From Planctomycetota bacterium (lineage in GTDB: Bacteria; Planctomycetota; UBA11346): 38,370 bases of DNA. The notes beneath the pieces were generated by a model. The model ran no database searches, was not told where the DNA came from, and was given only the letters and a program-made list of their open reading frames with translations. The stretch covers positions 1 to 38,370 of the forward strand of contig JALHRW010000026.1 of NCBI GenBank assembly GCA_022841245.1, read 5' to 3'. Below, one piece after another: positions 1 to 38,370 of the stretch. The translations under genes were made by a program, and so were the position numbers. Position 1 is the stretch's first letter. Each line of letters begins with the position of its first letter.

Positions 1-3
1 GGC

Positions 4-25
4 CTAGGGGGAGGAGACCCCCTAG
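4..25 (-). terminator. GC-rich hairpin at left edge
   Basis: A perfect 8-bp inverted repeat, CTAGGGGG at 4-11 and CCCCCTAG at 18-25, encloses a 6-nt loop. It lies 10 nt past the stop of the small minus-strand ORF at 35-214, which suits a transcription terminator. The window edge hides any T-tract, so the role is inferred. Confidence 0.45.
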
Positions 26-34
26 AAGCAAACT

Positions 35-214
35 CTAAGCCACCACGTTCACGCGCGTCCCCAGCTGTCCGATCGGGGTCAGCGTCCTGAGCGGGCGGTC
101 CGGCGGGGCGCCGATGAGGTTGATCGCGCGTTCCACCCGGAAGATCGCGGCCCGTGCCGGCTGGCTGCGGAATACCGGCGCTGCCGGGCTGGCGGGTGGG
201 ACCTGGCCGATCAT
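35..214 (-). CDS. small hypothetical protein, 59 aa
   Basis: This minus-strand frame starts at ATG 214 and stops at 35, giving a 59-residue basic, Pro/Ala/Arg-rich product with no signal peptide or membrane segment and ending in GTRVNVVA. I do not recognise the family. Two points favour a real gene: a stem-loop that could terminate it begins 10 nt past its stop, and its start faces the HDOD gene across a 63-bp gap that could hold divergent promoters. A GGAG lies about 12 nt upstream of the start, a longer spacing than ideal. The same frame stays open upstream to 565 over the HDOD gene, which is ordinary for GC-rich shadow frames, so the ORF could be spurious. The short start at 214 avoids overlap. 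Confidence 0.35.
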   Translation of the reverse strand: MIGQVPPASPAAPVFRSQPARAAIFRVERAINLIGAPPDRPLRTLTPIGQLGTRVNVVA

Positions 215-277
215 GGCTGGAGCATACTCCGCTACGACCGCTTGCCTACCGCCAGCCCACTGCGATCTTCCTGGCTC

Positions 278-1216
278 ATGACCGCGGACATCTTCTCCCG
301 CTTCCGCGCCCCGGACGCCGACGATGACGACGGCTCGGGCTCCGAGTACCGGCGCACGGGCGGCCTGGCGGAGGTCGCCGAATCCGAGGTCCTCGACGCC
401 ATCGATCGCGCTCCGTCCCTGCCGCACATTGTCGGGCAGGTGCTGCAGCGGGTCGGCGACGCGCACAGCTCGACCGCCGACCTGGAGAAGCTGATCGAGC
501 AGGACATGGTCCTGGCCGGCAAGGTGCTCAAGCTGGTCAACAGCGCCTTCTACCGTCGTCCGCAACCGGTGGGATCGATCCGCGAGGCGGTCTCCATCAT
601 CGGTTTCGCCAGTCTGCGCAGCGTGGTGCTGGCGGCCTCGACCTCGAACATCCTGCTCGTCGACCTCGAACCGTATGGCATGAGCCGTGGCGGTCTGTGG
701 CGCAATTCCATCGCCACCGCAGCGGTGGCCCGGGCAGTGGGGATGAAGGGGGGCGTGGGCCCTGACCGTTCCGAGGAGTACTTCGCCGCCGGCCTGCTGC
801 GCGACGTCGGGCTCCTCATCCTCTCACCCTTCCTCGCCCGTTCAGGGGTGCGGTTGCGCAAGGATGTCCAGACCGACATCCTCACCGCCGAGCGTCGCGC
901 TGTCGGCTTCGACCACGGTTGGGTCGGTGATCGTCTGGCCGAGAAGTGGGAGCTGCCCGCGCCGCTGCGCGCCTGCATCGCCCGCCATCATCGAGACGCG
1001 TCCGGCGATGGCGAAGTCGGGGCCGCCCACCTCGGCGCCGTGCGTCTGGCGGAGCGATTGGTCTACGCCGCCGGGGTCGGCATGCAGCCCGACCATCCCT
1101 TCCAGACCCAGGTCGACGCCAGGGTGGTCAAGCAGGCCGGCCTCGACGCCGTGCGCTTCGCCGCCGTCTGCGCCGAGGTTCCCAACCTGGTGAAGGACAC
1201 CGACCCGCCGACCTGA
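278..1216 (+). CDS. HDOD domain signalling protein
   Basis: This is a 312-aa cytoplasmic protein with an HDOD domain at about residues 35-240. HDOD is a degenerate relative of HD phosphohydrolases, found in bacterial signalling and stress proteins. The family start is visible in APSLPHIVGQVLQ, followed by the alpha-helical DMVLAGKVLKLVNSAFY block. The position of the usual HD pair reads AGLLRDVGLLIL, with Arg where true HD enzymes carry His, so phosphohydrolase activity is unlikely. The first ~25 residues are acidic and low in complexity. ATG 278 was chosen over an in-frame TTG at 242, since the extra 12 residues look non-conserved. It is followed after 88 bp by a SpoIIE-type phosphatase on the same strand, and HDOD and PP2C proteins often share signalling circuits. 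The input and partner are unknown. Confidence 0.85.
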   Translation: MTADIFSRFRAPDADDDDGSGSEYRRTGGLAEVAESEVLDAIDRAPSLPHIVGQVLQRVGDAHSSTADLEKLIEQDMVLAGKVLKLVNSAFYRRPQPVGSIREAVSIIGFASLRSVVLAASTSNILLVDLEPYGMSRGGLWRNSIATAAVARAVGMKGGVGPDRSEEYFAAGLLRDVGLLILSPFLARSGVRLRKDVQTDILTAERRAVGFDHGWVGDRLAEKWELPAPLRACIARHHRDASGDGEVGAAHLGAVRLAERLVYAAGVGMQPDHPFQTQVDARVVKQAGLDAVRFAAVCAEVPNLVKDTDPPT

Positions 1217-1255
1217 GTCGCGCAGCGACGGGCGGGGCGAAGCCGGCGAAGCCCC
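1217..1255 (+). other. two small hairpins after HDOD gene
   Basis: Directly after the stop, GTCGC (1217-1221) pairs with GCGAC (1225-1229). Then GGGGC (1234-1238) pairs with GCCCC (1251-1255) around a GC-rich loop containing a tandem GGCGAAGCC. There is no T-run, so this may be a weak or Rho-assisted terminator, or an mRNA-stabilising structure. Confidence 0.25.
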
Positions 1256-1304
1256 TGAACGGAGGACGCTTCCAGTTCCGCTCCGCACCTGCTAGCTTCC
1301 GCCC

Positions 1305-2945
1305 GTGGCAGCGACTGACGATCTTGGTACGACGGCTGATCGGCTGCTAGCGGCGGATACCGCTCAGCACCTCATTGCCATCCTTGAGGACGAGTTGCCC
1401 CGCCTGGTCGCCACCCCGGCGGCGCTCTACCTCTACGATGCGAATGCTGCGGCGTACTATCCGGTCGCCGGATTCGGCCAACCGGTGCCGCGGGTCGATG
1501 TCCCGGAGCTCCACGTCCCGGACGGCAGTCTGCGGCTCGCCTCGGTGGGCACGCCGGTCGGCCTGCTGGTTGTCCCGGACGGCGCGCACCGCTCACCGTC
1601 GGTACGACATCTGTCGACCCTGCTCGGACCGCTGCTGGTGCAGCTGCATCGCCGCCAGACGGTGGTCGAGGAACTGCGCGAGACGCGTGAGATCGTCGCC
1701 CAGCTGGCGGTGGCTGGCGATCTGCTCCGCCACCTCGATCTCGACGTGCTGCTGACCAAGTTGCTGGAGACCGGGCTCAACGCGGTCGGCGCCCAGGTCG
1801 GGGCGGTCATGCTGCCAGACGCCGACGGCAAGCTGGTGCTGCGTGTGGCTTGGGGCCTGACCGCCGAGCACATCGACGCCATCCGGCTCAAGGACGGCCG
1901 GCCGGTGGTGCAGGCGGTGTTCGCCAAGGGCGATCCAGTGGTGGTTCCTCGCGCTGAACGCAAGGTGCTGCTCGATCTTCGCGGGCTGCAGGAGCGACTC
2001 GATGCCCTGCTCTGCCTCGCCCTGGTCTCGCGCGATCGCATCCTCGGGGTGCTGCTGCTGGCCAACCCGACCCAGGACTTCGGCCCGGCCAAGCGCCGCC
2101 TTGCCGAGACGCTATGCAACCTCGCCGGCACGGCGATCGACAACGCCACCCTGGTCAAGGACGCGATCGAGCGTGAACGTCTGCGCCAGGAGATCGATCT
2201 CGCGCGCAAGGTGCAGGAGAAGATGTTTCCGACCAGCGGCCTGGTCGTCGGCGAGCTCACCGCCGAAGGCTGGTCGCGGCCGTGCAACGAGACTGGCGGC
2301 GACTACTACACCTACCTGCCGCGTCCTGGCGGCATGGTCACCATGGTCGGCGACGTCAGCGGCCACGGTCTTGGCGCCGCCCTCTTCACCACCATGGCGC
2401 ACGCCCTGGCGCAGCAGCAGTTCCGCGCCGGCTCCGACATGGCGACAGCCTTCCGCCAGATCAACGAGGGTCTGTTCCACACCCGCAGCGGCCGTTTCAT
2501 GACTGCGGTGGCGGTGTCGGTCGATAGCGCCACCGGGGTCTGCGAATACGTCTCGGCCGGCCACACCCGTTCGCTGTGGATCCACCACGGCGAGGTGCAG
2601 TGGCTCGACAGCACGGCCATGCCGTTGGGGATCGTTCCGACGATGGAGATCGACCCCAGCCCGCGGGTCGTCCTCGACCCTGGCGACCTGCTGCTGCTCT
2701 ACACCGACGGCATCACCGAGGCCGCGCACGAGGACGGTACCACGCTCGGCGAGGACCGCCTGGCCGACACCGTCCTGGCCGCCTGGCGCAGCCATCTGCC
2801 GCCCCGCCGGGTGCTGGACCTGGTGGCGGCGGCGGTTGACGGCTTCACCGCCGGTCGGGCCCAGGCCGACGACCTCACCGGGGTGGCCCTGACGCGTGCT
2901 GGGGATGGCCGAGTCAGCGGTTGGCAGGTGGCGGTCAAGTCCTAG
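1305..2945 (+). CDS. GAF-SpoIIE (PP2C-type) serine phosphatase
   Basis: This 546-aa cytoplasmic protein probably dephosphorylates Ser/Thr on a regulator such as an anti-sigma-factor antagonist. Residues ~10-115 form a degenerate GAF-like sensor and ~140-285 a clearer GAF domain (LDVLLTKLLETGLNAVGAQ; RILGVLLLAN). A helical linker, ERLRQEIDLARKVQEKMFP, leads into the SpoIIE/PP2C catalytic domain at ~310-535. The metal-binding acidic residues are present: D333 (GGDYYTY), D350 (GDVSGHG), D468 (YTDGITEA) and the DD at 522-523 (ADDLTGVAL). The start is GTG at 1305; no strong ribosome-binding site is visible. Only 12 bp separate its stop from the S41 protease gene, so the two are probably co-transcribed. 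No anti-sigma kinase or STAS partner is encoded in the window, so the substrate is unknown. Confidence 0.92.
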   Translation: MAATDDLGTTADRLLAADTAQHLIAILEDELPRLVATPAALYLYDANAAAYYPVAGFGQPVPRVDVPELHVPDGSLRLASVGTPVGLLVVPDGAHRSPSVRHLSTLLGPLLVQLHRRQTVVEELRETREIVAQLAVAGDLLRHLDLDVLLTKLLETGLNAVGAQVGAVMLPDADGKLVLRVAWGLTAEHIDAIRLKDGRPVVQAVFAKGDPVVVPRAERKVLLDLRGLQERLDALLCLALVSRDRILGVLLLANPTQDFGPAKRRLAETLCNLAGTAIDNATLVKDAIERERLRQEIDLARKVQEKMFPTSGLVVGELTAEGWSRPCNETGGDYYTYLPRPGGMVTMVGDVSGHGLGAALFTTMAHALAQQQFRAGSDMATAFRQINEGLFHTRSGRFMTAVAVSVDSATGVCEYVSAGHTRSLWIHHGEVQWLDSTAMPLGIVPTMEIDPSPRVVLDPGDLLLLYTDGITEAAHEDGTTLGEDRLADTVLAAWRSHLPPRRVLDLVAAAVDGFTAGRAQADDLTGVALTRAGDGRVSGWQVAVKS

Positions 2946-2957
2946 GATCCGCCGATC

Positions 2958-5741
2958 GTGCTGACCCGTACCGCCCTCGCCCTGGCCCTCCTGCCGCTGC
3001 TGCTTGCCGGCGAGTCGCCCGACCCGCTGCCCTTCCCGGACATGGCGCCGTCGGTCGGCGCAGTCCTGGCGCAGCACTATTACGACCCCGCTCGCTTCCG
3101 CCCGCGGCTGATGGTCGAGCGCGCCCTGCGTCAGCTCGAACGCTCGGAAATCGGCATCGACACGGTGTGGGCCGACGGCCGCATCGTGCTCAACCTGCGT
3201 GGCAAACGCACCACCGTTCCCGCTGCGGAACCGGCTGATCTGGCCTCGGCGATGCGTCTGGTCGAACTGGTGCGGATCGCGGTCGAGGGGGGCTTCGACG
3301 GCAAGGCCGACCGCCTGCGCGAACTGGCCTACAGCCAGGTCAACGGCTCCCTCTCGACCCTCGACCCGCACACCGTGCTGTGGCCGCCCGAGGCCGCCCG
3401 CGAGTGGTCGGAGGACAACATCCAGGGGCAGTTCTACGGCATCGGCGCCTTCCTCAACCAGGAGGAGGGGCTGATCTCGATCCAGCGCGTCATGCCCGGA
3501 CTGCCGGCCGAGCGCGCCGGGGTCGAGGACGGCGATGTCATCCTCGCGGTCGACGGTGAGAAGACCGCCGGCCTGACCCTCGACCAGGCGGTGCGCCGGA
3601 TCAAGGGTCCGAAGGGCACGACCGTCAACCTGACGCTGGAGCGCAAGGCGGCGAAGGCGGCCATCGACCTGCCCATCGTCCGCGACCTGGTCAAGGTCAT
3701 CACCATCCGCCACCACCGCGATGGCCCGGTCGGCTATGTGCGCATGGATGACTTCAACGCCAACACCGCCCACGACCTGTTCGTCGCCCTGCGCGAGATC
3801 GAGCGTGATGGCCCGGTGCAGGCCCTGGTCCTCGACCTGCGCTTCAACGGCGGCGGCCTGCTCGACCAGGCCAAGCTGATCGGTGGCTTCTTCCTCGCCC
3901 GCGGCCAGGAGGTCGTGCGCACCACCACCGTCGACGGCAAGGAGGACGTGACGATCAACCGCGCGCGCCGTTTCGTCACCGCACCGATGGTCGTGCTGAC
4001 CTCGCCCGGCACCGCCAGCGCCGCCGAGATCGTCGCCGGCGCGCTGCAGCTCAACGAACGCGCGGTGATCGCCGGCGAAGCCAGCTTCGGCAAAGGCTCG
4101 GTGCAGAACATCCGCGAACTGCGCGACGGCAGCCGGCTCAAGCTGACCATCCAGGAGTACCTGCTGCCCGGCGGCGCTTCGATCCAGGACGTCGGCGTTG
4201 CGCCCGATCTGGCGCTGGTGCGCCACGGCGTCCGCGAGGACGGCACCGTCGACCTGCGCGACATGTCGACCGAGCGCGAGCGCGACAACGAGTTCGCCCT
4301 CGGCAGCCATAAGAACTACGACCGCCAGCCGGTCGCCGAGCTGGCCTGGCTCGACCCCTGGCTCGACCGCGAGGCGCGTCGCGTCCACACCATTTCGGCC
4401 CGCGAGTTCCGCCCCGACCGTCAGAGCCAGGTGGTGATCGACCTGCTCAAGACCGCCTGCGCCGCCGAGGACTGGGCCGCCGCAGCGGACAAGGCCCTGG
4501 CCGACGAGAAGCTCCGTCCGTTCGTGCTCGAGCGCCTCGCCGCCCCGTTGGCCGCGCGCGCCGAGGTGGAAGCCGCCGCCCTCGCAGCTGCCCTCGGACG
4601 CCTGCCGAAGCCGGTGGTGTGGGGGCCTGGCGGTGCTCCGGCCGCTGGCACGCTGACTCTGACCTGGACCGGGCCGCAGACGGTGACGGCAGGCGAGACC
4701 GTGGCCCTGTCGGTGCAGGTAGCCAACTCCGCCGCTACCGAAGCTGGCAGGCTGTTCGCCATCATCCGCGCCGATCCCCTCTCCCCGTTCTGGGAGGAGG
4801 AGTTCGTCGTCGGCGCCGTGCCTGCCGGCGGTTCGTCCACCGGCCTGCTGCACTTCCACATTCCGCCCCGCCTGCTCGGCGGCGAAGAGCGGTTCACCGT
4901 CGAGCTGCACCAGGACGGCGGCAAGCAGGCCCTCGCCACCTGTCCGGTCTCATTGCGCATCACGCCGCGGCCCTCGCCGCACCTCGGCTTGGCCTGGAAA
5001 GTGGTCGACGACAACGGCGATGGCCGCCTCGCCCCTGAGGAGCATGCCGACCTCGTGATCGAGGTGTTCAACCAGGGCGATGGACCGCTCGAGGCCGGCG
5101 CCGTGTGGGTCGAGAAGGACAACGACCCGTTCGTCTCGCTCGGCGCCAGCCGGCTGAAGATCGATGCGTCGATCGCCCCCGGCGCCTCGCGCAGCCTCAG
5201 CTTTCCCCTCACGGTGCGCAAAGAGGTCAAGCGTGCCGGCCAGCCGGTGCCCCTCAGCGCCGACCGGATCAAGCTCAACGTCGCCGCAGTCGAGGTCCTG
5301 CCTGACGGTGTCGACGCGCGTTTCCGTGCCAGCGTGCGCGCCAGCATCGAGATCCCCATCGGCCAGCCGCTGAAGGCCCGCCGCCTGGTGCTTCCGAGCA
5401 TTGCGGTGGGCGAGCCCCAAGTCGAAGGCGGACGTGCACGACTGTCGTTCAGCATCGCCGATACCGCTGACGACGCGGTGGTCAATCCGCTCGACCTGGT
5501 CGCCCTGTTCCAGGGTGACGACAAGGTCGATCTGCAGGTCGCCAGCGCCCTCGATGGGCCCGTCGATGGCCGCTGGAGCTACACCCCGCGCATCAGCCTG
5601 ACCCCTGGCCTCAACCTGCTGCGCCTGCTGGTGCGCGATAGCGATGGCGTGGTCAACGACCGGGTCGTGCGCCTGTGGGGGCCGGACGCACCGACCGTCG
5701 CCAAGCCTGTTCCGGTGCCGGCTCCGGCGCCACTGCCATGA
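2958..5741 (+). CDS. PDZ-containing S41 C-terminal processing protease with beta-rich tail
   Basis: This 927-aa exported protease resembles Prc/CtpA. An N-terminal signal peptide (MLTRTALALALLPLLLAG) precedes a helical region, a PDZ domain (~165-240; GLPAERAGVEDGDVILAVDG) and the S41 core. The Ser-Lys dyad is visible as S354 in TSPGTASAAEIVAGAL and K379 in ASFGKGSVQ. Family members are usually 400-700 aa. Here residues ~540-927 add beta-sandwich segments resembling CARDB/Ig-like domains, with LTLTWTGPQTVTAGETVAL at the first and an acidic DDNGDGRLAPEE loop (possible calcium site) in the second. These may bind substrate or the cell surface. The start is GTG 2958, chosen because it precedes the signal peptide and follows the SpoIIE stop by 12 bp. 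The final ATGA overlaps the hemB start. Confidence 0.9.
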   Translation: MLTRTALALALLPLLLAGESPDPLPFPDMAPSVGAVLAQHYYDPARFRPRLMVERALRQLERSEIGIDTVWADGRIVLNLRGKRTTVPAAEPADLASAMRLVELVRIAVEGGFDGKADRLRELAYSQVNGSLSTLDPHTVLWPPEAAREWSEDNIQGQFYGIGAFLNQEEGLISIQRVMPGLPAERAGVEDGDVILAVDGEKTAGLTLDQAVRRIKGPKGTTVNLTLERKAAKAAIDLPIVRDLVKVITIRHHRDGPVGYVRMDDFNANTAHDLFVALREIERDGPVQALVLDLRFNGGGLLDQAKLIGGFFLARGQEVVRTTTVDGKEDVTINRARRFVTAPMVVLTSPGTASAAEIVAGALQLNERAVIAGEASFGKGSVQNIRELRDGSRLKLTIQEYLLPGGASIQDVGVAPDLALVRHGVREDGTVDLRDMSTERERDNEFALGSHKNYDRQPVAELAWLDPWLDREARRVHTISAREFRPDRQSQVVIDLLKTACAAEDWAAAADKALADEKLRPFVLERLAAPLAARAEVEAAALAAALGRLPKPVVWGPGGAPAAGTLTLTWTGPQTVTAGETVALSVQVANSAATEAGRLFAIIRADPLSPFWEEEFVVGAVPAGGSSTGLLHFHIPPRLLGGEERFTVELHQDGGKQALATCPVSLRITPRPSPHLGLAWKVVDDNGDGRLAPEEHADLVIEVFNQGDGPLEAGAVWVEKDNDPFVSLGASRLKIDASIAPGASRSLSFPLTVRKEVKRAGQPVPLSADRIKLNVAAVEVLPDGVDARFRASVRASIEIPIGQPLKARRLVLPSIAVGEPQVEGGRARLSFSIADTADDAVVNPLDLVALFQGDDKVDLQVASALDGPVDGRWSYTPRISLTPGLNLLRLLVRDSDGVVNDRVVRLWGPDAPTVAKPVPVPAPAPLP

Positions 5742-6718
5742 TTCCAGTGCGGCCCCGCCGCAACCGCACCAGCGCCGGCATCCGCGCCCTGGTGCGAGAA
5801 ACCTCGCTGACGCCGTCCCACCTCGTGCTGCCGCTGTTCGTCCATGAGTCGACGCAGCCGCAGGCTATTGCTTCGATGCCCGGCTGCTGCCGGCAGGGTA
5901 TCGACGGCATCGTCACGACCGCCCGCGAGGCGCTCGCGCTCGGCATCCCTGCCGTGGCGCTGTTCCCGGCCCTGCCCGACGCCGCCAAGGACCCGACCGC
6001 CAAGGCTTCGACCGATCCCGAGGGACTGCTGCCGCGCACGGTGCGGGCCCTGAAGGCCGCGCTGCCTGCCCTGGTGGTGGTCACCGACGTGGCGATGGAT
6101 CCCTACAGCAGCGACGGCCACGACGGCTTGCTGCGCGACGGCCGTATCGTCAACGACGACACCCTGCCGATCCTCGCCGCCATGGCTGTGGCCCAGGCCC
6201 GTGCCGGGGCTGACGTGGTCGCACCCAGCGACATGATGGACGGCCGGGTGGCGGCGATCCGTTCCGCCCTGGACTCAGCCGGTTTCACCGACGTCGCGAT
6301 CTGCAGCTACTGCGTGAAGTACGCCTCGGCGTTCTACGGGCCGTTCCGTGACGCCCTCGACAGCGCCCCGCGCAGTGGCGACAAGAAGACCTACCAGATG
6401 GATCCGGCCAACGTCCGCGAAGCTGCGCGCGAAGTCGCCCTGGACGAGTCCGAGGGTGCCGACTGGCTGATGGTCAAGCCGGGCCTGCCCTATCTCGATG
6501 TCATCGCGCGGGTACGTGCCCAGACCGCCTTACCGGTCGCTGCGTACCACGTCAGCGGCGAATACGCGATGCTGAAGGCCGCCGCTGCCAACGGCTGGCT
6601 CGATTACGAGCGCTGCTTGCTGGAGAGCCTGCTGTCGCTGCGTCGCGCAGGCGCCGATCTCATCTTCACCTATGGCGCCCTCGATGCGGCCCGTCTCCTC
6701 GCCAAGTCGGGGGGTTGA
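5738..6718 (+). CDS. hemB: delta-aminolevulinic acid dehydratase (porphobilinogen synthase)
   Basis: HemB condenses two 5-aminolevulinate molecules to porphobilinogen in the cytoplasmic tetrapyrrole pathway. The 326-aa length is normal for the family. The active-site lysines are visible: K194 in SYCVKYASAFYGPF and the Schiff-base K247 in MVKPGLPYLD. The metal-site motif reads DVAMDPYSSDGHDG (117-130), with Ala119, Asp121 and Asp129 where zinc enzymes carry three cysteines. It therefore belongs to the zinc-independent, magnesium-type class seen in Pseudomonas. ATG 5738 overlaps the stop of the S41 protease (ATGA), implying translational coupling, an unusual partner for a haem gene. Upstream in-frame codons (from 5675) lie inside the protease gene and are not needed. 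tRNA-Gly follows 37 bp downstream. No other haem gene is in the window. Confidence 0.96.
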   Translation: MIPVRPRRNRTSAGIRALVRETSLTPSHLVLPLFVHESTQPQAIASMPGCCRQGIDGIVTTAREALALGIPAVALFPALPDAAKDPTAKASTDPEGLLPRTVRALKAALPALVVVTDVAMDPYSSDGHDGLLRDGRIVNDDTLPILAAMAVAQARAGADVVAPSDMMDGRVAAIRSALDSAGFTDVAICSYCVKYASAFYGPFRDALDSAPRSGDKKTYQMDPANVREAAREVALDESEGADWLMVKPGLPYLDVIARVRAQTALPVAAYHVSGEYAMLKAAAANGWLDYERCLLESLLSLRRAGADLIFTYGALDAARLLAKSGG

Positions 6719-6755
6719 CAGCTTCAGCTTCCCTTCATCATCTCCCCCCACGGAC

Positions 6756-6832
6756 GCGGGCGTAGCTCAGTTGGCTAGAGCGACAGCTTGCCATGCTGTA
6801 GGTCGAGGGTTCGAGTCCCTCTGCCCGCTCCA
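6756..6832 (+). tRNA. tRNA-Gly (anticodon GCC)
   Basis: A complete 77-nt cloverleaf can be drawn. The acceptor stem is GCGGGCG with TGCCCGC (one G-U pair), the D-arm is GCTC/GAGC, and the anticodon stem is ACAGC/GCTGT with loop TTGCCAT and anticodon GCC at 6790-6792. The T-arm is GAGGG-TTCGAGT-CCCTC. The 3' CCA is encoded (6830-6832). A strong terminator follows 4 nt later. Confidence 0.97.
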
Positions 6833-6836
6833 AGTG

Positions 6837-6871
6837 ATAACCCCCTGGGAAACCAGGGGGTTATACCTTTT
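6837..6871 (+). terminator. strong Rho-independent terminator after tRNA-Gly (copy 1)
   Basis: ATAACCCCCTGG (6837-6848) pairs perfectly with CCAGGGGGTTAT (6853-6864) around a GAAA tetraloop, then ACCTTTT follows. A near-identical element recurs at 14029-14062, about 7.2 kb downstream. Confidence 0.93.
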
Positions 6872-7616
6872 CTGGGGACTTGGGAGAAGCCGCTCCCGAG
6901 GGCGTTTTCGGGGCTTGGTCAGACGCATCCTGCGAGAGCGCACTTCGACCCGAACCAGCGGAAGCTGACCCAACCGGAGAGTAGCTGGAAGCCCTTCATC
7001 ACCGAGCACGGCCACGAGATCGCGGCGTACCTGATCCGCGTCTTGGGAGCCGACGTAACCAGTGATCTCCGCGATTCGGCAGAAATCAAAGAATAGGAAT
7101 TTGCGAAAAGCAGCAGCAACCAGTGTACCGCAACAAGGTGTTGCTGATCTGGTGGTCCATCAAAGCAGGGGAAGATAAAAAAGTTTTGTCGAACACAGAT
7201 CTGTTTCATCGCGAATGATTGACTGAAAATGAACCGCACCATAGGTCTGGGCTCAAGGTTTCCTCAGACCCCACAGGGTGCTCATGCGACGATTGCAGTT
7301 GTTCATGGCCGGATGTCGACCTGCGGTGGCGTCGCGGCCAGGCAGCCATGATGCTGCGGAGCTGCGCGCTGCTGGTGTGCGGTGCTTGTGCCCGTCCGTC
7401 AGCGCAGGACCCCGGAACTCCGCCTGCCGCCGCCTCCGCCCCCGTATATCACAAATAACCACTAGGCCGCAACCCGATTGATATATTGTGAGTAAGCTGC
7501 CCAACCGATCCGTCCTGACGATCGCGCCGCTACGGTTGGCTAGGAGCGGTCGACGGTCATGTGGGTGGCCGACAGGGTGGCCCGTCTGGGCGCCGGATCT
7601 CCAGAGGACGTGAAAC
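6872..7616. other. 745-bp gene-poor, lower-GC stretch
   Basis: No convincing intact gene is seen. The stretch is visibly less GC-rich than the flanks. It contains the possible gene remnant at 6941-7096. A bulged hairpin, GGTCTGGG at 7244-7251 with CC-T-CAGACC at 7262-7270, is present. The inverted repeat CCAACCG (7501-7507) / CGGTTGG (7533-7539) lies upstream of the GH42-like gene and may be part of its leader or operator. No clear -35/-10 pair was found; the A/T-rich patch around 7470-7495 is the likeliest promoter site. Confidence 0.5.
6941..7096 (+). pseudogene. possible C-terminal gene remnant, unrecognised
   Basis: The last ~50 codons before the TAG at 7094 read like genuine protein (PESSWKPFITEHGHEIAAYL, then RVLGADVTSDLRDSAEIKE), with balanced amphipathic composition. 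Upstream the same frame runs into the terminator and tRNA, so no credible start exists. It may be the 3' end of a gene truncated by insertion at the tRNA. The family is unknown and this may be chance. Confidence 0.25.
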
Positions 7617-10600
7617 ATGAAAAAGAGAACCCCGATGAAACGCATCCGTCAGAATTCCGCCTGTGGCGAGCCGATATGGGCTCGTGCCTGCGGGGCGGTT
7701 CTGCTCTGTTTGCTGGTTTCTGGTGGCCTGATGGCCGCACAGCCGGCCACCACCGGCAAGTTTGACAAGGAGGTGTACGCTGCCACGGACACCGTTTCCG
7801 TGACGCCTGTGCCGGTAGCCAATGCTGCCCAACTGCTGTGGGTGGATTCATACGGCCGCATCCTGAAGGTCTTTCCGACCGACAAACCGATCACCATCAA
7901 GCTCGACGCCCCGACCAGCCGTTTCAACTTCATCGTCGCGGTGGACAAGGATGGCAAGACGCTCGCCGAATCGCCGTTCCTGGTCACGCCCGATATTCCA
8001 TACTGGGACGACTACGAGGTCTGGCTGTACGGCGGCGCCGACAAACCACGCGATTTTCATTACAACCACTACCGCGCCTGCAACGTATCGGGGTCGATGG
8101 CTTACCCCTTCGGTGGCAAGCCGGAAGGCTTTGCCGTCAACAACTTGCGCTGGTACCGCGAATGGTGCGTGGCCAAATACCAACTCCACTATGGCGACCA
8201 GTTCTCCAAGGGTTTCTGGGCCAAGTTCATGGATGCCCACCGCAGCGGCGATTTCGACTCCGAGAACAAGTACTTCTACCGTCCTCACTGCCTCAGCGAC
8301 CCGAAGTTCATCGAATCCTGCAAGCAGCAGATGCTGAGCGCCGTGTCGCTTGATGCCAAATATCGGCATGGCGCCTACAGCATTTCTGACGAGGCCTCGG
8401 TGACCTCCTTCTGCAGTCCGTTCGACTACTGCTTCCGTCCCGAAACCATGCAGGCCATGCGCCTCTGGCTCAAGGGCAAGTACAAGACGCTCGACGCACT
8501 GAACCAGGAGTGGGCCACGGATTTCAAGGATTGGGACGCCGTGACACCGCTGACCACCAACGAGACCTTCGAACGCAATAACCCGAAGTTCAAGGAGCTG
8601 CTCCGGACCAAGGTCGGCGGCGTGCAGATTCGCGAGCGCAATCTGCTGATGGACGAGCTTGTCGTACCCGGTCATGAGAACCACGCCTCGTGGTCCGACC
8701 ATCGCGAGTTCATGGACACTGCCTACGCCAATATCCTGAACGTATGCACCGAGGCGGTCCGTGAGAAGGATCCGCACTCGCCGGCGGGCATTCTCGGCAC
8801 GCAGATGCCGTCGGCCTTCGGCGGCTTCGATTTCTGGAAATTGGCCCACGCTGTGGACTGGTTCGAAGCCTACGACATGGGCAACTCGTGGGAGCTGCTC
8901 ACCTCCTGGCGGACGCCCCGTACCGTCCTGAGCCAGACCACCTTCATCGGCAAAATCGACAAGCAACGCTATCAGGCCACGAGCTACATGCTCAAGGGCT
9001 GCCGCGGTGGCATCGTCTACGAACCGGCCAACGCCATCCGGAACGGCAAGGTTGTCAGCCCGGTGCTGGCAGCGCTGCGCCTGACCTGGGGCGAACTCCG
9101 CGGCGGCATCGCCAAGCTGCGTTTCCGTTGCTCTGACGTGCCCAATCCGATCGGCGTGTATTACAATCAGGCCAGCCGCCGCGTCTCGTGGCTGTACGAT
9201 GCCGAGACCGATGGCACGACATGGCCGCGCCGTCTCAGCTCGTGGGATGCGGGCCGCTGTTCGATGAACAACGGCATATCCGGCGTCATGCGCGCCATTC
9301 AGGACAACGGCTACCAGTTCAAGGTGGTCGCTGAACAGCAGGCGATCGCCGGTGAGCTGAAGAAGTACAAGGTCCTGTTCCTCGCTCGCATCGAAGCCAT
9401 GTCCGAGGCTGAGGCCAAGGCGATCGGCGCATTCGTGGAAGCCGGCGGTATCCTCGTCACCGATGGCGCCCTCGGCACCTTCGACCCGCAGTGCCGCCGT
9501 CGCGACAAGGGCCTGCTTGACGAGTTGTGCGGCGTCAAGCACGTCGACTTCCGCTACTGCGAACGCGATGGTGGCTACTTCATGTGGAACCACAGTCGCA
9601 TGGAGAAAGGCCCGGCTGCGCAGGTCAACAAGACGTGGACCCTGATCCCCGATGGAGACGCCCTGCTGAAAGACGTGGACCTCTCGCTGCTCTTCGTCTC
9701 CTCGCCAGGGCTGCGCGCCACCACCGGCACGCCGCTGGCCAGGGCTGGTGAAACCTCAGCCTTTGTCGTCAGTCACGTCGGCAAGGGAGTGGTGATCTGC
9801 AGCAACATCTACTGGGCGGATTATATGGAAAAGCGCGGCAACACCAAGCTTGGCGCGCCGATCCTGAACTTCGTCCGCAACGTGCTGACGCAGGCGGAGA
9901 TCAAGCCGAACTTCGAGTTGTATGAACGCTCGGGTACCGAGGCCAAGGCTGCGGGCAAGGTTCCACCGATGATCCAGCGCTACCTCTTCAAGGAAGGCGA
10001 CCTGCAGTACGTCGCATTCAACGCGCAAGGCCGCATCAACCAGCAGTCAGACGGCAGCATCTCCATCTCCGGTATCGAGCCCGGCTCGCTCGTACCGCTG
10101 TCCGTGAAACTGCCGTCGAAGTCGTACGTCTACAATGCCCGCACCGGCGAGGCCTTTGGCGAGACCGACCTCGTGCCGGTGGAGCTCGACACCATGGGCT
10201 ATGTCTGGCTGTCGCTGCTGCCGTACAAAGTCAGCGCCGTCGAGGTGAAGCGCGTGGATGCCGACAAGGATCCGCTGCTCGTAAAATACCAGGCTGCGAT
10301 CAGCGCTTCCGGTACGCCCGGCACGCACGTCCTGCACCTCGAGGTCATCGATCCGGAAGGCAACATCTGCGATTATCTCGCCGGCAACCTCGTCGCCGAG
10401 ATGGGCAAGGTCTCCGGTGCGCTGCGCCTGTCTGAGAACGGCAAGGCCGGCACCTGGACGCTGCGCTTCCGCGACGCCGCCACCGGCGTCACCGGCGATC
10501 TGGCCGTGGTCAAGGCCGAAGGCGCGTTTGCGTCGTCCAGGCCGATCCACAACGCCATCCAGAATGGCGACCTGTACGGCCAGATCCGCGGCCCGACCGG

Positions 10601-11843
10601 CTTCAAGCAGGAAGGCGGTCAATATGTCGCCTCCATGCTGGTGATGGTCTGGTCGGAAGGCTTACGGAATCCCAAGGGCAAGGTCGCGCTCAGCGTCAAT
10701 GCCCCGTGGAGCCTGAAGACCAGCGAGGTCGATCTCGCCGAGCAGATCGCGAAACTGCAGGGCGAATTCTCGGTACAGGTCTCCTGCCCCGACTCGACCA
10801 AGCTGGATGCCACGCCACTCAATCTGACCGCCAAGGTAACGTGCACGGATGGTCGCAGCTTGGAAATCAAGGGGCCGGCCATCGAAGGCAAGAAGCTGGC
10901 GCAAAGGCTGGAGAAGCACGCGCCGATCAGCATCTCGTTTTCGTCCTATTACGAGGACATGAACCGCCTGATCATCACGGAGCCCTCGTTGTCCCATTCT
11001 CTGCCCTACACGATCGGCTATCATGGCGAAGACGAACCGTCCGGGAAAGTGACGTTCGCCGTTTCCGAAGGCTGGACCATCGAGCCCAAGGAACTCGACC
11101 TCGCCAACGTCGTCCTGCGTCAACGTGGCGAAGGATTTCTGACCGTCACCGGTCCGGTCCAGTTCAAGGATGAGCCCGTGGTCACCATCACGGTCACAAC
11201 CAGCGATGGCGCCATCCAGAAGGCCTCGCAGAACATCGCCATCAGCTACGCCTTCTACAGCAAGGAGGCGCCGACGCTTGATGGCAAGCTGGACGAGGCG
11301 TGCTGGCAGAAGGCCCGCACCGTCACGCAGTTCCATCCGGAAGGCTCATCCGACGTCGCGCCGTATCCGACCTCGTTCAAGGTCTGTTACGACGACCTGA
11401 ACCTGTACGTCGCGTTCCAGGCTGGAGGCATCGACCCCGAGAAGATGAAGGTCACGCAGCCGACCCGTGCGGATGGGAAAGACGAGCAGGTCTATGGCGA
11501 GGAAAGTCTCGAGCTCTTCCTGGATCCGACGCAGCGCGCCGGCAAGATTCCCTACCAGCTGATCATGAACTATCTCGGCAAGCGCCAGGACATGATCGGC
11601 GAAGACGAGCGCTGGAATGGCAAATGGGACGTCAAAGGCGCCAAGACCAAGGATGGCTACATTCTCGAAATCGCGATCCCGTTCACTACCCTGAACACGC
11701 AGAAACCCAAGGCCAATGACATCTGGGCCTTCAACCCATACCGTGACACGGTGGCGCCCTTCAAGGAATTCCACGGCCACTGGAGCGTGGTCGGCGATGG
11801 CCGCGCTTCGAGTTTCTACGGCCGCCTGTTCTTCCGGCCATGA
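7617..11843 (+). CDS. secreted GH42-like glycoside hydrolase with CBM9-like C-terminus
   Basis: This 1408-aa exported protein probably acts on galactosides or another glycan. A long signal peptide has its hydrophobic core near residues 28-41 (GAVLLCLLVSGGLMAA). A beta-domain precedes a clan GH-A (beta/alpha)8 barrel at ~130-520. The candidate acid/base is E259 in YSISDEAS, where classical GH42 has Asn-Glu, and the candidate nucleophile is E417 in DWFEAYDMG. Residues ~530-760 resemble the GH42 trimerisation, glutamine-amidotransferase-like domain (KYKVLFLARIEAMSEAEA). Beta-sandwich repeats follow, then a CBM9-like domain at ~1218-1408 (APTLDGKLDEACW; EESLELFLDP). ATG 7617 has a GAGGA 8 nt upstream; ATG 7635 is a weaker alternative. 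Codon use looks less GC-extreme than in the backbone genes. The substrate cannot be read from sequence, and the atypical acid/base context suggests a divergent subfamily. Confidence 0.8.
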   Translation: MKKRTPMKRIRQNSACGEPIWARACGAVLLCLLVSGGLMAAQPATTGKFDKEVYAATDTVSVTPVPVANAAQLLWVDSYGRILKVFPTDKPITIKLDAPTSRFNFIVAVDKDGKTLAESPFLVTPDIPYWDDYEVWLYGGADKPRDFHYNHYRACNVSGSMAYPFGGKPEGFAVNNLRWYREWCVAKYQLHYGDQFSKGFWAKFMDAHRSGDFDSENKYFYRPHCLSDPKFIESCKQQMLSAVSLDAKYRHGAYSISDEASVTSFCSPFDYCFRPETMQAMRLWLKGKYKTLDALNQEWATDFKDWDAVTPLTTNETFERNNPKFKELLRTKVGGVQIRERNLLMDELVVPGHENHASWSDHREFMDTAYANILNVCTEAVREKDPHSPAGILGTQMPSAFGGFDFWKLAHAVDWFEAYDMGNSWELLTSWRTPRTVLSQTTFIGKIDKQRYQATSYMLKGCRGGIVYEPANAIRNGKVVSPVLAALRLTWGELRGGIAKLRFRCSDVPNPIGVYYNQASRRVSWLYDAETDGTTWPRRLSSWDAGRCSMNNGISGVMRAIQDNGYQFKVVAEQQAIAGELKKYKVLFLARIEAMSEAEAKAIGAFVEAGGILVTDGALGTFDPQCRRRDKGLLDELCGVKHVDFRYCERDGGYFMWNHSRMEKGPAAQVNKTWTLIPDGDALLKDVDLSLLFVSSPGLRATTGTPLARAGETSAFVVSHVGKGVVICSNIYWADYMEKRGNTKLGAPILNFVRNVLTQAEIKPNFELYERSGTEAKAAGKVPPMIQRYLFKEGDLQYVAFNAQGRINQQSDGSISISGIEPGSLVPLSVKLPSKSYVYNARTGEAFGETDLVPVELDTMGYVWLSLLPYKVSAVEVKRVDADKDPLLVKYQAAISASGTPGTHVLHLEVIDPEGNICDYLAGNLVAEMGKVSGALRLSENGKAGTWTLRFRDAATGVTGDLAVVKAEGAFASSRPIHNAIQNGDLYGQIRGPTGFKQEGGQYVASMLVMVWSEGLRNPKGKVALSVNAPWSLKTSEVDLAEQIAKLQGEFSVQVSCPDSTKLDATPLNLTAKVTCTDGRSLEIKGPAIEGKKLAQRLEKHAPISISFSSYYEDMNRLIITEPSLSHSLPYTIGYHGEDEPSGKVTFAVSEGWTIEPKELDLANVVLRQRGEGFLTVTGPVQFKDEPVVTITVTTSDGAIQKASQNIAISYAFYSKEAPTLDGKLDEACWQKARTVTQFHPEGSSDVAPYPTSFKVCYDDLNLYVAFQAGGIDPEKMKVTQPTRADGKDEQVYGEESLELFLDPTQRAGKIPYQLIMNYLGKRQDMIGEDERWNGKWDVKGAKTKDGYILEIAIPFTTLNTQKPKANDIWAFNPYRDTVAPFKEFHGHWSVVGDGRASSFYGRLFFRP

Positions 11844-11890
11844 ACAGCCCAGACGTATATCCAGTGACCCGCGGCCACTGGTCGTACTCC

Positions 11891-12040
11891 CGGCTCATTC
11901 ATCGCCCGCAGATGCGGCAGCTGGAGCGGGCCGGCGTCGACCTGCCGAAGCAGACGATCAGTGGTGTCGCGGCAGTCTGGGGCGACGTGTCCACCCCGCT
12001 GGACTGCCGAACTGCCTACATCTCGTTGGGCTGGGGTTAA
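11891..12040 (+). pseudogene. IS66-like transposase relic
   Basis: A short frame, open from 11840 to 12040, contains HRPQMRQLERAGVDLPKQTI. This resembles the IS66 TnpC block HLPLYRQ...xRxGVxLxRQTL, which normally sits just before the DDE catalytic domain. Only about 45 matching residues survive and a few seem deleted after the RQ. No DDE residues, TnpA/TnpB partners or terminal repeats are visible. The ATG at 11840 overlaps the previous stop but is probably fortuitous. I take this as decay debris of an insertion sequence rather than a translated gene. Confidence 0.45.
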
Positions 12041-12104
12041 TATGCGCATGTCCATATTTCCAGGCTCCTCGCCGAGCCTAGCGCTGCCAGAAAGGGACGC
12101 TCCC

Positions 12105-13895
12105 ATGACGAGCAAGCCGACCTGCGTTGTGACGATGGTTGTTTCCCTCCTTTGCCTGGCGCTGCAGTCGCCAGCTGCCGAAGCGAAGCCCAACGCCTGG
12201 GTGACGATTCGCGACGACGCGTTCAAGGCGGCGGACGGCAAGCCGGCGGCGCCCATCGCGGGCGGCGTGGTGTTCGTCAACCGCGTCAATGGCGATGTGT
12301 TCCTGTCGGCGTGGAATGTCGGCGTCTGGAAAAGCGCCGACCAGGGCCAGACCTTCGTCCGCGTGGACGGCGGGAAGATCTCCGGCAACGGCAGCGGACC
12401 TTTCCTCGGCAACGCGGTGGACAGTGGTTTCGACGGGAAGAAAATCGCGGTATTCAACATGAACAATGCGCCGGGACCGTCTGGCTGCTCGCTGGACGGC
12501 GGCCAGACATGGACCGCGTTCACGTCGGTGGAGCGCAACTGGGATTTCGGCGCCATCGAACCCGGCGAGGGCAAGACGGTCCTGGGCGCGCGGCACGAGG
12601 CCGATGGCCTGCACTACAGCGCGGACCTCGGTAGGACCTGGACGCAACTGGCGAAATCGCGATTCCACCCGGTCGTCACCGGCATGGGCGTCTTCAGTCC
12701 CACGGAGCTGGTGCTCGCCTACCGCTACAAGATCGAACGTAGTTCCGACGCCGGCAAGACCTGGTCGCGCGTTTCCGACCTCGGCGATTGCAGCGGCCCG
12801 ATGCTGACGATCAAGGGCGTCGCCTACTGGTTCTGCCGCCGAGGGCTGGTGGTCAGCGCCGACAAGGGCAAGACATGGGCGGTCCAGGGCGTTCCACCCC
12901 CGGCCCGTCCCATCGACGGATATCCGCCCTGTCCGGGCAAGGATGAGCAGCATTTCGTCGTGCCCACGGTAGATGGTTTCTGCGAAACCACGGATGGCGG
13001 CAAGAGCTGGAAGTTCATCGCGCCGCTGCCGGAAGGTGTTCATCTCGGCGACTGGCAGGAAAGTCTGGCCTTCGACCCGCTGAACAACCTGCTCTACGTG
13101 ACCAACAAGGGCAAAGCGCCGGTGCAATACGCCCTCGGCAGCGGCGCGGTGTTCCAGCCGGCGCCGAAGCCGGCGCCAGCCCCGATTGCGGCAAAGGCGC
13201 CGGAAGGCGCCGCGGCACTGGACGAGGAGTTTGCGCAGTTGCAGAAGAGCGCCGGCAACGGTCCGGTGGTGCGGGTGAAAAGGCTTGAAAAAGCGCAAGA
13301 TTTCACCGGTAAAATCGACGACATGTTCGAAAGGAACGCCACCCCGCTGACCTTCCGGTTCACCGATGGCGCGAACGGCCAGCCGGTCAACAAGACGACC
13401 GCTTGGCTGGTTTCCGACCAGGACAACCTCTACATCGCCATCCGTGCCGAGACCCCGGATCCACAGAAGGTGCTGACGAAGATCACCGAGCGGGATGACG
13501 ATCTGTGGAACGACGAGTCGATCGAGTTTTGCCTCGATCCGACCAATACGCGCACGCAAGCGTATTTCCACATCATCGTCAACTCGGCGGGCGTCACCTA
13601 TGACGAAAGCGACAGCAAGGACCTGACATGGAATCCGCGCTTGACCGTCAAGTGCGGCAAGGAGCCGGGCAAGGCGTGGATCGTGGAGATGAAAATCCCC
13701 TTTGCCGACCTGGGAATCAAGCCCGACCAGCTCAACCGGATCTGGACGTTCAACATGAACCGCACCGCCTACGACTCCACCGACCCGTCCAAATACGAGG
13801 ATACGGCCTGGTCGCCGACCCACGCCAAGAGTTCCAATGTACCGCAGCGGTTCGGCTACCTGCTTCTGGAAGCCGGCAACCTGCTGAATCAATAG
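12105..13895 (+). CDS. secreted Asp-box (BNR/sialidase-like) propeller with CBM9-like C-terminus
   Basis: This 596-aa exported protein has a signal peptide (hydrophobic core VVTMVVSLLCLALQ, cleavage near AEA-KP). Residues ~35-350 form a beta-propeller with at least five Asp-box turns: SADQGQTF, LDGGQTW, SADLGRTW, SSDAGKTW, SADKGKTW, plus TTDGGKSW. Asp boxes occur in sialidases, but also in many non-catalytic and other glycosidase propellers, and no sialidase arginine triad can be assigned. A Pro/Ala linker at ~350-370 leads to a CBM9-like domain at ~393-596 (DESIEFCLDPTNTR; MKIPFADLGI). ATG 12105 has AAGGGA about 6 nt upstream; the frame is open further upstream from 11961, but no signal peptide would then be N-terminal. 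It shares strand and tail domain with the GH42-like gene upstream, so a joint role in glycan degradation is plausible. Confidence 0.78.
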   Translation: MTSKPTCVVTMVVSLLCLALQSPAAEAKPNAWVTIRDDAFKAADGKPAAPIAGGVVFVNRVNGDVFLSAWNVGVWKSADQGQTFVRVDGGKISGNGSGPFLGNAVDSGFDGKKIAVFNMNNAPGPSGCSLDGGQTWTAFTSVERNWDFGAIEPGEGKTVLGARHEADGLHYSADLGRTWTQLAKSRFHPVVTGMGVFSPTELVLAYRYKIERSSDAGKTWSRVSDLGDCSGPMLTIKGVAYWFCRRGLVVSADKGKTWAVQGVPPPARPIDGYPPCPGKDEQHFVVPTVDGFCETTDGGKSWKFIAPLPEGVHLGDWQESLAFDPLNNLLYVTNKGKAPVQYALGSGAVFQPAPKPAPAPIAAKAPEGAAALDEEFAQLQKSAGNGPVVRVKRLEKAQDFTGKIDDMFERNATPLTFRFTDGANGQPVNKTTAWLVSDQDNLYIAIRAETPDPQKVLTKITERDDDLWNDESIEFCLDPTNTRTQAYFHIIVNSAGVTYDESDSKDLTWNPRLTVKCGKEPGKAWIVEMKIPFADLGIKPDQLNRIWTFNMNRTAYDSTDPSKYEDTAWSPTHAKSSNVPQRFGYLLLEAGNLLNQ

Positions 13896-13908
13896 TAGAC
13901 CGTATCAG

Positions 13909-13929
13909 AAATAAGACTGACCCTATTTT
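13909..13929. repeat. possible REP/RAYT-type palindromic motif
   Basis: AAATAAG (13909-13915) and CTATTTT (13923-13929) form an imperfect inverted repeat around ACTGACC. On the opposite strand the core reads GGGTCAGTC, resembling the 'GGGGTCAGAGT' motifs linked to REP-associated tyrosine transposases in many genomes. Only one copy was noticed here, so the assignment is weak. Confidence 0.3.
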
Positions 13930-14028
13930 GGACCCAATTGGAGATGCCGCCTTTCTTCACGCCGGGCTATGTAAATAAAAGACTTATGGCTTTGGTGCAG
14001 CTTTGCCAAGTGAGGCTTACTGCGCATG

Positions 14029-14062
14029 ATAACCCCTGGTAAACCAGGGGATTATACCTTTT
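14029..14062 (+). terminator. Rho-independent terminator (copy 2 of tRNA-Gly terminator)
   Basis: ATAACCCCTGG (14029-14039) pairs with CCAGGGG and TTAT (14044-14055, one bulged A) around a TAAA loop, then ACCTTTT. It differs from the element at 6837-6871 by one deleted C and two substitutions (G to T in the loop, G to A in the stem). It could serve the propeller gene ending at 13895. Confidence 0.85.
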
Positions 14063-14291
14063 CCTTGCCTGACGTGGATGCCCGGCCCGGGACGTTGATG
14101 CGGCGGGACGCTCGTGCTGTGCTCGTGTCTATACTGCATAATAGGGATTGGGTCTCGTCGGATCAGGCGTGCACAAGGTGCGGGGTTCACCGCGCAACGT
14201 TTTGATGGTTCGCGAGTGCATCGTTTGGTGGGGGGCATTGCCGATCGGGAAATAGTTGTCCAGACGGCCCGGCCGACGTGGATATAACGAC

Positions 14292-17216
14292 ATGAAGGAT
14301 GATCGCGACTCGGTCTTGCTGCTGGCGGTCGCTGCCGGAGATGAGACCGCCCTGGCCACCCTGATCGGTCGCTACCACCGTCAGGTGCGGGCGGCATGTG
14401 CCCGGCAATGCCCGCCGGCCGACCTCGACGATTGCGTCCTGGCCGTGTTCCTGGTGCTGCACCGCCGGCCGCAGGCGGCGGCAAGGGCCCCGGTGCTGCT
14501 TGCGTGGCTGCTGCGTGTGGCGCATTTCGTGTCCCTGCGCGCACGCAGAACGGACCAGCGCCGCCGGCGTGCCGAAGGCGGCATCGCGGACAGTCCGGCC
14601 GCCGCGCATGCACCCGATGCCACGGTGCTGGATCACCTCGATGCCGCGTTGCTGGGTCTGAAGGAGCGCCAGCGTGCGGCCATCCTCCTGCACGTCGTCG
14701 AAGGCGAGGCTCCCGCCAGCGTCGCTGGCCGCCTGGGCGTCACTCCGGAGAACGCTGGCAAGCTGATTCAGCGCGGCCTGGAGGCCCTGCGCACCTCGCT
14801 GCGTCGTCGTGGCGTGCCGATCGGCGCCGCGGCACTGGCCGCCTGCCTGGCCCGGTCCGCGAATGCCGTCGAGGCGACGCCGGCGGATCTGGTGACCCTC
14901 ATCACCCGGGCTCCTGGCGCACGCGCCGAGGTGCTCGCAACGAAAGTGATCATGACCATGACCGCCATTGGCGCCATTCCCGCAGCCGCCATCGTCCTGG
15001 TTGGAGTCCTGATCGGCACAGGTGCCCTGGCTATGCATGCGCCGCCCCGTCCCGCCGCCATGGCCGAAGTGCCACCGGTAATCGCGCCGGCCCCCGTTGT
15101 CTTGGTCGACCGGCGGCTCGCCCAGCCCGTCACAGCGATGTTGATCGGTCGGGGCATCCTGCCGGTCGTCCGCCAGTTGAACTGCTTGCTGCAGGAGCGA
15201 TTCGATGTCGTCATGCCGCAGCACCAGTTCACGGTGGAATTCAACACGACTCTCGATGGACCGGTCGTGGTGCCGGATATTGCCGTCGTCCTGCCACCCG
15301 GATCGACGGCGGCAACTGCATTGGACGCCATTGCTGAGCAGGCCGGCTGCACCTGGAGGATGGCGGAGGGCCTGGTCTGCTTCGAGGATCGCGTCCAACT
15401 GCTCGATCCCCTTGACGGCACCTGGGACAGCTTGGATGTGCACCGGGCCCTGACCCAGGGTGATGCCGCGACGGTGGGACGCGGCATCGCCGCTTGGCTG
15501 GATCTGCCGCAGCGCCGGCCGATCACATCACTGCTCATCCATCCCCGGTCCTGGCTGGGGAGGGTGGCTCTGTTGGGCGATGCCCGGCTGGCAGAACGCT
15601 TCCGCCAAGCCTGCCCGGATTTTCCCGGAAAAAGGGGCTACTACGATGATGTCATCCTTGGCGATCCGCATCCGAGCGAGCGCCTTGGCAGACCGGTGGA
15701 TCCGACCGATCTCGCCCGGTTGATCAGGATGGGCATTCGGGATCCCCAGGTGGAGGAGCCTGCCATAGCGGCCGTGGATGCACTGCTCATGTCGCCCGAT
15801 GGTGCGCCCTTGGCTGTCTACGCGACCCATCTGGCAGAGATGCAATCTGCGGGCATTGTCAGTCCAGAGTCATCACCTCGTGGATTCCGGCTAGGGAACA
15901 CGGTACTCGCTGGGAAGGATGGTGGATCGTGGGTGCGCCTTCGTGACGACATAGACGGGCTTCCTGAGGCATTGACGCGGCTGCTGGTGATCCGTGGTGA
16001 CGGGGGTCTGCGTTGCAGATTGCTGGATGAAGGGATTCTGCAGCGATACGGTACCTGGATGGCCGGATCGGGCTGCCATCCGGCATGGAACCATCGGTTG
16101 GCGGAGGCCGTGCGGGCAGGCGAGGAGGACGCCACGCGTCAATTGGCCGAACGGATCCTGGCTTCGTCCGCTGATCCGGAAAACTGGACCAGGCTGCTGG
16201 ATATGTGGTGGAAGAGCCAGGGGGGTGCGTTCAGGCGTCTGACCGGGTTGGTCCTGGGTGCAGGCCAGCGGGGCAGCGAGGCCATCCTGGCCGCGCTGGC
16301 CGAGGGGACCTTGCCGGCCGACGTGCTGACGGCCAGTCTGGAGGCTGATCAGCCGGACATGCCCGTCTCGAAGATCATGTTGTGCACCACGGTGGCGGGG
16401 AATCCCAACTGGCCAGATCGGCTGCGCCAAGCCGCAGTGCGGCGGCTCTGCTCAGACGACAGAGTGCCGCGGCATCCATTGGCCGTAGGGTTGGCGACGT
16501 CTCTGATCGAGGAAGGATCGAAGCGCTCCCGTTCGCTTCTGGTCGGGCTGGGCCTCCAGCTGCGGTTCAGCCAGGGCCTCATCGCGGATGACGATCCTGA
16601 CCTGGCACGTACCCTCCAGTCATCCTCGCCTTACCTGCGCGCCGTTGCCTTGACCATCGAGGACAAGCTCCTGACGCAGGCCCGGAAGCGATCCAAGCTG
16701 CAGGTGCGCAGGGATCTCGTTCGCCGATTCCCTGCAGCGGATCCACTAGCGGCTTCTTGGCCGAAGGCGTATGGTGGTGAAGCGTGGGCGCACTATCTTG
16801 CCCCTGATCCCGGACGGGCTGCAACCATGCTGGCGATGGCCCGGAACGATCCTTCCCCCCAGGTTCGGCTGCGGGCGGCTGCCGTCGGTGTGCGACTGCT
16901 GCCTGAGGAAGCGGCCATGGAAACGCTCCGTTCGCTGGCTCTCCAGGAGGATGACCCCGCGGTATTCAAGGACCTCGATGCCCGGATTCCGACCTGGACG
17001 GAAGAGAAGGAGGGTGCCGTCAGCGCCACGTGGGAGCATTCGAATATCCTCGTCTTTGGCTGCCCGGATTTTCCGGAGTGGCTGGACAACGAGACGGAAA
17101 CGCCAAATGGCACAGAGTGGAAGGGTTTCCCACCAGACTCGAAGGACGTCACCAGGCCGGACGATGCGCCCCGCCCCGAGGAGCGGCCAGTGCGTACCCA
17201 TATCCATGTCCATTGA
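14292..17216 (+). CDS. membrane-anchored ECF sigma factor with large extracytoplasmic region
   Basis: This 974-aa protein begins with an ECF RNA-polymerase sigma factor: sigma-2 at ~10-85 (LIGRYHRQVRAACARQC, DLDDCVLAVFLVLHRR) and sigma-4 at ~115-170 (LGLKERQRAAILLHVVEGEA, ...LGVTPENAGKLIQRGLEALR). One transmembrane helix follows at ~219-248 (MTAIGAIPAAAIVLVGVLIG). The remaining ~725 residues should lie outside the cytoplasm. They start with an STN/secretin-N-like unit near 310-365 (FNTTLDGPVVVPDIAVVLPP ... AEQAGCTWRMAEGLVCFED) and continue as helical, HEAT-like sequence. Similar sigma-TM fusions are typical of Planctomycetota and relatives. ATG 14292 was chosen; an upstream in-frame start at 14256 adds only 12 basic residues. 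No anti-sigma gene is adjacent, so the tail may act as a built-in sensor or anti-sigma module, with release perhaps by proteolysis. That is inference. Confidence 0.85.
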   Translation: MKDDRDSVLLLAVAAGDETALATLIGRYHRQVRAACARQCPPADLDDCVLAVFLVLHRRPQAAARAPVLLAWLLRVAHFVSLRARRTDQRRRRAEGGIADSPAAAHAPDATVLDHLDAALLGLKERQRAAILLHVVEGEAPASVAGRLGVTPENAGKLIQRGLEALRTSLRRRGVPIGAAALAACLARSANAVEATPADLVTLITRAPGARAEVLATKVIMTMTAIGAIPAAAIVLVGVLIGTGALAMHAPPRPAAMAEVPPVIAPAPVVLVDRRLAQPVTAMLIGRGILPVVRQLNCLLQERFDVVMPQHQFTVEFNTTLDGPVVVPDIAVVLPPGSTAATALDAIAEQAGCTWRMAEGLVCFEDRVQLLDPLDGTWDSLDVHRALTQGDAATVGRGIAAWLDLPQRRPITSLLIHPRSWLGRVALLGDARLAERFRQACPDFPGKRGYYDDVILGDPHPSERLGRPVDPTDLARLIRMGIRDPQVEEPAIAAVDALLMSPDGAPLAVYATHLAEMQSAGIVSPESSPRGFRLGNTVLAGKDGGSWVRLRDDIDGLPEALTRLLVIRGDGGLRCRLLDEGILQRYGTWMAGSGCHPAWNHRLAEAVRAGEEDATRQLAERILASSADPENWTRLLDMWWKSQGGAFRRLTGLVLGAGQRGSEAILAALAEGTLPADVLTASLEADQPDMPVSKIMLCTTVAGNPNWPDRLRQAAVRRLCSDDRVPRHPLAVGLATSLIEEGSKRSRSLLVGLGLQLRFSQGLIADDDPDLARTLQSSSPYLRAVALTIEDKLLTQARKRSKLQVRRDLVRRFPAADPLAASWPKAYGGEAWAHYLAPDPGRAATMLAMARNDPSPQVRLRAAAVGVRLLPEEAAMETLRSLALQEDDPAVFKDLDARIPTWTEEKEGAVSATWEHSNILVFGCPDFPEWLDNETETPNGTEWKGFPPDSKDVTRPDDAPRPEERPVRTHIHVH

Positions 17217-17499
17217 TGGAGGAACGGACATGGATGAAGCGGTCTGACCGCCTTCGCCTCCGTGATGCTACAGTTCGGATTCCCCCGTCCGCCATGTCCA
17301 CTGTCGAAGGATGAGCGTGACGAGTGGCTCGCGCCAATGTTCGAGGAGCAAGGACATGACAGTCGCGCTACGGATGAGGTCCAGCTCCAGGCTGTCAATC
17401 GGGTTTTCTGTCATGGGTGGCCATGTTCGCCTGCCTGACTAGCGAAGCGCGACCTCGATATCCCGGGTCATGAGGCGATGCCCCGAGGGATGGACTAAT

Positions 17500-17549
17500 G
17501 GCATGCGGGCAAAATAAGCCCATGAATGCCATAAAAATACAATATTTTT
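17500..17549. promoter_or_regulatory. nested palindromes plus A/T stem
   Basis: GGCAT (17500-17504) and ATGCC (17526-17530) enclose GGGC (17507-17510) and GCCC (17518-17521) around AAAATAA. Immediately after comes AAAAATA (17533-17539) / TATTTTT (17543-17549). The first could be a terminator for the sigma-factor gene or an operator; the second supplies a T-run. The role is undetermined. Confidence 0.4.
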
Positions 17550-17750
17550 GCGTGTACGGGGCAGGGTTCGCGGAGCAACCTGCCCAGGGTCCAGTGATCC
17601 GGAGTTAAGGAGTCCTGTCGGCCTGTGTCGTGCCTGCTCAGCATCGTTGAGGAGTCGGCGCCGAGCCCGGACAGGGGTTCAAGTCGGTTCAAGTCCCTCC
17701 AGATCGCCGACCAATGTGATCGGCACGCGATGCCGGAGAGGCTCAGGCCG

Positions 17751-17770
17751 GTGTCCAGTTTTCCGGACAC
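17751..17770. repeat. 6-bp inverted repeat in leader
   Basis: GTGTCC (17751-17756) and GGACAC (17765-17770) flank AGTTTTCC, 61 nt upstream of the chosen start at 17832. It may be an mRNA hairpin or a decayed insertion-sequence end. Confidence 0.3.
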
Positions 17771-17831
17771 TATTATCGCTGGACTCTCCTCTGAGCCCAT
17801 GAACAAGTCGGCCGTCTTTCTCGGAGAAGCC

Positions 17832-20800
17832 ATGCTTGCCATCCGCAAGGTGCACCTGCCCCTGATCCTGCTCGCCGTCGTGCTGGGCGTCACCGCCTGC
17901 GCCCGGGCGGACCATGCCGGCAATGAACGCGCTCCAGCCCTGCCGCCTCCTGTGATGCTGCCGGCGCCGGCAGAAGGCGATCACGTCACGGCAGATGCCA
18001 CGCCCGTACCGTCGACCACAGGCTCCGGTGCGCACCAGGCGCCGTCTCGCACGGTGCTCGATGCCCAGGGACAGACGCTGGTCGCCAAGGACGGCGAACA
18101 TGAGGTGCTCGCCGCCGAGGACGGCCCGGCCGACGCCCAGGGGCGCTTCACCCGCGTGCGCCTGGTGCGCCGCGACGGCCTCAAGTACCCGCTCATCCGC
18201 CAGATCGAGCAGATGCAGCGCGACCCGAGAGGCGAGGCCAGTCGCATCGTACTGCATGAGGCGGTGGCCGACCATCTGCAGGTGACGGTGCACGACCCCA
18301 CCACCCGTGCCCTGCTGGGCAACGCCCTGCCGGCAGGCTGCTCCGTGCGGCGCGTCATTCCTGGAGCCCCGGTCGTGCTGGTGCAGATCCCCGCCACCAC
18401 CCACGACGACTATCCCGCCGCCCTCGCCAGCCTCGCTGCCCTGCCCGGCGTGTCCCATGCCGGTCCCGACTGGCTGGTGCAGGCCACCATCACCCCGAAC
18501 GACCCCTCCTTCGCACAGCAATGGGCCCTCGACAACCAGGGACAGGACGGTGGCACCGCCGACGCCGACATCGACGCCCCCGAGGCCTGGGCCTACCACA
18601 CCGGCAGCCGCTCGGTGAAGGTCGGCGTCATCGACTCCGGCATCGATCTGCAGCATCCGGACCTGACCGAGAACCTGTGGACCAACCCCGGCGAGATCGC
18701 CGGCAACGGCCTCGATGATGACGCCAACGGCTACGTCGACGACGTGCATGGCTGGAACTTCGTCAGCGATAACGCCAACCCGGACGATGACCATTTCCAC
18801 GGTACGCATGTGGCGGGAACCATCGGCGCCAGCACGGGCAACGGCCTCGGCGTAGCCGGCGTGTGCTGGCAGGTGACCCTGGTCCCGCTCAAGTTCCTCG
18901 ACGCGAGCGGCAACGGCTATACCTCCGATGCGGTCGCCGCCGTCTATTACGCCAACACCATCGGTTGTGACCTGACGAACAACTCGTGGGGCGGCGGTGG
19001 CTTCGACCAGACGCTGAAGGACGCGATCGATGCTGCCGGGGCGCAGGGCCGGCTGTTCATCGCCGCGGCCGGCAACGATGGCGTCGACATCGGCAGCTAC
19101 CCGCACTACCCGTCCTCATATGCGTGCAGCAACCTGGTCGCCGTCGCCGCCACCGACCGCAAGGACACGCTGGCTGCATTCTCCAACTTCAACAGCAGCG
19201 GCGTGCACATCGCTGCGCCCGGCGTCTCCATCCTCAGCACCTTCCCGATGCAGCAGACCTGGGCCATGGCCGACAAGGGCCTGAGCGCGGCCTACGGCAG
19301 CATTTCCGGCACCTCGATGGCCACACCGCACGTCGCCGGCGCGATCGCCCTGCTCAAGGCGGCCGAACCGGGCCTGGATGCCGCCGCGTTGCGCAGCCGT
19401 CTGCTCCTGCGCTGCGACGCCCTGCCCATGTTGGTCGGGAAGGTGGCGGGTGGACGTCGCCTGAACGTGATGAAGCTGCTCGATCCGGCCTGGACGACGC
19501 CGCCCGCCGCGGTGGCCCTGGCCGGCACGGCGATGATCGAGCAGCAGGGCAACCAGGACGGCTTCCCCGGACCTGGCGAGACGATCCGGCTGACGCCGAG
19601 CTTCATGAATGTGGGCGGCGTGGACTCGGGCCAGTGCACCATCACGGCCCTGACGGCGAGCGCCGGAGTGACGGTGCTGGCGCCGACGTCCGGCTCCATC
19701 GTCAACCTGCCGCCGCTGGTGGCCGTCACCGGACCGTCGTTCTCCATCCAGCTCGACGCCAGCCTGGCCGACGAGCAGACGATCGCGGTCGATTTCGCGG
19801 TATCCGGACCGGCCGGCGGCCTGGGCACCTTCCGCTGGAGCGGTCTGGTGTCCGCGCCGCCGCCGCGTGCCGAGGCCACGGTCACCGTCGCCATCGGGGA
19901 GATGGTGGCGGATCCGGTCCGCAACCTGGTCTATGTCATCGACGCGACCACGCCCGCCATCATGGCGATCAACACCCAGACCGGACGGCTCGCGGCCCGC
20001 GCACCGCTGTCAGGTGCGCCGAACATCGATCCGCCCGTGCCTTCCAGCATGGTCGCCACCGGCCTTCCGACAGTCAGCACGGATGGCAGCCTCCTCTACG
20101 TCTGCCTGACCCGCGCTCGGAAAATCCAGTGCTTCGCGCTCCCGGGCCTCCAGGCCGTGCGGACGATCACCTGCGATGGGTGGGAACCCTTCAGCGCGGC
20201 GACCGGACCCGACGGCAGCCTCTATGTGACCAGCCACGACTATTGGGGCCCCATCCGCAAGCTGGACCCGGTCAGCGGAGCCATCCTCCGGTCCTTCGGC
20301 TACGGCCCGGCCTATCCGGAAGACCGTTTCTACATGCTGCCACTGCTGCGGACCAACGCGGACCACACCAGGCTCTATGTCGCGGAAACCGGGCTGTGGG
20401 TGACTGGTGGGCCGGGCTACATGCGCGAGCTCGACATATCCGGATCCACGCCGGCCTTCGTCAAGAGCCATCCCTTCCAGATGGTGTACCTGAGCGACTA
20501 CATGGTGGACCAGGCCAGCGGGACGCTCCTGACGACCCATGGGGGCATCTACGGCGTCCAGCTGACGAACATGGCCACCGGCGCCTATGGCACGGTATGG
20601 CCGTTCGGCACCCCTTACGGCAGTGCCGTGCAGATGGTGCCCGGTGATGGTTCCGTGTATGGCGCCTCGGCCGGACCGTACGACGCGACGATCTACCGAT
20701 TCAACCTGGCCACGGGCGCGAAGACCGCCAGCTACCCATTGAGCAAGGGTCTGGCCGGCAGCCTCTCGGCGCGCGGATTCGTCATCGCTCCCGATCGCCG

Positions 20801-23800
20801 CATCATCTATTACCTGCGTGGCGGCCAGAATGGCAACAAACTCGGCATCATCGGCTGCCCCAGCCTGACGCTGGACAACTACCCGCGAGCAGTCGCTACC
20901 GTGACACCGCTCAGCGGGCCGCCCGGACTGACCGTGACAGGCAATGCCACCGCCTCCTACGATCCGGACGCCGGCGGCGGCATCCTGGCCTACCGCTGGA
21001 ACTTCGGCGACGGTGCCTCCGCAACCACCGCCATCGCCTCGCACACCTACCCGACGCGCGGTTCCTACACCGTCACGCTGGAGGTCACCGACGTCGAGGG
21101 TCTCGTCGGCAACGCGTCCTATACCGTCGTGGTGAACGGCGCGCCTGTCCCGCAGGCGCAGAGCGTCACGACGCTGGAGGACACGGCCAAACCCATCGTG
21201 CTGACGGCCAGTGATCCCGAAGGCGACACGGTCACCTACAGCATCGCCAGCTACCCCGGCAAGGGGTCGTTGGGCGGCACGGCGCCGAACCTGACCTACA
21301 CGCCGTCCGCCAACCAGAACGGCAGCGACAGCTTCACCTTCCGCGCCAGCGACGGTCTGAGCAGCGCCACTGCGACGGTCTCCATCACCATCACCCCGGT
21401 CAACGACCCGCCGGTGGCGGGCGACCGCTCAGTCCTTGCCCGGCTCAATACACCTGTCGCGGTCAGCATCGTGGCGACCGACCCGGACTCGACGACCCTG
21501 TCCTATCTGGTGGTGCAGGCACCGGCATCCGGCGTCCTCAGCGGCATCGCCCCAAACCTGACCTACACGCCGAATCCAGGCTTCGCCGGGATCGACACGC
21601 TGCGCTTCACCGCCAGCGACGGCACGCTCACCAGTGCGACGGCGACGGTGACCATCCGGGTGAACCAGCCGCCGGTGGCGCAGCCAGCCAGCATCCCGGT
21701 GGTCTATGAGACCCCGAAGGCGTTCGTTCTCGGCGGCAGCGATGCCGATGGCCAGGCGCTGACCTACCGGGTGACCACCAGCCCGACGCGTGGGACGATC
21801 AGCGGCACGCCGCCCAGCCTGACCTACACGCCCAAGCCTGGCGAGACCGGCACCGACACCCTCGCGTTCGTCGCCAACGACGGCTACCACGACAGCGCCC
21901 CGGCTACCGTCACCTTCACGATCTCGGCCACGAATCCCTGGGCCGAAGCCGACCTGGCCCAGGCGCCGACCCCGGGGAGCACCGGCTTCGTACCGCTTGG
22001 CACCGTCTTCACCGTTCGCGGATCCGGCGACCTCGCCCCGGCCAGTGATGGTGGACGGTTCACCTGGACCACCCTGCCGGCCGACGGTACTCTGGCCGCG
22101 CGCATCACCGCCATCACGGGTGGACGCGGCGGGCTCATGCTGCGCGCCGCCAGCACCGCCGATGCCGCCAGCGCCGCCCTCCTGCTCGATGGGGGGCAGC
22201 TGCTGCTGGTGGTCCGCGCGGGTGACGGCATCGCAGCGGTGACAACCCCGCTGGGCGCTCAAGCGGCACCGTGTTGGCTGCGCCTGCAGCGGACGCCAAC
22301 CGGCATCGACGCTGCCCGTTCCAGTGACGGCAAGACCTGGGTCCAGGTCGGATCAGCCGCCGTGCAGCTGCCCGCTACCGCCATGGCCGGTCTGTGGGCA
22401 GGCAGCGCGACGACCAGCCTCGCCCAACTCACCGCCGACCAGGTGCGTACCCACCACTCCGTCGACCGGACCTGGCAGACGTTCGGCGCCTCGCCAGCCC
22501 GGACCGGTGTGGCCTCCGGCAGCTTCGCCGGCGCGCCCTTCACGCAGGTGTGGCAGGCCGCGCCCGGCGGCGACCTCCAGCCGGTCGCGGTCGGCAACGG
22601 CTTGGTCTTCGCGACCAAGTCGATCTACATGACCACCGGCTGGATCAAGGCGTTCGATCTGGCAACCGGCGTCGAGCGGTGGCAGGTCACGACTCCCAGC
22701 GCATACTCGCTGAATCCAGCCGCCTTCGCGGATGGCCGCGTGTTCGTGCAGCGCGGCAACCACGGCAGCGATTCGCAACTCTGGTGCATCTCGGCCGCCA
22801 CCGGGTCAACGTTGTGGAAGTCGCCCTTCAGCGCGCAGTGGGAACGCTACATGGCGGGATGTCCCGCTGGCGGGATGATCTGCGTCAACGGCGGTTACTA
22901 CGGCGGCATGTACGGCTTCGATCAGGTCGATGGCGCCCAGCGCTTCTTCAACGGAACCCTGGAGCAGATCGACCAGTGGGCGCCGGCCTTCGCCTCCGGG
23001 CAGCTCTTCACGTGGATCGGCGGCAAGGCTCGCGGCCACGATCCCCTCAGTGGCGTCACCGGTTGGACGCTCGACCTGTTGAATGGCGACGGCAGGGGCA
23101 CGCTGCCGGTGATCGGCGGCACATCGCTCGTCCTGCGCGGCTCCAACGCGCTGCATGTGGTCGACACTGCCTCCCGCACGAAGCGCTGGACCGTGAACGC
23201 CACGGTCGCCGGCACGCCGGCGGTGACTTTGGACGCGGTCTACGCCCTGGTCGGCCCGCAGCTCAATGCCTATGCCCTGAGCAGCGGCAGCCTGCTGCGC
23301 AGCTACACCGCCAGCGGTACGCTCATCGGTCAGCCGCTGGTCACGGACGACTCGATCATCATCGCCAGCGCCAACACCACCTGGGTGCTCGACCGGGCCT
23401 CCTTCGCGGTGCGTCAGACCCTGACCTACGGCGGGCACCTCGCCCTCGCCGGCCGCACCCTGGTCCTGGCCGATGCCAGCGGATCGATCCGCGCCTTCAC
23501 TTCTCCGGAAGCGAACGCCGCCCCGGTCGCCAACGCCCAATCCGTGGCAGCCGTCGAGGACACCGCCAGCGCCATAACCCTCTCCGGCAGCGACCCCGCG
23601 GGCCAGGCGCTGACCTACCAGATCGCGACGCCGCCGGCGCATGGCGCGCTCAGCGGGACGCCGCCAACGCTCACCTACCTGCCGCAGGCCGATTTCGCCG
23701 GCAGCGACACGTTCACGTTCACCGTGCATGACGGTCAGGTGGGCAGCGCCCCGGCCACGGTGTCGATCACTGTCACGGGGGTCAATGATCGTCCGTCCAT

Positions 23801-26486
23801 CCTCGCCGGATCCGACCAGACGGCCGATGGCGATGGCCAAGCCGTCGCTGTCCCCGTCTGGATCGCTGCGTTCATCCCGGGTCCAGCCGACGAAGCGGGC
23901 CAGATCGCCAGCTACACGGTCACGACCGACCGCACCGATCTCTTCGACGTCCAGCCGGCGGTCGCTGCGGACGGCGGACTGACCTTCACCCCGAGCATGG
24001 GCGCGGAGGGTACGGCCACCATCACCATCACCTGCCAGGATGATGGGGGCACCGCGCTGGGCGGCATCGATACTTCGCTGCCAGTGACGGCGCGGATCGA
24101 TATCCTCGCACGCTGGGATGCCGACCTCGAGGTCACGCCGATCACTGCCGTCGCCCTGGTGGCGAGCGATACCCAGGCCACCGAGGCCGGCGATCCGGGT
24201 CGCCTGACCCTGACCCGCAGCGGCCCGACCACGGCCGATCTGCAGGTCGACCTGTCCTGGGGCAGCACCAGCACGGCCATCAACGGCACCGACATCGCCT
24301 ACATCCCCGCCAGCGTGACCATCCCCGCCGGTCAGACCGCATGCGACATCGTGATCATGCCGCTGCAGGATCTCATCTCCGAAGGCAATGAGACCGTGAC
24401 GCTGGCAGTCTCGTCCAGCGCCGCCTACCATCAGCTGTCGGGCACGGTGCAGACCGCAACCGTCACCCTGGTCGATGACGACCCGGTGACCGTCAATGTC
24501 AGCGCCAGCGACGCCACGATGGCCGAACCAGGCAACCATGGTGCCTTCACCATCACGCGGACGGGACCTCCGGTGCAGGCCCTGACCGTGGCACTGGCGA
24601 CTTCCGGTACGGCCACGTCCGGTGCCGACTACGCGCCTCTGCCCACCTCGGTCACCATCCCGGCCGGCGCCGTATCGGTCATCATCCCGGTGACCACCAG
24701 CAACGATGCTGATTCCGAGGAGCGCGAGACGGTGATCCTCGCCGTCCAGCCTGGTGCTGGTTACATTCCCGGCGGTGTGCCGAAGGCCACCGCAACGATC
24801 AACGACGATGAACCGGAGGCGGTCGGCATCGAGGTGATCTCCGGACTCGCCGCTGAGCCCGGCATCGCCGCTACCCTCCGCGTGTATCGTCGCGGGCTAT
24901 CGACGGCGGCGCGCACCCTGACCTACACCGTCAGCGGCACGGCCACGTCTGGCACCGACTACACGGCCCTGTCCGGCACCGTGACCCTGGCGGCCAACGC
25001 CAGTTCGGCGAACCTGACCATCACCCCGGCGAACGACAGCCTGGTCGAGGATGCCGAGACGGTCGTGATCACCCTCGTTGCACCAAGCGGCGCCGGCGTC
25101 ATCGCCGACAGCGCCAGCCTGACCATTCTCGACAACGATGGGACGGTTCGTCCGGTGGTGTCGCTCAAGGCGGGTATCGCCAAGGGGGGCGAACCGGCCA
25201 CCGATGCCTCCTTCATCATCAGCCGCACCGGAGCGATCACGACATCCCTGCGCGTGCTGCTCCAGCCCGTCACCGGTGGGGCCATCGCCGACGCCGACTT
25301 CGCGCCCCTGCCCCTGGCCGTGGACATTCCGGCCGGGTCCGCATCCGTCACCCTGCCGGTGGATGTGACCGATGACGTGGTCTCTGAGCCGTCCGAGAAT
25401 CTCACCCTCGCCCTGGCGGCCAGCGCGGACTACAGCGTCTCCACCACCCGTTCCGCCACCGTGACGATCACCGATGACGACGCCCAGGTGGTCAGCATCT
25501 CGGCATCCGACTCCACCGCCGCTGAACCGGGCACGGATACGGGCAGGTGGACCGTGTCCCGCACCGGCAGCCTCAGCCAGCCGCTCACCGTCTTGCTCGC
25601 CAGCCACGGCACCGCCACCGCCGGCAGCGATTACACCAGCCTGCCCGATCAGGTCATCTTGCCGGCAGGGAGCTCGTCGGTGTCGGTCACCCTCACGCCT
25701 CTGACGGATGTCGACGCGGAGGCGGGCGAACAGGTCATCCTCGAGATCCGTCCCGACCCGGCCTACGGCATCTTCAACACGGGTTCCGCCACGGTGACGA
25801 TCAAGGATGACGAGACGCCGCTCATCGACCTGATGGCCATCGACTCGGCTGCCACCGAGGGCGGTGATACCGGGAAGTACCGCATCATCCGCCGCGGCAA
25901 CACGTCGGCGGCGCTGACCATCCCGCTGGCCTGGAGCGGCACCGCGCAGAACGGCGTCGATGTCAACACGCTGCCGTCATCCGCCACCCTGGCTGCCAAT
26001 GCCGTCTCGCTCGACCTCACCGTGACGGTCAAGCAGGACAGCGCCATCGAGGCCGTGGAGACCGTGATCGGCACACTGCAGCCCGGCACCGGCTTCACCG
26101 TCGGCCAGTCCCAGGCCGCCGTCCGCATCACCGACGACGAGGTGGGTGGCGCGGTAGCGATCCGCATGATTGACGCCAGCGGCTACGAATTCGACGCCGT
26201 GCCGGCCGCCATCGAGGTCTTCCGCACCGGCCGACTGACGACGGCCATCACCGTGCCATACACCCTGGCGGGAACCGCGACCGTCCGCGAGCACACCATG
26301 CCCCGGCAGGTCGTCCTGCCCATCGGCGTCGACCGCATCCGCATGGTGGTCACGCCGCTGCGCGACCAGCGCGTCGAGAGCGACGAGACGATCATCCTCC
26401 GTCTGCTCGGCGGCACCGGATACACGCTGGGAACCGGTTCGGAAGGCACCTTCACCATCATCGAGACGCCGCCCGGATCGGGCTGA
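17832..26486 (+). CDS. giant subtilisin-like (S8) lipoprotein with cadherin-like, propeller and Calx-beta domains
   Basis: This 2884-aa surface lipoprotein has a lipobox, VLGVTAC (Cys ~20), preceded by a hydrophobic core. GGAG lies 5 nt upstream of ATG 17832. A prodomain (~35-255) precedes the S8 protease (~260-540). The catalytic triad is D268 (VGVIDSGID), H323 (FHGTHVAG) and S495 (GTSMATPH), with the NNSWGGG oxyanion region intact, so it is probably active. Then follow a YVTN-like propeller (~687-1016), a PKD domain (~1020-1103, YRWNFGDGASAT), three cadherin-like repeats (~1104-1366) and a concanavalin/DUF1349-like domain (~1367-1543). A PQQ-type propeller (~1546-1891), a fourth cadherin-like repeat (~1896-1987) and seven Calx-beta repeats (~2107-2884) complete it. 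No C-terminal anchor is seen. It may be a calcium-stabilised adhesin-protease or nutrient-scavenging enzyme. It follows the membrane sigma factor on the same strand, but a regulatory link is unproven. Confidence 0.85.
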   Translation: MLAIRKVHLPLILLAVVLGVTACARADHAGNERAPALPPPVMLPAPAEGDHVTADATPVPSTTGSGAHQAPSRTVLDAQGQTLVAKDGEHEVLAAEDGPADAQGRFTRVRLVRRDGLKYPLIRQIEQMQRDPRGEASRIVLHEAVADHLQVTVHDPTTRALLGNALPAGCSVRRVIPGAPVVLVQIPATTHDDYPAALASLAALPGVSHAGPDWLVQATITPNDPSFAQQWALDNQGQDGGTADADIDAPEAWAYHTGSRSVKVGVIDSGIDLQHPDLTENLWTNPGEIAGNGLDDDANGYVDDVHGWNFVSDNANPDDDHFHGTHVAGTIGASTGNGLGVAGVCWQVTLVPLKFLDASGNGYTSDAVAAVYYANTIGCDLTNNSWGGGGFDQTLKDAIDAAGAQGRLFIAAAGNDGVDIGSYPHYPSSYACSNLVAVAATDRKDTLAAFSNFNSSGVHIAAPGVSILSTFPMQQTWAMADKGLSAAYGSISGTSMATPHVAGAIALLKAAEPGLDAAALRSRLLLRCDALPMLVGKVAGGRRLNVMKLLDPAWTTPPAAVALAGTAMIEQQGNQDGFPGPGETIRLTPSFMNVGGVDSGQCTITALTASAGVTVLAPTSGSIVNLPPLVAVTGPSFSIQLDASLADEQTIAVDFAVSGPAGGLGTFRWSGLVSAPPPRAEATVTVAIGEMVADPVRNLVYVIDATTPAIMAINTQTGRLAARAPLSGAPNIDPPVPSSMVATGLPTVSTDGSLLYVCLTRARKIQCFALPGLQAVRTITCDGWEPFSAATGPDGSLYVTSHDYWGPIRKLDPVSGAILRSFGYGPAYPEDRFYMLPLLRTNADHTRLYVAETGLWVTGGPGYMRELDISGSTPAFVKSHPFQMVYLSDYMVDQASGTLLTTHGGIYGVQLTNMATGAYGTVWPFGTPYGSAVQMVPGDGSVYGASAGPYDATIYRFNLATGAKTASYPLSKGLAGSLSARGFVIAPDRRIIYYLRGGQNGNKLGIIGCPSLTLDNYPRAVATVTPLSGPPGLTVTGNATASYDPDAGGGILAYRWNFGDGASATTAIASHTYPTRGSYTVTLEVTDVEGLVGNASYTVVVNGAPVPQAQSVTTLEDTAKPIVLTASDPEGDTVTYSIASYPGKGSLGGTAPNLTYTPSANQNGSDSFTFRASDGLSSATATVSITITPVNDPPVAGDRSVLARLNTPVAVSIVATDPDSTTLSYLVVQAPASGVLSGIAPNLTYTPNPGFAGIDTLRFTASDGTLTSATATVTIRVNQPPVAQPASIPVVYETPKAFVLGGSDADGQALTYRVTTSPTRGTISGTPPSLTYTPKPGETGTDTLAFVANDGYHDSAPATVTFTISATNPWAEADLAQAPTPGSTGFVPLGTVFTVRGSGDLAPASDGGRFTWTTLPADGTLAARITAITGGRGGLMLRAASTADAASAALLLDGGQLLLVVRAGDGIAAVTTPLGAQAAPCWLRLQRTPTGIDAARSSDGKTWVQVGSAAVQLPATAMAGLWAGSATTSLAQLTADQVRTHHSVDRTWQTFGASPARTGVASGSFAGAPFTQVWQAAPGGDLQPVAVGNGLVFATKSIYMTTGWIKAFDLATGVERWQVTTPSAYSLNPAAFADGRVFVQRGNHGSDSQLWCISAATGSTLWKSPFSAQWERYMAGCPAGGMICVNGGYYGGMYGFDQVDGAQRFFNGTLEQIDQWAPAFASGQLFTWIGGKARGHDPLSGVTGWTLDLLNGDGRGTLPVIGGTSLVLRGSNALHVVDTASRTKRWTVNATVAGTPAVTLDAVYALVGPQLNAYALSSGSLLRSYTASGTLIGQPLVTDDSIIIASANTTWVLDRASFAVRQTLTYGGHLALAGRTLVLADASGSIRAFTSPEANAAPVANAQSVAAVEDTASAITLSGSDPAGQALTYQIATPPAHGALSGTPPTLTYLPQADFAGSDTFTFTVHDGQVGSAPATVSITVTGVNDRPSILAGSDQTADGDGQAVAVPVWIAAFIPGPADEAGQIASYTVTTDRTDLFDVQPAVAADGGLTFTPSMGAEGTATITITCQDDGGTALGGIDTSLPVTARIDILARWDADLEVTPITAVALVASDTQATEAGDPGRLTLTRSGPTTADLQVDLSWGSTSTAINGTDIAYIPASVTIPAGQTACDIVIMPLQDLISEGNETVTLAVSSSAAYHQLSGTVQTATVTLVDDDPVTVNVSASDATMAEPGNHGAFTITRTGPPVQALTVALATSGTATSGADYAPLPTSVTIPAGAVSVIIPVTTSNDADSEERETVILAVQPGAGYIPGGVPKATATINDDEPEAVGIEVISGLAAEPGIAATLRVYRRGLSTAARTLTYTVSGTATSGTDYTALSGTVTLAANASSANLTITPANDSLVEDAETVVITLVAPSGAGVIADSASLTILDNDGTVRPVVSLKAGIAKGGEPATDASFIISRTGAITTSLRVLLQPVTGGAIADADFAPLPLAVDIPAGSASVTLPVDVTDDVVSEPSENLTLALAASADYSVSTTRSATVTITDDDAQVVSISASDSTAAEPGTDTGRWTVSRTGSLSQPLTVLLASHGTATAGSDYTSLPDQVILPAGSSSVSVTLTPLTDVDAEAGEQVILEIRPDPAYGIFNTGSATVTIKDDETPLIDLMAIDSAATEGGDTGKYRIIRRGNTSAALTIPLAWSGTAQNGVDVNTLPSSATLAANAVSLDLTVTVKQDSAIEAVETVIGTLQPGTGFTVGQSQAAVRITDDEVGGAVAIRMIDASGYEFDAVPAAIEVFRTGRLTTAITVPYTLAGTATVREHTMPRQVVLPIGVDRIRMVVTPLRDQRVESDETIILRLLGGTGYTLGTGSEGTFTIIETPPGSG
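24150..26483 (+). repeat. seven tandem Calx-beta repeats (coding)
   Basis: Units start near 24150, 24492, 24822, 25155, 25488, 25821 and 26151, a period of 110-114 codons. Shared marks are EPG/EGG near the start, TATSGxDY-like centres, the (V/L)xIPAG strand and a DDD/DDE end that seeds the next unit. The DNA copies are diverged, so this is old duplication. Confidence 0.85.
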
Positions 26487-26527
26487 CGGACGACGCCTGC
26501 GCCGCGCGTGACGTAGCCCGCGATCGG

Positions 26528-27307
26528 CTATGGGTCGCTATCGAAGGATGTCCACAGGCCGGTGATGGCGCTATTGTGGGTGTTTTGCCAAGCCAACCCC
26601 GGCGGGATGGCCTTCCAGCTATTGGAGGCCTTGGCCACGTCGAACCATGAGGTGTGACCGTCCCCATAGCAGACGTTGACGCCGGAACGGTGCCGGCTTG
26701 CCACGACGCTCGGATCGTGCGCGATGTCGGCCAGGATGGCCCTCCGGCTGTAGTTGCGCAACAGGGGTGGAGCAGAAATGCCGGCTGGCTGCGCGTTCAT
26801 GGCGAAACGCTTGTCGACATGCCAGGCCGGCCTGTTCGCGTACGCGGACGAGGTCCAGGTGTTGTGCGCATGGGGCCAGACGTTGCTGGTTGTGTTGAAG
26901 GCGAAGCCGAGGCGCTTCTCCGCAGAGCAGAAGAATATGCGTGGATTGTCGATGAAGTCCTGTGCCCAGAGCAGACCGAACTGCTTGTTGCAGTTGAATT
27001 CGTTGGTCATGAGGAAGCTGTTGTAGGCTTGGAAGTTTTCGTAGCTCAGGTAGATGATTCCGTCATTCTCACCGGACCAGGCGATCGTCGTCGCACCCAA
27101 TTGACGGAGCGTGCTGGCGCATGCGGTCCGCACGGCAGCACCTTTGACCATGCCGATGACAGGCAGCAGCATGCCTGCAAGGATGACAATCACCGAAATG
27201 ACGACGAGCAGTTCGACCAGCGAGAATGCCCCAGTACCGTGGCGGAGGGCATCGCGGAAGGTGCGGTGCCGCGCCGCGGGATTGTAAGCAGGTCGATCGC
27301 TGGGCAT
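26528..27307 (-). CDS. type IV/II pseudopilin-like protein (N-methylation prepilin)
   Basis: This is a 259-aa prepilin-like protein. The processing site lies at GAFSLVELLVVISVIV (cleavage before Phe; Glu at mature position 5) after a 27-residue basic leader, which is long. The hydrophobic helix runs to LLPVIG. The globular part is Trp/Asn-rich and ends with NVCYGDGHTSWFDV, the C-terminal mark of pseudopilin-like proteins that are expanded in Planctomycetota, Lentisphaerota and Verrucomicrobiota. In those phyla such genes often sit singly beside carbohydrate-active enzymes, as here: the divergent neighbour is an agarase-like enzyme. No secretion ATPase or prepilin peptidase is in the window. 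The start at 27307 has only a weak upstream ribosome-binding site. The exact role, pilus or secreted-enzyme-associated, is unknown. Confidence 0.85.
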   Translation of the reverse strand: MPSDRPAYNPAARHRTFRDALRHGTGAFSLVELLVVISVIVILAGMLLPVIGMVKGAAVRTACASTLRQLGATTIAWSGENDGIIYLSYENFQAYNSFLMTNEFNCNKQFGLLWAQDFIDNPRIFFCSAEKRLGFAFNTTSNVWPHAHNTWTSSAYANRPAWHVDKRFAMNAQPAGISAPPLLRNYSRRAILADIAHDPSVVASRHRSGVNVCYGDGHTSWFDVAKASNSWKAIPPGLAWQNTHNSAITGLWTSFDSDP

Positions 27308-27508
27308 ACCATCATGATCCGGACCGACGAGAAAAACGCATGAAATATTGCTCGTGCCTTAACCCCTTGGTTGCTATTGGCATAAATCCTGTCGTTGTTG
27401 GATGATCTGGCAGGTTCGCCGCTGCGCGGCGGCCAAGCTGTTAACATAACAATAGGAAGCACTTATAGGGCACGGTTTTTTCAGGCCCTTTGCCAACCGA
27501 AGGAGACG
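27308..27508. promoter_or_regulatory. divergent promoter region with TGTTAACA palindrome
   Basis: The 201-bp gap between the divergent pseudopilin and agarase-like genes contains an AT-rich tract and the perfect 8-bp palindrome TGTTAACA at 27439-27446. That lies 63 bp before the enzyme start and is a reasonable operator half-site arrangement for the nearby LacI-type protein. The TATAGG at 27473 could be a -10, with no good -35. Confidence 0.35.
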
Positions 27509-30364
27509 ATGGCCAGCATACCACGCGATTCCCCGAAGGACCCCATGAGCACCATGTCCAGACAACGCCTGTCCACCGCCGCGCTGGTGTGGCTGCCAGC
27601 AGTCCTCGCGCTGGTGCCGGTGGCGGCCTCGGCGGCGGACATGCGCCTCGGCGACCACGGCATCGTGATCGCGGTCAAGGGGATGGGCGATGTGGTCTTC
27701 GGCTACCCGGTGCTGCAGCCGGGTGCGCTGTCCGCTCTGCAGGTGAAGGCGACCGGGAAACAGGTCGATCTCACCTATGCCGGCGACATCGGACTTCGTC
27801 TCGATCTCGATGACGCTGGCATGGTGACCATGCGATTCAGCAATGTCGCCACGCTCAAGGCCTTCACCATCGGGACACGCATCGGACTGCACTACATCGA
27901 AGGGGGGAACTGGTCGATCGGGACGCAAGTCGGCCGGCCGTTCCCGGCACACAAGCCGGAGACGCCGCAGGTCGCGCACATCTTCCAGGGACACGCGGGC
28001 AACTTCATCTTCGTCGACGGCTCGGGTAGGACCGTCTCCATTGGCGGGATGCCCGAGCACGCGTATCAGGATCTGAAGGATCTCCGCGCTTGGAACGACC
28101 GCTCCTTCTCGTGGAAGGCGACCATCCCGGTCAATTCCAAGCGCGAGACCTACAGCCTGACCATCAGCGACACGGTGGCCGGCCCAGTTGCTGCGGACGC
28201 CGCGGCCAAACCGAAGGTGCTGGTCGACCGCTTCGGCCAGACCACGACCAAGGACTTTCCGGGGAAGGTGGGAAGCGAAGCGGACCTGCAGGGCGATGTC
28301 GCGGCCGAGGCGGCGTACTGGGCCACCTACAAGCCCCTGGCGGTCAGCAGCTGGGGCGGCTTGCCCGGTACGAAGGAGCGGCTTGGACTGCAGGCCTCGG
28401 GCTTCTTCCGGGTCGAGCGGAAGGGAGACAAGTGGCTGCTGGTCGATCCGGATGGCGACGTCGTATTCCACCTCGGCGTCTGCGTCATGGGCTATGCTCC
28501 GGGAGACGATTCGACCCTGGTCAAGGACCGTCGCGAGATATTCGAGTGGCTGCCGCCGGTGGAGGGGGACTTCGCTCCGGCCTGGCATCCCCAACCCTAT
28601 CATCGCAAGGACGTATTCTCATTCTATGCCGCCAACGTGATCCGCAAATACGGCAAGGATTCCAGCAAGGATCAGCATCTCGGGCGCATGGTCGACCGCC
28701 TCCGCGCAGTGGGCTTCAATGCGGTTGGCGCCTTCACTGCGCCGACCGCGTCATTCGCGGAGAAGCGCTTCCCGCGCATGGCGCACACCGGCTTCGGCCC
28801 CGCCTTGCCCGGCATACGCGGCGTGGCCGACCCGTTTGACGACGAATCCAGGCGCAAGACCGAGGAAGGCATGGCCAGGTCGCTACGCCCCAACGCGAAC
28901 GATCCGCTGATCATAGGTTATTTCTTCGGCAACGAGCAGGCGTTCGAGGACATCCCCCGCGCCATCCCGCGTCTGCCGGGGAAGCATGCGGCGAAGCGCA
29001 AGCTGGTCGAGATCCTGCGGGCGACCTATCCGACCATCGAGGCCTTCAACGCCGCCTGGGCCGTCTCGGCTGCCAGCCACGAAGCCCTGGTCGAAATGCC
29101 TCTGCCGGTCTCCACCAGAGCCGCATTTGCAGACATGCAGGCCTACACCGAGCTGTTCCTCGACGAATACTTCAAGTTCGTCACCGGAACCTTCAGGAAG
29201 TACGACCAGAACCATCTGATGGTTGGCACCCGCCTGCAGCCGCACACCGCGAACAACGAGGCGTTCTGCCGCGCGGCCGGCAGGTACATGGACATCATCA
29301 GCATCAACTTTTACGGCTGGGGCGTCGACCGCACGGTGGTCGACCGGGTGCATGCCTGGACCGGCGGGCGGCCGCAGATGTGGAGCGAGTTCTTCTTCTC
29401 GGCGAGTCCGGAGAGCAATGCCGCGGCCTACAACCGCGACATGCCGACGCAGCGCCTGCGCGGCGAGGCCTACCGTCAGTACATCGAGCACGCCGCTGCC
29501 ACCGGATATGTGGTTGGCACCGAATGGTTCAGCCTGGTCGACCAGGCCGTCACCGGCCGCTGGTTCCAGAAATATACGGGCGAACGGACCAATAACGGGC
29601 TTTTCAACGTCTGCGACCGGCCCTACGACGCCATGCTGCGCGAGATGGCGGCCGCGCATGCGTCGGTCTACGGGGTGCTGCTCGACGGCAAGACGCCCCA
29701 CAGACTGGATGATCCGCGCGTCGCCAGCGGTCTGGGCGGGGCAATCAAAGAGGTCCAGGCGGGCCAGGTCGGGCCGGGGAGCATGCGGATCGACGGCCTG
29801 GTCGATGGCTGGCCCGGTCGCCCTCCCGAACTGTTCAGCGTCGTGCGGCCGGTCGGCGACAAGGATCAGACGGCCTTCGAGGCCGCCTTCAAGGTGGCCT
29901 GGGACGCCAGCTTCCTCTATGTCCTGGTCAACGTCACCGATCCGACCCCGATGAACAACCGCTCTGAGGGGGACCGTCTGTGGCAGGGCGATGGCATCGA
30001 GCTGTTCATAGGCAGTGAGCAGGTCGACCGGCCGGGGACGCTGCTGTTCACCGACCGCCAGATCCTGCTGGGTGCCAAGCCGCCCGGAGTGGCCGGTGCG
30101 ACGCATGTGGTCGACGCCGCCCGGCAGCCGGACATCGCGGTGTTCACCGCCCCGGCGGTGGACGGGACCGGGTACACCCTGGAGGCGGCGATCCCATGGG
30201 CAGCCCTGGACGCCACTCCGTCGGAGGGAGCCGTCCTGCTCTTTGACATCGCGATCGACGACGCCCCGGCCTCGGGCGGGCGCACTCGGCAGGCGATCTG
30301 GAACGGCGGTACGGGCAACAGCGGCGACCGCTCGCGCTGGGGTCGCCTCCGCCTCGTGCCCTGA
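27509..30364 (+). CDS. secreted agarase-like GH-A hydrolase with CBM9-like C-terminus
   Basis: This 951-aa exported enzyme has a signal peptide (TAALVWLPAVLALVPVAASA) and a beta-sandwich at ~30-270. A (beta/alpha)8 barrel begins with the agarase-type motif GFFRVERKGDKWLLVDPDGD. The candidate acid/base is E476 in IIGYFFGNEQAF and the nucleophile E627 in QMWSEFFFSA; this pattern fits GH50-like beta-agarases of clan GH-A, although the true substrate may be another galactan. Residues ~759-951 form a CBM9-like domain (MRIDGLVDGWPG; GDGIELFIGSEQ; AAIPWAALDA), the third such tail in the window. ATG 27509 has GGAG 5 nt upstream; ATG 27545 (AAGGA, 4 nt) is a good alternative. LacI follows 71 bp downstream on the same strand, suggesting autoregulated, sugar-induced expression. 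Confidence 0.82.
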   Translation: MASIPRDSPKDPMSTMSRQRLSTAALVWLPAVLALVPVAASAADMRLGDHGIVIAVKGMGDVVFGYPVLQPGALSALQVKATGKQVDLTYAGDIGLRLDLDDAGMVTMRFSNVATLKAFTIGTRIGLHYIEGGNWSIGTQVGRPFPAHKPETPQVAHIFQGHAGNFIFVDGSGRTVSIGGMPEHAYQDLKDLRAWNDRSFSWKATIPVNSKRETYSLTISDTVAGPVAADAAAKPKVLVDRFGQTTTKDFPGKVGSEADLQGDVAAEAAYWATYKPLAVSSWGGLPGTKERLGLQASGFFRVERKGDKWLLVDPDGDVVFHLGVCVMGYAPGDDSTLVKDRREIFEWLPPVEGDFAPAWHPQPYHRKDVFSFYAANVIRKYGKDSSKDQHLGRMVDRLRAVGFNAVGAFTAPTASFAEKRFPRMAHTGFGPALPGIRGVADPFDDESRRKTEEGMARSLRPNANDPLIIGYFFGNEQAFEDIPRAIPRLPGKHAAKRKLVEILRATYPTIEAFNAAWAVSAASHEALVEMPLPVSTRAAFADMQAYTELFLDEYFKFVTGTFRKYDQNHLMVGTRLQPHTANNEAFCRAAGRYMDIISINFYGWGVDRTVVDRVHAWTGGRPQMWSEFFFSASPESNAAAYNRDMPTQRLRGEAYRQYIEHAAATGYVVGTEWFSLVDQAVTGRWFQKYTGERTNNGLFNVCDRPYDAMLREMAAAHASVYGVLLDGKTPHRLDDPRVASGLGGAIKEVQAGQVGPGSMRIDGLVDGWPGRPPELFSVVRPVGDKDQTAFEAAFKVAWDASFLYVLVNVTDPTPMNNRSEGDRLWQGDGIELFIGSEQVDRPGTLLFTDRQILLGAKPPGVAGATHVVDAARQPDIAVFTAPAVDGTGYTLEAAIPWAALDATPSEGAVLLFDIAIDDAPASGGRTRQAIWNGGTGNSGDRSRWGRLRLVP

Positions 30365-30404
30365 ACGGTCCAGTATGAAGCGGCTTGCGGCACCGGGACA
30401 AGTC

Positions 30405-30418
30405 GCGGTAATAGCCGC
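30405..30418. promoter_or_regulatory. small inverted repeat before lacI-type gene
   Basis: GCGG (30405-30408) and CCGC (30415-30418) flank TAATAG, 18 nt before the regulator start. It could be an operator for autoregulation or a leader hairpin; this is weak evidence. Confidence 0.25.
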
Positions 30419-30435
30419 AATCACCGGAGCCTCCG

Positions 30436-31581
30436 ATGCCGCGCAGACCAGCTAAGCAGATCACCTTGGCGGATGTCGCTGCGGCGGCCCATGTCAGCCA
30501 AGCGACGGTTTGCCGCGTTCTGAATCAGCACCCCACGGTCAGCGACCAGCTGCGTCAGCGCGTGCTGACGGCCATCAGGAAGACCGGATTGCCGAGCCGG
30601 TCCGTCGGCGATCATCTGCGCGTCCTGAGGCCGACGACGACCGGCCAGGGAGCCACCCGGATCGAAGTTCTGGTCATGCGCGAGCGGGGCATCGAGCCCG
30701 TCCAGGTGCACGCCGACAGCATCGACATCGGGCCCTCGCAGCCGGAGCCGCCCGGCTATTACAATGATCCCCGGCATGCCGTGCAGAGCAGCTTCTACAG
30801 GTCGCTGCTGGACGGGGTGCAGGAGGAGGCCGGCCCGTGGGGCTACTCGGTTGTGCATCGCCAGGTGGCGAGCCTCGACGATGGCGGGCTTCGCGACGCA
30901 ATGCTGGCCTCGGACCTGGCGGGGATCGTGATCATGGGCGAGTACCTGCCCGGACTCGATGCCTTTCTGGCCCACCATCGGGTGCCGGTTGTGCTCGTGG
31001 ATCTGCCGGAGATCGCCAAGGCACCGACCGTGGCTTCGGATGACAACGTCGGCATGGCGCAGGTCCTGGCCCATCTCACCGGCCTCGGCCATCGGCGTAT
31101 CGCCTATGCCGGCGCGCTGGAATCGACCCTCGGGCAACCTGTGGGCGGTCGGCGCTTCCTGGCATGGCGCCGACTCATGGCGGATGCTGGCCTGGCAATC
31201 GAGCCGCATTGGCAGCAGATCGGCCAGGGGCGCATCCTGCAGGCGAAAACCTGGGCCGAGCAGGTCCTGGCGGGGACGGACCGGCCGAGCGCCGTAGTCT
31301 GCCAAAACGACTTCATCGCCCTGGCGATCGTCGAGGCGGCCCGGATGCGAGGCTTGTCCATCCCGAGCGACCTCAGCGTGGTCGGCTACGACGACTGCGC
31401 GATCGCGGCCCTGACCTGCCCGGCACTGACCACGGTCGCAGTGCCGACGCGGTCGATGGGGCGGGTGGCGCTGCACGAATTGCTGATTGAGATTGCACGG
31501 CCGGAGGATGCTCCGCCAATTCCGCGCCGCATCCTGCTGACACCGCAGGTCGTCGAGCGGCAAAGCACCTCGGCGCTCTGA
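30436..31581 (+). CDS. LacI-family transcriptional regulator
   Basis: This 381-aa regulator has an N-terminal LacI helix-turn-helix at ~8-55 (ITLADVAAAAHVSQATVCRV, with the hinge after IRKTGL). A periplasmic-binding-protein-like effector domain covers ~75-381, with the typical AHLTGLGHRRIAYAG, SAVVCQNDFIALAIVEAARM and LSVVGYDDCAIA blocks. It should bind a palindromic operator and release or retain it on sugar binding. GGAG lies 6 nt upstream of ATG 30436. Its position 71 bp after the agarase-like gene and near the TGTTAACA palindrome at 27439 makes that enzyme, and perhaps the divergent pseudopilin, the likely targets. The PBP domain is slightly long because of an insert at ~85-110 rich in Pro/Gln. 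The effector sugar is unknown. Confidence 0.93.
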   Translation: MPRRPAKQITLADVAAAAHVSQATVCRVLNQHPTVSDQLRQRVLTAIRKTGLPSRSVGDHLRVLRPTTTGQGATRIEVLVMRERGIEPVQVHADSIDIGPSQPEPPGYYNDPRHAVQSSFYRSLLDGVQEEAGPWGYSVVHRQVASLDDGGLRDAMLASDLAGIVIMGEYLPGLDAFLAHHRVPVVLVDLPEIAKAPTVASDDNVGMAQVLAHLTGLGHRRIAYAGALESTLGQPVGGRRFLAWRRLMADAGLAIEPHWQQIGQGRILQAKTWAEQVLAGTDRPSAVVCQNDFIALAIVEAARMRGLSIPSDLSVVGYDDCAIAALTCPALTTVAVPTRSMGRVALHELLIEIARPEDAPPIPRRILLTPQVVERQSTSAL

Positions 31582-31887
31582 TCGAGCAGGCGGGAGTCAC
31601 CACACCAGGAATTCCAATGACCACGCCTTGATGCCTCGCAACCACGTTGTTCGCCGGTGAATCAGGCAACCCAGACCGAGACTCCTTGCGCAACAACCTG
31701 CTCAAGGCGGCGCAGGCGGTCGAGGCAGCGACCAAGGGTGGTGGTCGCATTCCTTGGCACCCAGCGGTGGAGGGCGATGAACCCCAAACCAAGCAAGCCG
31801 CCTTCCTGACCGTGGCAACGGTCAAAGCGGCTGCTTGAGGACCATAGCCGGCTGGAACGACGCGTCCGCTGATGGGTCGTTGTCAGC
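31582..31887. other. 306-bp convergent intergenic region
   Basis: This lies between the end of the LacI gene and the end of the minus-strand T6SS operon. A 63-codon frame (31647-31838) has no recognisable family or ribosome-binding site. No hairpin with a T-run was found for either converging transcript. Confidence 0.4.
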
Positions 31888-32754
31888 TCAACTCAACTGG
31901 ATGACTCCGGCTGCTCCATCCTCCGCAAGTGACCACAGGAGTGCAGGTCGGGTCGCAATACAGCCATTGGCCAGCATCGTCGTCGATCCCAGATCGCCCC
32001 AGCCGTCGGCGGGCGTACGCTCGTCCGTCCGGCCAAGCCGGTGCGCAACCTGACCCCAGGCGCGCGCCCGCCACGGCTCGCCGGTGAGGTCGACCCAGTC
32101 CTGACCGCGTGGCGAGCTGCCGGCAGCTCTGAGCCAGCGTTCAGCGTCCGCGATCGCCGATCGCGGACCAGTCGGCTGGTAGCCGGCCACGATGTGCGCC
32201 AGCGCCGTGGGCTCGGCCGGACCGACCAGCCAGCAGGCGGCGGCCTCGCCGGGAGCGACGCCATCCGGCGTCTCCGGTCCGCGCAGGCGGTCGGTGGAGG
32301 CCAGCCAGGCCAGCGACAGCGGATCGAGCAGGCTGTCGACCGCGGCGATCACGACCCGACGGCAGGTCCGCGATGCGATCAATTCCTCAGCGCGCAGCAG
32401 CGCGGCGGCCGGTGCGGCGTGGCCGAGAGCGAACTGCTCGTCGCAGGGGATTGACGGCATGCCGTCTGGCCCCCAGCGCTGGGGATCCGCGAGCGGCCGG
32501 CACAGCAGCACGGCATCAGACTGGCAGGGGCCGAGGTCCTCGCGGGCCAGTTCAAGCAGGAGCCGGCAGCGTTGCTCGTGATCGCCCTCATCGAACACAG
32601 CGTGACCAACCGCTTGCGCCGCCTCTTCCCCCACCCCCAACACCGGCGCATGGGCGAGGCGCTCCGCACGCGACAACCCGGCGGCGAGTGCAGGACCGGC
32701 GATGTCAGCCGGTCCGAGCGGACAGGCCAGTCCGTGCGCGAGCAGCGCGATCAT
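31888..32754 (-). CDS. beta-ketoacyl-synthase-like pseudoenzyme of T6SS cassette
   Basis: This 288-aa protein has a thiolase-like fold. ALGHAAPAAALLRAEELIAS and RRVVIAAVDSLLDP align with the ketosynthase block ACASSAHAL...VVLAGGADALLDP, but the active-site Cys position reads GHAA, so it should not condense acyl groups. The later VDLTGEPWRARAWGQVAHRL resembles the DINGERYRSEEWG motif of T6SS-associated ketosynthase-like proteins that accompany DUF4150 effectors. Its start overlaps the effector stop (ATGA), and it is the last gene of the operon. A chaperone, adaptor or immunity-like role is possible; none is shown by sequence. No signal peptide is visible. Confidence 0.7.
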   Translation of the reverse strand: MIALLAHGLACPLGPADIAGPALAAGLSRAERLAHAPVLGVGEEAAQAVGHAVFDEGDHEQRCRLLLELAREDLGPCQSDAVLLCRPLADPQRWGPDGMPSIPCDEQFALGHAAPAAALLRAEELIASRTCRRVVIAAVDSLLDPLSLAWLASTDRLRGPETPDGVAPGEAAACWLVGPAEPTALAHIVAGYQPTGPRSAIADAERWLRAAGSSPRGQDWVDLTGEPWRARAWGQVAHRLGRTDERTPADGWGDLGSTTMLANGCIATRPALLWSLAEDGAAGVIQLS

Positions 32755-33890
32755 CGCAGCAGGCCCAGGGCCTTGTTGGGCAGGCAGATCGCCGTGCGGA
32801 TGGTGTCGGACAGCGTCTCCAGCGCGAGTTTGGCGACCGCTCCGGGAGCCGGCCCAGGCTCATCGCAGGCCTCGGGGCGGAAGCACGCGGCCAGCACGGT
32901 GATGATCGGCTTGAGTAGGAAGGCGATGATCAACGCGTAGAGGTCCTTGCCCTCCCACGCGGCGACGAGCGCCGGCGGGATGCCGACCGTGGCGGCGTCG
33001 AGGACGAGTCTGCGTGGCAGGGCCAGGCGGCGGGCGTCCTTCGGTTCCAGCGGCAGAGCGAGGAGGTTGCGTCCGTGGTTGATGTTGTAGCCGGCGTGCA
33101 GCAGGGCGAGTCGGCAGAACTCAGCCTTGGCTGTGTCATCGCAGACCTCGTCGATCACCTCGTGCAGCAGGCCCGGAGCGATGATGTGATGGACATCGTG
33201 CCAGCACGGAATGCGCCGGTCGCGGAAGGCGTTTGGCGCCAGCTGTCCATAATCGGCTGACAGACCGGCGCGGGCCGCACGCTCCGCCTGCCAGCGATGG
33301 CAGCACGAGGTCTCCTCCCAGCCGCCGCGGTGGGCCCACAGGCAGGCGCCGCCCTCGGTGTCGCCGCGCTTGAGCTTCTCGTCGTGCACCTCGTCGAGCG
33401 CCCCGGCGGGGACGTGCTTACCGGGTGCGTTCGGGTCGGTTGCCTTGCCGCACACCAGGCAGACCGGCTTGGCCGTGCCCTTCAACGCGATCAGCGGCGG
33501 TTGCAGGATCGGGAAGGGCGGCGTATTGCGGTCGTTGTGCAGCCACAGATCGAAGGCGCGGACCACGCCTTTGCCTTCCACCTGCACATCACCGCTGGCA
33601 TTGATCGGATGCGCCTTGCCCTTGAACTTCTGCGAGAGCACGCCGCCGCCGGTGCCGGGCTCGTCGCCGCACGAGGTCGACAGCTCGCTGCTTTTCAAGC
33701 ACACCGGCTTGCCGTCGGCGGTGGTGCGCTTCGCCGTCTTCGCCACGTCGGCGCTGCGGGCGATGTTGGGATACGGCAGCGGAGCGCCGAGGGCGGCGGG
33801 CGTCTTGCATACGTCGGGGAATGCGATGGTGACGCCATTGGATGCGGCATGGACCAAGGTGCGGGCATTGGCGGCGACGGTGGCGGACAT
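32751..33890 (-). CDS. DUF4150 (PAAR-like) T6SS effector with HNH/AHH-like nuclease region
   Basis: This 379-aa protein has a PAAR-like DUF4150 N-terminus (~1-130, SNGVTIAFPDVCKTPA, PYPNIARSAD), which sharpens the VgrG spike. A Cys-rich segment with two CxxC-like pairs (CLVCGK) follows. The region at ~215-300 contains HDVHHIIAPG and HAGYNINHGRNLLALPL, the layout of HNH/AHH-type toxin nucleases, so DNA cleavage in target cells is likely. A hydrophobic helix (LYALIIAFLLKPIITVLAAC) near residue 325 is unusual for a nuclease and may aid membrane passage. ATG 33890 follows the DUF2169 stop by 1 nt, with AGGG upstream; a start at 33923 would overlap that gene. No obvious immunity gene adjoins it except possibly the downstream ketosynthase-like gene. 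Confidence 0.75.
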   Translation of the reverse strand: MSATVAANARTLVHAASNGVTIAFPDVCKTPAALGAPLPYPNIARSADVAKTAKRTTADGKPVCLKSSELSTSCGDEPGTGGGVLSQKFKGKAHPINASGDVQVEGKGVVRAFDLWLHNDRNTPPFPILQPPLIALKGTAKPVCLVCGKATDPNAPGKHVPAGALDEVHDEKLKRGDTEGGACLWAHRGGWEETSCCHRWQAERAARAGLSADYGQLAPNAFRDRRIPCWHDVHHIIAPGLLHEVIDEVCDDTAKAEFCRLALLHAGYNINHGRNLLALPLEPKDARRLALPRRLVLDAATVGIPPALVAAWEGKDLYALIIAFLLKPIITVLAACFRPEACDEPGPAPGAVAKLALETLSDTIRTAICLPNKALGLLR

Positions 33891-33891
33891 G

Positions 33892-34752
33892 TCAGGCGAC
33901 CCTAACCGTCTCGACCGTGGCATGCTCGTCGACCAGACACCAGGCGCGCCAGGTCAGCCGGATGCTCAGGGCATCGGCGTCGACCAGCACCGTGTCGAGA
34001 CGAGCCTCGGGCGTGAGATCGCCGCAGCGTCTGACCAGGCGAACCTGCGGCTGCGGCAGCCCTGGCAGGCGGCAGGCGATCGGTTGGCGACAGCCTTCGA
34101 CGATGATGTCTTCGTCGCCGCGCAGGACTGGCGCGATCAGGTCCGGAGGAGCGACGTGCTGGGCGGCAGGATCGAAGGCGTCGAGCTCGCGGCGATGCGC
34201 CCAGGCGGGCGTGGTCGGGCCGAAGCCGACCGGCGTCGGACTGCGTCCCCAGCGGGTCAGCGGATGGGTGGGGTGTTCGATGCGCGGCAGGGGGACGCCG
34301 TCGCGGAACTGCTCCTTTCGCGGGACCACGCCGATGCCGACCGGATTGGCCGGCTGCGCTCCGGCGGCCTGCTCCCAGAGCAGGGGCACCGGTTCGAACG
34401 CGGCTTCCGGTCCGGGCCTGACACCGCACCAGCGTCGTACCCAGGAGCGCGCACCCGACAATCGCGCCCGCTGCTCCACCGGCCCGCAGCGGAAGCGCAC
34501 GCTGCGGGCATGGCCGTGGCCGCGCAGCAGGCAGTCGGTGCCAGCCTTGGGCATGCAGCAGCACGGAGCCTCCCGCGGAGCGCACACCGCCGGATCGCCG
34601 GTCCACGTCCCATCGAGGCAGATTGGCGGCTGCTCGCACGCGGTACCGTCGACTCCGATGCTCGCCTCAACCACGACGCACAGGGCCGGCTCGCCGTGCC
34701 GATCGCTGATGCCGAGCGTTGCGACCGCCCACGGGGTGTGGTTATCGATCAC
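33892..34752 (-). CDS. DUF2169 T6SS accessory (adaptor-type) protein
   Basis: This 286-aa cytoplasmic protein belongs to the DUF2169 family, whose members lie between vgrG and effector genes and are thought to help load effectors on the spike. Visible marks are the N-terminal W...LGISDRHGEPALCVVVEASI strand pair, the central PVGIGVVPRKEQFRDGVPLP followed by IEHPTHPL, and SPTPVGFGPTTPAWAHR. The start is GTG 34752, overlapping the preceding stop (GTGA), so translation is probably coupled. The stop lies 1 nt before the DUF4150 start. A Cys-rich CCCMPKAG stretch in the first third is notable. Binding to the adjacent DUF4150 protein is the natural prediction. Confidence 0.75.
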   Translation of the reverse strand: MIDNHTPWAVATLGISDRHGEPALCVVVEASIGVDGTACEQPPICLDGTWTGDPAVCAPREAPCCCMPKAGTDCLLRGHGHARSVRFRCGPVEQRARLSGARSWVRRWCGVRPGPEAAFEPVPLLWEQAAGAQPANPVGIGVVPRKEQFRDGVPLPRIEHPTHPLTRWGRSPTPVGFGPTTPAWAHRRELDAFDPAAQHVAPPDLIAPVLRGDEDIIVEGCRQPIACRLPGLPQPQVRLVRRCGDLTPEARLDTVLVDADALSIRLTWRAWCLVDEHATVETVRVA

Positions 34753-35027
34753 GTGTAATCCTTGGCCGCTGCCGCAGCCCGCCGTCCCACGTCATCATCG
34801 GCTTCGACCGGTCCCAGGCAGGCGGCAGCCAGCAGGTCGGCGCCGCACAGCGGCCGTTCGAGTCCGGCCAGCGGATCGGCGCCACGCCGCACGCAGGCGC
34901 GCATGCCGACGACGTGCAGGCGGATGCGCTCGCGCAGGTCGTCGTCGGGTTCCTCGTCATGCAGCGACCACAGCAGGGCGGCCTCGCGCGCGTGCTCCTC
35001 GGCCAGTTGCTGAATGATGCCCTGCAT
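34749..35027 (-). CDS. short TIGR02270-like T6SS protein, 92 aa
   Basis: This is a 92-residue acidic helical protein, MQGIIQQLAEEHAREAALLW and onward. It resembles the N-terminal head of TIGR02270 proteins (AEEAAFLWLLRD ... ERLxAHLDGLR), which in other T6SS loci are ~400 aa and carry HEAT-like repeats. Here only the head is present, and both ends overlap neighbours by 4 nt (ATGA upstream, GTGA downstream), so it looks like a genuine minimal version and not a frameshift. A role in the VgrG-effector assembly is inferred from position only. Confidence 0.6.
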   Translation of the reverse strand: MQGIIQQLAEEHAREAALLWSLHDEEPDDDLRERIRLHVVGMRACVRRGADPLAGLERPLCGADLLAAACLGPVEADDDVGRRAAAAAKDYT

Positions 35028-35392
35028 CAGTTGATCTTGACCTGCGCTCCGGTGATGCGCTGCAGCCGGCGCGCCTTCGAGCGGATGTCGCGGCCTTCGA
35101 GCCGGATGGTGCCGTCGGCGGCGATGCGGATGGCCGCCGCGCCGCAGCGCAGCACCAGCTCGCGCGCCGCCTCCAGCACCAGCCGCTCGTCGGGCACCGT
35201 CGCCTGCCCCTGCACCACGCCGATGACGATCGGCGGATCGCTGGTGACCAGCACGGGTAAATTCCCGGCGACGGCCCGCTGCAGGTCGGCGAGCGGAATG
35301 GTCGACAGGACGCGTGCCGCCTGGCCGTCGATCCACAGCGATCCGTCCGCGTCCACGCGCTCCAGCCGGCAGACAGAGGCCTGGGTCAGCAT
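35027..35392 (-). CDS. DUF6484 T6SS-associated protein
   Basis: This is a 121-aa beta-rich protein. The C-terminal half, EAARELVLRCGAAAIRIAAD then GTIRLEGRDIRSKARRLQRI, matches the DUF6484 pattern (LVLRCG.ASI.L..DG.V...G....S.A...N...GG.V.IN). The middle segment VIGVVQGQATVPD may be an OB-like strand set as in VgrG spikes. DUF6484 genes sit directly after vgrG in many T6SS operons. Here the ATG is 2 bases from the vgrG stop codon and the gene ends in an ATGA overlap. Function is unknown; it may cap or decorate the VgrG needle. The length is within the usual range. Confidence 0.78.
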   Translation of the reverse strand: MLTQASVCRLERVDADGSLWIDGQAARVLSTIPLADLQRAVAGNLPVLVTSDPPIVIGVVQGQATVPDERLVLEAARELVLRCGAAAIRIAADGTIRLEGRDIRSKARRLQRITGAQVKIN

Positions 35393-35393
35393 C

Positions 35394-37379
35394 TCAATTG
35401 CCCACCAGCTTCGAACCCTTCACCACCACCTTGCCCGAGCCGTCGATGGTGATGGCGCCGCCCTTGATGATGATGTCACCGTTCTTCTTCAGCACGATCG
35501 AAGCCTTGCCGCAGGTGATGGCGAATTCCTCCTGCACCGCGATGCGCATCTTCTTGGCCCGCATCTGACGTTTGCCGGTGGTGGTCTCCTGCTGATCGCC
35601 CGCCACCGTCAGGTCGCAATCGTTGCCGATGGTCGTGGTGCTGCTGCCCGCCACCACGCTGAGCTTGGCCGCGCCGATCTGCTCGGCCATCGCCCCGCCG
35701 ACGGTATGATTGAGCACCCCGCCCACCGACACCTGCATCGCGCCACCGACGGTCACCGCCTTGGCCGCGGTCACCGTCTCGCTGCTGGTCCTGCCGACCA
35801 CCGTGCTGCTGTCGCCCTGCACCGCCACGGTCTCGCTGCCGGCCACGGTCGCGGTGCGATTGCCACGCACGCTGCTGTCGTCATCGCCGCCGACCACCGC
35901 GCGGCGGTCGCGTTTGGCCACCGTCTCCCACAGTTCGCGGCCGATCGCGTCATCGAGCATCAGCCGGTTGCCGGAGGCGCTCTGCAAGACGCATTGGCTG
36001 CGGTTGCCGTTGGTGACGACCGAAGGGTGGGTCGGGTTGGGCACTGCCGCCGCGATCACCGGACGATCCGGATCGCCGTCGACATGGGCGATCAGCACCT
36101 CGGTGCCAGCGTGCAGCGGCAGGTGCAGGCCGTGGTCCTCGCCGGCGTAGGGGGTGGCCAGGCGCACCAGCATGCTGGCAGCGCCATCAGCGGCATAGAC
36201 CGGTTTGACCCGGTAGCATCCGTCATCGTCGGGATCGGCGTAGACCGCGCCGGACGAGCCGTCGATGACGGCGTGGACCAAGCCGCTGATGCGGGGCACT
36301 GGCGTGCTGCGCGCGGGGCGCCAGGGCCGGTCGGCCGGCCAGGCGTTGAAGCTGCAGTGGTAGGTGTTGCCGCCGCCACCACCGGCGCCGGTCTCAAGCG
36401 CCTGCGTCGCCTCATGCCGCACCGCGGTCAGCAGCCATTCGCCTTCGGCCTCGGGCTCGTCCGGAGCGGAGACGCGCAGCACGCGGCCAGCAGACAGCGC
36501 GGGATGATCGGCTTCGCCGTGCCAGGCCTCGCGGGTGCAGCGCAGTTCCTCGGCCCGGATCGCTGCCAGGCGGTTGGCTTCGCCGCCATCGCGGTGGTGA
36601 CTGCCGTCCTGCCGGCTTTCGCCCGCCAAACCGCCCGCCGCAGCGGCGCGAGCGATGGGTTCCTGGGGGCTGCGCCAGTTCCAGTCGCGCACCGCCGCGC
36701 TGCCGGGCACGGCGAGCAACTCACGGCTCCAGGCGCGCACCGATGGTCGCCGCGCCGGATCGATCGACGCACGGGCATGAGCCGCGGGCGGGATCCACGG
36801 CAGTACCTCTTCCAGGCGGGGGAAGCCGGCGGCGTGGTCGGTAAGCAGGATGCCGGATCCATCGCACACCAGGCTGATGCCTTCGTGTTCGAGCAAACGC
36901 TGGCACCACGCCAGATCGCTTTCGCGCCATTGCGTGAGCTGCTCGCGGCTGGGTGGCGGCTGGCGCAGATCCTGTCGCACCGGATGCGCGCGGTCGCCGA
37001 GCACCTCGCCGGCGATCGCGGCGGCGTGGCGGTCGCGTACCAGACGGCTGCGCGTGTCGAGCCGGCGCAACGCCAGCGGATGCTCGATGGTCAGTAGCCA
37101 GCGCCGCCAGCTGGTCTGCGCCGGCTGACGACGGCAGGCGGTGATGACGCCGTCCCACGCGCGGCTGTCGGTGGTGGTGCGCAACACGCTGAGACTGGCG
37201 GCGGACCCGAGCATGGCTTCGGGATCGAGGGCCGGACCGCCGGCGGCCTGCACCGCCTCGACCTGCGCTGACCATGGTTGACCGAGCTGTTCGTCGACCG
37301 TCAGGCTGACCATGCGCAGGCTGCCATTGCGGTCGGCATCGCAGCGCAGGCGGAGTGGTTCACGAAGGGCATCGAGCAC
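35394..37379 (-). CDS. vgrG: T6SS spike protein VgrG (TssI)
   Basis: This 661-aa VgrG/TssI forms the trimeric spike on the Hcp tube. The gp27-like base is at ~1-370 (QWRESDLAWCQRLLEHEGIS is diagnostic). The gp5 OB-fold is at ~385-455 (VRLATPYAGEDHGLHLPLHA, GTEVLIAHVDGDPDRPVIAA). The needle is Thr/Val repeat rich (SETVTAAKAVTVGGAMQVSV) and ends in the DUF2345-like ITIDGSGKVVVKGSKLV. There is no extra C-terminal effector domain, so cargo should be delivered by the DUF4150 protein of the same operon. The start is GTG 37379; no strong ribosome-binding site is visible and an internal ATG (residue 23) is less likely because it cuts into the first strand. It is divergent from tssJ across 157 bp. Confidence 0.95.
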   Translation of the reverse strand: MLDALREPLRLRCDADRNGSLRMVSLTVDEQLGQPWSAQVEAVQAAGGPALDPEAMLGSAASLSVLRTTTDSRAWDGVITACRRQPAQTSWRRWLLTIEHPLALRRLDTRSRLVRDRHAAAIAGEVLGDRAHPVRQDLRQPPPSREQLTQWRESDLAWCQRLLEHEGISLVCDGSGILLTDHAAGFPRLEEVLPWIPPAAHARASIDPARRPSVRAWSRELLAVPGSAAVRDWNWRSPQEPIARAAAAGGLAGESRQDGSHHRDGGEANRLAAIRAEELRCTREAWHGEADHPALSAGRVLRVSAPDEPEAEGEWLLTAVRHEATQALETGAGGGGGNTYHCSFNAWPADRPWRPARSTPVPRISGLVHAVIDGSSGAVYADPDDDGCYRVKPVYAADGAASMLVRLATPYAGEDHGLHLPLHAGTEVLIAHVDGDPDRPVIAAAVPNPTHPSVVTNGNRSQCVLQSASGNRLMLDDAIGRELWETVAKRDRRAVVGGDDDSSVRGNRTATVAGSETVAVQGDSSTVVGRTSSETVTAAKAVTVGGAMQVSVGGVLNHTVGGAMAEQIGAAKLSVVAGSSTTTIGNDCDLTVAGDQQETTTGKRQMRAKKMRIAVQEEFAITCGKASIVLKKNGDIIIKGGAITIDGSGKVVVKGSKLVGN

Positions 37380-37536
37380 GGGTCCGTACCCTGGGCGGGA
37401 AAGGCACGGCGACCAGATCTACTATCCCTAGCGTCAATTAACCTACTACCGGCCTGCGTCGTTCTGCTCGCAATTCGACACGATTCGCCTGAGTTCTTGC
37501 GTGATTTGGAGTCACCGTTATCACCGCGCCTTTCCC
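37380..37536. promoter_or_regulatory. divergent intergenic region between vgrG and tssJ
   Basis: This 157-bp region is expected to hold back-to-back promoters for the two T6SS transcripts. On the minus strand TTAATTGACG (about 37432-37441) offers a possible -35; no matched -10 at 16-18 nt is evident. No sigma-54 site was recognised. Confidence 0.35.
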
Positions 37537-37974
37537 ATGCCGCGCCTCATCCTTCTGGGATTTGCCTTCCTGCTTGTCGGCTGTGCCGCTCGCACGGCGC
37601 AGATCCGTGGTGTCGCGCCGCTCAATCGGAACGCGGAAGGAGAAAGCACGCCGGTCGACGTCCGCTTCTATGTACTGCGCGATGACGATGCCTTCGCCCG
37701 CGCCGGCTTCGCCGCGCTGTGGACCGATGCGGCCGGCAGCCTGGGACATGAGCTGATCGGCAAGCCGGCGGTGGCCACCGTGCTGCCTGGCGCTGTCACC
37801 GATCCGGCGGTCTGCGTCGAACTACCCGGCGACGAGGCGGCGTGGGTCGGCGTCCAGCTGCTGGTTCGACGCGAAGGCGAACTGCCGCGCACCCTGCTCA
37901 TCCCGATCGACCGGCTGTCATCCTGTGTCGTCGAGGTCACCGGCTACGGGCTGCGCTTGGCGGACCGGCGATGA
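37537..37974 (+). CDS. tssJ: T6SS outer-membrane lipoprotein TssJ
   Basis: This 145-aa lipoprotein has the signal MPRLILLGFAFLLVGC (lipobox LVGC, Cys16). It anchors the T6SS membrane complex and binds TssM in the periplasm. The mature part follows the TssJ transthyretin-like pattern: TPVDVRFYVLRDDDAFARAG, then FAALWTDAAGSLG, late VGVQLLVRREGELPRTLLIP and C-terminal VEVTGYGLRLA. ATG 37537 was chosen because it puts the hydrophobic core at the N-terminus; GTG 37501 would add 12 residues before it. The stop overlaps tssK by ATGA, the usual TssJ-TssK order. Confidence 0.87.
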   Translation: MPRLILLGFAFLLVGCAARTAQIRGVAPLNRNAEGESTPVDVRFYVLRDDDAFARAGFAALWTDAAGSLGHELIGKPAVATVLPGAVTDPAVCVELPGDEAAWVGVQLLVRREGELPRTLLIPIDRLSSCVVEVTGYGLRLADRR

Positions 37975-38370
37975 GCGTCCTCGCCCCGCTGTGGCGCGAG
38001 GGCATGCTGCTCGGTCCGCAGCATCTGCAGCAGGGTGATCGGGCGCATGAGGCGCGGCTGGCGTCTGCGCTGCGTGCCGCCCTGCCGCTGGCCTGGGGTG
38101 TGGTGCGTCTGGCCATCGACCCCGCGGCCCTCGCCGCCGGCAGCCTGCGCCTGACCGCCCTCGAGGCGGTGATGCCCGACGGTTCGCCGGTGCGTGCCGA
38201 CGGCCCCGAGGATCTGCCGCCAGCCCTGCCGCTGGCCGAGCGTTGGCAGGACGGCGCCGCCGGCACGACCGTCCATCTGCTCCTGCCGCAGCCTTCGCCG
38301 GGCGGCATCGATATCGCCGAAGACGGCGTGCACGAGGGCCGTCGCACCCGTTGGCGCAAGCGCTGCCTCG
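37971..38370 (+). CDS. tssK: T6SS baseplate protein TssK (partial, 3' end beyond window)
   Basis: The first 133 codons are present and the gene is cut by the window edge. TssK forms the baseplate trimers that connect to the TssJLM membrane complex; the full family length is ~440 aa. The N-terminus MSVLAPLWREGMLLGPQHLQ matches the family hallmark WxEGMFLxPQHFQQ. The ATG overlaps the tssJ stop. It implies that more T6SS structural genes lie to the right. Confidence 0.93.
   Translation, partial: MSVLAPLWREGMLLGPQHLQQGDRAHEARLASALRAALPLAWGVVRLAIDPAALAAGSLRLTALEAVMPDGSPVRADGPEDLPPALPLAERWQDGAAGTTVHLLLPQPSPGGIDIAEDGVHEGRRTRWRKRCL

Follow-up and report, generated by a model that had tools for sequence, protein, structure and literature searches.

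The forward-strand gene at 14292–17216 of the window, by which we mean the whole 38,370-nt stretch of DNA that was analyzed, encodes a protein of 974 residues that we call P0001. Its open reading frame is intact from an ATG at 14292 to a stop codon at 17214–17216, and a paralogue on contig C167 of the same genome matches P0001 at 34% over residues 3–719 and at 33% over 710–931. The gene lies between one for a BNR/CBM9 protein upstream and one for a very large surface protein downstream. The features to which we refer are as follows.

2958–5741, + strand: Prc-family protease (S41 and PDZ), candidate site-1 protease (TIGR00225, Pfam Peptidase_S41 and PDZ)
14292–17216, + strand: P0001, whole gene, membrane-anchored ECF sigma factor, 974 aa (open reading frame and full-length paralogue)
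14361–14564, + strand: sigma region 2, aa 24–91 (Pfam Sigma70_r2, E=1.1e-3)
14637–14789, + strand: sigma region 4 helix-turn-helix, aa 116–166 (Pfam Sigma70_r4_2, E=2.4e-8)
14805–14945, + strand: conserved juxtamembrane linker, aa 172–218 (column conservation in 88 TM-bearing members)
14946–15029, + strand: transmembrane helix, aa about 219–246 (hydropathy, model helix, conserved position)
15030–15131, + strand: Pro/Ala-rich linker, aa 247–280 (modeled as disordered, pLDDT mostly <50; Pro-rich family-wide)
15132–15389, + strand: tentative STN-like alpha/beta module, aa 281–366 (model topology, weak hhalign match)
15429–16061, + strand: helical region modeled with low confidence, aa 380–590 (AlphaFold model)
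16080–16991, + strand: HEAT-like alpha-solenoid, aa 597–900 (model and Foldseek; Pfam HEAT_2 sub-threshold)
16992–17213, + strand: C-terminal extension, aa 901–974 (modeled as mostly disordered)
17625–26486, + strand: subtilase/Calx-beta/cadherin surface protein, 2953 aa, downstream of P0001 (domain matches)

P0001 is an ECF sigma factor (group 4 sigma-70), as judged by Pfam and by its fold. The Sigma70_r4_2 match exceeds the Pfam gathering score and the Sigma70_r2 match falls under it, reaching E=1.5e-4 if the core is searched alone; other sigma regions are absent from the Pfam matches, and the TIGR02937 score of 35.4 is less than the cut-off of 42.9. The AlphaFold model of the sigma part, in which residues 1–90 have a pLDDT mostly of 76–93, matches solved ECF sigma factors in Foldseek, including 9m9e and 1or7, bearing out the sigma2/sigma4 core that the original prediction had read from the DNA. 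Sigma region 2 keeps the residues that are invariant in the family alignment (D6, R27, F53, L56, W72, and L73), and residue 50 is a leucine in a column occupied by glutamine in 12 of the 13 aligned relatives.

The core leads into a juxtamembrane linker of ∼45 residues, which reads RRGVPIGAAALAACLA in P0001 and for which the 88 TM-bearing family members give the pattern RRGV..(S/A)..AL..LL..A.AA ... LA.G....M, followed by the TM and then a Pro-rich stretch. The single TM helix predicted at 219–248 was confirmed by hydropathy, by the fold model, and by family conservation: P0001 has a sole strongly hydrophobic segment, with Kyte-Doolittle window means >2 across residues 219–250 and a top 19-residue mean of 2.42 at 223–241, and the region is modeled as a single helix spanning 210–246. 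Because this segment aligns with a hydrophobic segment that follows sigma4 in 88 of 100 distinct core-matching ORFs from the fetched loci, its presence is beyond chance, although that sample, picked with a profile whose columns also cover the linker and TM, is biased to close relatives, and its share is not a phylum frequency.

The tail had been described as an STN-like and then HEAT-like helical region belonging to no named type. Residues 281–366 are modeled with the elements E281–284, H289–303, E305–307, E331–333, H340–351, E353–358, and E361–366, giving a beta-alpha-beta/beta-alpha-beta-beta topology, but at a pLDDT of only about 28–69. Alignment of the module with the STN repeats of relatives by hhalign is weak (E=0.0024, probability 12%), and Pfam finds neither FecR_C nor STN in the P0001 tail. 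We call the module STN-like, and only tentatively, because its topology is consistent with that fold but model confidence is low to moderate and the hhalign probability is low; the assignment is firm in the closest relatives and suggestive in P0001 itself. The HEAT-like assignment holds as a fold over residues 597–900, which form tandem helix pairs (pLDDT mostly 70–88, with a dip at about 800–835) that match alphaRep and karyopherin folds in Foldseek (E 0.008–0.05), but not as a Pfam family, the HEAT_2 match (E=0.0037) being below the cut-off; no sequence relatives of the helical tail were found in the PDB. A tail of the P0001 type is common to P0001 and the C167 paralogue only, and a tail-only search of 392 genomes of the phylum gave, outside the P0001 genome, just short HEAT-region matches. 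By these searches the combination of STN-like and HEAT-like parts is private to the two paralogues, in keeping with the earlier failure to name it.

The nearest sigma relatives of P0001 are more explicit about what may follow the membrane helix. Right after the TM they carry FecR_C (E=5.1e-5, below the Pfam cut-off), STN (E=4e-5), or GspD_N0 (E=6.8e-8). One relative, on contig C7 of the same genome, is modeled with two beta-alpha-beta/beta-alpha-beta-beta repeats, and part of this model matches the FecR-like anti-sigma structures 4m0h/4m0n from Parabacteroides with an rmsd of 1.4 Å over about 70 residues (Foldseek, E about 0.009). The genome gave no STN match at E≤0.001, and a FecA-type STN-bearing transducer was thus undetected. 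That result makes a partner of the FecA kind unlikely for P0001, and the solenoid probably engages some other envelope component. Seven TonB-receptor Plug domains are encoded in the genome (contigs C10, C129, C139, C280, C7, C302, and C113), none of them on the contig of P0001, and given the lack of STN matches these receptors do not seem to be transducers of the FecA type.

P0001 is not a one-off. Its own genome, a 5.73-Mb Planctomycetota MAG (88% complete, 5.6% contamination), encodes ten further intact proteins composed of a sigma core, linker, hydrophobic segment, and tail, the tails being mostly unrelated. These came from a search of that genome; in a wider collection of genome contigs, a search with P0001 alone returned no relatives, and an alignment of the core was required. 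P0001 scores 319.6 bits against the 13-row core profile, of which it is itself one row, and also matches paralogues independently of that profile. It has the core, the conserved linker, the TM at a fixed distance, and the variable tail that make up the shared chassis. Nearly all of the core's named relatives come from Planctomycetota, and the core profile has a match at E≤0.001 in 390 of 392 genomes of the phylum, a figure that includes ordinary ECFs and is not a count of fused proteins. P0001 and at least ten paralogues thus belong to a family that extends across the phylum and whose tails are swappable.

Those tails are diverse. Clustering by sequence (E≤1e-4) sorts the 85 tails of 80 residues or more into 48 groups, and Pfam finds among them CarboxypepD_reg (11 members), PD40 (10), Big_1 (9), WD40 (6), HEAT_2 (3), and others; beta-helix and 3-keto-disaccharide hydrolase domains also occur in the family. 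Many of the tails hold domains typical of exported proteins. A second genus of the same taxonomic family also has this chassis with a HEAT tail, at locus L031, where the HEAT_2 match is strong (E=9.6e-40). The 88 TM-bearing members show a slight positive-inside bias, with a mean of 1.95 Lys plus Arg before the TM and 1.38 after it (p=0.003). A cytoplasmic sigma domain with a tail outside the membrane is supported because of this slight bias together with the exported-type domains in many tails.

Two paralogues of P0001 have tails that resemble the products of nearby genes. On contig C162 (L024:5857–7806 and 7905–10514), the beta-helix/DUF1565 tail shares 48.5% identity across 340 residues with the N-terminal part of the protein encoded next to it, a Big_9/cadherin/PKD protein whose N-terminus looks exported. 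On contig C5 (L019:3374–4444 and 4182–6329), the tail has a weaker match to the upstream ORF (27%, about 360 residues, E=2e-12), a second possible case. Both resemblances, at the level of sequence, fit the recruitment of tails from nearby exported proteins. The same origin was considered for the P0001 tail and rejected, as no match of the C162 kind is present in the window.

Several systems of known or proposed function have a comparable layout. IutY from Pseudomonas putida (ECF243) likewise joins an ECF sigma factor, a single TM, and a regulatory region in one chain, although the periplasmic location of the P0001 tail is a prediction, and IutY needs no separate anti-sigma factor (PMC5411451). 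Experiments have shown that Prc trims the periplasmic part of IutY, after which RseP liberates its sigma domain (PMC5411451; PMC9249621). IutY is a protein of 374 residues with a FecR-like periplasmic domain and the partner receptor IutA (PMC5411451), whereas P0001 has a 725-residue tail with a tentative STN module and a solenoid, comes from a different phylum, and has no TonB-receptor match on its contig. Membership of P0001 in ECF243 was rejected, since Pfam matches no FecR-like domain in its tail and no TonB-dependent transducer is encoded nearby. As far as anatomy can say, P0001 would nevertheless work like IutY. PupR, a regulator of the FecR type, has an STN domain at its C-terminal end, and the combination of a single TM with a periplasmic STN-type fold recalls the FecR_C/STN domains of the nearest sigma relatives of P0001 (PMC7186176); FecR and PupR, however, are stand-alone anti-sigma proteins, each with an anti-sigma domain at its N-terminus, whereas P0001 carries the sigma factor itself and its STN module is weakly supported. 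Actinobacterial ECF48/52/53 proteins such as SCO4117 also have a C-terminal TM fusion and an outside extension, with proteolytic activation proposed, and differ in the zinc-finger anti-sigma domain described before their TM, none of which was matched in P0001 by Pfam (PMC8999054). A review places fused sigma/TM proteins among the ECFs activated by proteolysis (PMC8999054). The WD40-type ECFs of planctomycetes (ECF57) share with P0001 the phylum, the sigma core, and long swappable C-terminal tails (PMC8999054, PMC8567305); their tails are WD40 and that of P0001 is STN-like and HEAT-like, although WD40 tails also occur on the P0001 chassis. TM-fused and C-terminally extended ECFs are thus already known, and P0001 is a variation on that principle.

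By analogy with IutY, we propose that P0001 is a one-piece sigma/anti-sigma protein that is tethered to the membrane until successive proteolytic cuts release it, and we assign this reading a probability of roughly 0.6, its orientation, inhibition, cleavage, signal, and regulon all being parts that we infer. The N-terminal ECF sigma domain would reside in the cytoplasm, where the tether formed by the conserved juxtamembrane linker and single TM helix would keep it from acting or from reaching most promoters. The C-terminal 725 residues would lie outside the cytoplasmic membrane, with the small STN-like module next to the membrane and the HEAT-like solenoid beyond it binding a partner in the envelope. 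A change in that partner would expose the tail to a site-1 protease, either Prc or one of another type, after which an RseP-type site-2 protease would cut the TM helix and the freed sigma domain would direct RNA polymerase. The genome encodes an RseP homologue (TIGR00054, 192 bits against a cut-off of 147.55, with two matches in one frame combined) and has two S41 matches, one of which is the Prc-family protease on the contig of P0001. The latter is a product of 927 residues that scores 265 bits against TIGR00225 (cut-off 218.6); its gene lies 8.5 kb from P0001, and it is a candidate for the protease that would act on P0001. The best family match of this protease, over 745 residues, is to the MXAN_5808-type TIGR03900, below cut-off. 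The supposition that a sigma factor, an anchor in the membrane, and a domain probably located outside are combined in one polypeptide is supported, as is the absence of an adjacent anti-sigma gene, the domains of both flanking genes having been checked. Of the mechanisms considered, the direct sensing of the envelope with release by proteolysis that the original prediction suggested has the best support. Against the proposed mechanism stand the weakness of the STN module, the wide distribution of the Prc and RseP families, the small size of the positive-inside bias, and Leu50.

Cleavage is a step that the architecture does not demand. The sigma domain might instead stay tethered and work at the membrane, with a ligand altering the conformation or clustering of the tail in the manner of ToxR or CadC, and a linker of ∼45 residues could let it reach membrane-near promoters. 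We consider this rather unlikely, given that IutY, a protein of the same domain order, is released by Prc and RseP (PMC5411451) and that the P0001 genome encodes an RseP homologue. The topology is open to a different objection. Repeats of the WD40 and HEAT kinds are often found in the cytoplasm, this very chassis carries WD40 tails in some members, and ECF57 has been discussed as a protein-interaction type (PMC8999054), so that the whole tail could be cytoplasmic, with the helix buried or peripheral, and could act through protein-protein contacts as proposed for the WD40-tailed ECF57. The strong hydrophobicity and conservation of the helix, the exported-type domains in related tails, and the resemblance of one tail to a protein that looks exported all argue against a cytoplasmic tail, and we give it a low probability.

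Control of P0001 by a separate anti-sigma factor or kinase encoded elsewhere, the tail merely localizing the protein, is lower still in our estimate: besides the lack of an anti-sigma gene next to P0001, a crude listing of ORFs shows no evident one adjoining the ten paralogues. Least probable, and by a long way from the proteolytic reading, is that the sigma domain is decaying and that P0001 serves chiefly as a membrane-bound solenoid in some other role. The sub-threshold Sigma70_r2 score and the replacement of a nearly invariant glutamine by Leu50 point in that direction, whereas sigma4 is over its cut-off, the sigma fold is well modeled, and the remaining family-invariant residues are kept.

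In bacteria, a receptor of this type usually consists of two proteins, a sigma factor and an anti-sigma factor in the membrane. Where a phylum joins the two in one chain, in many paralogues, and swaps the outside half, it supplies natural chimeras with which to study the control of a tethered sigma factor by an outside signal, and the main interest lies in this phylum-wide family with swappable sensors more than in P0001 alone. A one-chain family would also help to explain how large sigma networks could operate in Planctomycetota with no anti-sigma genes alongside. From the FecR/STN domains that the closest relatives carry, an evolutionary route from two-gene cell-surface signaling to one-protein receptors is suggested. 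We speculate, at clearly less than even odds, that Planctomycetota have made of the ECF sigma factor a class of one-protein transmembrane receptor in which one chassis bears dozens of unrelated sensors, some copied from an exported neighbor, and in which P0001 would combine a HEAT-like sensor with a degenerate FecR/STN coupler.

An AAC-N15-18-CGT motif was present upstream of 1 of 10 genes (P0001 and nine paralogues), with 1.2 expected from shuffles and hence not above chance, and this sequence comparison gives no support to autoregulation of P0001 and its paralogues through a shared ECF promoter motif. The gene at 17625–26486, directly 3′ of the sigma gene, encodes a subtilase that also contains PKD and Big_9/cadherin domains and no fewer than five Calx-beta domains, and its adjacency makes it a possible member of the P0001 regulon. 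Farther upstream, a GAF and SpoIIE-type phosphatase protein (1305–2942) adjoins an HDOD protein (242–1213), which suggests that the two form a separate signaling cluster.
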